Below are positions 1 to 64,000 of a DNA stretch of 64,000 bases, one piece after another. The stretch is from Hahella ganghwensis DSM 17046 (GTDB lineage Bacteria > Pseudomonadota > Gammaproteobacteria > Pseudomonadales > Oleiphilaceae): NCBI RefSeq assembly GCF_000376785.1, contig NZ_AQXX01000144.1, forward strand, positions 124,001-188,000. Reading direction: 5' to 3'. How positions within the stretch are numbered: the stretch's first letter is position 1; the number at the start of each line of letters is the position of its first letter. The notes under the pieces are model-generated. The model made no database searches. It was given only the letters and a program-made list of their open reading frames with translations, and was not told the DNA's origin. The translations under genes and the position numbers were made by a program.

Positions 1-268
1 TCCTGCGGATCTTGCGTCAATGTTGGCGGCTCACACTGACGAAACACCATGGGCAGTATGTGGTTTCGGCGCACTTGAATTCCCGGTCTGCGCAGCAGCT
101 CTGGCAATGGGAGGTGACATCAGAGTGGGGTTTGAAAACAACTTGTTTCTTCATCATGGTGATCTTGCTTCGGATAACTGCGATCTGGTTATTCAGGGAG
201 TTATCCAGGCCCAGCAGTTAAACCGCAACATATACTCAGCGACAGAATTCAAATCCCGACTAATGTGA
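1..268 (+). CDS. Beta-keto acid cleavage enzyme (BKACE, DUF849), C-terminal fragment
   Basis: The reading frame is open from base 2 to the stop at 266-268, so the gene starts left of the window and only about the last 88 residues are visible. They contain the conserved end of the BKACE family: a WAVCGFG stretch, then GGDIRVGFENNL and a trailing GDLASDN segment. Family members are cytoplasmic, metal-dependent enzymes that condense a beta-keto acid with acetyl-CoA and split it, for example 3-keto-5-aminohexanoate in lysine fermentation or dehydrocarnitine in carnitine breakdown. The substrate cannot be told from this fragment. The catalytic N-terminal part is outside the window, so its integrity is unknown. 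Confidence 0.82.
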   Translation, partial: PADLASMLAAHTDETPWAVCGFGALEFPVCAAALAMGGDIRVGFENNLFLHHGDLASDNCDLVIQGVIQAQQLNRNIYSATEFKSRLM

Positions 269-616
269 ATATAACGCCATGTTTAACCGATGATTTTTCA
301 TTTTTCGCGGTGCTTTCAAACTCCTCATACTTAAGTCATAGGCCTAATTTTCTATAGATTTCTATAAGTGACTGTCACTAGTGGTCGATACTTACTGTGA
401 ACCGCTTCGCTATGGACTATATTGATGTGAAAGGGAAAAAATCTGTACAAAAATTGGGCAGTTTCTAGGCTGTAGGCGAATAATAAAGGCAAATTGCCTT
501 CAGAATGCTTACAGTAAAAAGGACCATGAGCGAAGACCGGGTCCCGTTATCGGGTGCGCCGGGCTTTTGTTTGTCAATGTCAATGTCGATAAGATAAAGA
601 AACAAGAGGAAGCGTA
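269..616. other. Intergenic region upstream of the TRAP operon (348 bp)
   Basis: No convincing coding sequence is seen here. The region is AT-rich around 290-450 and must carry the promoter of the TAXI-TRAP operon. The only structure I noted is a short CCCG-TTAT-CGGG hairpin near 542-553, too weak to name. A ribosome binding site (AGAGGAAG) lies just before the ATG at 617. Confidence 0.5.
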
Positions 617-1600
617 ATGAAGATCAAGTCAGTGGGTACTGCTATCAAGTCAATTGTAGCTGGCGTTGGAATTACCGTTGCTGCGATGGCCACACCTGTT
701 CAGGCACAGGAATTCATTACCATTGGTACGGGTGGCGTCACCGGCGTTTACTATCCCACCGGTGGTGCAATTTGCAGTCTCGTCAACAAGACCCGTAAAG
801 AACATGGAATTCGCTGCTCCGTAGAAAGTACTGGTGGATCTATCTACAACATCAACACCATTCGTGCCGGTGAGCTGGATATGGGGGTTGCACAGTCTGA
901 CTGGCAGTACCATGCCTACAATGGAACCAGCAAGTTTGAAGACGCTGGTGCATTCAAGGATCTACGCGCTGTGTTTTCCGTGCATCCTGAGCCGTTCACA
1001 GTTGTTGCCCGTGCAGATGCCGGCATCAAGAACTTTAAAGACCTGAAAGGTAAGCGCGTTAACATCGGTAATCCAGGTTCCGGTCAGCGTGGAACCATGG
1101 AAGTTTTGATGGCCGAGATGGGCTGGAATAATGATACTTTCACCCTGACTTCCGAGCTGAAAGCCGCAGAACAGTCCAAAGCACTGTGTGACAACAAGAT
1201 CGATGCCATGATCTACACGGTTGGACATCCCAGTGGTTCCATCAAAGAAGCGACCACTTCCTGTGACAGCGTTCTGGTAAACGTTTCCGGCGCTGCTATC
1301 GACAAACTGGTGAAAGATAACTCCTTCTACCGTAAAGCCACTATTCCAGGTGGTATGTATCGCGGTTCTGACAATGACGTTCAGACCTTCGGTGTTGGTG
1401 CTACTTTCGTCTCTTCTGCCAAGGTTCCTGAAAAAGTGGTTTACGAAGTCGTAAAAGCGGTATTCGAAAACTTTGAAACCTTCAAGAAGCTGCACCCTGC
1501 TTTCGCAAATCTCAAGAAAGAAGAAATGATCAAAGACGGTCTTTCTGCTCCTCTGCACCCTGGTGCGGCAAAGTACTACAAAGAAGCAGGCCTGATGTAA
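617..1600 (+). CDS. TAXI-family TRAP transporter solute-binding protein
   Basis: This 327-residue protein is the periplasmic receptor of a TRAP transporter. A Sec signal peptide covers about residues 1-30 and ends ATPVQA before [10 protein letters not shown]. The mature protein has the TAXI hallmarks: [17 protein letters not shown] at its start, the [10 protein letters not shown] stretch, and [15 protein letters not shown] receptors bind small carboxylates or amino acids and pass them to a fused permease, which is the next large gene. The start is supported by an AGAGGAAG ribosome site. A strong hairpin after the stop (1611-1637) may make this subunit more abundant than the permease. The ligand is unknown; the downstream D-amino acid aminotransferase suggests an amino acid or 2-oxo acid, by inference only. 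Confidence 0.95.
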
Positions 1601-1610
1601 GGCCCGCTTG

Positions 1611-1637
1611 CCCCGGCCAGGCATTGCCTGACCGGGG
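1611..1637 (+). terminator. Hairpin between TRAP receptor and permease genes
   Basis: An inverted repeat of two 12-base arms (CCCCGGCCAGGC and GCCTGACCGGGG) around an ATT loop, with one mismatch, lies 10 bases after the receptor stop codon. There is no T-run, so it may be an mRNA-stabilising or partial-attenuation element, not a full terminator. Such structures are common where a binding protein must outnumber its permease. Confidence 0.5.
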
Positions 1638-1800
1638 AGTTCCCTCTCTCACCGTAATTTTCAACACTGACTGGCAAAGGTTTTTGTGGTTATGCGCGAA
1701 ATTTTAGCTCGTCCCCTAAATCTGACCTGGCCTGAATCGCAACCCTGTTGTATTGTCAGGCTAACGTGTCATTGCAGGCATCATTAATGGAGAGTCCAGG

Positions 1801-4389
1801 ATGTCGGAATCCACGACCAATACTTCAGATAACTCTGCTGTAGAAGAATTGCTGCGATCCGAGACGGGTAGCAGGACCCTGACCGGCCCTGTCGGAAAGA
1901 TGGTGATCGGTTTGTTGATCGCCTGGTCCGCGTTCCAGCTCTGGTACGCATCGCCTTTGCCGTTTATTTTCAATTTCGGCACCTTAAATGAAGATCAGGC
2001 AAAGTTTATTCACCTGTCTTTTGCCCTTTTATTGACCTTTTGTCTGTTCCCGGCGCGTAAAAAGTCCGCGCATGATCGCCTGACGGCGATGGATTGGGTC
2101 TATGCCATCGCAGGTGCTGTGGCTTGTCTTTACCTCCTGGTAAACCGTGATGACCTTGCCAACAGGATGGGGGCTCCCATTGTTGCTGATGTCGCTATCG
2201 CCGTGATCGGTATGATTACGCTACTTGAGGCTACCCGGCGTGCTTTGGGACCTCCGTTGATGGTAGTGGCCATTGTCTTCCTGACGTTTACCTTTTTTGG
2301 CCAATACATGCCGGACGTTATTGCCCACAAAGGGGCCAGCCTGAACAAAGTCGCCTCTCACCAGTGGATTACAACCGAAGGGGTGTTCGGCGTTGCATTG
2401 GGGGTATCCACAACATTTGTATTCCTGTTTGTTCTGCTGGGGGCTTTACTCGATAAGGCCGGCGCAGGGAATTATCTGATTAAAACCTCTTTTTCCCTGT
2501 TGGGACATATGCGCGGCGGGCCCGCGAAGGCGGCGGTTGTCGCTTCAGGCCTCAGCGGTATTATTTCCGGTTCTTCAATTGCCAACGTTGTCACCACTGG
2601 AACATTTACGATTCCTTTGATGAAGCGGGTAGGGTTCCCCGGCACCAAGGCCGGTGCAGTCGAAGTGGCTGCGTCCACTAACGGCCAGCTTACTCCGCCG
2701 ATCATGGGAGCTGCTGCCTTTCTAATGGTGGAGTATGTTGGTATTTCCTACATTGAAGTAGTCAAGCATGCCATCCTGCCGTCCATCATTTCCTATATCG
2801 CACTGGTTTATATTGTGCATCTGGAGGCGGTGAAGCTGAATATGCAGGGGATTGAGCGCCAGAATAAGCCAACGCCTACGCAACGGTTGATGGTCTGGAG
2901 CATGAATATTCTGATTATGCTGGCACTGTCAGGCATTGTGTATTACGGCAGTACCTTTCTGGAATCCGCCATGGGCAGTTGGTCCTATCCAGTGATGATT
3001 CTGGCGGTCATTGCTGCCTATTTCTGGCTATTGAAGATCGCTGCCGGGTATCCGGAACTGGTAGAAGATGATGCCAGTATTGAACTTGATCATCTGCCGC
3101 AGGTGCGTCCCACTGTACTATCGGGTCTTTACTTTGCTCTGCCGATTATCGTTTTACTCTGGGCTTTGGCAGTTAAACGCTATTCGCCTCAGCAATCGGC
3201 GTTCTATTCGGTGGTGTTCCTGATTGCGATTGTATTGACTCATCGACCGCTGAAAGCCTGGTTCCGAGGTGAGGCTGGCTGGGCTGCCAAATTTGCAGAT
3301 TGCTGGCATGATTTTGTGGAAGGGTTGATCAATGGTGCCCGCAATATGGTGGGTATCGGTGTGGCGACAGCAGCTGCGGGAATCATCGTTGGAACGGTCA
3401 CCCTGACCGGTCTGGGCCAGATGATGACGGAGTTTGTTGAGTTTATCTCCGGCGGTAGCCTGATTCTGATACTTATTTTTACCGCCATCATATGCATTAT
3501 ATTGGGGATGGGACTTCCCACCACGGCCAATTACATTGTGGTATCAACCTTGATGGCACCGGTGATTGTGACTCTTGGTGCTGAGAACGGACTGATTGTT
3601 CCGCTGATTGCTGTCCACATGTTCGTGTTCTATTTCGGTATCCTGGCGGATGATACGCCCCCCGTGGGACTGGCGGCATTTGCTGCCGCTGCGATCGCAA
3701 GGTCTGATCCAATCAAAACCGGTATTCAGGGCTTTACCTACGATATCCGGACGGCCATTCTTCCGTTCATGTTTATCTTCAACACTCAGCTATTGTTGAT
3801 TGGCATTGAGTCTGTGTTTGATCTGATATTGACGATTGTCAGTGCGGTTACGGCAATCCTGGTCTTCTCCGCAGCCACTCAGGGTTACTGGTTGGTGAAG
3901 AGTAAGATCTGGGAATCACTGATTCTGCTGCTGGTGGCGTTTGCGCTGTTTCGTCCGGGTTACTGGATGGATCAGCTTTATCCGCCATATGAGAATCTGC
4001 CGGCAACTGAGCTGCATGAGAGTGTTAACAGGTTGCAACCCGGCGAATTTATCCAGTTGAACTTTGAAGGTATGACTTTGGAAGGGGACGAGGTGTCCAA
4101 AACCGTGTCATTGAGATTGAACGAAGCGCTGGAAGGCGCCGAGGAAAGACTCAATGCCATGGGGCTGATGCTGACCGAAGCTGAAGATAGCTGGACAGTG
4201 GATATGGTGGTGTTTGGTAGCCAGGCCCAGAAATCAGGCATTGATTTTGACTGGAGAATCGTGGGTATCCAGAAGGCTGCGGACCGGCCGGCCAAGGAAT
4301 GGATGTTTCTACCTGCCATTGTCATTCTGGGATTGATTGCCATGATGCAACGACGTCGTCGCACTCATGGTTCTGCTGCATTGGCCTGA
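1801..4389 (+). CDS. TRAP transporter fused permease (4TM/12TM) with C-terminal DUF3394
   Basis: This 862-residue inner-membrane protein is the fused small and large permease subunit of the TAXI-TRAP system; it moves substrate from the periplasmic receptor using an ion gradient. Residues 30-160 give the DctQ-like 4-TM part. About 185-680 is the DctM-like part, with ASGLSGIISGSSIANV and the repeat GMGLPTTANYIV, then FYFGILADDTPPVGLA. The last 180 residues are a mixed, partly soluble DUF3394-type domain ending in one more membrane segment and a basic tail. A GGAGAG ribosome site precedes the ATG. It sits 200 bp after the receptor and 12 bp before uspA, so the genes form one operon. Confidence 0.95.
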   Translation: MSESTTNTSDNSAVEELLRSETGSRTLTGPVGKMVIGLLIAWSAFQLWYASPLPFIFNFGTLNEDQAKFIHLSFALLLTFCLFPARKKSAHDRLTAMDWVYAIAGAVACLYLLVNRDDLANRMGAPIVADVAIAVIGMITLLEATRRALGPPLMVVAIVFLTFTFFGQYMPDVIAHKGASLNKVASHQWITTEGVFGVALGVSTTFVFLFVLLGALLDKAGAGNYLIKTSFSLLGHMRGGPAKAAVVASGLSGIISGSSIANVVTTGTFTIPLMKRVGFPGTKAGAVEVAASTNGQLTPPIMGAAAFLMVEYVGISYIEVVKHAILPSIISYIALVYIVHLEAVKLNMQGIERQNKPTPTQRLMVWSMNILIMLALSGIVYYGSTFLESAMGSWSYPVMILAVIAAYFWLLKIAAGYPELVEDDASIELDHLPQVRPTVLSGLYFALPIIVLLWALAVKRYSPQQSAFYSVVFLIAIVLTHRPLKAWFRGEAGWAAKFADCWHDFVEGLINGARNMVGIGVATAAAGIIVGTVTLTGLGQMMTEFVEFISGGSLILILIFTAIICIILGMGLPTTANYIVVSTLMAPVIVTLGAENGLIVPLIAVHMFVFYFGILADDTPPVGLAAFAAAAIARSDPIKTGIQGFTYDIRTAILPFMFIFNTQLLLIGIESVFDLILTIVSAVTAILVFSAATQGYWLVKSKIWESLILLLVAFALFRPGYWMDQLYPPYENLPATELHESVNRLQPGEFIQLNFEGMTLEGDEVSKTVSLRLNEALEGAEERLNAMGLMLTEAEDSWTVDMVVFGSQAQKSGIDFDWRIVGIQKAADRPAKEWMFLPAIVILGLIAMMQRRRRTHGSAALA

Positions 4390-4401
4390 AGGAGCTGAAA
4401 T

Positions 4402-4836
4402 ATGTACAAGTCAATTGTGGTACCAGTGGATATGGCCAAAGATGGGTTTTCTGACCTGGCCCTGACCCATGCCAGACAGCTTCTCAACGAGAAAGGCTGT
4501 CTGCATATTGTTCATGTGGTTCCGGGTTATCAGAATCCCTGGGTTGGTTCTTTTTTTCCGGATGATGCTTTTGATAAAGCACTGAAACAGTCCCAAAAGG
4601 ATCTTGAGGCATTTCTGGAGAAGTACTTCACAGAGGACAGCGTCAAATACAAGTCCTATACCCTTGAGGGAAAACCGGCGGATCTGATTCTGAAAACGGC
4701 CACCAAGGTCAAAGCGGACTTGATTGTGATGGCCAGCCATAAGCATTCCAGAATTGAAAAAGCAGTACTCGGGTCGATTGCCAACAAGGTGGTTGGCCGG
4801 TCAAAAATTCCAGTGATGGTTGTGAAAAAGGGGTGA
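4402..4836 (+). CDS. Universal stress protein (UspA family)
   Basis: This 144-residue cytoplasmic protein has a single UspA fold: N-terminal YKSIVVPVDMA, central ADLIVMASHKHS, and a C-terminal ATP-loop-like region GSIANKVVGRSKIPVMVV. UspA proteins encoded in TRAP operons (TeaD of the ectoine transporter is the known case) are thought to bind ATP and adjust transport. The gene is 12 bases after the permease and 3 bases before the aminotransferase, which supports a regulatory job in this uptake operon. ATP binding is likely but not proven by sequence. Confidence 0.92.
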   Translation: MYKSIVVPVDMAKDGFSDLALTHARQLLNEKGCLHIVHVVPGYQNPWVGSFFPDDAFDKALKQSQKDLEAFLEKYFTEDSVKYKSYTLEGKPADLILKTATKVKADLIVMASHKHSRIEKAVLGSIANKVVGRSKIPVMVVKKG

Positions 4837-4839
4837 TTT

Positions 4840-5697
4840 GTGTCTGAATCTGTTGTCTTTGTAAACGGAGAGTATGTTCCAGAGTCAGAAGCCCGAATTT
4901 CGGTTTTTGACCGGGGCTTCCTGTTTGCTGACGGAGTGTATGAAGTCACTTCTGTGATCGATGGAGGGCTTGTTGATAATGCAAGCCATTTGGCGAGGCT
5001 GCATCGCTCGCTGGGTGAGATCAAGATGACCTGTCCAATGTCGGATGACGAGATTACGCAAATGCAGAAAACCCTGCTGGAGCGCAATCAGGTCGAGCAG
5101 GGGATGGTCTACCTTCAGGTATCGCGAGGCGCGGCCACCAGGGATTTTAACTTCCCCGAGAACCCCGCACCTTCCGTCGTGGCCTTTAGTTACTCTCGCA
5201 ACGTCATGACACCACCTGCCGCAGAAACTGGATTGAAAGTGGTTACCGTGCCTGACATTCGCTGGCGCAGAAGGGATATCAAGACGGTGGGGTTGTTGCC
5301 GGCTTCTATGGCCAAACAACAGGCTGCCGAGCAGGGAGCGGATGATGCCTGGATGGTGGAAAATGGTTATGTGACCGAGGGGACCTCGAACAATGCCTAT
5401 ATCATTGATCGGCAACAACGACTGATTACCCGTCCACTCAGTCCGGATATTCTGCCGGGAATTACCCGTCAGGCGATTCTGGCACTGGCCGCCGAAAATG
5501 GTATGCAAATCGAAGAGCGTCTGTTCACTCCTGAAGAGGCCTATCAGGCTCAGGAAGCCTTTATTTCATCGGCTACCACTTTTGTTTTGCCTGTTGTATC
5601 CATTGACGGCCATCAGTTGGGTGATGGCAAACCGGGTCCCATGGTAAAGCGATTGAGAGAACTTTATATCGATTTTGCCAGGCAGACACTTTCCTGA
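4840..5697 (+). CDS. dat: D-amino acid aminotransferase (PLP fold type IV)
   Basis: This 285-residue enzyme belongs to the fold-type IV aminotransferases (BCAT, D-AAT, ADC lyase). It moves an amino group between D-amino acids and 2-oxo acids with pyridoxal phosphate. Features seen are FVNGEYVPESEA and VFDRGFLFADGVYEV at the N-terminus, the PLP lysine in RRDIKTVGLLP, and GYVTEGTSNNAYI. The length matches D-AAT (about 280). The start is a GTG at 4840, three bases after the uspA stop, with an AAAAAGGGG ribosome site inside the uspA end. It closes the TAXI-TRAP operon, which suggests that the imported compound feeds amino acid interconversion. A branched-chain or 4-amino-4-deoxychorismate role is less likely. 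Confidence 0.88.
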   Translation: MSESVVFVNGEYVPESEARISVFDRGFLFADGVYEVTSVIDGGLVDNASHLARLHRSLGEIKMTCPMSDDEITQMQKTLLERNQVEQGMVYLQVSRGAATRDFNFPENPAPSVVAFSYSRNVMTPPAAETGLKVVTVPDIRWRRRDIKTVGLLPASMAKQQAAEQGADDAWMVENGYVTEGTSNNAYIIDRQQRLITRPLSPDILPGITRQAILALAAENGMQIEERLFTPEEAYQAQEAFISSATTFVLPVVSIDGHQLGDGKPGPMVKRLRELYIDFARQTLS

Positions 5698-5759
5698 GCT
5701 GTCGCAGGATAGTGGAGTTGCATACTTCTTGTGCTGAATTGGGCGTAATGTGATACCTA

Positions 5760-5778
5760 GTGCGCTAATTCAGCGCAC
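5760..5778. repeat. Short perfect inverted repeat downstream of dat
   Basis: Two 7-base arms, GTGCGCT and AGCGCAC, flank a 5-base loop between the aminotransferase stop and the next gene. There is no T-run. It could be a weak terminator or an operator for the downstream phosphodiesterase gene; the sequence does not decide. Confidence 0.35.
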
Positions 5779-5848
5779 AATTGTACGCTCAGGTTGTTTA
5801 AGAGCTATAGTTACAGAGGTGAGCGTAAACTTCACCTTTAAGTGACTT

Positions 5849-8428
5849 ATGTGGATCAGGCTGATATTTGCAACCATTCTTCTGCTTCAGGGGTCTGTAT
5901 CTTTTGGTACACCCCTGAACAGTCTTGATGAAAAGCCTGGTCCCTATGATGTTGAATTGGAATTTCTCGAAGACAAAGGGCTCAGCCTGACTGTCAACGA
6001 AGTTCGTAATCTCCCCCCGGATAGCTGGCACCTTATCCCAGGTGGCGGCACTAATTTCGGGTATACCCGCTCACAGATATGGACACGATTTTCCCTTCGG
6101 AACCAGGGAAGTGAAGCGGCGAAATATGTTGTCGAAGTCGGTTATCCCCAATTGGATCAGGTGGAACTTTTTCTCTTTGCCAATGGCACGCTGGAAAAGG
6201 TTCTTCTGATTGGTGACCAGCACCCTTTCTACCCCAGAGAAATAGACCATCCCAATTTTTTACTGCGCGTTCCCCTGGCCCCCGGGGAAATAAAAACGAT
6301 CTATATCCGCACCCAAACCGAAGGGGCAATGCAATATCCTCTCAGGGTATGGCGGGAAAAAGCCTTTTTTGAAGCCTCTGCAGCGGAAATCAAGCTGCAC
6401 TTCTATTATTACGGCCTGATCAGCTTGATGATTTTGCTTAATCTGGCCATTTTCGCCATGCTGCGGGAAGTGACATATCTATACTATGCGCTGTCTCTGC
6501 TGGGGAACCTGCTTTTCTTTTTCTGCCTCCGAGGCTTCTTTGCCCAGCACATACTGATCAATCATACCTGGGTACAGCATCAGGCGATGCTGTTGTCGAT
6601 TCCGGTTCTGTCGCTGTTCTCAATATTATTTGCCCGTTCATTTCTGAATACGCCGCAGGTACTGCCGAAAATTGATCTGGCGCTGAAGGTGCTGGCGATC
6701 ATCTCCGCAGTTAATTTGATTGGCGCTTTCTTTCTGCCCTACGGAATATCGATCAGGGCTTCCGCATTATTGGCTGCGCCCTTGTGGCTCGTATTGATTT
6801 TTGCCGGGCCGATCGCATGGTGGAAAGGAAGTCGACCGGCGATATATTTTACCTTTGCCTGGTCGACCTTAACGACAGGGTTTGTTGTGACCATGGCGCA
6901 CAAGTATGGCATTTTGCCGAATACTTTCTGGTCAGACTATGGCATGCAGATAGGCTCTGCGATTGAAGCAACAATACTGACCATCGCCCTGGCTGAACGT
7001 CTTCATCAGGAGCGTGAGGAAAAGGTCAAAGCGCAGATGCAGTCTCTCAAAGAAGGGCGTGAGCGTCGTGAAGCCCAGATGCAGCTGATCCAGATGGCGC
7101 TGCATGATCCTGTCACCCGACTGCCCAATCGTAATCTGTATGAAATGGCCATTTATGACCACATCAAATCTGTCAGGGATAAGTCGTATCTGGTGGTTCT
7201 CATGAGAATGACGCGATTTGAGGAAATCACCAAAACACTCGGCCTCATCCATGCAGAGTCCCTGACCCGCAGAATAGGAAAGAAAGCCAATCAGTTGGCA
7301 TCGGGCTTAACCGGGGTAGTGCCGATTGAAAAGACCAATGAAGGCGGGCATTGGGTCAGTGCCTGTGACAACGATACATTGGGATTTCTGGTGGAGGCTG
7401 AAGCCCCGGCACAGAATAGTGACGCCTATATCAAGTTCATGGCGGATATGGCTGAACCCTTTGATTATCAGGGGCTCAACATCGAAGTCGGTGCGGTATT
7501 TGGTGTGTCCGTCTACCCCAAGAATGGTCGTGATGCCACCAAGTTGATCCGCCACGCCCACGTGGCCCTGGAAAGTGCCCGTCGACGCAATCCGCCCATG
7601 GCGTTTTATTCACCGCGCCAGGATGGTTATGACCAACGTCGCCTGACACTGATGACAGATCTGCGGCAGGCACTCAGGGATAACCTGCCAATACTCTATT
7701 ATCAGCCTAAAGTTTCCCTGGCGAACAATCAGGTTGTGGGAATAGAAGCGTTGATTCGTTGGCGGAATGAAGATGGTGAATTTGTCCCTCCTGACCACTT
7801 TATTCCTCTGGCAGAAAAAACCGGGGTGATCCGGGAGTTGACCCGATGGGTAGTGCGTCGTGCCCTGGAGGATTTTAAAGAATTACAGATGCTGGGGTAT
7901 GTGAACTCCCTGTCGGTCAATCTGTCGGCAAAGAATCTCATGGAAACCGATCTGGAAGCATTTTTGAAGGATGCCCTCGAACGCCTGTCCCTGCCTCGCC
8001 ATTCTCTGGTACTGGAGCTGACGGAAACGGCAATTATGGAGGATCCGGGGTTGGGCCTCAGTGCGCTGCATAAGCTCTCTGACGAAGGGTTGAAAGTGTC
8101 GATAGACGACTTTGGTGCCGGGTACTCATCACTGTCGTACCTGAAACAGCTTCCTGCCAGTGAGATTAAAATTGATCGAGCCTTAATCACCGATATTTGT
8201 GAAAAGGAAACTTCACGAATTATTGTTCAGACAACGATAGACATGTGTCACAGCCTTGGCTTTGACGTGGTTGCAGAAGGTGTTGAGAGCGAGGCTGTGC
8301 TGGAAATATTGACTGATATGGGTTGCGATATTGCTCAGGGATATCACTTGAGTCGTCCTATGAACTTTAAATCTCTTAAGCTTTGGCTGGAAAGCAGACA
8401 GTCCAATTCCAAATCACTGTCTGCATGA
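5849..8428 (+). CDS. 7TMR-DISM sensor with degenerate GGDEF and intact EAL (c-di-GMP phosphodiesterase)
   Basis: This 859-residue inner-membrane protein has a signal peptide (about 1-20), a periplasmic DISMED2-type sensor (about 30-175), seven membrane helices (about 185-385), a short coiled coil, a GGDEF-like domain (about 425-575) and an EAL domain (about 605-855). The GGDEF signature is replaced by an ACDNDTLGFL-type stretch, so cyclase activity is not expected. The EAL domain keeps E633-A-L, ELTETAIM, DDFGAGYSSLSYL and VVAEGVE, so it should hydrolyse c-di-GMP; the GGDEF part may act as a GTP sensor, as in similar proteins (inference). The ribosome site is weak. It is a single gene convergent with metE. 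Confidence 0.92.
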   Translation: MWIRLIFATILLLQGSVSFGTPLNSLDEKPGPYDVELEFLEDKGLSLTVNEVRNLPPDSWHLIPGGGTNFGYTRSQIWTRFSLRNQGSEAAKYVVEVGYPQLDQVELFLFANGTLEKVLLIGDQHPFYPREIDHPNFLLRVPLAPGEIKTIYIRTQTEGAMQYPLRVWREKAFFEASAAEIKLHFYYYGLISLMILLNLAIFAMLREVTYLYYALSLLGNLLFFFCLRGFFAQHILINHTWVQHQAMLLSIPVLSLFSILFARSFLNTPQVLPKIDLALKVLAIISAVNLIGAFFLPYGISIRASALLAAPLWLVLIFAGPIAWWKGSRPAIYFTFAWSTLTTGFVVTMAHKYGILPNTFWSDYGMQIGSAIEATILTIALAERLHQEREEKVKAQMQSLKEGRERREAQMQLIQMALHDPVTRLPNRNLYEMAIYDHIKSVRDKSYLVVLMRMTRFEEITKTLGLIHAESLTRRIGKKANQLASGLTGVVPIEKTNEGGHWVSACDNDTLGFLVEAEAPAQNSDAYIKFMADMAEPFDYQGLNIEVGAVFGVSVYPKNGRDATKLIRHAHVALESARRRNPPMAFYSPRQDGYDQRRLTLMTDLRQALRDNLPILYYQPKVSLANNQVVGIEALIRWRNEDGEFVPPDHFIPLAEKTGVIRELTRWVVRRALEDFKELQMLGYVNSLSVNLSAKNLMETDLEAFLKDALERLSLPRHSLVLELTETAIMEDPGLGLSALHKLSDEGLKVSIDDFGAGYSSLSYLKQLPASEIKIDRALITDICEKETSRIIVQTTIDMCHSLGFDVVAEGVESEAVLEILTDMGCDIAQGYHLSRPMNFKSLKLWLESRQSNSKSLSA

Positions 8429-8453
8429 GGAGACCTGCAGGAACTGGCGTATC

Positions 8454-8476
8454 GGAGACTGAATGGTTCAGCCTCC
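8454..8476. terminator. Hairpin between convergent phosphodiesterase and metE genes
   Basis: Two 10-base arms (GGAGACTGAA and TTCAGCCTCC) with one mismatch flank a TGG loop in the short gap between convergent stop codons. It has no clear T-run on either side. Position and symmetry suggest a shared bidirectional terminator. Confidence 0.4.
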
Positions 8477-8504
8477 GCACGGCGGTTCCTCCTGATTGCC
8501 CGGT

Positions 8505-10805
8505 CTAGTGTGACGCAGGCGTTCCATGACGCCGGCGCAATGCCTTGGCCGCCTCGACCATGGATTCCAGAGCCGGCCGGACCTCATCCCATTGTCGGGT
8601 TTTCAGTCCGCAGTCAGGGTTTATCCACAATTGCCGGGCTGGAATGTGAGCCAGTGCCTTTTCCATGAGGTCTTCTATCGCTTGTCTTCCGGGGATGTTG
8701 GGACTGTGGATATCATAAACACCCGGGCCGATGTCATTGGGGTATTGAAAGTTCACAAAGGCATCCAGGAGTTCCATGTCCGAGCGTGACGTTTCGATGG
8801 TGATAACGTCCGCATCCAGTTCTGCAATGGCCTCGATAATGTCATTAAACTCGGAATAACACATGTGCGTGTGAATCTGCGTGGATGTTGCCACACCGTG
8901 CACACTCAGGCGAAATGCCCTCGTTGCCCAGGCCAGATACTTTGCCCATTCTGTCCGTCGCAGAGGCAGGCCTTCCCGCAACGCGGGTTCATCCACTTGA
9001 ATAATGCGGATTCCCGCCTGTTCCAGGTCCAGAACTTCCTCTTGAAGTGCCAGGGCGATTTGATTGGCCGTCACCTCTCTGGGTTGGTCGTCACGAACAA
9101 ATGACCATTGCAACATGGTGATCGGTCCGGTCAGCATTCCCTTCATCGGACGTTGGCTCTGTTCCTGTGCAAACCGGCTCCATTCGACCGTCATTGGGGC
9201 TGGACGGGAAACATCGCCAAAAATAATCGGTGGCTTAACGCAACGGCTACCGTAGGATTGCACCCAGCCAAAGCGGGTAAAGCAGTACCCGTCCAATTGT
9301 TCACCAAAGTACTCCACCATGTCGTTGCGCTCGGCCTCTCCATGCACCAGCACATCGATATCAAGAGCCTCCTGCACAGAGACAGCCTGGCGTATTTCTG
9401 TTTCCATGGCGCGTGCATAATCGTTTTTATCGATACTGCCTTGTTTGAACTGCTGCCTTATTTGACGAATTTCCGGTGTCTGTGGAAACGAACCAATGGT
9501 GGTGGTTGGAAACAAAGGTAGGTTCAATGATTGTTGCTGTACCGTTTTACGCTCATTGAACGGGATCTCGCGGAAAAAGGTATTGTCTCCCAGTTGAGCC
9601 AGCTTATTCTGCACCTCACCTTTTTTCACTCGGGAGGAGTTTTGCCGATTGAAGACCGCGCTGGCATTCGCATCCAACTGTCTGGCAACAGCATCCTCTC
9701 CCTGGTTCAGTGCAGTGGAGAGCGTATTAAGCTCTTCCAACTTTTGCTGGGCAAAGCTGAGCCAGTGTGCGACATCATCCGGAAGCTGGTCTTCCTGTCC
9801 AAGGTCAACCGGGACATGCAACAATGAACAGGATGGTGCCAACCAAAGTCGATCGCCAAGTTTTTCATGAATCGGCTTTAGCCATTGCAACAGCTGATTT
9901 AAGTCTGCCCGCCAGATATTGCGACCATCAATAACACCCAGAGACAGGGTTTTATAGCCACTGATTTTATCCAATACGATGGTGACCTCATCGCGGCCCC
10001 TGACAGCATCAATATGAAGACCTTCCACCGGCAAGTGGGCAATGGTCGTGAGATTTTCACCCAGTGGACCAAAATAGCTCGCCATCAGGACCTTCACTTT
10101 GGACTGTCGAATCTGGTGGTAGGTGGTTTCAAAGGCGGTTTTCCAGTTATCTGGCAGGTCCAGAGCCAGAATAGGTTCGTCGATCTGAATCCACTCAACA
10201 CCCTCATCAGCAATCTTTTCGATCAGGCTGGAATACACTGGCAAAATTCGTTCGAGCAAGTCGAGCGACTGGAAGCCTTCAGGGCCTTTGCCGAGCCACA
10301 AATAACTTAGCGGACCCAGAATCACAGGCTTGATATTAGCTCCCAGAGCCTTGGCTTCCCTGATCTGGTCCAGAAGGTTCTGTGGTTGCAATTCGAACTG
10401 TACCTCAGGGCCCAATTCCGGCACCAGGTAATGGTAGTTGGTATCAAACCATTTGGTCATTTCCGCGGCTCTTACTGGTGGAGCGTGCGGATCTGGCGAA
10501 CGACCGCGGGCCACCCGGAAATACTGGTTGAGCAGACTGACGGATGCACCTTCACGAAATCTGGCCGGGATATTTCCGATCAGGAAGCTGGTATCCAGTA
10601 CCTGATCGTAGAGAGAAAAATCTCCTACAGGGATCAGGTCCAATCCTGCATCAATCTGTCTCTGCCAGTTCTCTCGACGAATATCCGCCGCCGTGTTTGC
10701 CAAGTCTTCAGCGGAAACTTCACCTTTCCAATAGCGCTCCAGGGCGAATTTCAGTTCCCGGCGGGCGCCGATGCGTGGAAACCCAAGATTATGTACTTTT
10801 GCCAT
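8505..10805 (-). CDS. metE: Cobalamin-independent methionine synthase
   Basis: This 766-residue cytoplasmic enzyme transfers a methyl group from 5-methyltetrahydropteroyltriglutamate to homocysteine, the last step of methionine synthesis without vitamin B12. The N-terminal half begins [20 protein letters not shown]. The catalytic half holds [12 protein letters not shown] and the zinc ligands His and Cys in THMCYSEF, Glu in [13 protein letters not shown] and Cys in NPDCGLKTR. The length matches E. coli MetE (753). It is divergent from a LysR gene whose 101-bp shared region has MetR-box half sites, as in enterobacteria, so activation by MetR with homocysteine is expected. Confidence 0.97.
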
Positions 10806-10862
10806 GTCCCTATCCGTGTTGCTGATTAACGATAATTCCCTGCATCCTAGCGCTGTGTTAGT

Positions 10863-10887
10863 GTGAATAAAATTGATGTATTTTCAC
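10863..10887. promoter_or_regulatory. Candidate distal MetR site in the metE-metR intergenic region
   Basis: GTGAA at 10863-10867 and TTCAC at 10883-10887 form a wide inverted pair between the divergent metE and metR starts. The half sites match the TGAA/TTCA halves of the MetR consensus, but the spacing is wider than the usual five bases, so it may be two half sites or a LysR T-N11-A-type element. Confidence 0.4.
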
Positions 10888-10894
10888 TATGGTA

Positions 10895-10907
10895 TGAAGG
10901 TTATTCA
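10895..10907. promoter_or_regulatory. MetR box TGAA-N5-TTCA overlapping the metR start
   Basis: The sequence TGAAGGTTATTCA is a perfect match to the enterobacterial MetR consensus TGAA-N5-TTCA. Its last base is the A of the metR start codon at 10907, and it contains the GAAGG ribosome site of metR. Binding here would repress metR directly while leaving metE open to activation. Confidence 0.6.
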
Positions 10908-11803
10908 TGATTGAACGGTCACATTTGGATATTATTGCGGCGATTGCCCGCCATGGCACATTGACTGAAGCGGCGGAGCATCTATGCTTGACTCAATCAG
11001 CGTTGTCACATGCCATCCGCAAACTGGAAGACCGTATGGGCGTGACTGTCTGGACCCGACAAGGCCGGAAGCTTGAATTTACGCAGGCAGGTCAGTACCT
11101 GTTGTCCGTGGCCCGCACAGTGCTGCCGGTATTGGAACAGGCGGAAGAAATGATGACGGGATTTGCAGACGGAAAGCGTGGTCGGTTACGTATCGGAATG
11201 GAATGCCACCCCTGCTATCAATGGCTTTTGCAGGTGGTAAGCCCTTACCTGAAAAAGTGGCCGGATGTTGATCTGGATGTCCGGCAACGCTTCCAGTTTT
11301 CAGGGTTGCAGGCGATCAAGCATTTTGAAATTGATGCTTTAATCACTCCCGATCCGGTACAGGATGACATGCTTGAATTCCGGCCAGTCTTCGAATATCA
11401 GCTGGAATTGGCAGTATTCAAATTCCACCCGTTGGCGGAGAAGGCGTTTATTGAGCCGAAGGATCTCCAGAACGAAGTATTGATCAGCTATCCGGTGCCC
11501 AGGGAACGATTGGATATTTATACCCATTTCCTGATTCCGCAGCAGATTACGCCAAAACAGAATCCTCAGGTGGAAACTACCGAAATTATGATGGAACTGG
11601 TTGCGGCGGAGCGGGGAGTTAGCGCCATGCCGGATTGGTTGATACGTCGTTACGCTGAGCAGCTTCCCGTGGTGTCAAAGCCTCTAGGTCCCCAGGGATT
11701 GCAGAAGAATATTTATGTCGGCACACGGGTACAGGATCGGGAGGTGGATTACCTTAACGGATTTATTGAAGACTGTCGGCGGATTCAAAAGGTGGCCGGG
11801 TAG
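10907..11803 (+). CDS. metR: LysR-family regulator of methionine synthesis
   Basis: This 298-residue LysR regulator has an N-terminal winged helix-turn-helix (residues 1-60, GTLTEAAEHLCLTQSALSHA) and an effector-binding domain (about 90-298). MetR activates metE with homocysteine as coinducer. The identification rests on family similarity, on divergence from metE and on the MetR boxes between them. The ATG is preceded by GAAGG six bases upstream. It ends in a gap convergent with the puuR-like gene that contains a 10-bp hairpin. Confidence 0.92.
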   Translation: MIERSHLDIIAAIARHGTLTEAAEHLCLTQSALSHAIRKLEDRMGVTVWTRQGRKLEFTQAGQYLLSVARTVLPVLEQAEEMMTGFADGKRGRLRIGMECHPCYQWLLQVVSPYLKKWPDVDLDVRQRFQFSGLQAIKHFEIDALITPDPVQDDMLEFRPVFEYQLELAVFKFHPLAEKAFIEPKDLQNEVLISYPVPRERLDIYTHFLIPQQITPKQNPQVETTEIMMELVAAERGVSAMPDWLIRRYAEQLPVVSKPLGPQGLQKNIYVGTRVQDREVDYLNGFIEDCRRIQKVAG

Positions 11804-11862
11804 TGATGCCTGGAAAAGTGCTGTTGAGAAATAGATCAATCTGGGTGGAAAGGTCCGGACAT

Positions 11863-11886
11863 GCCAGGGGAATGATTTCCCCTGGC
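11863..11886. terminator. Perfect 10-bp hairpin between convergent metR and puuR-like genes
   Basis: Arms GCCAGGGGAA and TTCCCCTGGC pair perfectly around a TGAT loop, midway between two convergent stop codons. No long T-run follows. It most likely ends transcription from both sides. Confidence 0.5.
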
Positions 11887-11921
11887 TGGATCAAATGCCG
11901 CGATCGGGTTTTCACTTCATA

Positions 11922-12470
11922 TTAGAAATTGGCCGGCGTGGTAGCGGAGACAATTTCACAAGGCTCGTCGTAAGGATTTCTGAAACGGTGCGGTCGAGTG
12001 GAGTCGAAGTAGTAACTGTCCCCCGGTTTCAGATGGTAAATCTCGCCACTGACAGTGAGTTCCAACTGACCGGTCAGGACTAACCCGGCCTCTTCGCCCT
12101 CATGGACGTACATATCTTCACCGGTGTCAGCGCCGGGTTGGTAGGTTTCAATGAGAAAGGCCAGTGCCCGGTGTCCAAAAGACTTTCCGACCAGCTTCAT
12201 CTTGATATCGTTGACGGAGAGATCCAGCAATGTGGAGGGCGTGTAGACAACGGTCTGTGGCTTATCGTCTTCAACATCCTCAGCAAAAAATTCCACCAGG
12301 GAAATGGGAATGCCCGTCAGTACTTTTTTCAATGAGCTGACGCTCGGACTGACACTGTTTTTTTCGATCATGGAAATGGTGCTGTTGGTTACTCCAGCAC
12401 GTTTTGCCAGCTCACGCTGAGAGAGATTCTTCTGCTTGCGAATTGCCCTTAATCGAGCTCCTACATCCAA
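11922..12470 (-). CDS. puuR: XRE-cupin repressor of polyamine catabolism (PuuR-like)
   Basis: This 182-residue regulator has an N-terminal XRE helix-turn-helix (residues 5-60, KNLSQRELAKRAGVTNSTIS) and a C-terminal cupin (about 110-178, HEGEEAGLVLTGQLEL and GDSYYFDSTRPHRF). PuuR represses putrescine-utilisation genes and releases DNA when putrescine binds. The length is close to E. coli PuuR (185). The start is an unusual TTG at 12470 supported by a strong GGAGGT site eight bases upstream. It is divergent from a PuuB-like oxidase, and AT-rich shared motifs lie in this and other polyamine intergenic regions, so it probably controls the 24-44 kb island. Confidence 0.88.
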   Translation of the reverse strand: MDVGARLRAIRKQKNLSQRELAKRAGVTNSTISMIEKNSVSPSVSSLKKVLTGIPISLVEFFAEDVEDDKPQTVVYTPSTLLDLSVNDIKMKLVGKSFGHRALAFLIETYQPGADTGEDMYVHEGEEAGLVLTGQLELTVSGEIYHLKPGDSYYFDSTRPHRFRNPYDEPCEIVSATTPANF

Positions 12471-12566
12471 CGCTTGTCACCTCCAGGCAGTCTCTTTGAC
12501 CGTCCCAACCTGTACACAATGGTATTTTTGACAGGTGGGCGTTAAATAAAATCAAATAGCCATTCA

Positions 12567-12580
12567 TTATTTTTTACAAA
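12567..12580. promoter_or_regulatory. Shared AT-rich motif (TTATTTTTTACAAA), candidate PuuR-like operator
   Basis: This 14-base motif sits between the puuR-like gene and puuB. A 13 of 14 match occurs in the opposite orientation at 36699-36712 in the gabD-puuD divergent region, and looser copies occur at 36642-36656 and near 25756-25771. All four lie in promoter regions of polyamine genes. A link to the PuuR-like regulator is inference. Confidence 0.4.
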
Positions 12581-12704
12581 TGTTACCAAAAGGGGGAGGT
12601 CAGACCAACGTAAAGTTTCATTTTAATACTTATGCTGATTCCAGGGCTTGCAACTTGGAAGGATGTGTGTCAAAAATACCGAACGTTAGAACAGAATAAT
12701 TTAC

Positions 12705-14018
12705 ATGGTCCCCATGACAAAATACCTGAACCCTCATACTCACAGTGACAACCACCCTGACTCCTATTATGTTGCCTCCCGGAATTACCCGGATACCTAT
12801 CCAACCCTGGAAGGGGAGGTCAACGTCGATGTGTGTGTTGTGGGGGGCGGCCTCAGTGGCATTAATACGGCAATAGAGCTGGCCGAGAGAGGAGATAAGG
12901 TTGCGGTGGTCGAAGCCCGCATGATCGGATGGGGAGCTTCCGGGAGGAACGGTGGCCAGTTGATCCGGGGAATAGGTCATGGTCTTGAGCAATCTCGAAA
13001 GTGGATTGGTCAGGAAGGTATTGACGCTATTTCACAGATGGGATTCGAAGCCGTCGATATCGCCAAGAGCCGTATCGAAAAATTCGATATCGATTGTGAC
13101 CTCAAAATGGGTTACTGTGATCTTGCCACCAAGACCCGGCACTACCGGGACTTCGAAGAAGACTATGAATGGCTGAAATCCGTGAACTATCCTCACCACA
13201 TAGAACTTCTCCAGGCTGAGCGCATGGGGGAAGTGGTCGGCACCGACGCCTATGTGGGAGGTTTAGTGGACATGGGAAGCGGGCATGTTCACCCGTTGAA
13301 TCTGATAACCGGTGAGGCGCACGCGGCTGCGTCCCTAGGCGTGCAGATTTTTGAAAACAGTCTGGTGACCAGAATCGAGGAAAGTCCCGGTATTGTGGTT
13401 CACACCGCCAAGGGACGAGTCAAAGCCGACAAACTGGTGCTTTGTGGCAATGCGTATGTCGCTGGCCTGGATAAGGTTCTTGAAACCAAAGTCCTTCCTG
13501 CCGGTAGCTACATTATCGCTACCGAACCGCTGACGGAAGAGCAGTGGAAACGGACTCTGCCCCAGGATATGGCGGTCTGTGATCAGAATGTAGCACTCGA
13601 TTATTATCGTCTGAGTGCTGACAAGCGACTGCTATTCGGTGGCCGCTGCAACTACTCTGGACGTGACCCGAAATCCATCGAGGGGGTGATGAAGCCAGAT
13701 CTGGTCAAGCTGTTTCCCTATCTTAAAGACGTCAAAATTGACTATCAGTGGGGCGGCATGATTGGTATCGGAGCGAACCGCCTACCTCAAATCGGCCGCT
13801 TGAGACCCAATGTATATTATGCGCAGGCTTATGCCGGCCATGGCCTCAATGCGACCCATATGGCCGGCAGACTTATTGCCGAGGCGATGCATCAGGAAAG
13901 CCACCGCATCGAATATTTCGAAAAAGTCCGCCATATGACCTTCCCCGGTGGTCCAAAATTCCGCTCACCTTTGCTGGCGCTGGGGATGCTGTACTATCGT
14001 TTTATGGATCTGTTTTAG
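12705..14018 (+). CDS. puuB: FAD-dependent gamma-glutamylpolyamine oxidase (PuuB/PauB-like)
   Basis: This 437-residue DAO-family flavoprotein oxidises the free amine of gamma-glutamylputrescine (or a longer polyamine) to the aldehyde, with release of ammonia and H2O2. The Rossmann motif DVCVVGGGLSG lies near residue 42, followed by GWGASGRNGGQLIRG, typical of PuuB. The C-terminus has the YAQAYAGHGLNATHMAGR signature. A second possible ATG is at 12714; neither has a strong ribosome site. The gene is divergent from the puuR-like repressor, apart from the main island that holds a second copy at 29262, so the two may serve different polyamines, as the several PauB proteins of Pseudomonas do. Confidence 0.88.
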   Translation: MVPMTKYLNPHTHSDNHPDSYYVASRNYPDTYPTLEGEVNVDVCVVGGGLSGINTAIELAERGDKVAVVEARMIGWGASGRNGGQLIRGIGHGLEQSRKWIGQEGIDAISQMGFEAVDIAKSRIEKFDIDCDLKMGYCDLATKTRHYRDFEEDYEWLKSVNYPHHIELLQAERMGEVVGTDAYVGGLVDMGSGHVHPLNLITGEAHAAASLGVQIFENSLVTRIEESPGIVVHTAKGRVKADKLVLCGNAYVAGLDKVLETKVLPAGSYIIATEPLTEEQWKRTLPQDMAVCDQNVALDYYRLSADKRLLFGGRCNYSGRDPKSIEGVMKPDLVKLFPYLKDVKIDYQWGGMIGIGANRLPQIGRLRPNVYYAQAYAGHGLNATHMAGRLIAEAMHQESHRIEYFEKVRHMTFPGGPKFRSPLLALGMLYYRFMDLF

Positions 14019-14113
14019 ATCAGGATGCGGAAGCTGAAAAGTGATATAGCTTGTTCCCACTCCTATACGAATCGATGGCTTACAAGATAACCGTTACCTG
14101 AAGGGATATTCCA

Positions 14114-14142
14114 TCCACGGACGCTCATAAGCGTACCGTGGA
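14114..14142. terminator. Hairpin between convergent puuB and carbonic anhydrase genes
   Basis: TCCACGG-ACGCT and AGCGT-A-CCGTGGA pair over 12 bases with a one-base bulge around a CATA loop, then TTTT appears after seven bases. It lies between convergent genes and probably ends puuB transcription. Confidence 0.5.
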
Positions 14143-14177
14143 CTCAGCCTTTTGAATAAAGGGGAAGTTGAATAAGC

Positions 14178-14945
14178 CTACTGCACAATAACCCGGGCAT
14201 TCACTGGCTGTACCGGCCGATTATTGTCAAATGGAATGGACTGGTTGAACTTCTCCAGCTGTTCTTTTGAGATGGTCACGGAGTCTTTCAACACCAGCCA
14301 TCTGACTCCCTCGGAACAGGGAGGCGTGGTCAACGATCCATTGAAACGATAATAGGCATGGGACGAGGGAAGAATGTCGGCTGTATTGATCGGGGTCGTC
14401 AACGCTTCTTTTTCGCCGGAATCCAAAGGCATCTTTTCCCACACAGGTTGTAGAGCTTGGTTTTCTTCGCCTTCTTTGAGCATGAGTGCAAGTACGGCGA
14501 GATTCCCGTTTTCATCGGCATGGACGAAGTGTGCTTCCAGGGGAAAACTTTCTCCTTTGATTGTGTTTTCGCTGGGAGAGTGAAAGTGGAACTGTTTCAA
14601 CTCGAACTTCTTGTTATTTAGCTCAAGTGTGCTGCCGGGAGCATAATTTACCTGAATTGTATGCCCGTTATTCACGACCTCTGTTGCTTTACCTGAGTAC
14701 TGGAGACTTATTTCCGGTAGTTTGCCCTCGACCATATTCGTTAGGTTAATGGGTGACTGATTTTTCCCTTGTCCGCAGGTGAGATAATCCTGGTCCAACG
14801 TGGACCAATAGGCAGGCCCTTCATTCCCGGTATAACTCCATTTGCTCTCTTCGGATAACGCTTTAGGAGCTAACACCATACCTTCAAGCATGGCTAGCCA
14901 TAGGACTGTGGTAGTTGAAATGACGGCAGAGGGTTTCTTTGACAT
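14178..14945 (-). CDS. Periplasmic alpha-carbonic anhydrase
   Basis: This 255-residue zinc enzyme interconverts CO2 and bicarbonate. A Sec signal peptide occupies about residues 1-30 (ending near PKALSEES). The mature part has the alpha-class signatures: GKNQSPINL, the first two zinc histidines in FHFHSPSEN, the third in EAHFVHAD, and the substrate-pocket stretch GSLTTPPCSEGV. Its length is typical of bacterial alpha-CAs (about 245-260). An AAAGGAAA ribosome site precedes the ATG. It is a single gene with no metabolic link to its neighbours that I can see; secretion to the periplasm fits CO2 or bicarbonate supply or pH balance. Confidence 0.95.
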   Translation of the reverse strand: MSKKPSAVISTTTVLWLAMLEGMVLAPKALSEESKWSYTGNEGPAYWSTLDQDYLTCGQGKNQSPINLTNMVEGKLPEISLQYSGKATEVVNNGHTIQVNYAPGSTLELNNKKFELKQFHFHSPSENTIKGESFPLEAHFVHADENGNLAVLALMLKEGEENQALQPVWEKMPLDSGEKEALTTPINTADILPSSHAYYRFNGSLTTPPCSEGVRWLVLKDSVTISKEQLEKFNQSIPFDNNRPVQPVNARVIVQ

Positions 14946-15192
14946 GAATTTTTCCTTTTGATGTCTGGTCGTTGTCTAGCATAGCGACATGTGTCCTGAT
15001 TAGATGTGCTGTTATAAATCAATCGCCGGTACGATGAACAATTAGCATTTATTCATGATGGGTAAAAACTTATTTCAGGGATGTCGAAACCGCCGACAGA
15101 AGAACGACTATGGAGTGGAATAGCGCTTGTGAATGAATTGACATTCCAGGTGAATGTGTCTGAACCCGCGAATTGCGCCAAGGAGAATAGCA

Positions 15193-15588
15193 ATGAGATT
15201 TATGATGTTGATGATACCAAAAGGGTATGAAACAGCCGAGCCAGGTACGATGCCGGCAACGGACGCTGTTGAGGCCATGATGGCCTATAATCGGGAATTG
15301 CAGCAGGCAGGTGTGTTGGTTTCGTTGGAAGGCCTGCATCCTCTTTCTATGGGAGCAAGGGTATCTTTTAAGCGTGGTGAGCCGACAGTGACCGATGGTC
15401 TTTATGTGGAAGCGAATGAAGTTCTGGGAGGATTCTGGATGATCCAGGTGGCATCGCGGGAAGAGGCGATTGAGTGGGCCAGACGTTGTCCCGCATCTGA
15501 TAACGAAGTGATTGAAGTTCGTCAGGTGCAGGAATTCGAAGACTTTCCTGAAGACATTCAACAGGCTGCCTCTGACTATGAGGGATGA
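15193..15588 (+). CDS. YCII/DGPF-domain protein
   Basis: This 131-residue protein matches the YCII-related (DGPFAETKE-type) family: MRFMMLMIPKGYE at the N-terminus, YNRELQQAGVLVSLEGLHP, and VTDGLYVEANEVLGGFWMIQVASREEAIEWARR. Family members are small dimeric ferredoxin-like folds, often encoded beside ECF sigma factors; none is seen here. The start at 15193 is chosen because AGGAGA lies seven bases upstream and the protein begins at the conserved MRFM; a 13-residue upstream extension in the same frame is unlikely. The biochemical function is unknown for most of this family. Confidence 0.85.
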   Translation: MRFMMLMIPKGYETAEPGTMPATDAVEAMMAYNRELQQAGVLVSLEGLHPLSMGARVSFKRGEPTVTDGLYVEANEVLGGFWMIQVASREEAIEWARRCPASDNEVIEVRQVQEFEDFPEDIQQAASDYEG

Positions 15589-15920
15589 AAAAGATGACGT
15601 TGTAACGCCAGGCACGGGATGAAATCAATGGTCAAGGCATGGGAGAGTCATGTATGCCCGGATTTGGTCCCGACGAGCCGGTATTTTAACGTATACGGCT
15701 TATTTGGAGAGATTTTGGGATAGTTGTAGACGTGCAATTTCAGCTAGTTGACGAGGCAGCCAATGTGGGGGACATAATTATCGGTTGATTCCAGTTGTCC
15801 TGATAACTAAGAAAAGTCAGGTCGTATGGAGAATCTTGATTGGAATACAGAATCTTTAAACTATATTTACAGGTGTATTCCTAACTTTTCAACGGTTTTT
15901 GGATTCTCCGACAGCGTTCT
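15589..15920. other. Intergenic region upstream of the hybrid kinase (332 bp)
   Basis: I see no gene or clear terminator here. The stretch becomes AT-rich after about 15790, where the promoter of the kinase gene is likely. A GGTATTTTAACGTATACGGC stretch near 15672 has internal symmetry (CGTATACG) but no second copy was noticed. Confidence 0.4.
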
Positions 15921-18900
15921 ATGGATAAGATCTTTCGGTCCCTCAAATCCCGCTTAATCTCTGCATTGGCTGCCACGGTTGCGCTTCTGGCTGTCGTCGT
16001 GCTTGCGGGCTGGAGAGTCGGGCTGTATAGCGCGTATGCTCACTTGGAAGAGCATTTTCAGGGACAGGTCGGTCTTAGAACGGAGCGCTTCTCGCAGGAT
16101 TTACAGAGCTACCACAATGACCTCTTGTTTCTCGCCTCTGTTCCCCCTATCCAGGGAATTGTCAGAGCAAGTGGCAAAGGTGGTTTTGATGTATGGGAAA
16201 ACAGCACCCGATCTCTTTGGATACGTCGTCTCAATGCGATCTTCAGTAGCTACATGTATGCCCACCCTGAAGTTTTTCAGCTTCGTTATATTGGTGTTGC
16301 TGGTAATGGAAGGGAATTGGTTCGGGTAAATCGTCAAGGGCAGGATGTTGTGGTGGTCAGCAACGATGAGATGCAGGCTAAGGGTGACAGGAGATATTTC
16401 CGGGAAACCGTCAAGCTACGTCGTCACGAAATCTATATTTCAGATATTGATCTCAACAGGGAGAACGGTGCTGTTGAGATTCCCCACATTCCAACCATAA
16501 GGATGGCCACCCCGATTCGTAACACCAACGGCGATACTTTCGGCATAGTGGTCATCAACATCAAAGCAAAGTATCTCCTTGATAAACTGAGGCAAAACCT
16601 GCCCGAAGGTGTCCAGGTCTACCTGACCAACCTTCGAGGGGATTTTCTGATTCATCCTGATCCTGGAAAGACATTCGGCTTCGATTTTGACAAAAGTTAC
16701 CGCTGGGAGAATGAGTTCCAACCTTTAGCAAACAATGCGTTACCCTCAGCACTGGAGTACTTTGCCGGATCAGATGGGCACATTATCGCGATGCAGCGGC
16801 GTATTCCCTTTCAGCCCGACGATCCATTATGGGGACTCAATCTTATCCTGGTGACCCCAGAAGAGAATATTGAAATTCAGGTGCTGCAATCCGTGTTTTC
16901 CCTCCTGATTGCCGTGATTGCCTGCATCGCAGTGGCAGGAGGATTTCTGTATTTGTATTGGTTGAACAACCGGCAAAAGCAAAAAGTCAGTGTAGAACAG
17001 GCCAGACTCGCAGCAATTGTTGAGAGTACTGATGATGCTGTCATTGGAAACACTCTTAATGGGGTCGTCCTGAGTTGGAATCGTGGCGCGGAAGAGATGT
17101 TCGGTTACTCGCAATCCGAAGCGACAGGCCAGCGACTGGGTTCTCTTATCGTGCCCGAGGATAGAGCTCATGAAGAGAAAAATATTCTTGAAATAATCGG
17201 GAAAGGCGAGAAAGTTCCGCACTTCGATACACGCAGGAAACGAAAAGATGGTTTAGAGCTGGATGTTTCTGTCGCGGCAAGCCCGATTAAAGATGCCGGA
17301 GGTACTATTGTCGGGTCAGCCAAAACGATCAGGGATATTTCCCGACAGAAGGCGGTAGAAGAGGAAATTCGCCACCTGAATTCGACTCTGGAACAGCAGG
17401 TTGTAGAAAGAACCGAAGAAATAAGGCATTACCACGCCTTGCAGAAAGCCATTCTGAATCATGCTGGTTTCGCTATTATCGCAACAGATAGAGAAGGTTT
17501 TATCACCCTTTTCAACCCCGCGGCTGAACGTATGCTAGGGTATTCCGCGGAAGAGATGATCGACAGGCAAACTCCGCGCTCATTCTGTCTGGAGGAGGAA
17601 TTAAGTAACCGGGCTGTAGAGTTTTCCAAAGAATTAGGTAAGCAAATCGCACCCGGTGATGACGTTATTTTTGCCAAATCCCGGCATCATCTTAACAATG
17701 AGCACGAGTGGACCTATATCCGCAAAGACGGTTCGCACTTCCAGGTATACCTTTCGGTCACCATGTTGGCCGATGAAGATGAAAATATCTCTGGTTACCT
17801 CCTCATGGCTTCGGATATCTCCAGTCAGGTTCAGGATCGACTGAACCTAATGAGAATGCGGGATCATCTGGTTAAGGCGGCAGAAGTTGCCGAACTTGGA
17901 ATCTGGACCTGGAATCTTGAAGATGACTCTCTGGAATGGAATCAACAGATGCAGAACATTTACCAGGTGCCCCGGGAAACCCTGGAATCGGGTTTATATT
18001 ATGAGTTTTGGGAAAACTCTCTGCACCCGGAAGACCGAGATGCCACCCTGTCACAGCTAAAGGCAACGATGGACGGTGAAGACGTATTTGATCCCACTTT
18101 TCGTATTGTTCGTCCGGATGGCAGTACGCGGTATATTCAGGCGACTGCCGTTGTCGAACGTGATGCTGATAACCAACCTGTACTGGTGCTCGGGGTCAAT
18201 CGTGATATCACTGACCGGCGCGCCTATGAGACACGCCTTCAGGAAGCCAAGCTGGCTGCCGATAAAGCCAATAAGTCCAAGTCTGAATTCCTGGCAAATA
18301 TGAGTCATGAGATCAGAACGCCCATGAATGCGATTCTTGGCATGTTGCACTTGCTGAAGAACACATCGATGGAGGCTCAGCAGGCGGACTATGTTGAAAA
18401 AACGGAGTCGGCGGCCAGAGCTTTGTTGGGAATCCTGAATGATATCTTGGATTTCTCCAAAGTGGAGGCTGGCAAGCTGGAGCTTGATCCCCAGCCCTGC
18501 AATATCGATAGTCTGCTCAGGGAGGTGGGAGTGATTCTCTCTGCCAATGTCGGTGACAAGGCCCTGGAAGTGCTTTTTGATATTGATCCAGACCTTCCTG
18601 ACAGTGTTCTGGTTGACGGGATGCGGTTACAGCAGGTACTGATCAATCTTGCTGGTAATGCGGTGAAGTTTACCGAGAGCGGCGAGGTTGTCCTGTCAGT
18701 GAAAACATTTTCCCGCACGGAGAATATGTTGATCCTGTCTTTTTCGGTTCGGGACACGGGTATTGGCATTTCCGAAGAATACCTCCAGCGCATATTTGAA
18801 GGGTTTTCTCAGGCGGAGACATCCACTGCCAGGCGTTATGGTGGGACAGGGCTGGGATTGACCATCTGCCAGAGGCTGGTATCCCTGATGGGAGGGGATC

Positions 18901-20456
18901 TCAGTGCGCAAAGTGAAGAAGGCAAGGGAAGTACCTTCAGTTTTTATATTCCCTGCACACTGATTGAAGAGCAGAAGCTTCATATAGATGGACCTCTGCA
19001 AAACCTGAAAGTGTTGATTGTGGATGATAATGCCAGTGCTCGGGACATTCTGGGAGGGATAGTGACCAGCCTTGGCTGGCAGGTGGATACGGTCAGTTCA
19101 GGAGAGGAAGCAATTCAAAAGGTTCAGGACAGTGCGCCTGAGCAGCCTCCTTATGACCTCATTCTGATGGATTGGCTGATGCCAGGGATTGATGGTTGGG
19201 AGGCCAGTGAAAGCCTGCGTGATCTGTTTCCTGCTGACAGGCTGCCGCTGATCATTATGATCACAGCGCAAAAACGTGAAGCTCTTGCCCAGCATCAGAT
19301 GCTTGCCCCTGATGTGATCAATGGCTTTCTGATCAAGCCAGTAACAGCATCGGTACTTCTTGATGCTGTGGCTGGGGGAATGGCGGGAAATCAGGCCATA
19401 TCGAAAAGTGTTAAAGCACAAAAACAGCTACGTTTGCAGGGATTATCTATCCTGCTGGTGGAGGATAACCCTACCAATCAACAAGTGGCGCTCGAACTAC
19501 TGAAGGAAGAAGGGGCCGAAGTGGACCTGGCTGTCGACGGTGTCAAAGCTGTTGATATGGTTAAGTCTTCAGAAGCTTCCTATGACGTGGTGCTGATGGA
19601 TATCCAGATGCCGGGAATGGACGGCTATACGGCAACAGGTATCATCAGGGAACAATGGACTCAGGATCAGTTGCCGATTATTGCCATGACAGCAAATGCC
19701 ATGGAATCTGACCGCAAAGCGGCACTGGATTGTGGCATGAATGATCATATTGGTAAGCCGTTTAATGTGGATCAATTGATCGACGTTATTCTGCATCACT
19801 CAGGAGAAGGCAGTGTACAGCCTCCTGTTAGTGTCAAAGTAGAGCCTCTTGCAGATGTTGTCCTGGATAGAAAGGGTGCGTTGGCTCGCCTTCAGGGAAA
19901 TGAGGGGGCATATCAAAAGGCATTGGATCACTTTCTTCGTGACACTCCTTCGTTAATTGAGTGCCTTGTGTCAGGAGAAAACGGCGACACGGACATCGAG
20001 ACGTTGCAGCGCATGGTGCATAGTATCAAAGGAGGGGCGGCCACGATTGGCGCCAATAAACTGTCCACCCTGGCGCAGCATATTGAAGGAGCCATCGTGG
20101 AAGATGGCAGTATGGAGCGGTGTGAAGTGTGGCTGGGGGATCTGCAATGGCAATTTAATATGGTTCAGGAGGAAGTTGAAAAGGTCGTTGAGAGATCTGT
20201 TGATATTGAAGCACACGTGCAAATGACAGAGTCTGTGAGCCAGAAAGATCTGGGTGAGGAGCTGATAACCTTGGAAGGGCTCCTAAAAGAGGCCAATCTT
20301 CAGGCATTGGACGTATTTGAAGGTATGAAGGGACAATATTCTGTATTGTTTCCTCATGAATTCGAGATACTGGCTGAAGCAATGGAGCGGATGGACTTTG
20401 ATGTTGCGCTAGCATGCTGTCGAAATGTACAGAGGCAGGTTGAGGAATCTGCATGA
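15921..20456 (+). CDS. Hybrid sensor histidine kinase (dCache-PAS3-HisKA-HATPase-REC-REC-HPt)
   Basis: This 1511-residue inner-membrane kinase starts a multistep phosphorelay. Order: membrane helix (about 12-32), large periplasmic Cache-type sensor (35-320), second helix (325-348), three PAS domains (about 360-770), HisKA with phosphorylated H796 in MSHEIRTPMNA, HATPase with DTGIGISEE and GGTGLGLTICQ, two receivers (phospho-acceptors D1084 in LILMDWLMPGIDG and D1227 in VVLMDIQMPGMDG), and an HPt domain with H1367 in MVHSIKGGAATIG. All catalytic residues appear intact. A GGDEF response regulator follows directly, so the probable output is c-di-GMP synthesis (inference). The start lacks a strong ribosome site. 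The signal sensed is unknown. Confidence 0.94.
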   Translation: MDKIFRSLKSRLISALAATVALLAVVVLAGWRVGLYSAYAHLEEHFQGQVGLRTERFSQDLQSYHNDLLFLASVPPIQGIVRASGKGGFDVWENSTRSLWIRRLNAIFSSYMYAHPEVFQLRYIGVAGNGRELVRVNRQGQDVVVVSNDEMQAKGDRRYFRETVKLRRHEIYISDIDLNRENGAVEIPHIPTIRMATPIRNTNGDTFGIVVINIKAKYLLDKLRQNLPEGVQVYLTNLRGDFLIHPDPGKTFGFDFDKSYRWENEFQPLANNALPSALEYFAGSDGHIIAMQRRIPFQPDDPLWGLNLILVTPEENIEIQVLQSVFSLLIAVIACIAVAGGFLYLYWLNNRQKQKVSVEQARLAAIVESTDDAVIGNTLNGVVLSWNRGAEEMFGYSQSEATGQRLGSLIVPEDRAHEEKNILEIIGKGEKVPHFDTRRKRKDGLELDVSVAASPIKDAGGTIVGSAKTIRDISRQKAVEEEIRHLNSTLEQQVVERTEEIRHYHALQKAILNHAGFAIIATDREGFITLFNPAAERMLGYSAEEMIDRQTPRSFCLEEELSNRAVEFSKELGKQIAPGDDVIFAKSRHHLNNEHEWTYIRKDGSHFQVYLSVTMLADEDENISGYLLMASDISSQVQDRLNLMRMRDHLVKAAEVAELGIWTWNLEDDSLEWNQQMQNIYQVPRETLESGLYYEFWENSLHPEDRDATLSQLKATMDGEDVFDPTFRIVRPDGSTRYIQATAVVERDADNQPVLVLGVNRDITDRRAYETRLQEAKLAADKANKSKSEFLANMSHEIRTPMNAILGMLHLLKNTSMEAQQADYVEKTESAARALLGILNDILDFSKVEAGKLELDPQPCNIDSLLREVGVILSANVGDKALEVLFDIDPDLPDSVLVDGMRLQQVLINLAGNAVKFTESGEVVLSVKTFSRTENMLILSFSVRDTGIGISEEYLQRIFEGFSQAETSTARRYGGTGLGLTICQRLVSLMGGDLSAQSEEGKGSTFSFYIPCTLIEEQKLHIDGPLQNLKVLIVDDNASARDILGGIVTSLGWQVDTVSSGEEAIQKVQDSAPEQPPYDLILMDWLMPGIDGWEASESLRDLFPADRLPLIIMITAQKREALAQHQMLAPDVINGFLIKPVTASVLLDAVAGGMAGNQAISKSVKAQKQLRLQGLSILLVEDNPTNQQVALELLKEEGAEVDLAVDGVKAVDMVKSSEASYDVVLMDIQMPGMDGYTATGIIREQWTQDQLPIIAMTANAMESDRKAALDCGMNDHIGKPFNVDQLIDVILHHSGEGSVQPPVSVKVEPLADVVLDRKGALARLQGNEGAYQKALDHFLRDTPSLIECLVSGENGDTDIETLQRMVHSIKGGAATIGANKLSTLAQHIEGAIVEDGSMERCEVWLGDLQWQFNMVQEEVEKVVERSVDIEAHVQMTESVSQKDLGEELITLEGLLKEANLQALDVFEGMKGQYSVLFPHEFEILAEAMERMDFDVALACCRNVQRQVEESA

Positions 20457-20469
20457 TGAGGAGTTGCTC

Positions 20470-20493
20470 ATGGCGGATGTTATCTCATTATGA
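20470..20493 (+). other. Seven-codon minicistron coupling the kinase to its response regulator
   Basis: A GAGGAG ribosome site at 20458-20463 lies six bases before an ATG at 20470 that opens only seven codons and stops at TGA 20491-20493. That stop overlaps the ATG of the response regulator at 20490 (ATGA). The regulator itself has no nearby ribosome site, so it may be translated by coupling to this tiny frame. It is seen directly, but function is inference. Confidence 0.4.
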
Positions 20494-21428
20494 ATGATAG
20501 CAGTCCTGAACAGGATCAGCTGAATGTTGGCAATCAGCGAGGTCGCATTCTGATTGTTGATGATCAGCCACTTATGATCAGGGTTATTCATCAGATCTTT
20601 GCTGATGAACATGAGTTGTATATGGCGACCAGTGGCGAACAAGCTTTGGTGTTCTGTCAGAATAATCCCCCTGATCTGGTCTTGCTTGATGTTATGATGC
20701 CGGGGCTGGACGGACTGGAAACCTGCCGCAGACTCAAACAGGATGAACGCACCTCTGCAATACCGGTTATATTTGTTACCGGCCAGACAACCGAAGAGGA
20801 AGAGAATGCCTGCTGGGATGCCGGATGCGTTGATTTTGTCAGCAAACCGGTGAATTCCAGAACGTTGTTAAAGCGTGTTCGATCTCATCTGACACTGAAA
20901 TTTCAGTCTGATCTCTTGCGCCGAATGGCAATGGTGGATGGCTTAACCAAGTTGGCCAACCGGCGCTACTTTGATCAATATCTTCAGCAGGAATGGCGGC
21001 GGTGCAGACGCACAGGCAAACCCTTGTCCCTGATCCTGCTGGATATCGATTTTTTCAAAAAGTTTAATGACTCCTTGGGTCATCAGCAGGGTGATGACAG
21101 TTTGCGATCCGTGGCTGGCACTATCGCTGCCAGTACTCAACGGCCAGCCGATCTTGCTGCCCGCTATGGAGGAGAAGAGTTTGCAGTGATTTTACCTGAG
21201 ACTGACCTGGTCGGCGCGTCCAATCTGGCGGAATCCATAGAGAAATCAATCAGGGAGCTGCGAATCGAGCATCCCTCCTCACCGATCGATGGGGTGCTGA
21301 GCGTCAGTATTGGGGTGTCTTCTCTGGTACCGGATGATACTCATCAGTCAGACCAATTGATTGAGTCTGCTGACCGGAATCTATGTCTTGCCAAGGAGCG
21401 CGGCAGAGCTCAGGTTTGTGCCGGCTAG
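20490..21428 (+). CDS. Response regulator diguanylate cyclase (REC-GGDEF)
   Basis: This 312-residue cytoplasmic protein has a receiver (about 15-130) with acceptor D67 in LVLLDVMMPGLDG and a diguanylate cyclase domain (about 145-310). The active site is GGEEF at 227-231, preceded by a classical RxxD product-inhibition site (RPAD, five residues upstream), so it should make c-di-GMP and be feedback inhibited. It is encoded 33 bases after the hybrid kinase and is its likely phosphorylation target. Its architecture resembles WspR and PleD-type regulators that switch cells to surface growth. Translation may depend on the preceding minicistron. Confidence 0.95.
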   Translation: MNDSSPEQDQLNVGNQRGRILIVDDQPLMIRVIHQIFADEHELYMATSGEQALVFCQNNPPDLVLLDVMMPGLDGLETCRRLKQDERTSAIPVIFVTGQTTEEEENACWDAGCVDFVSKPVNSRTLLKRVRSHLTLKFQSDLLRRMAMVDGLTKLANRRYFDQYLQQEWRRCRRTGKPLSLILLDIDFFKKFNDSLGHQQGDDSLRSVAGTIAASTQRPADLAARYGGEEFAVILPETDLVGASNLAESIEKSIRELRIEHPSSPIDGVLSVSIGVSSLVPDDTHQSDQLIESADRNLCLAKERGRAQVCAG

Positions 21429-21633
21429 AATCCTGTTCCCAGAATATGACTGATACCATTCTGCCAAGCGGAAGGACTGGCTTTGTGGATACAAAAATCC
21501 ACAGAACTCCCGTTACCTGAGCCTTTATCGCCATAGGGCTGTCACAAAACAGTTGTACTCTCATCGCGTTTTTAATGAGTGACTCGATCCCTGAATAAGG
21601 AGGTTTGTCGATCGTAAACCGGGAGAATGCGAT

Positions 21634-21960
21634 ATGAAAACCCGGGTGTTGTCCAAGCTGAACTCTGGCTTGTTGTTGCTGGTAGCGATCGTGCTAAGTT
21701 GGTCGGTCTACTGGGGAATGAAACAACTGCGTGTGCAGTTGGATAAAAGACATGTGCTTAATAAGTACCGCTCGTATGTGAACGATGAGGTAGCCGCCAG
21801 TATCAATGCCTATCTTCGCAGCGAGAATGCAGCGGATCTGGCTGATGCGGAAAAAGCAATGCAGCAGCTTGATTTGATGATGAGAAACTAGAATCAGGCA
21901 TACTCGCAGGCGTTGCGTGATCTTTTGGCGGCAGAGAACCTGATATGTTCAGAAAGAGGT
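21634..21960 (+). pseudogene. Truncated chemoreceptor-like (MCP) gene remnant
   Basis: A good ribosome site (GGGAGA) precedes an 85-residue frame (21634-21891) with a membrane helix (SGLLLLVAIVLSWSVYWGM) and the start of a periplasmic helical domain, as in four-helix-bundle chemoreceptors or sensor kinases. It ends at a TAG, after which the same frame continues with helix-like coding sequence (NQAYSQALRDLLAAEN) for about 20 more codons, until it runs into the 3' end of the opposite-strand oxygenase gene. No HAMP, kinase or signalling domain remains. I read it as a decayed, truncated receptor. A functional small membrane protein is possible but less likely. Confidence 0.6.
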
Positions 21961-22908
21961 CTGCCAACTGGTTTTCCCCAGCAGCTTTTCACCCAATAGT
22001 GTCAGCTCTGCATGGGGATATCGAGTCTTCTCCCATTCCCGGGGATCTCCTGGAAATGCATATCCTGATGGCGCTTCCCGGTTTTGCCAGGAACGTATAC
22101 GCCATTCTTTCATGCACTGGTTATCCTCTTCTGCCGGTACCATAGAGATGTATTGTGCCATGCGTACTCGTTGTGATCGGTTCGGCCGAATGCCGTGGGG
22201 TAACAGTGCATTGAAGATCAGCAGGTCGCCGGCTTCCAGGGGGATGAATTCAATCTCGTATCCGGTCAGGTCGGGGACATAGGGGTCTCGGTTTGCGGGC
22301 TGCTGGGTGCGCCATTGTTCCAGGTCTCTGTACAGGCCGGGAACACACTGGAATCCTCCGCTCTCAAAGTCAGTGTTGGTTAGTGCCAGAACTCCCTGGA
22401 CGTTAACAGGAAGAGGCGTTAATGAGGTGTCTGCGTCCCAATGAATAAACCCTCGAAACTCTCTTCCCTGTCGATTTGGCGGGTTCAGATTGGCTCGATC
22501 AATGGTGACCCAGAGATCTTCCCTGTCCCAGATATCTACAAAGGCTTTATATACTCGGGGATTCTGTCGGTTATTCCAGAGGAGAGGGTGATGATAGCAC
22601 TCCACCATCCCCGAATTGTTCAGTTCCTGCATTTGGTGAGATCGGCGTTCTGGCTGGTACCAGGTATTCGGGTCTGTTGGGGACATTTCCTGAAACTCCC
22701 ATAAAAAGCGCTGTGTCGCTTTTACATCCTCAAAACTGATCGCCTCAGGGATGATGACATATCCTTGATGAATCCAGGAGTCATATTGCTCCTGGGATAG
22801 CACCCTGAGAGGAAGCTGTTTTTGCAGTTCACGGAACGGCGTGCCGTGCAGGTTCGATACACTGTTATTGCCTGGCGCATTGTTGCCGAAGCCATAGCGA
22901 TTTCTCAT
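21949..22908 (-). CDS. Phytanoyl-CoA dioxygenase (PhyH) family oxygenase
   Basis: This 319-residue protein belongs to the non-haem Fe(II)/2-oxoglutarate oxygenases of the PhyH family. The iron ligands are visible as His and Asp in FIHWDADTSL and the distal His in LLPHGIRPNRS, followed by the arginine that binds 2-oxoglutarate (RMAQYI region). The N-terminal part has YDSWIHQGYVIIPEAI, the usual PhyH opening. The substrate is not known; relatives hydroxylate ectoine, small lipids or natural products. It is divergent from an AraC regulator with a 231-bp shared region, so the AraC protein may control it. Its 3' end abuts a broken receptor gene. Confidence 0.88.
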   Translation of the reverse strand: MRNRYGFGNNAPGNNSVSNLHGTPFRELQKQLPLRVLSQEQYDSWIHQGYVIIPEAISFEDVKATQRFLWEFQEMSPTDPNTWYQPERRSHQMQELNNSGMVECYHHPLLWNNRQNPRVYKAFVDIWDREDLWVTIDRANLNPPNRQGREFRGFIHWDADTSLTPLPVNVQGVLALTNTDFESGGFQCVPGLYRDLEQWRTQQPANRDPYVPDLTGYEIEFIPLEAGDLLIFNALLPHGIRPNRSQRVRMAQYISMVPAEEDNQCMKEWRIRSWQNREAPSGYAFPGDPREWEKTRYPHAELTLLGEKLLGKTSWQTSF

Positions 22909-23139
22909 GAGGTTCTCGACTCCCGTTTGAAGAGGGGTTAATGATTTCAGTCAGTATCTATTGGCACTGTGTCGATGGGTGATGGAAATATGGCAATAAG
23001 TAGTACAATCTGCTCAAACTGATGTATTTCTGTGAGTTCAAACCACTAGAAAGGCCGTATAAATATCCGAACGGTTAGCTTTGCTGATGCACATAGATGT
23101 TTTCTGGAAGTGGGAGTCTGAACCGGGCTGATTTAAAAG

Positions 23140-24000
23140 ATGAAAGCGAGCTTTGAGAAAATTCAATACCCGGAAGATGCTTCCTGGAAGTTCTTTTTGA
23201 GAGAACTCGATACCCTGCCGTTTGAATGGCATTTCCATCCGGAGTACGAGCTCACCTTTACACTGAACTCTTATGGCGAACGATATGTAGGAGACTGCGT
23301 TGAGCCCTATGCAGATGGTGACCTGGCATTATTGGGGCCTAATTTGCCTCATAGCTGGTGTTCTGCCGGAAGAGTGGAGGAGACGCTTCCTCATCGGGCG
23401 CTGGTCGTCTGGTTTAATCAGGCCTGGCTGGATCATCTGCTGACCGGCTACCCGGAGTTTTCAGATTTGCGGGGAATCATGTGCGATGCACGGCGAGGGC
23501 TTGAGTTTTCATCAGAGATATCCGGATTGGTCGGACCGCTTTTCCTGCAACTGGTGACGACAGATCCGCGTAAACGACTGCTGATTTTGCTGGAAATTCT
23601 GGGGATTATTGCGGAGTCACAGCCGCGAATACTGGCATCTGCCAATTTCCAGTCTGAACCGGTAGTTGCCAGAGAGCAGAAGGTATTGAATGAAGTGCTG
23701 GAATATGTGCATGAGCGCTTTCAGGAGGCGTTGTCCCTGGGAATGATGGCCAGTATAAGCAACATGAGCACCAGCACATTTGTACGTTTTTTCAGGAAGC
23801 ACATGAATCAGAGTTTTATCAGCTATGTCACCCAATTACGGTTGGGGCATGTATGCTCTGAGCTGGTAGGGACGGATTTACCCATTGCCCTGATTGCTGA
23901 TCGAACCGGCTTTACCAACCTGTCCAATTTCAATCGATTGTTCAGGAAATACAAGGGGATGACGCCAAAGGCGTTTCGCAATGCCTATACCAGACGCTGA
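23140..24000 (+). CDS. AraC-family transcriptional regulator with cupin sensor
   Basis: This 286-residue regulator has an N-terminal cupin-like sensor (about 15-110, FEWHFHPEYELTFTLNS and GDLALLGPNLPHSWC) and a C-terminal double helix-turn-helix (about 185-285) with ALSLGMMASISNMSTSTFVRFFRK and LPIALIADRTGFTNLSNFNRLFRKYKGMTPKAFR. The sensor type is typical of carbohydrate or small-molecule responsive AraC proteins. It is divergent from the PhyH oxygenase, its most likely target. It is convergent with puuC and separated from it by a strong hairpin, so a role in polyamine control is not indicated. Confidence 0.92.
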   Translation: MKASFEKIQYPEDASWKFFLRELDTLPFEWHFHPEYELTFTLNSYGERYVGDCVEPYADGDLALLGPNLPHSWCSAGRVEETLPHRALVVWFNQAWLDHLLTGYPEFSDLRGIMCDARRGLEFSSEISGLVGPLFLQLVTTDPRKRLLILLEILGIIAESQPRILASANFQSEPVVAREQKVLNEVLEYVHERFQEALSLGMMASISNMSTSTFVRFFRKHMNQSFISYVTQLRLGHVCSELVGTDLPIALIADRTGFTNLSNFNRLFRKYKGMTPKAFRNAYTRR

Positions 24001-24024
24001 AGTGAGTCGTGGATGAGCTGAGAA

Positions 24025-24056
24025 ACAGGATACAGCCAATGACGGCTGCATCCTGT
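24025..24056. terminator. Strong hairpin between convergent araC-type and puuC genes
   Basis: ACAGGATACAGCC and GGCTGCATCCTGT pair over 13 positions with one mismatch around an AATGAC loop. It fills the 63-bp gap between convergent stops and probably ends both transcripts. Confidence 0.6.
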
Positions 24057-24063
24057 AAGGCGT

Positions 24064-25578
24064 TTAATTCAGCTTGATCCAGGTAGCCTTGATTTCACTG
24101 TATTTATCGAAGGCATGCAGTGACTTGTCACGACCATTGCCCGACTGTTTGTATCCGCCGAATGGGGCGGTCATGTCACCGCCGTCATACTGGTTCACCC
24201 AGATCGAACCTGCCCGCAAGCCTCGGGCCAGTCGGTGGGCGCGGCCGAGGTTGCTCGTCCACAGAGCGGCTGCAAGTCCGTAGACGGTATCATTCGCAAT
24301 ATGCAGTGCTTCGTCTTCATCCTTAAACGTAATGACGGTCAGAACAGGCCCAAAGACTTCTTCCTGCGCGATAGTCATGTCGTTGGTCACATTTTCAAAT
24401 ACTGTCGGTTCCACATAGAAGCCGTTTGATACCGTATTGGACCGGTTTCCGCCCACTGTGAGACTGGCTCCATCTGCCTGGCCTTTTTCGATGTAGGACA
24501 GAACACGGTTCAGTTGTGGTTCGTCTACGATCGCACCGATGTTGGTCTGGGGATCCAATGGGTGGCCAGGGCGCCAGCGTCCGAATGCTTCTCGAACCTT
24601 GGCGACAAAGGTCTCGGCAATGCTCTCTTCCACCAACAGCCTGGAACCAGCGGTACACATTTCCCCCATGTTGAAGCAGATCGCGTCTGCAGCTGCTTGA
24701 GCCGCCTTGTCCAGGTCTGGTGCGTCAGCAAATACGATGTTGGGTGATTTTCCACCTGCCTCAGTCCACACCCGTTTCATATTGGACTCACCGGCATAAA
24801 CCATCAGTTGTTTGGCGATAGCGGTAGAGCCGGTGAACGCCAGGGTGTCCACATCCATATGCAGAGCCAGTGCTTTACCGACAGTGTGCCCATAGCCGGG
24901 AAGGACGTTAAAGACGCCAGCCGGCAAACCTGCTTCGTGGGCCAGAAGCGCCAGCCGGATCGCCGTCAGAGGGGATTTTTCCGAAGGCTTGAGTATCACT
25001 GAGTTGCCCATAGCCAACGCGGGACCTAACTTCCAGCTCGCCATGATCATCGGAAAGTTCCAAGGCACAATGGCAGCGACAACACCCACGGCTTCTCTGG
25101 TCACCATGCCCAGTTCGTCAAAACCGGTAGGCGCTATCTCATCGTAAAGCTTATCAATTGCTTCAGCACACCAGCGAATACAGCGGCTTGTAGCCGGAAC
25201 GTCGACATTGAGCGCATCTGAAATGGGCTTGCCCATATCGAGGGTTTCCAACAGGGCCAGCTCTTCAGCATGTTCATCGATCAAATCAGCGAACCGTTGC
25301 AGAGTTTTCTTTCTCTGTGCCGGTGGCAGTTGTGACCAGACACCAGATTCAAATGTCTGGCGGGCAATAGCGACCGCATGATCGGCATCAGTGCTATCGC
25401 AGGATGCCACTGAAGTCAGTAAGCGGTTGTCAATCGGGCTACGGCAGTCAAAGGTTTCTCCAGCTCTGGCCTCAGTCAGTACGCCATTGATATAAGCTCT
25501 GCCTTCAAAGGAAACGGAGTCGGCCAATTGCTGCCAGTATTCAAAATGTTGAACGTTTGCCACGGTAACCTCGCTCAT
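24064..25578 (-). CDS. puuC: Gamma-glutamyl-gamma-aminobutyraldehyde dehydrogenase (PuuC)
   Basis: This 504-residue NAD(P)-dependent aldehyde dehydrogenase oxidises gamma-glutamyl-gamma-aminobutyraldehyde to gamma-glutamyl-GABA, the third step of the Puu pathway. The ALDH motifs are present: VVAAIVPWNFPMIMASWKL, FTGSTAIAKQL, the catalytic Glu in TEAGGKSPNIVF and the catalytic Cys in NMGEMCTAGSRLLVE. The length matches PuuC/KauB (about 495). A GGYKQSGNGRD end is also typical. It is divergent from the bauA operon, with a 319-bp shared region holding an AT-rich motif similar to those near puuR and puuD. Related KauB acts on several amino aldehydes. Confidence 0.9.
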   Translation of the reverse strand: MSEVTVANVQHFEYWQQLADSVSFEGRAYINGVLTEARAGETFDCRSPIDNRLLTSVASCDSTDADHAVAIARQTFESGVWSQLPPAQRKKTLQRFADLIDEHAEELALLETLDMGKPISDALNVDVPATSRCIRWCAEAIDKLYDEIAPTGFDELGMVTREAVGVVAAIVPWNFPMIMASWKLGPALAMGNSVILKPSEKSPLTAIRLALLAHEAGLPAGVFNVLPGYGHTVGKALALHMDVDTLAFTGSTAIAKQLMVYAGESNMKRVWTEAGGKSPNIVFADAPDLDKAAQAAADAICFNMGEMCTAGSRLLVEESIAETFVAKVREAFGRWRPGHPLDPQTNIGAIVDEPQLNRVLSYIEKGQADGASLTVGGNRSNTVSNGFYVEPTVFENVTNDMTIAQEEVFGPVLTVITFKDEDEALHIANDTVYGLAAALWTSNLGRAHRLARGLRAGSIWVNQYDGGDMTAPFGGYKQSGNGRDKSLHAFDKYSEIKATWIKLN

Positions 25579-25897
25579 CTGAGTGTGAAATGATTCCGCA
25601 CACCTTACCCCACAGTGGTTGAGGGTTTCAATATATTGAACGCATGATTTTTATCACAAATCCTTATCAGTAACGCCTGCAATATTGCCCTGGGGCTGAA
25701 GTTGAGGAGATCGTGAAGGATTTTGAAAAAAGTCTGTTTTTCCTATTGATGTTTTATTTATTTTACATAAACTGGTGATCAGATGTTCAAAATAACAAAC
25801 GGTCATAGGTTGATACTGTGATCTTCAAAGCACGAACTTTTATAAGCTGAATTACAGAATATAAACCCGATACAGGTAACAGTCAGGTAGATTGAAT
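25579..25897. promoter_or_regulatory. Divergent promoter region of puuC and bauA (319 bp)
   Basis: No gene is seen. The stretch 25730-25800 is strongly AT-rich and includes ATTTATTTTACATAAA at about 25756-25771, a loose copy of the motif found between puuR and puuB. It should hold promoters for puuC (left) and for the bauA-bauC-bauB-oxidase operon (right). Confidence 0.45.
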
Positions 25898-27214
25898 ATG
25901 GCAAATACATCCCCTCAAGATCTCGATGCTTTCTGGATGCCGTTTACCGCTAATCGTCAGTACAAAGCAAATCCTCGCTTATTGGTGGCGGCCAGTGGCA
26001 TGCACTACGAAACCCAGGATGGCCGTAAGATTATCGATGGTACTGCCGGCTTGTGGTGCGTCAATGCTGGTCACTCCCGTCAGGAGATTACTGAGGCTGT
26101 CAGCCGTCAGATCGCTACAATGGATTATGGCCCATCCTTTCAGATGGGACACCCTCTGCCGTTTGAACTGGCTAACCGTCTGGTGCGTCACACGCCACAA
26201 GGCATTAACAAAGTGTTTTTTACCAACTCCGGTTCTGAATCAGTGGATACTGCCCTGAAGATTGCACTGGCCTATCACCGAGCCAAAGGTGAAGGGCAAA
26301 GAACCCGTTTGATTGGCCGCGAAAAAGGCTATCACGGTGTTGGATTTGGCGGAATCTCTGTCGGTGGACTGGTGAATAACCGGCGCGTTTTCGGAACGCT
26401 CCTGAATGGTGTTGACCATATGCGCCATACCCTGTTGCCGGAAAATGCCTTCAGTCGGGGAATTCCCAAGCAGGGAGCCGAGCTGGTTTCTGACCTGGAA
26501 AGAATGATCGCCCTGCATGGTGCTGACACGATTGCCGCAGTGATTGTTGAGCCTGTCGCAGGTTCAGCTGGTGTCATTCTGCCTCCCGAAGGGTATCTGG
26601 AAAGGCTTCGTGAGATAACTCGTCAGCACGGTATTCTGTTGATTTTTGATGAAGTGATTACAGGATTTGGCCGCGTAGGACAGGCGTTTGCCGCCAACCG
26701 GTTTGGTGTTACGCCGGATATCATCACGACGGCCAAAGGCTTGACCAATGGTGCCATACCGATGGGGGCTGTGTTCGTTTCCGAGCATATTTATGATGCC
26801 TTCATGAATGGCGCGGAAGAAATGATCGAGTTGTTTCATGGCTATACCTATTCAGGGCATCCCGTGGCGGCCGCTGCGGGGATCGCAACGCTGGATATCT
26901 ATGAGAAGGAAGGCTTATTTGAGCGCACGCTCGAACTTGAGTCCTACTGGGAGGACGCTCTGCACAGCCTGAAAGGACTACCGAATGTGGTGGACATTCG
27001 TAACATCGGCCTGGTAGGAGCTGTTGAGCTGGCACCCCGGGATAAAGTCGGTGTTCGAGGTTATGAGATTTTCAATCATTGTTACTGGAAGGAAGATGCT
27101 TTAGTGCGCTGCACAGCCGATACCATTGCTATGTCGCCACCGTTGATCATCGAAAAAGAACAGATAGATCAGTTGATTGAGCGTCTGGCGAAATCGATCA
27201 AGGCGGTGGAGTAG
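25898..27214 (+). CDS. bauA: Beta-alanine--pyruvate aminotransferase (omega-amino acid transaminase)
   Basis: This class III PLP aminotransferase (438 residues from the ATG at 25898) moves the amino group of beta-alanine, or other omega-amines, to pyruvate. It starts with DAFWMPFTANRQYK, typical of the BauA group, and carries FFTNSGSESVDTALKIA, DEVITGFGR and the PLP lysine in TTAKGLTNGAIPMGAVF. A TTG two codons upstream (25892) is an alternative start. In Pseudomonas bauA lies with bauB and bauC, as here, and serves the aminopropyl part of spermidine. A perfect terminator follows at 27284, so bauC needs read-through or its own promoter. Confidence 0.92.
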   Translation: MANTSPQDLDAFWMPFTANRQYKANPRLLVAASGMHYETQDGRKIIDGTAGLWCVNAGHSRQEITEAVSRQIATMDYGPSFQMGHPLPFELANRLVRHTPQGINKVFFTNSGSESVDTALKIALAYHRAKGEGQRTRLIGREKGYHGVGFGGISVGGLVNNRRVFGTLLNGVDHMRHTLLPENAFSRGIPKQGAELVSDLERMIALHGADTIAAVIVEPVAGSAGVILPPEGYLERLREITRQHGILLIFDEVITGFGRVGQAFAANRFGVTPDIITTAKGLTNGAIPMGAVFVSEHIYDAFMNGAEEMIELFHGYTYSGHPVAAAAGIATLDIYEKEGLFERTLELESYWEDALHSLKGLPNVVDIRNIGLVGAVELAPRDKVGVRGYEIFNHCYWKEDALVRCTADTIAMSPPLIIEKEQIDQLIERLAKSIKAVE

Positions 27215-27283
27215 TTTTTCAGAGATTTCTGACTTGACTGAACAAGTCCCTCGGGGTGGTTTTTCCACTCTGAAATACATTGC

Positions 27284-27306
27284 AGCCGTCATTGACGGCT
27301 TTTTTT
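27284..27306 (+). terminator. Rho-independent terminator after bauA
   Basis: AGCCGTC and GACGGCT form a perfect 7-bp stem around ATT, followed at once by seven T residues. This is the clearest intrinsic terminator in the window and lies 24 bases before the next start codon. Confidence 0.88.
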
Positions 27307-27329
27307 AAGCAACAAGATTCAGGTGTTTC

Positions 27330-28817
27330 ATGCGACAGATTAACCATTATGTAAATGGCCGGTTAACAGATGCCAGTGATCGACAGGCGCCAGTATTTAA
27401 CCCCGCCCTTGGAGTGCAGAGTGGAAATGTATCTCTTGCCAGTCAGCGGGAAGTTGAAGATGTGATTCAGATTGCCAGGCAGGCGTTTCCTTCCTGGGCT
27501 GAAACCTCGCCATTGAACCGGGCTCGTATTCTGTTCCGTTTCAAAATGATCCTGGAAGAACGCATGGATGAATTAGCCAGAGCAATTTCTTCAGAGCATG
27601 GCAAAGTGTTTGAAGATGCCAAGGGCGAAATCATTCGCGGTATGGAAGTCGTTGAGTTCGCCTGTGGGATTCCTCATCTGCTGAAAGGGGAAATAACCGA
27701 GCAGGTTGGCCGAGGGGTTGACGCTTGGTCTGTCAACCAACCTCTGGGTGTTGTTGCGGGTATCTCGCCGTTTAATTTTCCGGCGATGGTGCCGATGTGG
27801 ATGTGGCCGGTGGCGATTGCCTGTGGCAACACTTTTATTCTGAAACCTTCTGAAAAAGACCCCAGTGCTCCCTTGCTGGTTGCCCAATGGTTGAAGGAAG
27901 CCGGCCTTCCGGATGGGGTGTTCAATGTGGTCAATGGTGATAAAGAGGCCGTGGATGTTCTCTTGACTCATCAGGATATTCAGGCTGTGAGTTTTGTCGG
28001 TTCCACACCTATTGCAGAATACATCTACAGCACGGCAAGTGCCCATGGTAAACGGGTACAGGCGTTAGGCGGCGCCAAAAACCATTTGGTGGTGATGCCC
28101 GATGCTGATCTGGATATGGCGGTAAACGCTCTGACAGGGGCTGCCTACGGTTCCGCAGGCGAGCGCTGCATGGCGATTTCTGTGGCTGTGGCTGTTGGTG
28201 ACGTCGCCGATGAACTGGTTGCGAAACTCGCCGATAAGGCGCGTAGTCTGAAGATTGGTAATGGTGAGCAAACCGGTTTGGATATGGGTCCTCTGGTTAC
28301 CAAAGAACATTTGGCCAAGGTGACCGGGTATGTGGGTCAGGGCGTTGAAGAAGGGGCCATATTAGTCGTAGATGGTCGCGGCATCAAAGTGCCAGGATGT
28401 GAAACAGGCTACTTTATCGGTGGATGCCTGTTTGACCATGTGACACCTGAAATGACGATATACCAGGAAGAGATTTTTGGGCCAGTCCTCGCGGTGGTCC
28501 GGGTGCCGGATTATGTTTCAGCAGTAAAACTGATCAATGCCCATGAATATGGAAACGGGACAGCTATCTTCACCCGGAGTGGAGGAGCTGCGCGTCAGTT
28601 CGTTCATGATATACAGGTCGGAATGGTTGGGGTTAACGTGCCGATTCCTGTTCCAATGGCGTTTCATTCGTTCGGTGGCTGGAAGCGTTCGTTGTTCGGC
28701 AGCAATCATGTTCACGGCATGGAGGGCGTGAAATTCTACACCAAGCGTAAAGCAGTCACTGCCCGCTGGCCAGAAGGTGATATGGGGGTAGAATTTGTCA
28801 TGCCGACGATGGATTAA
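27330..28817 (+). CDS. bauC: CoA-acylating 3-oxopropanoate / methylmalonate-semialdehyde dehydrogenase
   Basis: This 495-residue CoA-dependent aldehyde dehydrogenase oxidises malonate semialdehyde (from beta-alanine) to acetyl-CoA and CO2; the MmsA reaction on methylmalonate semialdehyde is equally possible by sequence. MmsA-type signatures are seen: NHYVNGRL at the N-terminus, [17 protein letters not shown], the catalytic Cys in [14 protein letters not shown] and [18 protein letters not shown] near the end. The length is typical (about 495-500). Position after bauA and before a bauB-like cupin gene makes the beta-alanine role the best reading. An AGG ribosome site lies about nine bases before the ATG. 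Confidence 0.92.
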
Positions 28818-28898
28818 TGGTATCTGTTCTCATGGATGAGAGTTGCTACGCCTCTTCAATATCATGCTTGATCAGAGACCTATACAGGATGCCCGTTC

Positions 28899-29258
28899 AT
28901 GAAGACCATTAATGACATTGCCGCTGTAACCTCCGAGAATGTTGCTTCAGAAACCTATGTGCCCGATGCCTCCAAGCTGGTCAGTGGCAACCCTGTGCAA
29001 ACTCTTTGGAATAACTTTTCCTCTCCGGATGATAAATTTCATGTGGGTATATGGGATTCAAAGGCAGGTATCTGGACGGTCAGTTATTCCGAGCAGGAAT
29101 TCTGTCTGATTCTTGAAGGCGATTCCATTATTCATGATGAGCAGGGAGGCGTTCGCCGAGTAAAGGCAGGAGACCAGTTTTATATTCCCGCCGGTTTTAT
29201 TGGTCGTTGGGAAGTTCCTGAATACTGCAAAAAAATCTACGTTATCTATGAGGCCTGA
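28899..29258 (+). CDS. bauB: Small cupin protein (BauB-like, DUF861)
   Basis: This 119-residue protein is a single cupin of the cupin_3 (DUF861) type: VGIWDSKAGIWTVSYSEQEFCLILEGDS and VKAGDQFYIPAGFIGRWEV. BauB of Pseudomonas is a similar-sized cupin encoded with bauA and bauC; its exact role is not established. It follows bauC by 81 bases and is only three bases before the FAD oxidase, so the last two genes are translated together. The cupin may bind a small amine or aldehyde or help the oxidase, which is inference. Confidence 0.78.
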   Translation: MKTINDIAAVTSENVASETYVPDASKLVSGNPVQTLWNNFSSPDDKFHVGIWDSKAGIWTVSYSEQEFCLILEGDSIIHDEQGGVRRVKAGDQFYIPAGFIGRWEVPEYCKKIYVIYEA

Positions 29259-29261
29259 ACC

Positions 29262-30548
29262 ATGACGCAAAGAGCAAATCATACCGGCTCCTACTATGCG
29301 GCCACCCGCGCGGATAAGGCAGAACGTCCAATTCTGAGTGGTGACATGGAAGCGGATGTTTGTGTCATCGGGGCAGGATTTACAGGTTTATCCAGTGCAC
29401 TTCATTTAGTCGAGGCCGGCTTTAGCGTGGTGGTGCTTGAGGCCAGTCGAATCGGCTTTGGTGCCAGCGGTCGCAACGGCGGACAGCTGGTTAACAGTTA
29501 TAGTCGTGATATAGATGTCATTGAGAACCACTATGGCACTGATTTGGCCAGAGTTCTTGGCGATATGGCATTTGAGGGTGGTCGTATCATACGGGAACGT
29601 ATTGAACAGTATGATATTGACTGTGATTTCAAAGAAGGAGGAGTGTTTGCCGCCTTCAATTCCCGGCAGATGCATGAACTGGAAGAACAGAAGAAGCTCT
29701 GGGAGCGGTATGGTCATCAACAATTGACTTTGCTGGACCGGAATTCGATTCGGGAAACGGTGAATACGGATGCCTATTGCGGTGGAATGTTGGATATGTC
29801 CGGCGGACATATTCATCCACTTAATCTGGCGTTGGGTGAAGCGGCGGCCATTGAAAAGCTCGGCGGTAAGATATTTGAAGATTCCAGGGTGACTGCCATC
29901 GAGCGCGGCGCTAATCCGGTGGTGAGAACGGCGTCAGGTTCTGTGAAATGTCAGTATCTTATGGTAGCCGGGAATGCCTATCTTGGGGAGTTGGTTCCGG
30001 AGTTGGCAGCCAAATCCATGCCTTGTGGGACCCAGATAGTGGCGACGGAAGTTTTGGGAGAAGAGAAAGCCCGCTCATTGATTCCCTCACTTTACTGTGT
30101 TGAAGATTGTAACTATAAATTGGACTACTACCGCATTACCGGTGACTTCCGTTTACTTTACGGCGGTGGTGTGACCTACGGTGGTGGCGATCCTGCATCA
30201 ATCGAGGCTTTTCTCAGGAAGAAACTGGAGACGACCTTCCCGCAATTGAAAGGGGTCAGGATTGAATATGCCTGGGGCGGTGATTTTCTGTTAACCCTGA
30301 GCCGGTTGCCACAGTTCGGCCGCATCGGCGATAACATATATTATGCCCAAGGTTATAGCGGGCATGGGGTGACAACCACCCATCTGGCAGGACGTTTGGT
30401 CGCGGAAGCGTTAAAAGGGCAGGCTGAGCGCTTTGATGCGTTCACGCAACTGAAGCATTTCCCGTTTCCGGGTGGGCAGTTAATGAGAGTCCCTTATACA
30501 GCGGTTGGCGCAATTTACTATGGCTTGCGGGACAAACTGGGTCTGTAA
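29262..30548 (+). CDS. FAD-dependent polyamine-derivative oxidase (second PuuB/PauB-like copy)
   Basis: This 428-residue DAO-family flavoprotein is a paralogue of the oxidase at 12705. It has VCVIGAGFTGLSSALHL, GFGASGRNGGQLVN and the C-terminal YYAQGYSGHGVTTTHLAGR. It should oxidise a gamma-glutamylated or aminopropyl-type amine to an aldehyde. Its place in the bau operon suggests that it acts on spermidine-derived substrates that yield beta-alanine, whereas the puuR-linked copy may act on gamma-glutamylputrescine (inference). A weak 10-bp hairpin (30559-30584) follows the stop. Confidence 0.88.
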   Translation: MTQRANHTGSYYAATRADKAERPILSGDMEADVCVIGAGFTGLSSALHLVEAGFSVVVLEASRIGFGASGRNGGQLVNSYSRDIDVIENHYGTDLARVLGDMAFEGGRIIRERIEQYDIDCDFKEGGVFAAFNSRQMHELEEQKKLWERYGHQQLTLLDRNSIRETVNTDAYCGGMLDMSGGHIHPLNLALGEAAAIEKLGGKIFEDSRVTAIERGANPVVRTASGSVKCQYLMVAGNAYLGELVPELAAKSMPCGTQIVATEVLGEEKARSLIPSLYCVEDCNYKLDYYRITGDFRLLYGGGVTYGGGDPASIEAFLRKKLETTFPQLKGVRIEYAWGGDFLLTLSRLPQFGRIGDNIYYAQGYSGHGVTTTHLAGRLVAEALKGQAERFDAFTQLKHFPFPGGQLMRVPYTAVGAIYYGLRDKLGL

Positions 30549-30558
30549 CCAATTAATG

Positions 30559-30584
30559 GAGAGAGGGCAAGTTTGCTTTCTCTC
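30559..30584. terminator. Hairpin downstream of the second oxidase gene
   Basis: GAGAGAGGGC and GCTTTCTCTC pair over 10 bases, two as G-U, around AAGTTT; TTTTT follows about ten bases later on the plus strand. It lies between convergent genes. Confidence 0.45.
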
Positions 30585-30603
30585 TACAGCCTCATTTTTC
30601 TAA

Positions 30604-30861
30604 TTAATTCTTTTTGCTCTCATCGCTGGCTGTCTGCTTATTGGATGCTACGGGCAAGGTTGCCTTAAAGGCTTTGATTTCACGCTGAAGATCGCGGATC
30701 GTTCTAGTCGCGACATAAGGTTTCCAAACGCAAACCCCCTGAATTTCCATGTGTATGTCTCCACAGCCTTCTTCCGTCAGAGGTTCAATTTCTTCAAATG
30801 CCAAAGCATTGGTAGTGTAAAGGGAAATGAGAAATAACGGCAGGGCCAGAATTCCTTTCAC
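30604..30861 (-). CDS. Small secreted hypothetical protein
   Basis: I choose a GTG start at 30861 because AAGGAG lies seven bases upstream; the frame is open further but that part has no ribosome site. The 85-residue product has a signal peptide (VKGILALPLFLISLYTTNALA) and a short mature part with two cysteines in CGDIHMEIQGVC and a basic, amphipathic tail. The motif CGDIHMEIQGVCVWKP recalls small proteins found beside TraU-like or integrating-element genes, but no such genes are here. I cannot give a function. It is convergent with the oxidase and divergent from the DUF4124-glutaredoxin gene. Confidence 0.65.
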   Translation of the reverse strand: MKGILALPLFLISLYTTNALAFEEIEPLTEEGCGDIHMEIQGVCVWKPYVATRTIRDLQREIKAFKATLPVASNKQTASDESKKN

Positions 30862-31045
30862 GTCGATCTCCTTGGAGTTACCAGTAAGGATTATGCTAAA
30901 AGTAATAACGTGCAAGATGTTACAATATTTCACGTAAAAGGCGATAAAAAAATTGTTAAATAACAGGCTAAGGATCTCAGGAATACTGTTTGTGTCCAGA
31001 AGTCGGTATGATTGGCAGGAATATCGCTAGTTTGCAGGAAGCCTG

Positions 31046-31471
31046 ATGAAATTTGTTTTTCTGATACTTTTGTTAATTGCTACTTCCGGAAATGTTCTTG
31101 GAGAAATATACAAGTGGGTGGATGACGAGGGAAATGTCCACTTTAGCGACCAAAAACCGGAAAGCTCCGGCGTTGAGGAGGTTCGGCTGGAGGTTAATAC
31201 CTACACTAATGTCAGCTATGATACGTCCGTGTTTGATACTGGCAGGCAAGTGGTGATGTATTCCACATCCTGGTGCGGTTACTGCAAAATGGCACGGAAA
31301 TACTTCCGCTCTAATGGTATCGCTTATACAGAGCACGACATTGAGAAGAGTCAGGCTGCCAAGCGTGAGTATGACCGGATGGGCGCGCGTGGGGTCCCGG
31401 TCATACTGGTTGGCGATAAACGCATGAATGGCTTCAGTGAGAGTGGCTTCAGGCGAATCTACGACCAATAA
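31046..31471 (+). CDS. Secreted DUF4124-glutaredoxin fusion
   Basis: This 141-residue protein has a signal peptide (1-19), a DUF4124 motif typical of envelope proteins (EIYKWVDDEGNVHFSDQKP, 20-38), a short linker and a glutaredoxin domain (about 66-141) with the redox site CGYC in STSWCGYCKMARKYF and the cis-proline in RGVPVILV. It should act as a periplasmic thiol-disulfide reductase or isomerase. A GCAGGAAG ribosome site precedes the ATG. Substrates are unknown; the polyamine neighbours offer no obvious link. Confidence 0.88.
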   Translation: MKFVFLILLLIATSGNVLGEIYKWVDDEGNVHFSDQKPESSGVEEVRLEVNTYTNVSYDTSVFDTGRQVVMYSTSWCGYCKMARKYFRSNGIAYTEHDIEKSQAAKREYDRMGARGVPVILVGDKRMNGFSESGFRRIYDQ

Positions 31472-31491
31472 TTCTGTTAGGCTTTTTCGGT

Positions 31492-32589
31492 TTATGCCAC
31501 CGGTTGTTGTTGGGTAATGCAGTGAATATTTCCGCCGCCCAGTAATATCTCTCGTCCCGGTAACTGTACGATGTCCCGCTCGGGGCATAGGCTGGAAATT
31601 ATATTGGCGGCGATTTCATCCATTGGATCATTAAACGAGGGCATGATAATGCCCCCGTTCACCATCAGGAAGTTGATATAACTTGCTGCCATTCTTTCAC
31701 CTGCCCGGCGGGGCCAGGCGTGAAATGCTCTGTCAATCCCGTCCACTTCATCTTCCGTCTGCACCAGGGGGCTGGGAAGCGGAACCTTGGTAACTTCCAG
31801 TTTACGGCCTTTGGCATCACGCTGACTCTCTAGATACTGTAATGCCGTCAGACTACGCTGGTATTGGGGATCTCTCTCGTCGTCAGTCCAGGCCAGAGCA
31901 ATCTTTCCAGGTGCCACAAAGCAGGCCATATTATCAATATGCCCGTTGGTTTCATCGTTAAAGATACCTTCTGGAACCCATAGGACTTTTTCAACATTCA
32001 GATAAGTCTTAAGCCGGGCTTCAATCTCTATCTTGTTCAGATGTGGATTTCGGTTAGGATTGAGCAGACATTCTTCAGTTGTCAGAAGCATACCTTCTCC
32101 ATCAACGTGGATGGCTCCTCCTTCCAACACGAAGCCGTCTGAGCGGTATCGTGCTATCCGCTCAATACTGCAGATCTTCTGAGCTACCTGGTCGTCTCTG
32201 TTCCAAGGCTGGTACAAACCTCCGGTTAACCCTCCCCAGGCATTGAATTCCCAGTCCACTCCCCTGAGTTCTCCTTTTCCGTTGATCAAAAAGGTGGGTC
32301 CGGTATCCCTGACCCAGGCATCGTTGTTGGAAATTTCCACGACTCTGACATGCTCACTCAAGCGGGCACTGGCATTCTCAAACTGATCCGCAGAAACGCC
32401 AACCGTAACCGGTTGAAAGCGGGCAATCGCCTCTGCCACTGCCAGATAGGCTTTCTGCGCAGGTTTCGCACCGAAGCGCCAATTATCCGGCCGCTCCGGC
32501 CACAACATCCAGGTTTGGGATTGAGCAGCCCATTCCGCGGGCATGTAAAAACCATCAGCACTGGGAGTGGAAGTGAGCGGTAAAGCCAT
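31492..32589 (-). CDS. aguA: Agmatine deiminase
   Basis: This 365-residue enzyme hydrolyses agmatine to N-carbamoylputrescine and ammonia. It belongs to the peptidylarginine-deiminase-like fold: [22 protein letters not shown] near the start, [24 protein letters not shown], the catalytic His in [11 protein letters not shown] and the catalytic Cys in [12 protein letters not shown]. The length matches AguA of Pseudomonas (368). It starts three bases after the aguB stop, so the two genes form an operon converting agmatine to putrescine, the substrate of the surrounding Puu/Spu genes. Confidence 0.96.
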
Positions 32590-32592
32590 TGA

Positions 32593-33462
32593 TCAACGAC
32601 CTCCGTCTTTGGTCATCAGAGGTTGGTAGAGATCCGGGCGGCGGTCTCTGAATACGCCCCAGGCATGGCGATTACTGGCGGTTTGATCCAGGTCGAAAGT
32701 ATGGACCAGCACACCGGCGTCCTTGCGATCGAATTCCTTAACTTTCTGTCCGAACTCATTGGCAATAAAGGAAGAGCCGTAGAATTCAATAAACTGATCG
32801 CCCTCGGTTTCTCTGCCGGTGCGATTCGACGCGATAAGAGGTGTCAGGTTCGCCGCAGCGTGACCCTGCTGGGTCAGTTGCCAGTGGTCTCGGGAATCAA
32901 TATCCGCATCCTGTGGCTCGGATCCAATAGCCGTTGGATAAAACAGAAGCTCAGCGCCCATCAGAGCCATAGATCTAGCGGTTTCCGGGAACCATTGATC
33001 CCAGCAGATGCCTACGCCAATACGGGCGTAAGCCGTATCCCAGACCTTAAAGCCGGTATCACCTGGCGTGAAATAGAACTTCTCTGAATAGCCTGGTCCG
33101 TCTGGAATATGGGTTTTGCGATAGATCCCCAGGTTGCTGCCGTCTGCATCGATAATGGCAACAGAGTTATAGTAGGCGTTGTTAGCGCGCTCATAGAAAC
33201 TGATGGGCAACACCACCTTCAGCTCTGCAGCGATTTTCTGAAAATGAAGTATGGCCGGATTTTCTTCGGCCGGCGTGGCAAACTTCAGGTATTCTTCCTT
33301 TTGCTTCTGGCAAAAGTAGCAACGTTCAAACAGCTCCTGGAGCAGTATAATCTGTGCCCCTTTTGAGGCGGCTTCCCTGACCAGCTTTTCGCCATTGGCA
33401 ATATTGGTTTCAACGTCCCAGCCACAGCTCATCTGGGTGGCGGCTACAGTGACATTTCTCAT
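32593..33462 (-). CDS. aguB: N-carbamoylputrescine amidase
   Basis: This 289-residue nitrilase-family enzyme hydrolyses N-carbamoylputrescine to putrescine, CO2 and ammonia. The catalytic triad is visible: Glu in LLQELFERCYF, Lys in YRKTHIPDG and Cys in GVGICWDQWFPE. Length and sequence match AguB (about 292). It is the first gene of the aguBA operon. A 116-bp gap separates it from the gamma-glutamylputrescine synthetase upstream on the same strand; the promoter is likely there. Confidence 0.96.
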   Translation of the reverse strand: MRNVTVAATQMSCGWDVETNIANGEKLVREAASKGAQIILLQELFERCYFCQKQKEEYLKFATPAEENPAILHFQKIAAELKVVLPISFYERANNAYYNSVAIIDADGSNLGIYRKTHIPDGPGYSEKFYFTPGDTGFKVWDTAYARIGVGICWDQWFPETARSMALMGAELLFYPTAIGSEPQDADIDSRDHWQLTQQGHAAANLTPLIASNRTGRETEGDQFIEFYGSSFIANEFGQKVKEFDRKDAGVLVHTFDLDQTASNRHAWGVFRDRRPDLYQPLMTKDGGR

Positions 33463-33578
33463 GGTGTCTCCTGAAAAACGCCCGCAAGCTAAAGGCCTAC
33501 GGGGTTTGACTGATATGTGAATCGGTGGTGTGCGATTATATCAATAGACCTTTCAATTCCGTTATTGAAATCGATGAA

Positions 33579-34940
33579 TTACAGATAAGGGAGCAACAAG
33601 CTGTATTCCAGCTCCGTAATCTGATGTTCAAACAGCCTGACTTCTGACCATTTGCAGAGACTGTAAATTCGCAGAAACTCCTCCCCGAACCATGTATTCA
33701 TGCGATTATCGTTTTCCATGGCTCTCAGCGCATCTCTGGGATTGTCGGCCAGCGCCGGATGATCCTGTTCATAGGCGTTGTTTTCAACGGGGAGCGGTGG
33801 CTCGATCTTACTTATCAGACCTTCGCCAATGCCTGCAAGCACCACGGCAACAGCCAGATATGGGTTGGTATCGGCACCACTCATTCTGTGCTCTATTCGT
33901 GTTGCATTGATATCTCCGGAAGGGATTCTCAGTGCTGCTGTGCGGTTGTCATATCCCCAGGTTTTGCTGGTAGGGGCAAAAGCGCCCGGAGCCAGTCGCC
34001 GGTAGCTGTTGATGTTTGGACAGATCAGTGCCTGTACAGAATCCGCCATGTCCAGGAGTCCTCCCATAGCGTAACGCATGAGGGGGTGTTTCAATGGGTC
34101 ATCGCAGGCCAGGACATTGTTACCGTCCTCGTCCAGCAGACTGACGTGTACATGGGTACCGCTGCCGGCCTCATCAATATGAGGTTTCGCCATGAAAGTG
34201 GCTTCCATTCCATGTTTTTTCGCAACCTGGCGGATTACACGTTTAAGCAGGACAGCATGATCAGCTGCCACTAACGGGTCGTTCACGTAGTTCAGGTTTA
34301 CTTCAAACTGAGCGGGCGCATACTCAGCAATGACAGTATCCGCGGGAACATTCTGTGCGTGAGCGGTTTCCAGGACATCTCGGATAAAGAAGTCGTAATC
34401 ATCCAGATCATCCATTGAATAGACTTGCTTGGATATCATTCGGCGGCCACTGACAGGAGATATCGGCGGCTGTAGTAAGCCATTCGCGTCCCGTTCTTTG
34501 TCTACCAGATAGAACTCCAGCTCCACCGCAACACCGACGGAATATCCCAGAGTTTTGAATTTTTCGATGACTCTGTTCAACACCTGTCTTGGATCTGCGG
34601 GAAATGGTTCCAATCCCTCTGCATCGTACATGCTGACCAGGGCCTGCGCTCGATCTTCCCCCTGCCATGGTACCAGGGAGAGTGTGCCGGGTACCGGACG
34701 GCAGATACGGTCCTGGTCTCCTTCCGCGGCACCAAGCCCGGTTTCTTCGACTGTCGTACCGGTAGCATCCAGCGCCATGACAGAACCGGGCAGGCAGAAC
34801 CCCTGGCTGTACACTTTTTCCAATAGTTCTTTTTCTATTCGCTTTCCGCGAATAACCCCGTTCAGGTCACTGATCAATAACTCAACGGTTTGGACATCCG
34901 GGTATTGTTCTAGGAATGCCGAGACTTCTTCGATAGACAT
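33579..34940 (-). CDS. Gamma-glutamylpolyamine synthetase (glutamine synthetase family), copy 1
   Basis: This 453-residue enzyme resembles glutamine synthetase type III-like PuuA/PauA, which join glutamate to an amine with ATP, the first step of putrescine or spermidine breakdown. Motifs seen are LLISDLNGVIRGKRI, EFYLVDKERDANG, AEYAPAQFEVNLNY, KPHIDEAGSGTHVHVS and INSYRRLAPGAFAP. The first catalytic domains are complete. It lies between aguB and gabD on the same strand, so it probably belongs to one transcription group. A second, more distant copy lies at 37540; as in Pseudomonas PauA1-PauA7, they may favour different polyamines. Confidence 0.9.
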   Translation of the reverse strand: MSIEEVSAFLEQYPDVQTVELLISDLNGVIRGKRIEKELLEKVYSQGFCLPGSVMALDATGTTVEETGLGAAEGDQDRICRPVPGTLSLVPWQGEDRAQALVSMYDAEGLEPFPADPRQVLNRVIEKFKTLGYSVGVAVELEFYLVDKERDANGLLQPPISPVSGRRMISKQVYSMDDLDDYDFFIRDVLETAHAQNVPADTVIAEYAPAQFEVNLNYVNDPLVAADHAVLLKRVIRQVAKKHGMEATFMAKPHIDEAGSGTHVHVSLLDEDGNNVLACDDPLKHPLMRYAMGGLLDMADSVQALICPNINSYRRLAPGAFAPTSKTWGYDNRTAALRIPSGDINATRIEHRMSGADTNPYLAVAVVLAGIGEGLISKIEPPLPVENNAYEQDHPALADNPRDALRAMENDNRMNTWFGEEFLRIYSLCKWSEVRLFEHQITELEYSLLLPYL

Positions 34941-35028
34941 TTTGTTTTACTCATCAAATACAGACACTGTAGTCTGCGTTTTGTCGTGTTTGATTTGTGC
35001 TTCTCAATTCGGTGTCCTTGGGACTTTT

Positions 35029-36477
35029 TTAATCTAGCCCTCCCAGGCACAGGTACTTAATTTCCACGTATTCATCGATACCATATTTGCTGCCTTCGCG
35101 GCCCAGGCCAGACTCTTTCACTCCACCAAAGGGCGCAACCTCTGTGGAAATGATCCCTTCATTAATACCGACCATGCCGTACTCCAGGCTTTCGGCTACA
35201 CGCCAGATCCGACCCATATCCTGGGTGTAAAAGTAGGCTGCCAGACCAAAAGGAGTATCGTTTGCCATGCGTATGGCGTCTTCTTCTGTCTTGAATCGAA
35301 ACAGGGGAGCAACCGGACCGAAGATTTCCTCGTTGAATACTCGCATCTTGTCTGTGACATTGGTAAGTACAGTGGGCGCATAAAATAAACTGCCAATATC
35401 AGAGCGAGGGCCACCAGTCAGCACATTGGCGCCACTGGAAGTTGCGTCATCGACCAGCTCCGTGACTTTATTGATAGCAGCCTGATTTATCAGTGGTCCC
35501 TGTTCAGTGGATTCTTCGAGACCGTTGCCTATCGTCATTTTAGAGACCCGGTCAGCCAGGGCTTTGGCGAACTGATCGTAGATACCATCCTGAACCAGGA
35601 AGCGGTTGACGCAAACACAAGTCTGTCCGGTATTGCGGTATTTAGAAGCGATGGCTCCGGAAATGGCTGCATCGATATCTGCATCGTCAAAAACAATGAA
35701 CGGGGCATTGCCTCCCAGCTCCATCGACGACTTCTTAACAGTGTCCGCTGCCTGTTTCAGGAGTTGTTTTCCGACGGGTGTTGAACCGGTAAACGACACC
35801 TTTTTGACCAGGGGATGCTGGGTCAGGACTGCGCCCACATCTTTTCCGTGGCTGGCTGTCACCACATTGAACACGCCTTTTGGAAGGCCTGCCTTTGCAC
35901 CCAATTCAGCCAGTGCCAATGCCGTCAATGGTGTTGCTTCGGCAGGCTTGACGACCGCAGTACAGCCGGCAGCCAAAGCTGGTGCACACTTACGGGTAAT
36001 CATGGCCAACGGGAAATTCCAGGGCGTAATAGCTGTGCTGACACCGATCGGTTGCTTGATCGCCATCACTTTCCTATCACCTTTGGGGGGCGGGATGATA
36101 TCACCGTAAACCCGCTTCGCTTCCTCGGCAAACCATTCTACGAAGGACGCACCGTAAACGACTTCTCCCATGCTTTCATTAATGGGTTTGCCGCACTCCA
36201 TCGTCATCATCCTGGCGAGCTCGGCCTGGTGTTCCATTATCAGGTCAAACCATTTCTTCAATATAACGGAGCGTTCTTTGGCGGTCTTTTTGCTCCAGGG
36301 GCCGAAAGCACGATGGGCGGCCTCGACGGCAAGCGTGGCATCATCAGCGCTACAATCGGCTACGTTGGCCAATACCTCACCTGTGGCTGGATTAACGATC
36401 TGGTAGGTTTTCTGTGTGGATGGCGTCGTCCAGGCACCATCTATATAGGCCTGTTCGCGAATTTGAACACTCGACAC
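35029..36477 (-). CDS. gabD: Succinate-semialdehyde dehydrogenase
   Basis: This 482-residue NAD(P)-dependent aldehyde dehydrogenase oxidises succinate semialdehyde to succinate, the last step of GABA use. Motifs are AITPWNFPLAMITRK, FTGSTPVGKQLL, the catalytic Glu in SMELGGNAPFIVFDD and the catalytic Cys in NTGQTCVCVNRFLVQ; GabD enzymes carry this CVC pair, linked to redox control. The length equals E. coli GabD (482). The start is a GTG at 36477 with GGGAGGAAA seven bases upstream. It is divergent from puuD across a 298-bp AT-rich region. No dedicated GABA aminotransferase is seen in the window; spuC or bauA may supply it. Confidence 0.93.
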   Translation of the reverse strand: MSSVQIREQAYIDGAWTTPSTQKTYQIVNPATGEVLANVADCSADDATLAVEAAHRAFGPWSKKTAKERSVILKKWFDLIMEHQAELARMMTMECGKPINESMGEVVYGASFVEWFAEEAKRVYGDIIPPPKGDRKVMAIKQPIGVSTAITPWNFPLAMITRKCAPALAAGCTAVVKPAEATPLTALALAELGAKAGLPKGVFNVVTASHGKDVGAVLTQHPLVKKVSFTGSTPVGKQLLKQAADTVKKSSMELGGNAPFIVFDDADIDAAISGAIASKYRNTGQTCVCVNRFLVQDGIYDQFAKALADRVSKMTIGNGLEESTEQGPLINQAAINKVTELVDDATSSGANVLTGGPRSDIGSLFYAPTVLTNVTDKMRVFNEEIFGPVAPLFRFKTEEDAIRMANDTPFGLAAYFYTQDMGRIWRVAESLEYGMVGINEGIISTEVAPFGGVKESGLGREGSKYGIDEYVEIKYLCLGGLD

Positions 36478-36775
36478 GATTTTCCTCCCTTGCCCGGAGA
36501 TTTGCCGACGGTATCCGGTGCAAAAAATTTTGTGTTATTGGAGCCTAGCTAAACCGATTCTGCGTAAATTCTCAAGTGTTTGTGAATAAAATATTTAACA
36601 GATTATGGAAATATAGGGTGTTAATGGCCTATTTGTGTACGAAATATTTTACAAAAGGGCAATTCGATGTATTGTGTTAATTATTCTTTATGGTAATGTT
36701 GTAAAAAATAAACACTCAATTTAATAAAGCTGATCTCGGCAGTTCGCCAGGATCGCTGGAATAAGAAAGTCGTAT
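36478..36775. promoter_or_regulatory. Divergent promoter region of gabD and puuD with repeated AT-rich motifs
   Basis: This AT-rich gap has AAATATTTTACAAAA at 36642-36656 and, in reverse orientation, TTGTAAAAAATAA at 36699-36711, which matches the motif between puuR and puuB. The two copies face each other about 45 bases apart, as expected for a paired operator site. Binding by the PuuR-like protein is inference. Confidence 0.45.
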
Positions 36776-37522
36776 ATGTCTCGCAAATCAAAACCGCTAG
36801 TAGGTGTCGTCAGCGATCTTAAGACTGTACCTCCGCATCCATTTCATATGGCCGGAGATAAGTATCTGACCGCATTAGTCCAGGCATCTGATGTGGTTCC
36901 CGTCATTCTTCCTGCACTGACCGAATGGGTTGATGTCGCAGACTGGCTAGAACACCTGCAGGGAGTTTTTCTTCCTGGTGGTTACTCCATGGTTCATCCT
37001 TCTCTTTATCAGCAGCAACCTTCCAGTAATGCAAAAGAACAGGCCTATGACAGACAGCGGGATTCTCTGAGTCTTGCTGTCATTAAAGCCGTTCTGGACC
37101 GGGAGTTACCATTGTTTGGCGTCTGTCGGGGATTTCAGGAAATGAACGTGGCCGCAGGTGGCACTTTATTGCAAACCATCCATACTGTTGAAGGTTTGGA
37201 TGACCATCGCGAGAACAAAGATCAGACACTGGCAGAGCAATATTCAGCGGCCCATGAGGTTGCCCTGAGCGCTGGTGGTGAACTGGAGCGGATATTGGGT
37301 GTATCCAGTATCCGGGTCAACTCTTTACACACCCAAGGGGTCGCGCAACTGGGTCGCCATCTGGCGGTAGAGGCGACGGCCGCTGACGGATTAATCGAAG
37401 CTTTCCGCGTGGAAGGTGTCAGATTTGGCCTTGGGGTGCAGTGGCACCCTGAATGGCAAGTGATGCAAAACCCCCAACAACGACAACTTTTTGAGGCATT
37501 CGGTGATGCGTGCAGAGCGTGA
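36776..37522 (+). CDS. puuD: Gamma-glutamyl-gamma-aminobutyrate hydrolase
   Basis: This 248-residue class I glutamine amidotransferase-like hydrolase cuts gamma-glutamyl-GABA to glutamate and GABA, the fourth Puu step. The nucleophile Cys is in LPLFGVCRGFQEMNVAAGG, and the catalytic His and Glu are in GVQWHPEW. The N-terminus KPLVGVVSD and the VFLPGGYSMVHPSLY stretch are typical PuuD. Its stop overlaps or nearly overlaps the start of the following synthetase, so the two are co-translated. Confidence 0.95.
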   Translation: MSRKSKPLVGVVSDLKTVPPHPFHMAGDKYLTALVQASDVVPVILPALTEWVDVADWLEHLQGVFLPGGYSMVHPSLYQQQPSSNAKEQAYDRQRDSLSLAVIKAVLDRELPLFGVCRGFQEMNVAAGGTLLQTIHTVEGLDDHRENKDQTLAEQYSAAHEVALSAGGELERILGVSSIRVNSLHTQGVAQLGRHLAVEATAADGLIEAFRVEGVRFGLGVQWHPEWQVMQNPQQRQLFEAFGDACRA

Positions 37523-37539
37523 CAATCGAATGGATAAAA

Positions 37540-38892
37540 ATGGAAAAGCTAGCGAAATGGCTTAAAGACAGACGTATCACTGAAGTGGAATGTATTACCA
37601 CAGACCAGACCGGTATTGCCCGCGGTAAAATCATGCCCACCAATAAATTTATCGCGGAGCGGGGGATACGCCTGCCGGAAAGTGTTCTCTTGCAAACGGC
37701 TACCGGTGATTATCCGGATGATGAAGCTTACTACAACATTCTCGATCCAAAAGATATCGACATGTTGCTACGCCCGGATGAGAAGGCGGCTTTTATGGTG
37801 CCCTGGGCTCTTGAGCCTACGGCGGTTGTCATTCACGATTGCTACGATGTGGACAGCAACCTTATTACACTGTCTCCTCGGGCAGTTTTGAAGCGGGTGC
37901 TTGCTTTATATGCTGACAAAGGCTGGAGACCAATAGTGGCTCCAGAAGTGGAGTTCTATCTGACGCAGCGCTGTACTGATCCCGATTTACCGTTAGAGCC
38001 ACCTGTAGGACGGTCCGGCCGTAAAGAAAGTGGACGCCAGTCTTTCAGTATCGATGCGGCTAACGAATATGATCCGATCATCGAAGATATTTATGACTGG
38101 TGCGAAGCCCAGGAACTGGATATCGATACCTTGATTCACGAGGAAGGCACGGCGCAGATGGAGTTTAATTTCCGTCACGGTGATGCCCTTGCGTTGGCGG
38201 ATCAGGTCTTTATATTCAAGCGTACCGTGCGAGAAGCCGCATTGAAACATAATATCGGCGCGACATTTATGGCCAAACCGATAACCGGCGAACCCGGCAG
38301 TTCTATGCACATTCACCAATCTCTGGTTGATGATAAATCCGGGAAGAACCTGTTTTCCAACGAAGACGGCAGCGCGTCGGAACTGTTTTTGAACTACATT
38401 GGTGGCTTACAGAAGTATATCCCGCTGATGATGCCAATGTTCGCTCCTAACGTGAACAGTTACCGCCGATACTTGCCGGGGGCTGACGGCAATGCACCGG
38501 TCAATATTGAATGGGGAGAAGAGAACCGTACCGTTGGTCTGCGGGTGCCGAGTTCACCACCCGAGGCTCGCAGGGTGGAAAACCGGCTGCCTGGTGCGGA
38601 CACCAATCCTTACCTGTCTCTTGCTGCCAACCTGGCTGCAGGCTATTTGGGGATGGTTGAAAAGCTGACCCCGCGTCCAGAGGTATCTGGCCGTCGTGGT
38701 GAAGAAGCTGATCCGGATCTGCCTTTTAACCTTGAAGCCGCTCTGGTCACGATGAGCGAAGCTGAAAATATCCGTGACATATTCGGCGACCGTTTTGTTG
38801 ACGGGTTTATCGCGACCCGTTGGGCTGAATATGAAGGCTTTAAGCGGGTCATCAGTTCCTGGGAACGGGAGTATTTGTTGGCAACAGTTTGA
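37540..38892 (+). CDS. puuA: Gamma-glutamylputrescine synthetase (glutamine synthetase family), copy 2
   Basis: This 450-residue enzyme ligates glutamate to putrescine. It has the glutamine synthetase folds: VECITTDQTGIARGKIMP, VAPEVEFYL, EEGTAQMEFNFRHGDAL, FMAKPITGEPGSSMHIHQS and APNVNSYRRYLPG. I use the ATG at 37540; a GTG at 37519 overlapping the puuD stop (GTGA) and a GTG at 37510 are alternatives, and no candidate has a strong ribosome site. Its place after puuD and before spuC supports a role in putrescine use. It differs clearly from the copy at 33579. Confidence 0.9.
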   Translation: MEKLAKWLKDRRITEVECITTDQTGIARGKIMPTNKFIAERGIRLPESVLLQTATGDYPDDEAYYNILDPKDIDMLLRPDEKAAFMVPWALEPTAVVIHDCYDVDSNLITLSPRAVLKRVLALYADKGWRPIVAPEVEFYLTQRCTDPDLPLEPPVGRSGRKESGRQSFSIDAANEYDPIIEDIYDWCEAQELDIDTLIHEEGTAQMEFNFRHGDALALADQVFIFKRTVREAALKHNIGATFMAKPITGEPGSSMHIHQSLVDDKSGKNLFSNEDGSASELFLNYIGGLQKYIPLMMPMFAPNVNSYRRYLPGADGNAPVNIEWGEENRTVGLRVPSSPPEARRVENRLPGADTNPYLSLAANLAAGYLGMVEKLTPRPEVSGRRGEEADPDLPFNLEAALVTMSEAENIRDIFGDRFVDGFIATRWAEYEGFKRVISSWEREYLLATV

Positions 38893-38965
38893 TAGGTACC
38901 CGGCTGCTAAAGACGGGTGAAAACTGATCACTAAAATAACATAAACGTCAGTAATAGAGGTTGAT

Positions 38966-40348
38966 ATGATCCCTGAGGAAACAACCCGAGAATGGCAACA
39001 ACAGGATGCACAACACCACTTGCATCCTTTTTCAGACAGTGGTGCTTTGGCAGAGGAGGGCAGCCGAATCATCACCCGGGCACATGGTGTACATGTCTGG
39101 GATAGTGAGGGTCGACAGTACCTTGATGCCTTTGCCGGACTCTGGTGTGTCAATCTGGGGTATGGACGTCAGGAGCTGGTAGATGCTGCTACCCGTCAGA
39201 TGCAGGAACTGCCTTATTACAACCTTTTCTTTAAAACCTCCAATCCACCAGTCGTTGCGCTTTCCAAAGCATTGGCTGAAATTGCTCCCCCTCATATAAA
39301 CCACACCTTCTTTACCGGCTCCGGCAGTGAGTCCAATGATACGGTGCTGCGTATGGTGCGCAGGTACTGGGATTTGAAGGGGCAGCCTTCCCGGAAAACC
39401 ATTATCGGGCGTGAGAACGGCTATCACGGGTCCACCGTTGCGGGGGCCAGCCTGGGTGGCATGAAACCGATGCATGAGCAGGGCGATCTGCCTATCCCAG
39501 GTATCGAACATATTTGCCAGCCCTATTGGTATGGCGAAGGCGGCGACATGACACCGGCAGAGTTTGGGCTGCATGCGGCAAAAGCTCTGGAAGAAAAAAT
39601 TCTGGAAGTTGGTGCGAAAAATGTTGCTGCTTTTATCGCAGAACCTATTCAGGGAGCCGGGGGGATTATCATTCCGCCAGACACCTACTGGCCGGAAATT
39701 CAGAGAATCGTCAAGCAATACGATCTGCTGCTCATTGTCGATGAAGTGATCTGTGGATTTGGCCGTACCGGAGAATGGTTTGGCTCAGACTATTTTGGAC
39801 TGGAGCCGGACTTCATGCCGATTGCCAAGGGATTGTCTTCCGGATACCTTCCGATTGGTGGGGTGATGGTGTCGGATCGTGTTGCTGATGTGTTCAAAGC
39901 AGAAGGCAAAGACTTCTTTCACGGGTTTACCTATTCCGGACATCCTGTGTGTGCGGCAGTGGCATTGGAAAACCTCCGCATTTTGCGTGAGGAGAGAATC
40001 GTCGAGAAGGTGAAACACGAAACGGCACCTTATCTGCAGGAAAAATGGCAATCGTTGTCAGACCATCCCCTGGTAGGAGAAGCCCGTGGGGTGGGGATGC
40101 TGGCAGCGATCGAACTGGTTAAGAATAAAAAGACCCGAACCCGATACTTCAGTGAAGATTCATCTGAGGGTACCGGTAAAGTGGGCACAATCTGTCGGGA
40201 TGAAGCGCTGAAAATTGGGCTCATTCTGCGTGCAACAGGGGATACCATGCTGGTGTCACCACCGTTGGTCATTGAAAAGGACGAGATAGATGAACTGGTG
40301 CGTCTGACGCGAAAAGCGCTGGACGCCACTCTGGTGCATCTTTCATAG
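38966..40348 (+). CDS. spuC: Putrescine--pyruvate aminotransferase (SpuC type)
   Basis: This 460-residue class III PLP aminotransferase moves an amine of putrescine (or cadaverine, or GABA) to pyruvate, giving 4-aminobutanal. It starts with HHLHPFSDSGALAEEGSRII, the SpuC signature, followed by FFTGSGSESNDTVLRMVRRY, DEVICGFGRTGEWFG and the PLP lysine in PIAKGLSSGYLPIGGVMV. A GAGG ribosome site precedes the ATG. In Pseudomonas spuC precedes the spuDEFGH importer genes, exactly the order seen here. It offers a second route for putrescine beside the glutamylation route. Confidence 0.94.
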   Translation: MIPEETTREWQQQDAQHHLHPFSDSGALAEEGSRIITRAHGVHVWDSEGRQYLDAFAGLWCVNLGYGRQELVDAATRQMQELPYYNLFFKTSNPPVVALSKALAEIAPPHINHTFFTGSGSESNDTVLRMVRRYWDLKGQPSRKTIIGRENGYHGSTVAGASLGGMKPMHEQGDLPIPGIEHICQPYWYGEGGDMTPAEFGLHAAKALEEKILEVGAKNVAAFIAEPIQGAGGIIIPPDTYWPEIQRIVKQYDLLLIVDEVICGFGRTGEWFGSDYFGLEPDFMPIAKGLSSGYLPIGGVMVSDRVADVFKAEGKDFFHGFTYSGHPVCAAVALENLRILREERIVEKVKHETAPYLQEKWQSLSDHPLVGEARGVGMLAAIELVKNKKTRTRYFSEDSSEGTGKVGTICRDEALKIGLILRATGDTMLVSPPLVIEKDEIDELVRLTRKALDATLVHLS

Positions 40349-40417
40349 TAATCAGTGTTTGAAATAGCAATCCCTGATTGAATAAGTAAGATGTGAACCC
40401 GGTACAGACCCTATAAG

Positions 40418-40436
40418 CTCAGGCGTTAGACCTGAG
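40418..40436. repeat. Short hairpin between spuC and the binding-protein gene
   Basis: CTCAGG and CCTGAG form a perfect 6-bp stem with a 7-base loop, 38 bases before the binding-protein start. It has no T-run. It may reduce read-through from spuC or protect the downstream mRNA. Confidence 0.3.
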
Positions 40437-40473
40437 AGCAGTGCGGACAAACTCGGAGGAGTGCAAAACCCTT

Positions 40474-41571
40474 ATGAAAAAGCTCAATAAACCTATCGCT
40501 GTCACAGCTCTTTTTACAGCAATGACCATCGGCTTTACGGCAGAAGCTCGTGAAGTTCGTGTCTATAACTGGTCGGACTATATTGCTGAAGACACCCTGG
40601 CTAACTTTGAAAAAGAAACCGGCATTAAGGTGGTGTATGACGTTTTCGACTCCAATGAAGTACTGGAAGCCAAGGTTCTGTCCGGGCAGTCCGGTTATGA
40701 TGTCGTTGTGCCGACCAGTGATTATATGGCCCGTCATATAAAAGCGGGAGCTTATCAGAAGCTGGATAAGTCCAAGCTGCCGAACTGGAAAAACCTGGAT
40801 CAGGATCTGCTGAAGAGCCTGAATAACTATGATGATGGTAATCAGCATGGTGTGCCTTATCAGTGGGGAACCACCGGGGTGGGCTATAATGTCGCCAAAG
40901 TCCAAGAAGCTTTGGGAGAGGATGCTGAATCACTCATCGGAAGCTGGGACATGGTTTTCAAACCTGAGAACCTTAAGAAGTTGAATTCCTGCGGCGTGGC
41001 TATCCTGGATTCTGCCAGTGAGGTGTTGCCTCTGGTGCTGCAATATCTAGGGCTTGATCCCAACAGTCTGAAAGCCTCGGATTATGACAAAGCGGAAGAG
41101 CTGATGCTGAGCATTCGCCCTTATGTCACCTATTTCCACAGCTCACGTTATATTTCCGATCTCGCCAATGGTGATATCTGTGTTGCGATAGGCTGGTCAG
41201 GTGATGTGTTCCAGGCGGCGGCACGGGCTGAAGAAGCAGAAAATGGTGTCGAAGTGGCTTACTTCATTCCGAAAGAAGGCACCGCCATGTGGTCTGACAT
41301 GATGAATATCCCCAAAGATGCCAAGAATGTTGAAGAAGCCCATATCTTTATCAACTATATTCTGGATCCCAAGGTGTCTGCGAACATTACCAACTATGTC
41401 TGGTACGGTAGCCCTAACAAGGCGGCACGGGAATTTATTGACGAGGAAATCCTGGCAGACCCGGGCATCTTTCCTCCAGAAGGCACTGAGCTTTTCACCT
41501 TTGCCGTTCTTCCCAACAAGATTGAAAGGCTGATGAGCCGTACTTGGACCAAGATCAAGTCTGGTCAATAA
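40474..41571 (+). CDS. spuD: Putrescine-binding periplasmic protein of the ABC importer
   Basis: This 365-residue protein is the receptor of a PotFGHI/SpuDEFGH importer. A signal peptide (about 1-23) ends AEA before REVRVYNWSDYIAEDTL, the hallmark of PotF/SpuD. Residues for polyamine binding recur in YDVVVPTSDYMARHIKAG, YQWGTTGVGYN and AIGWSGDVFQA. The ATG at 40474 is chosen because the signal peptide starts there; the frame is open 11 codons further, and a GGAGGAG site lies 12 bases upstream. A GC-rich hairpin after the stop (41609-41628) may set the subunit ratio. SpuD and SpuE specificity cannot be separated by eye. Confidence 0.93.
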   Translation: MKKLNKPIAVTALFTAMTIGFTAEAREVRVYNWSDYIAEDTLANFEKETGIKVVYDVFDSNEVLEAKVLSGQSGYDVVVPTSDYMARHIKAGAYQKLDKSKLPNWKNLDQDLLKSLNNYDDGNQHGVPYQWGTTGVGYNVAKVQEALGEDAESLIGSWDMVFKPENLKKLNSCGVAILDSASEVLPLVLQYLGLDPNSLKASDYDKAEELMLSIRPYVTYFHSSRYISDLANGDICVAIGWSGDVFQAAARAEEAENGVEVAYFIPKEGTAMWSDMMNIPKDAKNVEEAHIFINYILDPKVSANITNYVWYGSPNKAAREFIDEEILADPGIFPPEGTELFTFAVLPNKIERLMSRTWTKIKSGQ

Positions 41572-41608
41572 ACCTCCACTTTCAAGCGAATAATGACCAG
41601 GACTGACC

Positions 41609-41628
41609 GCGGAGGCTGTTGCCTCCGC
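41609..41628 (+). terminator. Hairpin between binding protein and ATPase genes
   Basis: GCGGAGGC and GCCTCCGC form a perfect 8-bp stem around a TGTT loop, 38 bases after the binding-protein stop. It lacks a T-run, so partial attenuation or 3'-end protection is likely, giving more binding protein than ATPase. Confidence 0.5.
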
Positions 41629-41684
41629 TGGTATTGCTTCGGGTATCAATAACGACACAGTATATACATTTATGGGGAGTTCTG

Positions 41685-42824
41685 ATGGCCATCGCAGCAG
41701 GTGCCCGCAAGAATCAAAAGGTGAATGAGGCAGAGCATGAAACACTGCTGAGTATTCGCAATATCACCAAGTACTATGATGAAGCTCTTGCGGTAGACAA
41801 TGTATCCCTGGATATTCGCAAAGGCGAAATCTTTGCTCTACTTGGTGCCTCCGGTTCAGGGAAATCAACGTTGCTGAGAATGCTCGCGGGTTTCGAACAA
41901 CCTACTCAGGGTCATATCCTGCTTGATGGTGTCGATATTACTCGTCTTCCGCCCTATCAACGCACGATTAACATGATGTTCCAGTCATATGCGTTGTTCC
42001 CTCACATGACAGTGGAACAGAATCTGGCGTTCGGATTGAAACAGGATAAGCTGCCGAAGGACGAAATCAGAGAAAGGGTTGAGCGGATGCTGAAGCTGGT
42101 GCATATGGAGAAGTATGCACGTCGTAAACCTCATCAGCTTTCGGGTGGTCAGCGCCAGCGTGTTGCTCTTGCCCGGAGCCTGGCTAAACAGCCGAAATTG
42201 CTGTTACTGGATGAGCCAATGGGTGCACTCGACAAAAAACTACGCACGGAAATGCAGTTGGAGGTTGTCGATATTTTGGAAAATGTTGGCGTGACCTGTG
42301 TCATGGTGACCCATGATCAGGAAGAAGCCATGACCATGGCGGATCGGATCGCCATCATGGATGAGGGGTATATCCAGCAGGTTGGCTCTCCCGTGGATGT
42401 GTACGAGAGTCCCACCAGTCGAATGGTGGCTGAATTCATCGGTTCAGTGAACATCTTTGAGGGCACCATCCGGGATGATGAGGAAGATCATATGACCTTG
42501 AATTGCCCGGATCTGGATGCGCTGATCTACATTGGACACGGCGTCAGTAGCGGGATAGATGAGCGTAGTATGTTGTTTGCCCTGCGCCCTGAGAAAACGG
42601 TCATGACGGTGGAAAAGCCTGATCAGGAGTTTAACTGGTCGGAAGGCAAGGTCCATGATATCGCTTATTTGGGTGGGCATACTGTCTATTATGTGGAGCT
42701 ACCAAGCGGCAAGATCATCCAGTGTTTTCTGGCAAACACCGTTCGCCGGGCGGAACGCCCAACCTGGGAAGATTCTGTCTATATCCATTGGGCCGTCGAC
42801 AGCGGTGTTGTATTACGCTCATAA
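41685..42824 (+). CDS. potG: Putrescine ABC importer ATPase (PotG-like)
   Basis: This 379-residue ATPase drives the importer. It has a Walker A (LGASGSGKST), a Q-loop (MMFQSYALFPHMTV), the signature LSGGQRQRVALARSL, Walker B LLLLDEPMGALD and the H-loop MVTHDQEEAM, then a C-terminal TOBE regulatory domain (about 295-375). The ATG at 41685 is preceded by GGGGAG; a 22-codon extension upstream is not supported. It lies between the receptor and the two permease genes, the usual potFGHI order. Confidence 0.95.
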   Translation: MAIAAGARKNQKVNEAEHETLLSIRNITKYYDEALAVDNVSLDIRKGEIFALLGASGSGKSTLLRMLAGFEQPTQGHILLDGVDITRLPPYQRTINMMFQSYALFPHMTVEQNLAFGLKQDKLPKDEIRERVERMLKLVHMEKYARRKPHQLSGGQRQRVALARSLAKQPKLLLLDEPMGALDKKLRTEMQLEVVDILENVGVTCVMVTHDQEEAMTMADRIAIMDEGYIQQVGSPVDVYESPTSRMVAEFIGSVNIFEGTIRDDEEDHMTLNCPDLDALIYIGHGVSSGIDERSMLFALRPEKTVMTVEKPDQEFNWSEGKVHDIAYLGGHTVYYVELPSGKIIQCFLANTVRRAERPTWEDSVYIHWAVDSGVVLRS

Positions 42825-42842
42825 CGAAACGGTGCCTTCGAT

Positions 42843-43745
42843 ATGAATAAAGTGGATTTGTCACGTATGTTGCCGGGTGGAAAGCGCTGGATTATCGGCG
42901 GACCTTATCTGTGGTTGCTCATATTCTTCCTGTTGCCTTTTATTTTTGTTCTCAAGATTTCCTTTGCCGAGGCTGAGCTTGCCATTCCTCCCTACTCGTC
43001 CATGTTTGATTGGACCGAGGAAGCGCTGAATATTAAGGTAAGTTTTGCCAATTACATCTGGCTGACAGGGGACGAGCTCTATGTCGTTGCCTACTGGAAT
43101 TCAATCAAAATGGCGTTCTTTTCGACGCTGTTCTGTCTCTTGCTCGGTTACCCCATGGCATACGCTATTGCCAAGGCCCCCCCTCATCTTCAGACCACTT
43201 GGCTGCTTTTGGTATTGTTACCGAGCTGGACATCATTTCTGATCCGGGTATATGCATGGATGGGGTTGTTGAAGAATAACGGTATCATCAATGGTGTCCT
43301 GATGTGGGCAGGTATTACTGACGAGCCTATCCAGATGTTGAACACCAATTTTGCCGTGTATGTCGGCATTGTGTATTCATACCTGCCATTCATGGTATTG
43401 CCGTTGTACGCCAACCTGGTGAAGCATGACGCAACGCTGATCGAGGCAGCCTATGACCTGGGTGCCCGAAAGTGGGGCAGTTTTTTCAAGATTACGTTGC
43501 CACTGTCCAAAAATGGCATTATTGCCGGTTCTATGCTGGTGTTTATCCCGGTTGTGGGGGAATACGTCATTCCTGAACTGCTGGGCGGAACTGAAAGTAT
43601 CATGATCGGTAAAGTGTTGTGGCAGGAGTTCTTCAATAACCGCGATTGGCCGGTCGCCTCTGCACTGGCAACCATTATGATCGGAATACTGATCATACCT
43701 ATCGCCTTGTTCCACCGATATCAGAACAAGGAGAGTCAATCATGA
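42843..43745 (+). CDS. potH: Putrescine ABC importer permease (PotH-like)
   Basis: This 300-residue membrane protein has six helices and the EAA loop EAAYDLGARKWGSFFKITLPLS, which contacts the ATPase. The opening GGKRWIIGGPYLWLLIFFLLPFIF matches PotH. It starts 18 bases after potG and overlaps potI by four bases (ATGA), so the importer subunits are made together. Confidence 0.95.
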   Translation: MNKVDLSRMLPGGKRWIIGGPYLWLLIFFLLPFIFVLKISFAEAELAIPPYSSMFDWTEEALNIKVSFANYIWLTGDELYVVAYWNSIKMAFFSTLFCLLLGYPMAYAIAKAPPHLQTTWLLLVLLPSWTSFLIRVYAWMGLLKNNGIINGVLMWAGITDEPIQMLNTNFAVYVGIVYSYLPFMVLPLYANLVKHDATLIEAAYDLGARKWGSFFKITLPLSKNGIIAGSMLVFIPVVGEYVIPELLGGTESIMIGKVLWQEFFNNRDWPVASALATIMIGILIIPIALFHRYQNKESQS

Positions 43746-44572
43746 TCGATTCAACTGCTGCAGGGAAACGTATCAGCCTGAGCAACGGGATCTTCTGGCT
43801 TGGCATATTCTTTCTGTACGCGCCAATGCTGGTGCTGATCGTTTATTCGTTCAACGAATCTCGTCTGGTTACTGTCTGGTCCGGTTGGTCAGTGAAATGG
43901 TATGCGGAGTTGTTCAATGATCAGCAACTGATGAGTGCGGTACTTCGTTCACTGGAAATTGCCTTTTACTCTGCGTCTGCTGCGGTGGTATTGGGGCTGC
44001 TGGCATCCATTGTGATCGTCAGGTTTCATCGGTTCCGGGGCAGAACGCTGTTTTCGGGGATGATTACGGCGCCATTGGTAATGCCGGACGTAATTATCGG
44101 TCTGTCGATGTTGCTACTTTTTGTGGCGATGGCTCAGTTTGTTGGCTGGCCGGCGGAGAGAGGTTTGTTAACCGTATGGATTGCCCATACGACCTTCTGT
44201 CTGGCCTATTCGACGGTCGTGATCAGCTCCCGGTTACGAGAAATGGATCAAAGCCTTGAAGAAGCCGCACTGGATTTAGGGGCAACGCCCGTTCGAGCCT
44301 TTTTAAAGGTTACTTTGCCAATTATTTCTCCAGCCGTTTTGTCTGCATGGTTGCTGTCTTTTACCTTATCTCTTGACGATGTCGTTATTGCCAGTTTTGT
44401 GACTGGACCTGGTGCAACCACATTGCCCATTGAAGTTTTTTCATCGGTCAGATTGGGCGTAACCCCCAAAATCAATGCGTTGGCGACCATTATCATTGCT
44501 CTGGTGTCATTAGCGGCATTTGGCAGTTGGTATTTCACCAAAAAACTGGAACAGAGTCGGCAGATGCATTAA
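43742..44572 (+). CDS. potI: Putrescine ABC importer permease (PotI-like)
   Basis: This 276-residue membrane protein is the second permease. It has six helices, the FFLYAPMLVLIVYSFNESRL opening of PotI/PotC proteins, and the EAA loop EEAALDLGATPVRAFLKVTLP. The ATG at 43742 overlaps the potH stop (ATGA), indicating coupling; the frame extends upstream inside potH but that part is not coding. It ends the importer operon; a 238-bp gap follows. Confidence 0.95.
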   Translation: MIDSTAAGKRISLSNGIFWLGIFFLYAPMLVLIVYSFNESRLVTVWSGWSVKWYAELFNDQQLMSAVLRSLEIAFYSASAAVVLGLLASIVIVRFHRFRGRTLFSGMITAPLVMPDVIIGLSMLLLFVAMAQFVGWPAERGLLTVWIAHTTFCLAYSTVVISSRLREMDQSLEEAALDLGATPVRAFLKVTLPIISPAVLSAWLLSFTLSLDDVVIASFVTGPGATTLPIEVFSSVRLGVTPKINALATIIIALVSLAAFGSWYFTKKLEQSRQMH

Positions 44573-44810
44573 GCGACGGCACTACTTTCTCAGAGGCTTC
44601 CTGGCTTTTCGTCGACTCCATTGGTTTGAATACACTGGCTACTAGGGGAAAATCAAATGTTTGAAAGTTCGTCCTAAACAAATTAACAGTTTCTCGAAGG
44701 GGCATCACTTGAGAAATTGTTAGACTTGGTGCAAATACGGGTTTTCAAACCTTGTTATGGAGACTACAGTTGTCAGGTTCTGTTCACCTTAAGCTGTCAA
44801 AAGGGAATAC

Positions 44811-46175
44811 ATGTCTCCAGCCCCCCTGAAATCGTCCATTCTTGGCATCGTTGCTCCTCTTATCAGCCTGGTGGCCTATTCTGTAGGTCATGGGCTGCTT
44901 AGCACTCTTGTATCTGTCCGGCTTTCTGCCGAATCTGTATCCCCTCAGTGGATAGGGTTGGTTACTGCAGCCTATTTTGCCGGTTTGATTGCCGGAACCT
45001 TTGTTAATACCAAGGTTATTCTGGGGGTTGGCCATATCAGGGCATATGCCGCTTACGCCTCAATTGTTGCCAGTACCACCTTGCTTTTCGGGTTGGCGGT
45101 GTATCCTGAATTCTGGTTTGTATTGAGATTGATTGGCGGTTTTGCGGCGGGGGGACTCTTTGTTGTCATTGAGTCCTGGTTGATGGTATCCACTTCGGCT
45201 CGAATCAGAGGGCAGGTTCTGGCTATTTATATGGTATTGACCTTTGGCGCCATGGCCGGAGGGCAGATCATACTGAAATGGGTCGATATCATGACATTGA
45301 TACCGTTTACCCTGGTTGCTCTGGCTGCATCTTTATCAGTCATTCCTCTCTCGCTGTTGAAGACACAAATGCCACAGCTGGAGGATCATGGCAGGCTACC
45401 CTTTTTGAAGCTGTTCAGGATGACTCCCGCCGGTGTCATGGGGAGCTTCTGCAGCGGACTATTGCTCGGTGTGGTTTACGGTCTGATGCCTTTGTTTTTC
45501 TCCTCTGTGGGCTATGGTGTCGGTGATACCGCTAATATGATGGCAGTGGTCATTATCGGCGGTATGTGTCTGCAGTATCCTCTTGGGCGGATGTCTGACA
45601 GGTATGACAGGCGTATGGTGATTGCATTGCTGTTTGGTATGACCATGGTGCTGTCCACTGTTTTTGTCTGGATGCAGGCAATCGATAACCGGTTAATGAC
45701 AGGCGTATTCATGTTCCTGTTCGGTGGAGTAATGTTCTCCATTTATCCGATCAGTCTGAGTCATGCCTGTGACGAACTACCTCCCGAGCAGGTGATCAAT
45801 GGGAATCAGGGAGCATTACTCAGTTATAGCGTGGGTGCCGTGGTCGGGCCCCTCTTAGCGCCCTGGTTTATTTCCATTCGTGGGCCGATGGGAATGTTTG
45901 TCTATTTTACGACGGTATCCGCGCTGATTGTGGTCTACCTGTTATGGCGCAGAAGTGTCAGAAAACCAGTACCGATTGAAGCTCACAACACCTATACGGC
46001 AACAGTACCTACTTCTCCATTAATCGCTGAAATGGACCCAAGGGGGGATCCGGATACGGAAACTTTGGTAGGAGAACACGATGAAGTGAGTGGATCCGGC
46101 GGAAACGATACTGAAGAACACAGGAATGATAAGCCTAAAGAGCCGTTAGAAGCTGAAGAAAAGGGGCGTGACTGA
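44811..46175 (+). CDS. MFS transporter, YcaD-like
   Basis: This 454-residue protein is a 12-helix major facilitator superfamily member. Helices fill residues about 8-390. Motifs include GLVTAAYFAGLIAGTFV, VIESWLMVSTSARIRGQVLAIYM, a glycine-rich FGAMAGGQ and the cytoplasmic loop GRMSDRYDRRMV typical of MFS. A hydrophilic, acidic tail of about 60 residues (DPRGDPDTETLVGEHDEVSG) follows. The substrate is unknown; YcaD-like proteins are putative exporters. AAAAGGGA precedes the ATG. It lies between the polyamine island and the T3SS locus and is not clearly part of either. Confidence 0.9.
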   Translation: MSPAPLKSSILGIVAPLISLVAYSVGHGLLSTLVSVRLSAESVSPQWIGLVTAAYFAGLIAGTFVNTKVILGVGHIRAYAAYASIVASTTLLFGLAVYPEFWFVLRLIGGFAAGGLFVVIESWLMVSTSARIRGQVLAIYMVLTFGAMAGGQIILKWVDIMTLIPFTLVALAASLSVIPLSLLKTQMPQLEDHGRLPFLKLFRMTPAGVMGSFCSGLLLGVVYGLMPLFFSSVGYGVGDTANMMAVVIIGGMCLQYPLGRMSDRYDRRMVIALLFGMTMVLSTVFVWMQAIDNRLMTGVFMFLFGGVMFSIYPISLSHACDELPPEQVINGNQGALLSYSVGAVVGPLLAPWFISIRGPMGMFVYFTTVSALIVVYLLWRRSVRKPVPIEAHNTYTATVPTSPLIAEMDPRGDPDTETLVGEHDEVSGSGGNDTEEHRNDKPKEPLEAEEKGRD

Positions 46176-46236
46176 CCGAAGGTATCGGATCGTAAGTCAG
46201 TGTAGGGTTTGCGAGTAAATGAAGGAAAGAATAAAG

Positions 46237-46262
46237 CCATAGTGCCGTAATCGGCACCATGG
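46237..46262. terminator. Hairpin between convergent MFS and DUF1521 genes
   Basis: CCATAGTGCCG and CGGCACCATGG pair over 11 positions with one mismatch around TAAT. It sits between convergent stop codons and marks the boundary between the MFS gene and the T3SS accessory zone. Confidence 0.5.
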
Positions 46263-46284
46263 CGATTGTTATACCAGGTCTGAT

Positions 46285-47880
46285 TTAGTCTTGTTCACCG
46301 AACATCGAGTTCAACAGCCCCAGCAAGGGGAAAGAGGCAAAGAGGCCAAGCGTCATCATCGCTTTCAAACCTTCCATTGGGCTGAAGTCACTTTGATCGC
46401 CTTTGGTGGCGTTCAGGTCCTGCTGTGTGACTTCTCTCAGGCTCAGGCCATCAAGCACCATCCAGCCTTCGCCATTGCTGTTCTCATAGAGGTTCAGGCC
46501 GTCGCCAGTAAAGGTGTCCATTAGATAACCGGCCTTCCCTTGTTCGATCGTCATGTCACCAATTTTATTCTGATCCAGCCCGTCAACCACGATGGAGTCA
46601 TTGCCATTGGTGATGGTAAGTTTGCTGGAAACGGTCATGTTCTCGTTTCCTTTCCAGGGGGTGGTGTTGATGGTAATCTTAGTGCCGCCTTCTAGATTCA
46701 GAGAGATGGTGCCCCAGAAGTCCATATCGGTTTTGCCATCGCCATCCACATCGAAATGTGGGTCGCCCCAAATCCTGGATTTTTCTCCGGTTTCTTTGTT
46801 GGTAATCCAGATTTCCGAGCTTTTTTCATTCAAGTTCAGCACGTGGGTGCCAAGATCGATCTCTGCTTTACTGCCATTTTGCTCAACTGACCAGTTATTC
46901 CCCTGGACAGGACCTGGAAAAGGAGGACAACCGCAGTCTGGTTCCTGTGCAGATTGCAGCGCATCATAGATGGCGTGAGCTTCACAATGACTGATTTTAC
47001 CGTTACATGTGGCCATGCTGACCATGGTCATCAATTCCTGGCGCTCCGAGGCATCGAGCTTCGACAAATCTGCGTTCTGGAATGCACCGGATAATGCGTC
47101 ACGGGCAAAACTCGGCTGGCAGCTATCCAGCATACCTTCTATACGATTGGCGAATATTGTATCCGGATTAGGAAAGCAGCCTCCGGTAGGGGGAGCTGGG
47201 AAGCAACCTCCTGCCATGATACCCATAAAGCAATTCACAAGCGGATTCCCCTGAGTCTTATTGCAGTCAATGTGGGGGAAAGGCCAGAAACTTTTAATAC
47301 AATCCTTGCCGCTCTCATCAAATTCGCCAATCAGGTCCAGCATAGCCCTGGCTTCTGAGCCGGTCAGTTGGGCGTCACCAGTAAATGATTTCAGCGTCGT
47401 CAAAAGAGTGCTGCGTTCCTTAACTGAGAGACTACCGCTGTCCATAGCACTTAAAGCCCATTCTACCACACTGGCATTCCAGCCATGGGTATTGTCCAAC
47501 GCCTTGTCGACAGCTTTTTCAAAGCCTGCTGGTGTTCTGGCGCCTTGTTCTATAGAAGAGCTCCAGGGATTGAAGTCCTGGCCTGATCTGAAATTAAATA
47601 GCTGGCAAATCGGATGATCTTCACCAAAAGATTTAATCATTTGCGACAGTGTGTTGGCATCCTGACGGCTAATATGGCTGTCGCCAGCCATTTCTTTGAG
47701 TGCGGTAAGAATTGCCGTACGTTCTGTCTTGGAAAGGGAACTTAAATCTACAGATTGCAGCGCACCCATAACGGTAGATTTGTTCATGCCAACGGTATCT
47801 TGGATGATACCTTTGAACTCGTTGGTAAACTGCCTGTTGGCAATTCCTTCTCCCAGATTATGAATCAGTGATCCTAACAT
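46285..47880 (-). CDS. Probable T3SS-secreted protein with metal-inducible autocleavage (DUF1521) domain
   Basis: This 531-residue protein has no signal peptide. Residues about 18-85, 120-187 and 243-311 are three related helical repeats with pattern LSxxERxxLxTxLK followed by GDxxIxxxEA. The linkers (190-320) are Cys/Pro-rich with two GGCFP motifs. About 330-495 matches DUF1521, the calcium-inducible autocleavage domain known from the Bradyrhizobium effector NopE1 and a Vibrio coralliilyticus protein; its scissile site appears as W371-G-D-P-H-F-D, between D373 and P374, followed by an acidic DVDGDGKTDMD loop that looks like a Ca site. The C-terminus is hydrophobic. AGGAGA precedes the ATG. 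A CCCTAGCTAGGG palindrome lies 141 bp upstream. Secretion is inferred from the T3SS nearby. Confidence 0.85.
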   Translation of the reverse strand: MLGSLIHNLGEGIANRQFTNEFKGIIQDTVGMNKSTVMGALQSVDLSSLSKTERTAILTALKEMAGDSHISRQDANTLSQMIKSFGEDHPICQLFNFRSGQDFNPWSSSIEQGARTPAGFEKAVDKALDNTHGWNASVVEWALSAMDSGSLSVKERSTLLTTLKSFTGDAQLTGSEARAMLDLIGEFDESGKDCIKSFWPFPHIDCNKTQGNPLVNCFMGIMAGGCFPAPPTGGCFPNPDTIFANRIEGMLDSCQPSFARDALSGAFQNADLSKLDASERQELMTMVSMATCNGKISHCEAHAIYDALQSAQEPDCGCPPFPGPVQGNNWSVEQNGSKAEIDLGTHVLNLNEKSSEIWITNKETGEKSRIWGDPHFDVDGDGKTDMDFWGTISLNLEGGTKITINTTPWKGNENMTVSSKLTITNGNDSIVVDGLDQNKIGDMTIEQGKAGYLMDTFTGDGLNLYENSNGEGWMVLDGLSLREVTQQDLNATKGDQSDFSPMEGLKAMMTLGLFASFPLLGLLNSMFGEQD

Positions 47881-48020
47881 TGGGTTTTTCTCCTGTTCTA
47901 ACTAGACCTGCATACCTAAATGAAAAGCTCTGTTGAATCTCCGATGACAACAGCAAATAAGAATCGAGCGGAGCTTCAGTAATTCCACCCTGAATCGACT
48001 TTCATTCCTATCGGTGTGTC

Positions 48021-48032
48021 CCCTAGCTAGGG
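48021..48032. promoter_or_regulatory. Perfect palindrome CCCTAGCTAGGG upstream of secreted-protein genes
   Basis: A perfect 12-base palindrome lies between divergent DUF1521 and harpin-like genes. Near-copies lie upstream of the next two harpin-like genes at 50669 and 54975. The copy here and that at 54975 agree at 23 of 29 positions when the downstream flank is included. It is probably the operator of a shared activator. Confidence 0.6.
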
Positions 48033-48086
48033 TTCACCCTGATAACAAACCAGGCTGTCATGATTATTTTCCTTCCCTGGGGTTGG

Positions 48087-48098
48087 CACTAGCTGGGG
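48087..48098. promoter_or_regulatory. Second CTAG-core palindrome copy (CACTAGCTGGGG)
   Basis: It differs by one base from the copy at 50669. It may serve the harpin-like gene while the copy at 48021 serves the divergent gene. Confidence 0.4.
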
Positions 48099-48294
48099 GC
48101 AGACCTGATAGAAGAAAGCCGAACCTCCGGGCACACTGCAGTTACCAAATAATGCCGGGTGGATATAGCGTTACTGATGACTCCATAAGCCGTTTTATGT
48201 CCGAATTGGTGTATAGCGGATATATAAAAATGTCGTGGGCATCAGTTAAGGATCTTGTCCTCCCAAAATTCTGTTGATAGATGAGGGGATTCGA

Positions 48295-49017
48295 ATGGAC
48301 GGAGCAGGTGGCGTAGGCGGAAACGATGGTGGTCATGGTGGCGGTGTAGGCGGAAATGATGGTGGAGTAGGAAACGCAGGTGGTATGGGCGCAGCTGGAG
48401 CAGCTGGAGCAGCTGGAGCAGCTGGAGCAGCAGGCGTCGGGGCGGATACCACTACCAACGACGCGGCGAGTGAGGCTGCAGAAGCAGCGGCTGCGGCAGC
48501 GAATACTGCATCGAGCGTTGCAGCAGCGGTTCAGGATGCGATAGATACCGTAACAGATGCAATTGGCAAGACTGCGGCTGCTATTGGCGATGCCGTTGCT
48601 GAGGCAGTGACTGGTCTGACGGGTAACGAGGCGCTTGGAGAAGCCATTGGAAGTGTCGTGGAGACTGTGGCCAAAGCAGCGATGATGGGAGTTCTAACCG
48701 GAACGCCGGTGGGCTCTGTCTCTGCTCTGGGCAAAGCCGTCATGGGGCAGGTCGCCATGGATATGGCTCTAGGGTTTTCCATGGATGCGATTGATGACCT
48801 AGGGCTTTCGAAAGAAATGACCGACTTGGCCAAGATGGGAGTTCAGATTGGCTTTGGTAAGCAGATTGATGCTTATGACGCCACGACTGAAGCCATGGAA
48901 ACTCTTGGCAAAACCATGGGAGTACCGGAGCTTGGTAATTTCGCCCGTGATATGGATGCCCTGAAAGAAACGGCTATCAGTGAAGCGAAAGACAATTTTG
49001 GTCAGCCTAGCGGGTGA
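48295..49017 (+). CDS. Glycine/alanine-rich harpin-like protein, probably C-terminally frameshifted
   Basis: The start is ATG 48295 (GAGGGG six bases upstream), giving about 240 residues. The N-terminus (1-50) is low-complexity: two GVGGNDGG units, then GAA repeats encoded by four perfect 9-base units (48391-48426). An Ala-rich coiled region (60-110) and a hydrophobic helical region follow. It has no cysteine and no signal peptide, as in harpins, which are T3SS-exported, heat-stable proteins. The frame stops at 49017, but the +1 frame continues without stop to 49132 with coding-like sequence (EQAGNIAGKAVESVFDGE), so a one-base indel may have cut off the native end. The role is inferred from context only. 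Confidence 0.65.
   Translation: MDGAGGVGGNDGGHGGGVGGNDGGVGNAGGMGAAGAAGAAGAAGAAGVGADTTTNDAASEAAEAAAAAANTASSVAAAVQDAIDTVTDAIGKTAAAIGDAVAEAVTGLTGNEALGEAIGSVVETVAKAAMMGVLTGTPVGSVSALGKAVMGQVAMDMALGFSMDAIDDLGLSKEMTDLAKMGVQIGFGKQIDAYDATTEAMETLGKTMGVPELGNFARDMDALKETAISEAKDNFGQPSG
48391..48430 (+). repeat. Tandem 9-base repeat (GCAGCTGGA) in the harpin-like gene
   Basis: Four perfect tandem copies of GCAGCTGGA and a partial fifth encode GAA-type residues. Such a repeat changes length easily by slippage in multiples of three residues without changing frame. Confidence 0.85.
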
Positions 49018-49132
49018 ACAGGCTGGAAATATTGCTGGAAAAGCTGTTGAAAGTGTATTCGATGGCGAGCGCCCGGATGTTGTTGGGCTGGTGACAGATG
49101 CTGTCAGAAATCACGGCTATTGCGGACTTTGA
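49018..49132 (+). pseudogene. Out-of-frame 3' continuation of the harpin-like gene
   Basis: Directly after the stop at 49017 the +1 frame reads about 38 codons of amphipathic, non-random sequence (GEQAGNIAGKAVESVF, then VVGLVTDAVRNHGYCGL) up to TGA at 49130-49132. It looks like the lost C-terminus. A sequencing error or programmed frameshift would look the same. Confidence 0.4.
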
Positions 49133-49237
49133 ACTACGCGAAGATGTAGATGGAGTTTTTGGAGTGGTTGATGGTTCAATGCTTTTATTTAATTTGGTAA
49201 TAACCTTGGTTGCTTCGTGAGTAAGAAACCGTCATAT

Positions 49238-50413
49238 TCACAACGCTGCGCATGCTGGTTGTATTCTTGCCCTTCCTGACTTTTCCCACTGAAGCAGTGT
49301 TTTATTTTCTACTACTGTGCCATCCTCCATGTCGATAAAGCGGTTAGTCTTAACTGGTGATTGAAGTAAAGCTGAAGATACGGGTTTACCAAACCAATAA
49401 ATTCCTGAATAGGCACAAATAGGTTGTGGAAGGGTTAGTTTCTTGTCCTTTCGTTTTAACCGAAAAACTTCTTTGGTTTCACCCTGGCTGAGATCCACTG
49501 TGGGAATATCGTTTCTGACGATATAAATAGTCGGACATGTCCCGTGTGCAGAACCTCCTGACATGTCATCGCTGACATGGTGGCGTAGGGCGATGAATTT
49601 GCCATCGGGTGACCAGCTAGGTGAACCCTGAGAAGCAAATTCTGCATCCGTCAGTTGCCTCATATTTCTCCCATCAAGGTTGCTAGTGTAGATATGATAC
49701 TCGCTTTCGTCAGCATTGTTTGCTAACACAAACGCTAACTGTTTTCCGTTACGACTGATATTAATGGAGGAGACTAACTTACCGGGAAATTGTTTTATTA
49801 ATGACGGAGCTTCAGACGTTCGCGGCTTGGCTGAAAATATGCTGTCATTTTCTGTAATAAACAGACTGCTATCACTATGCCATGTATATCCTTTAATTTG
49901 ATTGATGCCATCAGATGCATATGTCTGGATGATATTGCCATTACGGTTAAATATGGGAACGCGATCTGGCTTACTGCCGTAGTATTGCTGTAATACGGCG
50001 ATTAACTCTCCGTCCGGTGAAATTTCCGCTTTGCCGGAAAGCGTTATCTTATCAACGACCTTTGAGAGAATATCTCCTTGTCTGTCTATGATAACGAGTC
50101 TGCTTTTATCAATGCCGTCATCCATGGTGACAGCGAATTCTTGTCCGTCAAAGGAGGGGGTTATAGTCCAAAAATCGCCATCGGCATCACTCCAAAGAGT
50201 TCGCGCAATTCCGGATTCTAGGTCTAGTTCATAATATTTATCGGCCGCACTGTAGTACAAGTAACCCTCTAAACCGTTGTTGTACCCAATGGTGTCTTTT
50301 TCAGAGGTATAGGATGATCCTGATTCACCGCAGGCAGTAAGTTGAATTGTAATCAAGAAGGAAATAGTGAGAAATTGGTAGCGGAGTAGTTTGGGAAACA
50401 TATTTAGTATCAT
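49238..50413 (-). CDS. Beta-propeller (PD40/TolB-like) lipoprotein
   Basis: This 391-residue protein has a lipoprotein signal peptide ending in the lipobox LTAC (Cys about residue 28) and a beta-propeller with PD40-type repeats such as ISPDGELIAVLQQYYG and WSPDGKFIALRHHVS. It belongs to the same family as the three lipoproteins at 51579, 52851 and 53933: all share a GLEGYLYY/GLQGTLFF-type strand after the Cys, PD40 repeats and a late cysteine motif (AHGTCPTIYIV). A second ATG lies four codons in. These proteins should sit in the outer or inner membrane facing the periplasm. The function is not known; their mixing with harpin-like genes hints at a joint role. Confidence 0.82.
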   Translation of the reverse strand: MILNMFPKLLRYQFLTISFLITIQLTACGESGSSYTSEKDTIGYNNGLEGYLYYSAADKYYELDLESGIARTLWSDADGDFWTITPSFDGQEFAVTMDDGIDKSRLVIIDRQGDILSKVVDKITLSGKAEISPDGELIAVLQQYYGSKPDRVPIFNRNGNIIQTYASDGINQIKGYTWHSDSSLFITENDSIFSAKPRTSEAPSLIKQFPGKLVSSINISRNGKQLAFVLANNADESEYHIYTSNLDGRNMRQLTDAEFASQGSPSWSPDGKFIALRHHVSDDMSGGSAHGTCPTIYIVRNDIPTVDLSQGETKEVFRLKRKDKKLTLPQPICAYSGIYWFGKPVSSALLQSPVKTNRFIDMEDGTVVENKTLLQWEKSGRARIQPACAAL

Positions 50414-50568
50414 TGCCTACATTAGATTAATTCGTACGCGGCATAGAAATTAGTGGTTAGTCTGAATAGACTTTTTTATACAGTGTCTATGCGTTAATTA
50501 ATATTGGAATTTTCCCTATATTTGGCGTGTCTGGAAGGAGCGATAAAAGAGGTCTTTCTGTGCTTTTT

Positions 50569-50584
50569 CTAGGGTAATCCCTAG
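50569..50584. promoter_or_regulatory. Inverted repeat CTAGGG-N4-CCCTAG
   Basis: Perfect six-base arms in an orientation opposite to the CCCTAG-type core, 156 bases upstream of the lipoprotein gene on the minus strand. It may be a second binding geometry for the same regulator. Confidence 0.4.
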
Positions 50585-50668
50585 GTGGATCGTCAATGCA
50601 ATTAGTTAATAATATCTCGAGTAAGAGCGTCGCAGTTGCAGAAAGATGCGAGGCAACACTCGGGGCAA

Positions 50669-50680
50669 CCCTAGCTGGGG
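50669..50680. promoter_or_regulatory. Palindrome CCCTAGCTGGGG upstream of the second harpin-like gene
   Basis: One base off the perfect 48021 copy. It is followed four bases later by a second palindrome, ACCAGCTGGT. Confidence 0.5.
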
Positions 50681-50801
50681 AACGCACCAGCTGGTTTCTG
50701 AAATGACCATCTCTAAAATCGAAATTGTGAGTCCAACAGCTTTCGACACTATCACTACCGTTGGATGCTGGATTTAACAAAATTGATTAAGGAGAAATAC
50801 A

Positions 50802-51464
50802 ATGGGTTTTGGAATCGGTGGTTTTGATCTTTCAAGTGTAGCTAGCATGGCAATGAATGTTGCCAGCCTGTCTAATCCAGCGATGTTTGCTGCGCGTTGT
50901 TGTGGCGGTGGCCTTTTGCAGGCTGGTGAAGCGGTCATTCAGAATCTGGGCGAGATGATGGGGCTTCCGCAGCACTCAATCGACTTCGCGCAAGGTCTGT
51001 TTAATCAGGCTTTTGGTAATACTGCAGGAGCTGCCTCAAATTTCCAGGAGGCCTACCAAGGTCTATTGGAGTCTCTGTCTCCAACAGATGCGGCACGTGT
51101 CCAGGGGCAAATTGGAGATGCCGCGCAAGGCGCCGCAGAGGAAATCCAGAATGGCGGTGATTTCAGTGACTTGGTAGGTCGCCAGATCCAGGAAGAAGGA
51201 ACCTCTGGTTGTGAAGGTGGTAAAGGGAAAGGAAACTTCTTGCAAGCACTTGCGAAAGCGCTGGGTACTGTGCTTGGAGAGAAAGCTGAAAAAATGATGG
51301 ACTCTTTAGAGAAGCTCGAAGGTGCTGAGGAAGGTAAAGAGTTCAGTCAGGCGCAGGCTGAATTCTCTGCTGATTCACAAACGTTCAGCATGATGTCTAA
51401 CCTCACCAATACAGTGATTAAGACAATAGGTGAAGCCTTGAATACTGCTGCCCGGAAACAATAG
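50802..51464 (+). CDS. Harpin-like / T3SS-secreted candidate protein (220 residues)
   Basis: A strong AAGGAGAA site precedes the ATG. The 220-residue protein has no signal peptide. Its N-terminus is Gly/Ala/Met-rich (GFGIGGFDLSSVASMAMNVAS), followed by RCCGGGLLQAGEAVIQNLGEMMG, helical segments, a GCEGGKGKG hinge and a long C-terminal amphipathic helix ending NTVIKTIGEALNTAARKQ, which recalls the C-terminal helices of T3SS filament or translocator proteins. It has three cysteines, unlike classical harpins. A CTAG palindrome lies 121 bp upstream and a very strong terminator follows, so it is a single-gene transcript. I cannot assign it to a known family. Confidence 0.68.
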   Translation: MGFGIGGFDLSSVASMAMNVASLSNPAMFAARCCGGGLLQAGEAVIQNLGEMMGLPQHSIDFAQGLFNQAFGNTAGAASNFQEAYQGLLESLSPTDAARVQGQIGDAAQGAAEEIQNGGDFSDLVGRQIQEEGTSGCEGGKGKGNFLQALAKALGTVLGEKAEKMMDSLEKLEGAEEGKEFSQAQAEFSADSQTFSMMSNLTNTVIKTIGEALNTAARKQ

Positions 51465-51480
51465 TCTCTATTGTGCGAGG

Positions 51481-51518
51481 TGCCAAAAGCCGGGATGTTG
51501 TCATCTCGGCTTTTGGCA
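51481..51518 (+). terminator. Strong 17-bp hairpin terminator
   Basis: TGCCAAAAGCCGGGATG and CATCTCGGCTTTTGGCA pair over 17 bases with one G-U, around a TTGT loop; TTT follows. It ends the harpin-like gene transcript 17 bases after its stop. Confidence 0.75.
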
Positions 51519-51578
51519 TTTCACATTGCGGCAATGTGGAGAATGGGTGGCGACGGATTACTAAAAGGGAGTATTGAA

Positions 51579-52628
51579 ATGGTGGGGGATTTTTTAGTTG
51601 GCAAAACCCTTTTCTACATCAAAGTCATATTGTTGAGTTGTTTGGCGGTAGTTATATCGGCATGTGGTGGAGGCGGTGGCGGCAGCACTAGTAGTAATGA
51701 AGGCGACGACACCAGTGGAGGAGATAAAACAGGTCTTGAGGGAACACTTATCTTTGAGAAAGTTGTCAATAAGATTCATCAATATGACTTGGCAGCTAAT
51801 AAAAATAAGTCTGTTTTAGATTTGGATGGTGCAATTGGTGTAGATAAGTCGGAAAACTTGCTGCTAGTGAATGATGATTTCCAAACTGTCGGCTCAGCAA
51901 TCGATTTTCGCGTGATAGTGTAAACCGTTGATCAGAGTGGAAACGTTATTTCCACCTTTACCAAACCAGGTAGTATCACTCTGGAGAGAGATCCGAAGGT
52001 GTCTCCCGATGGCAGTGTGATCGCTTTGTACTATGAGCCTGAAGAGTTAGGTATCCCGGCTCTTGTCCTGGTAAAAAGAAATGGAGATACACTCCGCTAT
52101 TATGAAGACCCAGGCTCAGATATAAGAAGCTTTGATTGGTCTCCAAACGGTGTTTTGTACATAGGTGAAGATGACGCAATTTATCAAGTGGACTTTCATG
52201 TGGGTCCTGAAAAGCAGTTACTGAGGAAGTTCACTGGTAGTCATGTCTGGGATACATTGTCGGTGAGTCCTGATGGTCTACAGGTCGTATTTAGTATGAG
52301 TCAAGGGGAATTTTCCAGAGGTAATGGAGATTATGATTTATTTATTATGGACGCTGATGGAAGCAATCTCCGATTGATGATTGATCATGCAGAGGATGAC
52401 ATCCATGGAGCTGCCTGGTCTCCAGACGGGAATTATCTGGCGATTACCCGAGGAATAGATGTACATGATGCAATCCAGCCCTGTCGTGGGGCTTTATATG
52501 TCATAAAAGCGACTGCGACTAATCTTACTTTGGATGAAGGTAGCGCGGAAGTTACCTCGCTTGTCGATAAATATGGGGAAACATTTTGTTCCAACCCGGC
52601 TTCTGTGCCTATTTGGACAGGTTGGTGA
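51579..52628 (+). pseudogene. Beta-propeller lipoprotein gene broken by one in-frame stop
   Basis: AGGGAG precedes an ATG at 51579; the product has a lipoprotein signal ending in VISAC and GGGGGG. The frame hits TAA at 51921-51923, then continues in the same frame to 52628 with clear PD40 repeats (SPDGSVIALYYE, WSPDGNYLAITRG) and the family end CRGALYVIKATATNLTL. Aligned with the intact paralogue at 53933, the stop falls at the Tyr of DVYTLDRNG (here VIV-stop-TVDQSG), so a TAC/TAT to TAA change explains it. The downstream part has no ribosome site. It is a recent inactivation, a sequencing error or, less likely, a read-through site. Confidence 0.75.
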
Positions 52629-52655
52629 ATCTATATCCGATCAATAGGTACATTA

Positions 52656-52665
52656 AGCTAGGGGG
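52656..52665. promoter_or_regulatory. Half-site AGCTAGGGGG upstream of a propeller lipoprotein
   Basis: It matches the right half of the CCCTAGCTAGGG element, 186 bases before the start at 52851. The left half is not conserved. Confidence 0.25.
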
Positions 52666-52850
52666 CATGTTAGAGGATCTCATAGGCGGAAATAATTCTC
52701 GCAGACAGCTGCAAAGAATGCACTGGATATGGGGTTAACTTTTTACTGCTGGATATCAGTGAGGACGGCTTCGTCGCTAAAACTGATGCGATCAGAAACT
52801 TGCTTGAGTCAATGCAGTAACAGGATAAATGATCGTAAGGCAGGCTCTCA

Positions 52851-53861
52851 ATGTTCGTCAGTCAATGTAGCAGATGGTTGGTTTTCGTCATTCTTTTTGG
52901 CATGACGGCAGCCTGCAGTGGCTCCTCTGGCAGCCGGTCCGAATATGGTTGTGATCGTTCAGCTTTTCATTGTGGGCATGTCGGCAAGCTGTACTATGAA
53001 ACCTCTGATGGAATTAGGGGGACCCGCGATGGGTTCAGTCAGATGATATTGGAGTCTGGGCGAGTCACTAATATTGAGGAGGCAGGGATTTCTGCCTCGG
53101 TTTCTGCAGATGCGAAGTATTTTGTCGGTGTATTTGATAGCTCCTCTGATCGATCCCATGAGGTTATCAGAGGCTTTGACCTAGGTGGAAATAAACTGTG
53201 GCAATATCCCATCGAGAAGTTGGTATGGGGTCGTCCCAAGCTATCTCCCGATCATAAACTACTGGCCTTTACCTACAAGCCCATTTACCACACTAAAGTG
53301 GGAGCTGCGCTGATTGTGACTGATAAACAGGGGAATCTTGTCAGCCAGTACCCTGAAACAGAGAATGGAAGAATAGTCAGTTGGGAGTGGTTGCCGGATG
53401 GCAGGCTTTTGTACGCCAAGGGCGATTCAATATTTTTGGTTACTGACATCGTTAAAGGACAGGCGGAAGTGCTGGCTGAGTTTCGCGGAGATACACCAAA
53501 CTTTCTGGCTGTCAGCCCTGATGGCTCGCGACTCGCATTTTCCCTCGGAGACTTTAAAAGTACTCATTATGCAAAGACTCATTTGTATGTCATGGATCTG
53601 GCATCGAAGTCTTACCAACAGGTCACAACCTCCTCCAAGAATGAAGATGGATTTACCTGGTCTCCTGACGGAAAGTTTATTGCTTTGAGGCACAGGATTT
53701 TTTATCAATCATCTCGTTGCCCGGACCTGATTATTGTGCCTGCCGATGCACGAGAACTGAACCTTAATAATGAAGGTTTAAAGGAGAAGCTGACGGTCAA
53801 AGTGAAAATTGATGGTGATCTACTTGGAGCCTGTCCACGCACAGTACCTGAATGGCGTTGA
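52851..53861 (+). CDS. Beta-propeller (PD40) lipoprotein, divergent paralogue
   Basis: This 336-residue protein has a lipoprotein signal with lipobox TAAC (Cys near residue 22) followed by SGSSGSRSEYGCDRSAFHCG. PD40-like repeats include LSPDHKLLAFTYKP, VSPDGSRLAFSLGD and WSPDGKFIALRHRI; the tail carries SSRCPDLIIVPADARELNLN and ends CPRTVPEWR, like the late Cys motif of the paralogues. A periplasm-facing, membrane-anchored protein is expected. Its 3' end overlaps a possible early start of the next lipoprotein gene. Function unknown. Confidence 0.8.
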   Translation: MFVSQCSRWLVFVILFGMTAACSGSSGSRSEYGCDRSAFHCGHVGKLYYETSDGIRGTRDGFSQMILESGRVTNIEEAGISASVSADAKYFVGVFDSSSDRSHEVIRGFDLGGNKLWQYPIEKLVWGRPKLSPDHKLLAFTYKPIYHTKVGAALIVTDKQGNLVSQYPETENGRIVSWEWLPDGRLLYAKGDSIFLVTDIVKGQAEVLAEFRGDTPNFLAVSPDGSRLAFSLGDFKSTHYAKTHLYVMDLASKSYQQVTTSSKNEDGFTWSPDGKFIALRHRIFYQSSRCPDLIIVPADARELNLNNEGLKEKLTVKVKIDGDLLGACPRTVPEWR

Positions 53862-53932
53862 TATGGTTTATTCCCAATCCCGCCGGAATCTTCCGTTTAC
53901 GACTTAGCACAGACAGGTTTGCAGGCCCATTT

Positions 53933-54934
53933 ATGTATAGCCCCCAGCGATTATTGAAAATAGTTTTGATAGCTTGCCTGTTAACAATTTTAACTTCTTG
54001 TGGAAGCGACGATATGGGCCTGTCATCTAACCGTGAAAAAGGTCTCCAAGGGACTTTGTTCTTCGAGAAGGTAGTAGATGATTTTCGTCAATTTAGCTTT
54101 TCCTCAAATACTCAAGGGCCTGCTATTGAGTTGGATGGTCTCGTCGGAGTAGACGAGGAGGAGAATATACTGTTCGTAAAGCAGAGAACTGAGATTACTG
54201 GAGCTGCAATTAACTTCTTTATCGATGTTTATACGCTCGATCGGAACGGCAAGAAACTCTCTGTATTCTCTAAGCCAGGGAGCTACACATTGGAAAGAAA
54301 TCCACGGGTTTCTCCCGATGGCAGTGTTATCGCCCTATATTATGAAATAGAAGGTGGAAATGCCGCTCTCGCGTTGTTAAAACGAGACGGGACCCTACTT
54401 CGTTCGTACGATTCTTCAGATGGCCCGATTCGAAGCTTTGACCTGACCTCAGATGGAAAGCTGATCATTGGTCAGGGTGACTCAATATATCAGGTGGATT
54501 TTAAGGTTGGCATCACAAAGCAATTGCTTCGTCGTTTCCCTGGAAGCGATATATGGGACACATTGTCTGTCAGCCCTGATGGCAGTCAAATTGTCTTTAG
54601 CATGAGCCAAAAGGGTCTAACTCGAGGTCGTGGAGACTTTGATCTATATTCAATGAATATAGATGGGACTGGTCTGCGAACCCTTGTGGACAACGAATCC
54701 GATGATATCCATGGCGCAGCATGGTCTCCAGATGGAAAATATCTGGCGATTACTCGAGGTATCGATGTGCATGATGCAATTCAACCTTGTCGTGGGGCTT
54801 TATATATCATAAATGCAACGGCTTCCAATCTGACTTTGGAAGAGAGCAGTACTGATGTCACTTCTCTTGTCGACGAATATGGAAAATTATTCTGCTCCAA
54901 TCCCGCTGAAACTCCTATCTGGACAAACTGGTAA
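53933..54934 (+). CDS. Beta-propeller (PD40) lipoprotein, intact paralogue
   Basis: I place the start at ATG 53933, which gives a proper lipoprotein signal (MYSPQRLLKIVLIACLLTIL, then TSC); the frame is open 27 codons further. The 333-residue product has GLQGTLFFEKVVDDFRQF after the lipid Cys, PD40 repeats (SPDGSVIALYYE, VSPDGSQIVFSMSQ, WSPDGKYLAITRG) and the end CRGALYIINATASNLTLEE. It is the closest relative of the broken gene at 51579, so a gene duplication is likely, with the 52851 gene between the two copies. TolB-like propellers usually bind proteins; a partner among the neighbouring secreted proteins is conjecture. Confidence 0.82.
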   Translation: MYSPQRLLKIVLIACLLTILTSCGSDDMGLSSNREKGLQGTLFFEKVVDDFRQFSFSSNTQGPAIELDGLVGVDEEENILFVKQRTEITGAAINFFIDVYTLDRNGKKLSVFSKPGSYTLERNPRVSPDGSVIALYYEIEGGNAALALLKRDGTLLRSYDSSDGPIRSFDLTSDGKLIIGQGDSIYQVDFKVGITKQLLRRFPGSDIWDTLSVSPDGSQIVFSMSQKGLTRGRGDFDLYSMNIDGTGLRTLVDNESDDIHGAAWSPDGKYLAITRGIDVHDAIQPCRGALYIINATASNLTLEESSTDVTSLVDEYGKLFCSNPAETPIWTNW

Positions 54935-54974
54935 ATTATTATCAGTTAGGGGAACCTGCAGTTGCTCGGGTATT

Positions 54975-54986
54975 CCCTATCTAGGG
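54975..54986. promoter_or_regulatory. CTAG palindrome (CCCTATCTAGGG) upstream of the third harpin-like gene
   Basis: It lies 109 bases before the start at 55096 and differs from the perfect core by one base. The downstream flank (TCCACGCCAATAGCAAA) resembles the flank of the 48021 copy. Confidence 0.55.
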
Positions 54987-55095
54987 TCCACGCCAATAGC
55001 AAATTTAGCCTTCTTTGAGATGATTGTAGGGTGAACTAGGGGGCTCTCTATTTCCCCTGTTTGCGGTTAAACAATCTCATAAGAGGAAAGAAACT

Positions 55096-55524
55096 ATGAA
55101 TATTGGTGGACTAATTGGTGGCGCTGGCGGCGGCGGATTGGGCGGTATACTCGGAGGCGGAGGCCTTGGGGGAATTCTGGGTGGTGGAGAGGGGGCTGGC
55201 GGACTACTCTCAACTATTGGTGGAATTGTCGGTGGCATGTTTGGCGGTCCCATCGGGTCTATGCTCGGGCAACTGGCGGGAGATATTCTGGGAAAAGTGC
55301 TGGATGAAGGTATGCAGGAAAATGGTAACTTCACCCAGCAGATGCAAAATGAGGTGCATTCTCAGTTTGGAACCAGCCCGCAGAATGACACTTCCCTGGA
55401 CGAACTTCTGGATGCAGCGTCCAACATTCTCAGCGCTACCGATTTCAGTCGCTTATCGCGGGATATTGAGACCTTGCAAACTGAGGTTAATGTCTCTCTG
55501 AATGCTTTCGCTGCTGCCCGTTAG
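55096..55524 (+). CDS. Glycine-rich harpin-like protein (142 residues)
   Basis: AAGAGGAAAG precedes the ATG. Residues 1-35 are almost only Gly, Leu and Ile, with the unit GLGGILGGG repeated; 36-75 is hydrophobic with glycines (GGIVGGMFGGPIGSMLGQL), and 76-142 is hydrophilic and helical (DELLDAASNILSATDFSRLSRDI). It has no cysteine, no signal peptide and is acidic overall in its second half, all typical of harpins. The upstream CTAG palindrome ties it to the other candidate secreted genes. I know no close named relative. Confidence 0.68.
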   Translation: MNIGGLIGGAGGGGLGGILGGGGLGGILGGGEGAGGLLSTIGGIVGGMFGGPIGSMLGQLAGDILGKVLDEGMQENGNFTQQMQNEVHSQFGTSPQNDTSLDELLDAASNILSATDFSRLSRDIETLQTEVNVSLNAFAAAR

Positions 55525-55583
55525 TATTTTTAGCCAGAGATAGCCTATATGCAGGTTCTGATTCTCCCTGTCATAGCCTGCCG

Positions 55584-55628
55584 GGTACTTCTCTCTTCTA
55601 TGTATATCTGCAGGAAAAGAGAGGTACC
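55584..55628 (+). terminator. Hairpin downstream of the glycine-rich gene
   Basis: GGTACTTCTCT pairs with AGAGAGGTACC (one G-U) around a long loop of about 23 bases, 60 bases after the stop. No strong T-run follows. Confidence 0.35.
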
Positions 55629-55813
55629 TTAACCAGCTCAGAGCATCTCAAGGTACAACTTTCATATAGGTAAATGAGAGAAGTCTGTGTGGTTACGAGG
55701 ATACAATTGGTATTTCTGTATCGATAGGGTTTCCCCCAGATTATTTTTAAAAAATAGCAAGTTAACCTATATGAAATTCATAGATGGGAAACGAGAATAG
55801 GGAAGTTTATATA

Positions 55814-56251
55814 ATGAATACCGAACTTTTTTACGTATTAAAGCCGGCGATATTAGTCGTTACAATTATTTCGCTTGTTGGCTGCGTGAATGGCGAGTCT
55901 GTTACTAAAAGAGAGTATTCAAAAACCATTGATAAGTCGATTACCGCCGATTTTATGTATGGTGAGTACCCACAACTATCCTCCTGCTTTACTGAAGACA
56001 AATCCTCATTAAAGAAATCTTTGGATCAGGCTCTCGACAATTGCCGTCAGAATCAGCTGGCAAAGATTTCCGACAATGAGATGCTTTCGGTAGCATCTCA
56101 ACAGAACTTCACCAAGCGTGTTACGAAATGTGGATTGTTTGATTATCTGGCAAAACATCAGGATACCTACAAAGGTAAACAGGATGGCAGCTGTTCTCTG
56201 GTATCGCGTATGTATCGGAATATCACTCAGAAAAATGTCGATGTCTTTTAA
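55814..56251 (+). CDS. Small lipoprotein preceding the SctD-like gene
   Basis: The ATG at 55814 has AGGGAAG nine bases upstream; a start ten codons earlier is less likely. The 145-residue product has a lipoprotein signal ending LVGC (Cys near 24), then a helical, cysteine-containing domain (LSSCFTEDKSS, LDNCRQNQL, VTKCGLFDYL, DGSCSLV). Four mature cysteines suggest disulfides in the periplasm. Its end overlaps the start of the SctD-like gene, so they are co-translated; a role as a T3SS basal-body or pilotin-type lipoprotein is possible but it has no SctJ motifs. Confidence 0.7.
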   Translation: MNTELFYVLKPAILVVTIISLVGCVNGESVTKREYSKTIDKSITADFMYGEYPQLSSCFTEDKSSLKKSLDQALDNCRQNQLAKISDNEMLSVASQQNFTKRVTKCGLFDYLAKHQDTYKGKQDGSCSLVSRMYRNITQKNVDVF

Positions 56252-57671
56252 TCGCCGCAAACTAAATCGATCAAGGCAAATAGTCGTTGCAGATGGTGTG
56301 GACACTCCCTTGCTTTCCAGGCTGGACCTGACTGATAGCCAGGTATGCCTGATCGGGAAAGATGATCTATGTGATATCAGTGAAACCAAAGCTGGACTAT
56401 CTGACAAGCACTGTATCGTTAACTATTCACAGGGGCATGTCTGGGTCAAATCAATGGCTGAGGCGTACCTGGAGGGAAATCTCCTTCCAGTTGACAAAAG
56501 TTGTCTGTGGCGAATTGGGCAAAGACTGACTGTGGGCAATATGCAGCTTATTCTGCAGGTTCCAGTATCACACTGGGAAAAAATCACCAATACAGCATCC
56601 CGTTATTTTGATGTGCTGAATTTTTACCGACAGGCTGAAAGAAGGTGGTTGGTATTAGTTGCGATCATCTTGTTGGTGGTTACCACACTATATAGCTGGC
56701 TTTCTGCAACGAAGGAATCCCTGGACGCATTGGTGTTGTCTGAACAGGTCAGTACTTTGGATGATCAATTAATTCCTGGTGATCAGAGCGGCGCACATAT
56801 GCTGAAAGTCGCAAAAGATGTTGCTGAGGTTTTCCGTCTGTCGGGCATGCCTGTTTCTACATCCGTAGCGGCACCTGGAGAGATTTTGGTTCGAGGTGAT
56901 TTTGCTGATCAGGCAGGTCTGAGAAAAGTCATTTATTCATCTTCAATGAGAGAAGTGTCGGGACTGAGTAAAATACTGGTGGAGAGTTATCAAGCCCTTG
57001 GAAAACAACCTGACAATTCACCATACAGCTATATAGATTATATTGTCGAAGGCCTGGATAACTATATTGTCGCCAATGATGGTTCTCGGTTTTATCTCGG
57101 ATCAGTGTTACCGGGAGGAGAAAGGTTAGTGGGCTTGGAGCAGGAAAGCATTGTTGTCGAGCATCTGGGAGTGTCGGCGGAAATTCCAAAGCAACAATTC
57201 ACGGTCGTTAAAAGCAGTCAGCCGAATCAGTTGGCCGGGGCAACAAACAATACTGCTGAACCTGGAGACTATGCGGCCTATATCCAGGAAGCAGTTCGGC
57301 TGTATGAGGTTCCTGAATCAATTATCAGGGCCGTCATTCAAGTTGAGTCTGGTTATGATCCTCAGGCGATCTCACATGCCGGAGCTATAGGGCTTATGCA
57401 GTTAATGCCGGATACAGCCAACTCCCTTGGTGTGCAAAACCCGTTTGACCCCCAGCAGAATATTCTTGGCGGCTCTAAACACTTAAAAGATCTCCTGGGC
57501 CGCTATGATAATAACCTTACCCTGGCACTTGCTGCCTACAATGCTGGAGAAGGGGCTGTAAATCGATATAGAGGGGTTCCACCCTATTCAGAGACTCAAG
57601 ACTATGTTGCGAAAGTACAGCGATTGGTCGGATTCTATGATCAGGAAAAAGACCCTAGCTTATCCAACTGA
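56235..57671 (+). CDS. sctD: SctD-like T3SS inner-membrane ring protein fused to a lytic transglycosylase
   Basis: This 478-residue protein (ATG 56235; 56241 also possible) combines parts normally made from two genes. Residues about 20-108 form an FHA-like cytoplasmic domain (LIGKDDLCDISE, LSDKHCIVNYSQGHVWV) as in SctD. One membrane helix is at 137-155 (WLVLVAIILLVVTTLYSW). Periplasmic ring-building (BON/SctD-like) modules follow at about 175-310 (VAKDVAEVFRLSGMPVS, IVEGLDNYIVANDGSRFYLG). After a linker, 345-478 is a family 1 lytic transglycosylase with catalytic E371 in VIQVESGYDP, then HAGAIGLMQLMPDTA and ALAAYNAGEGAVNRY. SctD proteins build the MS ring; such transglycosylases (IpgF, IagB, EtgA) open peptidoglycan for the needle. 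The start overlaps the lipoprotein gene. Confidence 0.85.
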   Translation: MSMSFNRRKLNRSRQIVVADGVDTPLLSRLDLTDSQVCLIGKDDLCDISETKAGLSDKHCIVNYSQGHVWVKSMAEAYLEGNLLPVDKSCLWRIGQRLTVGNMQLILQVPVSHWEKITNTASRYFDVLNFYRQAERRWLVLVAIILLVVTTLYSWLSATKESLDALVLSEQVSTLDDQLIPGDQSGAHMLKVAKDVAEVFRLSGMPVSTSVAAPGEILVRGDFADQAGLRKVIYSSSMREVSGLSKILVESYQALGKQPDNSPYSYIDYIVEGLDNYIVANDGSRFYLGSVLPGGERLVGLEQESIVVEHLGVSAEIPKQQFTVVKSSQPNQLAGATNNTAEPGDYAAYIQEAVRLYEVPESIIRAVIQVESGYDPQAISHAGAIGLMQLMPDTANSLGVQNPFDPQQNILGGSKHLKDLLGRYDNNLTLALAAYNAGEGAVNRYRGVPPYSETQDYVAKVQRLVGFYDQEKDPSLSN

Positions 57672-58226
57672 TGAGGCTGGACTGTGGCTGATTCCCAGAC
57701 TTTTTTGAAGTAATGCCAATGCGGCTTGGTCGGTCGAATGGTGCTGGCCTTGGTAATCTTTATAAGTCTGAATACTCATATGGAGTTGTTCCTGTTTTAA
57801 ACGTTGTCCATATACAGTGACAGATTCAATCAGTTCCAGAGATAGGTGTTCCTCTGGTGCAGCAAGATAAAGCTTTTCCAATTGATCGGTTGTCATTTCA
57901 ACCGCTGCTTGATTGAACAGCAAACTTCGGTTTTGAGCACCCATTTGCCCAATCCCTCTCATCAAATTACGAAGCAAATCTGTTGCGGTAGATGGACCTC
58001 GCTTTTTGCGTTGTCGTCGTAATGCTTTATTGAGCGGTCCTTGTGTCAGTCGATCAAGAATTCGCAGTAAGTCTGATTGGGCAATATTAAAAAAAGCAGG
58101 GTTTAATAATCCGTCGCGAGTGAGCAGACCCTGGATATCTAACTGTTGAGCCGCTGCGGCTATGGTTATTTGTTGCAAAGAGGCAGCGACTGATCCAGGT
58201 GTAAGTGTGCCGAGGGAGTTACTCAT
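57660..58226 (-). CDS. T3SS-associated protein downstream of sctU
   Basis: This 188-residue, Leu/Gln-rich, mostly helical protein has no signal peptide or membrane helix. It has a basic patch (KALRRQRKKRGPSTATDLL) and several long helices (QSDLLRILDRLTQ, DQLEKLYLAAPEEHLS). Its ATG overlaps the sctU stop by four bases (ATGA), and its 3' end overlaps the sctD-like gene by 12 bases on the other strand. The tight coupling to sctU suggests a chaperone, a regulator or a cytoplasmic T3SS part, but I recognise no family. Confidence 0.7.
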   Translation of the reverse strand: MSNSLGTLTPGSVAASLQQITIAAAAQQLDIQGLLTRDGLLNPAFFNIAQSDLLRILDRLTQGPLNKALRRQRKKRGPSTATDLLRNLMRGIGQMGAQNRSLLFNQAAVEMTTDQLEKLYLAAPEEHLSLELIESVTVYGQRLKQEQLHMSIQTYKDYQGQHHSTDQAALALLQKSLGISHSPASSVG

Positions 58227-59326
58227 ATCTGTTCATCACTTTGTACGGATAGAAATCCATCTCGTTTGGCCTTCTCGGATGTTTCCTTTGCCCACTTGAG
58301 AAGTTCGGCGACAGGGGCAAAGAAATCTGGGGTGATATAGGTATCCAATGCAATCTCCTGGTTAAGTCCTCGCGCCAGATCAATGTTCTGCATAATGGGA
58401 ATGCCCTCTTCTTCGGCTGTTTCCCGAATTCGCTGAGCCATATAACCCTCTCCTTTAGCCACGACCATAGGAAGGTCAGTCTCATCCTTTTCATAATAAA
58501 GGGCGACCGCAATATGAGTCGGGTTGACTACAACAACGTTAGACTTCCTCACAGCAGCGAGCATGTTTTGCTGAGACCATTCCTGATGTAGTTGCTTTCT
58601 TTGACCTTTGACCTGTGGATCACCTTCGCTATCTTTATGCTCCTGCCTAATATCCCGTCGGCTCATCATCAGGTCTTTAATAAACGAGTGTCGTTGGTAT
58701 CCCATATCCAGGATGCTGATAAAAAAGAAAATGAAAACTACGCTGGCGACGATAAGAACGGTGACGTCCCAATGGGCAAGGAGAGCATTCATGGGGATGT
58801 CTGACAGCGGAAGTAGCAGATATTCCGGAATGTGTAGATAGCCCAGCAGTCCGACAATAATCAATAATGCGATTGTTTTAACAAGAGCTTTGACGACTTC
58901 TATCAGGTTTTTCTGCGAAAACATTCGCTTGATTCCTTCGCCAGGGTTCAGGTGATTCATATTCGGCTTTACCTGCTTGAATGCCAGCACTGGGCCGACC
59001 TGCAGAAATTCGACAAATGTGCCTATCAGGGATGCAGCAATCAGACAGGGAAGTAGTATCAGAAGTAATACTTTACAGGATTCCGCCATTAGCTCTATCA
59101 GCATTTGATTGGTGAGATTAGGTATCGCATGAAACATCATCAAATATAAGTGAGAAATCCGATCATAGGCTATTGGAGCGGTAAAAGTGATCATCATGAG
59201 CCAGAGTAGTAGGGAAAGTGTTTTACTCAGATCCTGGCTTTTGTGTACCTGCCCCTCTTTTCGAGCATCCTTGAGCCTTTTGGCGGTAGGCTTCTCGGTT
59301 TGGTCGGCTCCTTTTTCCTGCGCCAT
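58223..59326 (-). CDS. sctU: T3SS export gate switch protein SctU
   Basis: This 367-residue inner-membrane protein of the FlhB/YscU family has four membrane helices (about 30-215) and a cytoplasmic domain with the autocleavage motif N268-P-T-H in VVVVNPTHIAVALYY, where self-cleavage switches substrate class. The N-terminus EKPTAKRLKDARKEGQV is typical. Membrane loops include KPNMNHLNPGEGIKRMFS. It has been separated from sctT by two opposite-strand genes, whereas sctRSTU are usually contiguous. The small downstream gene overlaps its stop. Confidence 0.96.
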   Translation of the reverse strand: MAQEKGADQTEKPTAKRLKDARKEGQVHKSQDLSKTLSLLLWLMMITFTAPIAYDRISHLYLMMFHAIPNLTNQMLIELMAESCKVLLLILLPCLIAASLIGTFVEFLQVGPVLAFKQVKPNMNHLNPGEGIKRMFSQKNLIEVVKALVKTIALLIIVGLLGYLHIPEYLLLPLSDIPMNALLAHWDVTVLIVASVVFIFFFISILDMGYQRHSFIKDLMMSRRDIRQEHKDSEGDPQVKGQRKQLHQEWSQQNMLAAVRKSNVVVVNPTHIAVALYYEKDETDLPMVVAKGEGYMAQRIRETAEEEGIPIMQNIDLARGLNQEIALDTYITPDFFAPVAELLKWAKETSEKAKRDGFLSVQSDEQI

Positions 59327-59720
59327 TCCCTATCGTACTTCCTGAAATTGTTGAACCTGTGCAGGCTCACGATAATTTGATTTCACATCATCGGCTTTGG
59401 CCGGAGGCAGCGAAACAGATAAAGAAAGATTATCAGTTGATCAGGCAATGTTGAGCTAGGGTATACCCGAGTTTATGGATCGAGTAATGCTATCTACACT
59501 ATAAAAAAGAAGAGATATAAAAAAACAAGAAAGAGAGCTACCTCTACCGGATAAACTAAATTCAAGACAAAACCAAAAACGTGGTCTAAGTTTACCTTTG
59601 GTTGGAAGATCTGAATTTACCGGGTTGATGAAACTTGGGTGTGGGCAGGGAATTTCAGCCGGCAACCTACAATAGAGTCATTGATGAATATCAACAGTAA
59701 GTAATTTCAGATTTATCACT
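59327..59720. promoter_or_regulatory. Divergent region between sctU and the 59721 gene (394 bp)
   Basis: I see no credible gene; a 69-codon minus-strand frame at 59456-59665 lacks a ribosome site and family features. AGCTAGGG at 59454-59461 is the right half of the CTAG element and overlaps a 10-base palindrome GGGTATACCC at 59459-59468. The rest is AT-rich. Confidence 0.45.
59459..59468. promoter_or_regulatory. Palindrome GGGTATACCC joined to a CTAG half-site
   Basis: The palindrome follows AGCTA, so the stretch GAGCTAGGGTATACCC shares the right half of the element at 48021. It lies 133 bases upstream of sctU and 252 bases before the 59721 start, so it could control either. Confidence 0.35.
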
Positions 59721-60035
59721 ATGAGTATTGAGCTTTCTCCTCCGAGTCGATTGTTGTCCGTATTGGATGCAATGAGTCCCTCGAATACACAATCGGTATC
59801 AAACACTGCTGAGAATTCTGTAGCAGACCTGGCATCACCTCAGGATCAAAGTGTTGCTTATGATTCTGGTCAACCGTCATCTGTAGATCCTGCCTCATCA
59901 TTATTGACTGAAGATTTTGGCGAATCAGATTTGTCCTCCTACGCTCAAAGCGAGCTTCCTGTGGTTGACAACAATCTCGCTGCCGCTGGCCAGGCCCAGC
60001 AGTGGGTTCAGTACATTCTCTCTGCCTGGTCCTGA
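59721..60035 (+). CDS. Small acidic Ser-rich protein in the T3SS core
   Basis: This 104-residue protein is rich in Ser, Asp and Ala, acidic, without cysteine, signal peptide or membrane helix. The middle (20-75) looks disordered; the end (LAAAGQAQQWVQYILSAWS) is an amphipathic helix, as in small exported T3SS parts such as needle or inner-rod proteins, but no PrgI/YscF motif is seen. It starts without a clear ribosome site and lies 46 bases before the next plus-strand gene, with which it likely shares a transcript. It could be a secreted or regulatory T3SS protein; I do not recognise it. Confidence 0.58.
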   Translation: MSIELSPPSRLLSVLDAMSPSNTQSVSNTAENSVADLASPQDQSVAYDSGQPSSVDPASSLLTEDFGESDLSSYAQSELPVVDNNLAAAGQAQQWVQYILSAWS

Positions 60036-60081
60036 ACCGGCAGTGCCAAACCTGCTGGATGGATGTGCAGGAGGGCTTTAA

Positions 60082-60771
60082 ATGAATCAACACTATTTCC
60101 AGTTTCAGGCAAGCAGGCAAGAGGTGTCACTAACTGATGCCTCAACCGGTCGATGGCTTGCGATGGCAGGCAGACTGCAACAGGCTATGAGCAGTATCGT
60201 AGATCTGGATGTGCGTCTTGCCGTTTTAAATCAGTTGTCCGAACAACTGGGGAATCATGGTTATCCGGGCTTTATCAAGTTGCTGATGATCATCTCAAGA
60301 AGTACCGACTTCCCGGCCAAAAAGGCGTTGGCCGAGACACTTGCAGCTGCAGTACAGCGGGCCGACATGCCAAGTGGTGTGTTAAATGCCTGGGGGAGTT
60401 CCCAAATCGTGAATCATAGCAATATATCCTCGCCCATTAGCGCCAGCCGCTTATTGAGAAGTTATTGGGGGGAAGCACCGCAACGCGGCTTGGGGCCAAT
60501 TGAGTACCTTACCGTGTGGTTTGGGCAGAAGACCCAGCGTCCATATCTGTCAGACCAAGCCTATGTGAAGGCTCTGACGGGGTTGATCTCCCTTGTCAAT
60601 TGTAGCGATTATGCCCGGCAGTTATATGCAGGTAAGATTCTGTCAGATGTTGAGTCCATGACTGAGGGCGCCTATACCAGGCAGACTAAATTGCGATTGA
60701 GTCGTCTGGGGGAAAGCTGGCTGGAAAACCAGCCAGCCCTGGAGATTTCAAATGAAGTCGCCGGTATTTAA
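60082..60771 (+). CDS. Unknown helical protein between sctU and sctT
   Basis: GGAGGG precedes the ATG. The 229-residue product is soluble and mainly helical, with segments DLDVRLAVLNQLSEQLGNHG and PAKKALAETLAAAVQRADMPSG and a basic C-terminal segment QTKLRLSRLGESWLENQ. No signal peptide, membrane helix or known motif is visible. It lies on the strand opposite to all neighbouring sct genes, together with the gene at 59721. A role as a T3SS cytoplasmic component or regulator is possible by context; no family is recognised. Confidence 0.65.
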   Translation: MNQHYFQFQASRQEVSLTDASTGRWLAMAGRLQQAMSSIVDLDVRLAVLNQLSEQLGNHGYPGFIKLLMIISRSTDFPAKKALAETLAAAVQRADMPSGVLNAWGSSQIVNHSNISSPISASRLLRSYWGEAPQRGLGPIEYLTVWFGQKTQRPYLSDQAYVKALTGLISLVNCSDYARQLYAGKILSDVESMTEGAYTRQTKLRLSRLGESWLENQPALEISNEVAGI

Positions 60772-60789
60772 TTGGATGAGAAGCGACTC

Positions 60790-61596
60790 TCATGAGAACA
60801 GCTTTGCCATTGCATCGAGTAAAGCCTGATTAGAGGTTAATTTTCTCAGCACGACTTCAATGATGGTTCCCAGGCTGATGACAAGTATGAAAGTTGATAG
60901 CCAGAATTTTATCGGCATGGACAATGCCAATACGTTGATTTGTTGTGCGAATCGATTGATCAGGCCCAGTGAAAGATCGACCAGCGCCAGCAACAGCATC
61001 GCGGGCAATGCAATCATGAGTGACTTCGACATAATGAATTCAAGTTCTTGAATAAATACCATTGCCCCTTTCAGCTTCAAATCGAGCAATATGTTGTGGA
61101 TAGGCCACAACTTGTAGGATCCCAATAGTATATCCAGGAATATCAGGAAGCCTCCGCTGACCATAAAAAGCCATGTGGCAAACCTGGATAGCCATAAGCC
61201 CATAGGAGTTGCCTGATGTCCTTGAATGGGGTCCATCGCGTTCGCCATATTGGATCCCGTTTGAGTATCTATAATGCCACCGGCGACACTGAGGGCCCAA
61301 AATATGGAGCCGAAAAGGAATCCCATACAGGCCCCCAAGAAAATTTCCTTGAGTATAATGAACGGCCACATGACGCCAGGAATCAAACTGGGTTCTATTG
61401 TGGCAAAGGCAATCGGGTAAACCATGATCGAAAGACTGACGAACAGACTATTGCGGACCAGGGCAGGTACCGACTCCTGAGTGAGCAGAGGCAAAACCAG
61501 AAATGCCGCGCCAATTCTTGGTAAGCATAAAGCCGCGCCCAGGAGAGTCGATTCAATCAGGGCAATGGCTTCATTATAAAAAGTGACTGAATTCAT
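60790..61596 (-). CDS. sctT: T3SS export apparatus protein SctT
   Basis: This 268-residue inner-membrane protein of the FliR/SpaR family is part of the export gate with SctR and SctS. It has about seven hydrophobic segments and the family stretches PRIGAAFLVLPLLTQESVPALVRN, ILKEIFLGACMGFLFGSIFWAL and the GGIIDTQTGSNMANAMDP turn. It starts five bases after the sctS stop. Its stop is only 18 bases from the convergent gene end at 60771. Confidence 0.95.
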   Translation of the reverse strand: MNSVTFYNEAIALIESTLLGAALCLPRIGAAFLVLPLLTQESVPALVRNSLFVSLSIMVYPIAFATIEPSLIPGVMWPFIILKEIFLGACMGFLFGSIFWALSVAGGIIDTQTGSNMANAMDPIQGHQATPMGLWLSRFATWLFMVSGGFLIFLDILLGSYKLWPIHNILLDLKLKGAMVFIQELEFIMSKSLMIALPAMLLLALVDLSLGLINRFAQQINVLALSMPIKFWLSTFILVISLGTIIEVVLRKLTSNQALLDAMAKLFS

Positions 61597-61601
61597 GTGG
61601 T

Positions 61602-61874
61602 CTAGTGGGTTCTGACCAAAGCTGGAAATTCAGAGAAAATGGTATCTGCGAACTGGTAAAGAGTTTCCCCGAGGAAGCTGGCAGTTAAAAACAGCGTGAT
61701 GACGATTACCGTTAGTTTCACGGTGAAAGCCAGCGTTTGTTCCTGTAGCTGAGTGACAGATTGAAGAAAAGCAACCAACAGCCCTGATACGGAAGCAGCG
61801 ATGATTGGCGGTGCTGATAGCAAAAGTACCAGCCACAACGCATCCTGAGTCAGCCGGATAACATCGGAATCCAT
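61602..61874 (-). CDS. sctS: T3SS export apparatus protein SctS
   Basis: This 90-residue protein of the FliQ/SpaQ family has two long membrane helices (about 15-40 and 50-75) joined by SVTQLQEQTLAFTVKL, the conserved loop. Four copies assemble with SctR and SctT in the export gate. Length is typical (86-90). It is 94 bases after sctR and 5 bases before sctT. Confidence 0.95.
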   Translation of the reverse strand: MDSDVIRLTQDALWLVLLLSAPPIIAASVSGLLVAFLQSVTQLQEQTLAFTVKLTVIVITLFLTASFLGETLYQFADTIFSEFPALVRTH

Positions 61875-61968
61875 AATCTTAACCTTGCGGGATAAAGATA
61901 CAAAAGGTGGTTGGCAGGATCTCTATGATCGGTGCCTCTGGTGTTGATCCGTATATCATTTCAAGTCC

Positions 61969-62634
61969 TTAAAGGTAAGTGATGACAAGGCCATGAACCA
62001 GTTGTGTCCAGCCACTGACAAAGACAAACAACAATAGTTTAAAAGGCAGGGACACCATGGTGGGAGACAGCATCATCATGCCCAGGCCAAGCAGTATGTT
62101 GGATACCACCAGGTCAATCACCAGGAAGGGAAGAAAGATCAGGAACCCAATCTGGAAAGCTGCGGTTAACTCGCTGACCGTGAAAGCTGGAACCACCACC
62201 AGCAAGTCCGTATCTTTGACAGACTGAGCAGCTTCTTCAGGAAGTAATCTTTTTGCGCTGCGGAAGAAGAAAGCCCGTTCAGATTCGCTGGAGTGCTTTA
62301 TCAGAAAATCCTTGAGGGGATCTTTGCCCATATCCGCCAGGCTCACCATTTTCTCCAGCGACATTTTCTCATCCGGAGAGCTGTCCATTTCAGCGGTTAC
62401 GATACTGTGAGTGCTCAGAATAACCGGGTACATGACATAAATGGAGAGAATCAGAGCCAGGCCATTTAAAACAACATTAGGAGGTACCTGTTGTAGACCA
62501 AGGGCGTTTCTGAGCAGTGACAGTACAACAACTATCTTGGTGAATGATGTGATCATTACGGCAACAAAGGGGGCCATCGCCACGCCTATGACCATGATAA
62601 TTATGGCCCCCGGGCTTAAACTGCCAACGTCCAT
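61969..62634 (-). CDS. sctR: T3SS export apparatus protein SctR
   Basis: This 221-residue protein of the FliP/SpaP family has four membrane segments with conserved blocks TSFTKIVVVLSLLRNALGLQQVPPN in two parts around FTKIVVVLSLLRNALG, DLLVVVPAFTVSELTAAF and GFLIFLPFLVIDLVVSN. It starts two bases after the sctQ stop. A 94-base gap precedes sctS. It forms the pore of the export gate. Confidence 0.96.
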   Translation of the reverse strand: MDVGSLSPGAIIIMVIGVAMAPFVAVMITSFTKIVVVLSLLRNALGLQQVPPNVVLNGLALILSIYVMYPVILSTHSIVTAEMDSSPDEKMSLEKMVSLADMGKDPLKDFLIKHSSESERAFFFRSAKRLLPEEAAQSVKDTDLLVVVPAFTVSELTAAFQIGFLIFLPFLVIDLVVSNILLGLGMMMLSPTMVSLPFKLLLFVFVSGWTQLVHGLVITYL

Positions 62635-62636
62635 GA

Positions 62637-62933
62637 CTACCCCAGTTCAGTAATGCGAATTCCAAGTTGGTCGCCTACGATAACCAATTCTCCCCGTCCA
62701 ATAGGGTGTCCATTGGCCAGCAATATGGCTTCCCGGCTATGGTCTTCAGAAGGGATTTTCAGGGTATGGCCGGGTTCCAGTTGATTCAGTTCGTCAACGG
62801 ATAGCGTTAATTTTCCTACCTGAACATTGATATCTATTGGCAGATCCTGGACCTTGTAGTGAGATTGCTCGTTAGTGGTTTCTGACGCACTATCCTGTGC
62901 AGTTGATGTTTGTGATGGGGATTCCGGGTTCAT
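62637..62933 (-). CDS. Probable internal translation product SctQ-C
   Basis: Inside sctQ an in-frame ATG (62931-62933) is preceded by AAGGAAG with an eight-base spacer, a better ribosome site than that of full-length sctQ. It would give a 98-residue protein that begins MNPESPSQTS, just before the C-terminal SpoA domain. Yersinia YscQ-C and Salmonella SpaO-S are made this way from internal starts and have a similar size and domain. The full-length/short pair is needed for sorting-platform assembly in those systems. Confidence 0.6.
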   Translation of the reverse strand: MNPESPSQTSTAQDSASETTNEQSHYKVQDLPIDINVQVGKLTLSVDELNQLEPGHTLKIPSEDHSREAILLANGHPIGRGELVIVGDQLGIRITELG

Positions 62934-63779
62934 CGAGATGACTTCCTTAATTGTATCTTCATGGTTCTCATGTGCTGATAGATGATGGCCTTTCATCGTG
63001 GAGGTTTTCGTCAACAGACTGCAGCTGTCCCCGGCTTTCTTTAGGTTCCATAATGGTGTGTTTGAATGGGAATGAACCAATAGCAAGGTATTGAGTACAT
63101 TGCTTTCCGGGCCAATCAGCATGACATCCCCAGGGCCATAGGTTTGGAGCTCCGATAGCCTCAAGGAAAAGGCATGAGTCTGTATATGAACGGGAACGGG
63201 TACCTTTTCAAGAAAGCGCTGTGATGGGAGGGAGGTTCTCTCCCACACAGGTCTTTTGGTCAGCATGGAGAGTGTCGGCAGGCATAAATTTATGATTCCA
63301 TTGGTCAATTGGTTTCGGTTCTCAACCATAAACCTCAGTGGAATACTGTTCTCGGGAGGAAAGCTTTCATGAGAACTAATTTCCTCCACTTGCCATACTA
63401 TGCCAGTTAACTCCTCAAGGTGATCAAGAAACTCTTTGTGTGCCAACGTAAATGCCAATGCCTGGTGACAAGGCTGAAACTGTGTCCAGTGCCGGTCGTT
63501 CACGGAGACGTTCCATTGGTCGCTATCAAGCGCAAGCCACAGGTGTTTCTCCGCGGCTCTCATTTTGATCCAGTGTCGAGGCTGTTTTCTTTCGTGTTGA
63601 AAGCGCCAGTGGGACAATTGGGAAGACACGCAAACCCTTGCGAATATACCCCTGCTGTGAAGAATATTGGTTTGCAGGATCTGAGTTTCAGGGATAGAAG
63701 GCAATTCGGGTCGTAGAGACCTGACTTCTACCGGCCCGGTATCCAGCTCTGTCTGAAATCCATTATGATCGACAGTCAC
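62637..63779 (-). CDS. sctQ: T3SS cytoplasmic sorting-platform protein SctQ
   Basis: SctQ is the C-ring-like pod protein of the cytoplasmic sorting platform. I use a GTG at 63779 because AAGG lies nine bases upstream; a TTG at 63788 would add three residues but touches that site. The 380-residue product has a middle FliM/SpoA-like part (about 195-270, VPVPVHIQTHAFSLRLSEL) and a C-terminal SpoA domain (about 305-380, LPIDINVQVGKLTLSVDEL and GRGELVIVGDQLGIRITEL). A Ser/Glu-rich linker joins them. An internal start at 62933 probably yields a separate SctQ-C. sctR starts two bases after its stop. Confidence 0.92.
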   Translation of the reverse strand: MTVDHNGFQTELDTGPVEVRSLRPELPSIPETQILQTNILHSRGIFARVCVSSQLSHWRFQHERKQPRHWIKMRAAEKHLWLALDSDQWNVSVNDRHWTQFQPCHQALAFTLAHKEFLDHLEELTGIVWQVEEISSHESFPPENSIPLRFMVENRNQLTNGIINLCLPTLSMLTKRPVWERTSLPSQRFLEKVPVPVHIQTHAFSLRLSELQTYGPGDVMLIGPESNVLNTLLLVHSHSNTPLWNLKKAGDSCSLLTKTSTMKGHHLSAHENHEDTIKEVISMNPESPSQTSTAQDSASETTNEQSHYKVQDLPIDINVQVGKLTLSVDELNQLEPGHTLKIPSEDHSREAILLANGHPIGRGELVIVGDQLGIRITELG

Positions 63780-63806
63780 GATGATCAACCTTGTCTAAAG
63801 ATTTAT

Positions 63807-64000
63807 TTAGGCATACCCAAGAGTGAGCTTGATGAGATCCTGAACATTTCTAACGCCGAGTTTGTTAGACATATTCGCGCGATGAAGCTCTACTGTTTTT
63901 ATGCTGATTCCCAGGACATCCGCAATGGTTTTATTGAGCTTGCCTGCGCAAACCAATTCCAGAACCTGTCGCTCTCTTGGTGAAAGCTTTGACAGAAGAT
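63807..64000 (-). CDS. LuxR-type (NarL/FixJ) regulator, C-terminal fragment
   Basis: The frame is open from the window edge to the TAA at 63807-63809, so only about 64 C-terminal residues are visible. They form a full LuxR-type helix-turn-helix: LSPRERQVLELVCAGKLNKTIADVL, then GISIKTVELHRANMSNKLGVRNVQDLIKL in the usual order. The spacing matches FixJ/NarL-class response regulators, so a receiver domain probably lies to the right of the window. It sits just before sctQ on the same strand and is a candidate T3SS regulator; such domains bind short inverted repeats, which fits the CTAG palindrome (inference). Confidence 0.85.
   Translation of the reverse strand, partial: LLSKLSPRERQVLELVCAGKLNKTIADVLGISIKTVELHRANMSNKLGVRNVQDLIKLTLGYA

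Follow-up and report, generated by a model that had tools for sequence, protein, structure and literature searches.

An SctD paralogue fused to a predicted lytic transglycosylase adjoins a type III secretion cluster in Hahella

Within the 64,000-nucleotide stretch of the Hahella ganghwensis DSM 17046 genome analysed here (the window), a single open frame (56235..57671, + strand) encodes a 478-residue protein in which an SctD-type ring protein is followed by a lytic transglycosylase domain. Translation could also start at an in-frame ATG at 56241 (+). The protein begins with an FHA-like cytoplasmic domain of the SctD type (residues 1-118; 56235..56588, +), placed by a sub-cut-off match to Yop-YscD_cpl, alignment with SctDs and invariant residues, and continues with a membrane helix located by hydropathy scan (residues 139-157; 56649..56705, +). 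Two periplasmic modules follow, one of the ring-building type (residues 187-256; 56793..57002, +), assigned from a TIGR02500 match at residues 208-317 and invariant residues, and one corresponding to the C-terminal SctD module (Y4YQ_C-like; residues 264-327; 57024..57215, +), assigned from a sub-cut-off Y4YQ_C match and invariant residues. The C-terminus is an SLT lytic transglycosylase domain (PF01464; residues 345-470; 57267..57644, +). A first-pass annotation made from the letters of the sequence had described this arrangement of FHA-like domain, one helix, SctD modules and transglycosylase in one frame, and domain profiles, alignment and hydropathy bear it out.

The fusion is preceded by a gene for a 145-residue protein that looks lipoprotein-like by eye (55814..56251, +); its last 17 bases overlap the start of the fusion, and it matches no family over a cut-off. 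Downstream, a 188-residue ORF with no family assigned (57660-58226) separates the fusion from sctU (58223..59326, -; TIGR01404, 374.2 bits, over the cut-off), the start of a type III secretion system (T3SS) cluster. Family matches identify sctT, sctS, sctR and sctQ at 60790..63788 (-), and beyond the window the cluster continues with sctV, sctC, an unfused sctD, sctJ, sctL and sctN, of which sctL and sctN score below the T3SS-specific cut-offs. A 103-residue gene after the unfused sctD was taken for sctF from its position only, as it has no family match. Between sctQ and sctV lie genes for a FixJ-like response regulator and a FixL-like sensor kinase (L043:11807-13670, starting at the window's end, about 63807), which are perhaps the cluster's own regulators.

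All library matches of the SctD type fall below their curated cut-offs, but they occur in the expected order: Yop-YscD_cpl at residues 35-108 (19.7 bits against a Pfam cut-off of 33.2), TIGR02500 (E 1.9e-6, 27.1 bits against an NCBIfam cut-off of 86) and Y4YQ_C at residues 273-310 (16.3 bits against a Pfam cut-off of 27). The domain search proposed in the first-pass annotation was thus clear for the transglycosylase, which exceeds its cut-off, and gave only ordered, sub-cut-off matches for the SctD and FHA-type profiles. The TIGR02500 cut-off is missed by the unfused SctDs of this lineage as well (45.4 and 50.5 bits). Stronger signals came from direct sequence comparison. In a phmmer search of 351 ORFs from fetched loci, a set that left out the unfused SctD of H. 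ganghwensis itself, residues 1-325 matched unfused SctDs of four other genomes (E 2.6e-27, 2.4e-26, 4.3e-23 and 4e-16); with the unfused SctD of the same genome, the match covers residues 134-309 (E 1.7e-15). The first 325 residues are equivalent to an entire SctD, aligning nearly end to end with the unfused proteins across the FHA-like domain, helix, ring module and C-terminal module, at an identity of only 20-25% to canonical SctDs. Searched against the sequences of solved structures, an SctD profile returned 22 sequences at E-values of 1 or less, the majority of them named as FHA-type chains; the best was 3gqs (E 2.8e-5), the FHA domain of Chlamydia SctD. The same kind of search with the SctD part of two fusions gave one insignificant match; other matches among solved structures were SLT enzymes.

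The transglycosylase half matches PF01464 over residues 349-447 (E 6.2e-31; 106.8 bits against a Pfam cut-off of 21.3), and there is a match to it in PHROGs. Family 1 lytic transglycosylases are marked by a catalytic Glu and by the motifs ES, GLMQ and AYNAG. Here E371, S372, GLMQ at 386-389 (including Q389) and AYNAG at 434-438 are identical in three fusions, namely those of the window, of Hahella sp. CCB-MM4 and of a genome from a different family, G257. The expected catalytic residue, Glu371, had been described as intact, and its GAG codon (57345..57347, +) and its presence in all three proteins agree with this. We infer that the domain is a wall-cutting enzyme, a prediction drawn from these motifs. 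Derivation from IagB or IpgF was considered and is unsupported: the IagB model, whose cut-off is 208, gives only 20.9 bits, so the domain is not close to IagB. The best-scoring model for an enzyme of this kind is a flagellar one, at 101.9 bits against a cut-off of 234.

The unfused sctD of the cluster encodes 406 residues and lies directly after sctC at C144:194378-195598, outside the 64-kb window and 12.7 kb from the fusion. Its product gives 45.4 bits with the SctD model and is at or over the cut-off with both Y4YQ_C (39.9 bits) and Yop-YscD_cpl (33.2 bits). The SctD model has six matches in the H. ganghwensis genome. One exceeds the cut-off, a 448-residue protein (145 bits) on C57; since C57 also carries an sctJ, this SctD is part of a different T3SS. 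Two partial matches (26.4 and 19.7 bits) fall within the single 406-residue frame (C144:194687-195544), the fusion itself gives 18.8 bits, and two further weak matches lie elsewhere. Because a separate sctD is present in the same cluster, the fusion is, by homology, a second SctD, a paralogue rather than the sole SctD of its system. The earlier proposal, in which this T3SS uses the fusion as its ring protein, therefore fails by the very test set with it, a separate sctD in the cluster, and replacement of SctD by the fusion was rejected as the simplest reading. The fixed stoichiometry that had been proposed between wall opening and ring assembly is likewise not implied, as the fusion is an additional paralogue.

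The same arrangement is found in Hahella sp. CCB-MM4 (G004), where a 471-residue fusion with 56% identity to that of the window shows the same orientation towards the sctU operon. The gene upstream of it shares 62% identity over 151 residues with the 145-residue protein of the window. A gene resembling an outer-membrane beta-barrel protein (L046:12263-13036, -; 22.6 bits with PF13505, below the cut-off) stands between this lipoprotein-like gene and the fusion in CCB-MM4, and none stands there in the window. In both species the fusion adjoins sctU and an unfused sctD follows sctC. The latter bears on the idea that the fusion is the main inner-ring protein at every position, with the unfused SctD minor or spare. 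Although the full SctD layout of the fusion would suit that role, the unfused gene has been kept in its usual place in both species, and it also follows sctC in the fusion-free clusters that were read (G008, G015 and G056); we consider such a division of labour improbable.

Two of the seven genomes of the genus, those of the window and of CCB-MM4, carry the fusion, and five do not. Among 163 genomes of the family, four have near full-length matches to an SctD profile (G000, G004, G008 and G015), and the frame is fused in two of these. Across 390 genomes of the order the SctD profile led to the third fusion, in G257; in this search and in that of 369 genomes of the class, a fused SLT domain was checked only for matches with loci. 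A profile built from the three fusions matched 123 of 392 genomes of the order at 1e-38, with both halves covered in two (G000 and G257), and 41 of 398 genomes of the phylum at 1e-45, with both halves covered in one (G000). The other listed matches start at profile position 273 or later (at least 273) in frames of at most 373 residues, and so represent stand-alone enzymes. None of 1076 matching plasmid records has a single region that covers 80% of the fusion. Because these samples overlap and are thin, and CCB-MM4 is absent from the sets of 392 and 398, the rarity of the fusion is indicated rather than measured. The same two-domain architecture, for which a search had been suggested, does occur elsewhere, at 56% identity in CCB-MM4 and 30% in G257. 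Chance, or an artefact of sequencing or assembly, was rejected as the source of the chimera, which is complete and has the same T3SS neighbours in two species and recurs in a third genome. The first-pass annotation knew of no described example, and we recognised no description of an SctD-transglycosylase fusion in the open-access literature, a body of work that largely excludes subscription papers and so leaves the absence unproved.

How much of SctD each fusion has retained can be judged from residues that are invariant in eight unfused, canonical SctDs of the lineage. The ring module keeps 12 of 15 such residues in the window, 13 in CCB-MM4 and 2 in G257; the C-terminal module keeps 7, 7 and 3 of 8, and the FHA part 4, 3 and 4 of 7. 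Under a looser rule (conserved in 7 of 8) two SctDs of another lineage serve as a second yardstick. For the ring module the counts are 12, 13 and 3 of 18, with 6 and 6 for the other-lineage proteins; for the C-terminal module 8, 9 and 7 of 12, with 8 and 8; and for the FHA part 5, 4 and 6 of 9, with 7 and 7. By these counts, then, only the ring module marks the Hahella fusions as fit for the ring of this lineage, and the same residues show drift in the FHA part of the fusions. The hydrophobic peak, too, varies: the mean hydropathy of 2.4 at residues 139-157 is the single clear hydrophobic stretch of the window protein, and the peak reaches only 1.3 in the CCB-MM4 copy and 2.0 in that of G257. 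The usual FHA motif is SxxH; alignments read by eye place its Ser in the window copy, Leu in CCB-MM4 and Gln in G257, and a phosphate-reading FHA domain is not favoured.

Comparison of the two Hahella coding sequences shows both halves of the fusion to be under constraint. The nonsynonymous difference is 0.29 in the FHA part, 0.28 in the periplasmic part and 0.18 in the SLT domain, against 0.59 and 0.64 in the linkers; between the same species it is 0.34 for the unfused SctD, 0.12 for SctC and 0.11 for SctJ. Synonymous sites are saturated at this distance (0.69-0.82), so no ratio is given. It could be argued from the patchy distribution (2 of 7 genomes in the genus, 2 of 163 in the family) that the gene is a duplicate fused by chance, weakly expressed or of no important role. 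However, the frame and the catalytic motifs have been kept at 56% identity despite saturated synonymous sites, with each folded part constrained, and we give this explanation little chance of being right.

A tree of SctD sequences separates two SctDs of the other lineage, with a support of 100/100, from the remaining eleven, which are the three fusions and eight unfused SctDs. The fusions group together without firm support, at 53/84 (not starred), and the branch to G257 is very long. A special tie of the fusions to Hahella's own SctD is neither demonstrated nor rejected (p-AU 0.346). Their common layout favours a single origin of the three fusions, to be read with the 53/84 support and the long branches. 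As to the source of the SLT part, the enzyme trees suggest no firm placement: among 45 domains the three fusions group together with a support of 46, and among 70 domains the group that holds them comprises 20 tips with a support of 36.

The G257 copy is found in a different setting. It encodes 511 residues, with an SLT domain at E 3.6e-47, and in a profile comparison its first 372 residues matched 262 columns of the SctD alignment with a probability of 98.2%. When 15 genomes of its family were searched at 1e-12, both halves were matched in G257 alone. The gene adjoins vgrG and a type VI secretion system (T6SS) cluster with TagH, TssJ, TssK and TssM, which is not a T3SS locus. We found no injectisome in this draft genome (99% complete), in which the SctJ and SctV matches are only of flagellar level. 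The one SctJ-type match, in a 560-residue frame, scores 78.1 bits, against 170-230 bits in 13 injectisome-bearing genomes. The one SctV-type match (608.5 bits) is taken for FlhA because it lies among genes that, read by eye, form a flagellar cluster; the SctV cut-off is not decisive alone, as the SctV of G189 itself also falls below it. An injectisome in G257 is unlikely on this gene content, and the copy beside the T6SS appears to have taken on a new role. Its FHA part weakly matches a TagH model at 30.2 bits; two unfused SctDs do so at 26.0 and 27.3 bits, so this was rejected as a sign of T6SS kinship.

A third copy in a genome without an injectisome means that the protein need not work in one. 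It may instead be a wall-remodelling enzyme anchored in the inner membrane outside the T3SS ring, with the SctD part only an anchor with a protein-binding head, and serve the wall at large or a different envelope machine, for instance a T6SS. The G257 locus and gene content, the drifted FHA part, and the dependence that a T6SS can have on dedicated wall enzymes (TagX; PMC5061870) would all fit. Both Hahella fusions, however, abut a T3SS cluster and retain the ring-module residues, which only G257 has lost, and we regard a role outside the ring as unlikely.

We propose, with about an even chance of being right, that the Hahella fusion joins the inner ring as a minor subunit and in this way keeps a wall-cutting enzyme tethered to the injectisome. 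Hypothetically, sctD was duplicated and the duplicate gained a C-terminal family 1 lytic transglycosylase. The inner-membrane ring would still be built by the cluster's unfused SctD, and the fusion would dock in or beside it as a minor subunit through its retained ring-building and C-terminal periplasmic modules. The enzyme would thereby be kept atop the inner ring and close to the secretin base, a position from which it could cut glycan strands and let the basal body cross the wall. It would stand in for IpgF, IagB and EtgA, which other injectisomes have as separate enzymes. Ring entry, enzymatic activity, place and timing are in each case what we would predict from sequence.

A minor ring subunit is plausible because SctD subunits exchange in Yersinia, where a variant SctD enters injectisomes already assembled (PMC12603124), and the C-terminal region of SctD contacts the secretin (PMC3459982). 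EtgA is held at assembly sites by EscI, and its strong overproduction harms E. coli (PMC9250224); a tether would answer the same need for confinement. Counting against a minor subunit are the five of seven genus genomes that lack the fusion and an FHA part that scores below the other-lineage SctDs, and with only 20-25% identity to canonical SctDs a mixed ring cannot be taken for granted. In its favour are the whole-SctD correspondence, the pairing of both genes in two species, the kept ring-module residues and the constraint on the folded parts. A further point in favour is the lack of any SLT gene near the T3SS cluster in seven genomes whose related SctD is unfused: we found none on the T3SS contig, or none within 200 kb where a contig is shared (G015, G189 and G233); the T3SS contig of G222 is only 9.5 kb, and the SctD of G233 is of the other lineage. 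These genomes have 4 (G008), 6 (G015), 7 (G056), 9 (G189), 5 (G222), 4 (G233) and 5 (G417) SLT matches. The other five SLT genes of H. ganghwensis are all on contigs other than C144.

The fusion shares its layout of FHA-like domain, one membrane helix, and ring-building and C-terminal modules with known SctDs (YscD, PrgH, MxiG, EscD), but adds a C-terminal enzyme and is a second copy beside an unfused SctD. Like IpgF, IagB and EtgA it ties an SLT-type enzyme to a T3SS, adjoining sctU in two species, though not in G257; those enzymes are separate small proteins, whereas the fusion has its enzyme built into a homologue of a ring protein. FlgJ has an enzyme fold that differs from SLT, and is a rod scaffold and main copy rather than an inner-ring protein and extra paralogue. 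The dual-domain form of FlgJ nevertheless likewise joins a structural part of flagellar rod assembly to a wall-cutting domain, and other bacteria use two separate proteins in its place (PMC8517470). TagX and related T6SS wall enzymes resemble the G257 copy in linking a dedicated wall enzyme to an envelope machine; TagX differs in being an L,D-endopeptidase homologue, and the accessible part of PMC5061870 mentions no SctD part.

How envelope-spanning machines open the wall only at the site of building is a standing question, and every enzyme described to date for an injectisome is a separate protein, held through contacts with partners. If a ring-protein homologue bears the enzyme, both location and activity would become accessible to tests on a single gene. 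That a duplicate persists alongside an unfused SctD suggests that uniformity is not a requirement for inner rings. Should the copy beside the T6SS be functional, it would mean that a module of this sort can pass from one machine to another. Both ideas can be combined into a mixed inner ring with a few enzyme-bearing SctDs in some injectisomes and a G257 copy, without the ring-building residues, that now serves a T6SS. We hold this combination tentatively and think it on balance doubtful; if true, one portable, membrane-anchored wall opener would have served two unrelated secretion machines.

Other genes of the window lie on the far side of the fusion from sctU. At 49238-54934 are four related genes whose products appear by eye to be lipoprotein-like TolB-like repeat proteins (49238-50413, -; 51471-52628, +, in two pieces; 52851-53861, +; 53852-54934, +), the second interrupted by a stop or a break of the frame. 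Small Gly/Ala-rich or amphipathic proteins, with no family match over a cut-off, are encoded between the T3SS cluster and a DUF1521 gene (48274-49017, 50802-51464 and 55096-55524 (+)); relatives of the protein at 55096-55524 are present, by eye, at the CCB-MM4 locus. The DUF1521 gene itself (46285-47880, -) encodes 531 residues (PF07481, 155.6 bits). As the domain is known from rhizobial T3SS effectors of the NopE kind, its product is a candidate secreted protein of this T3SS.
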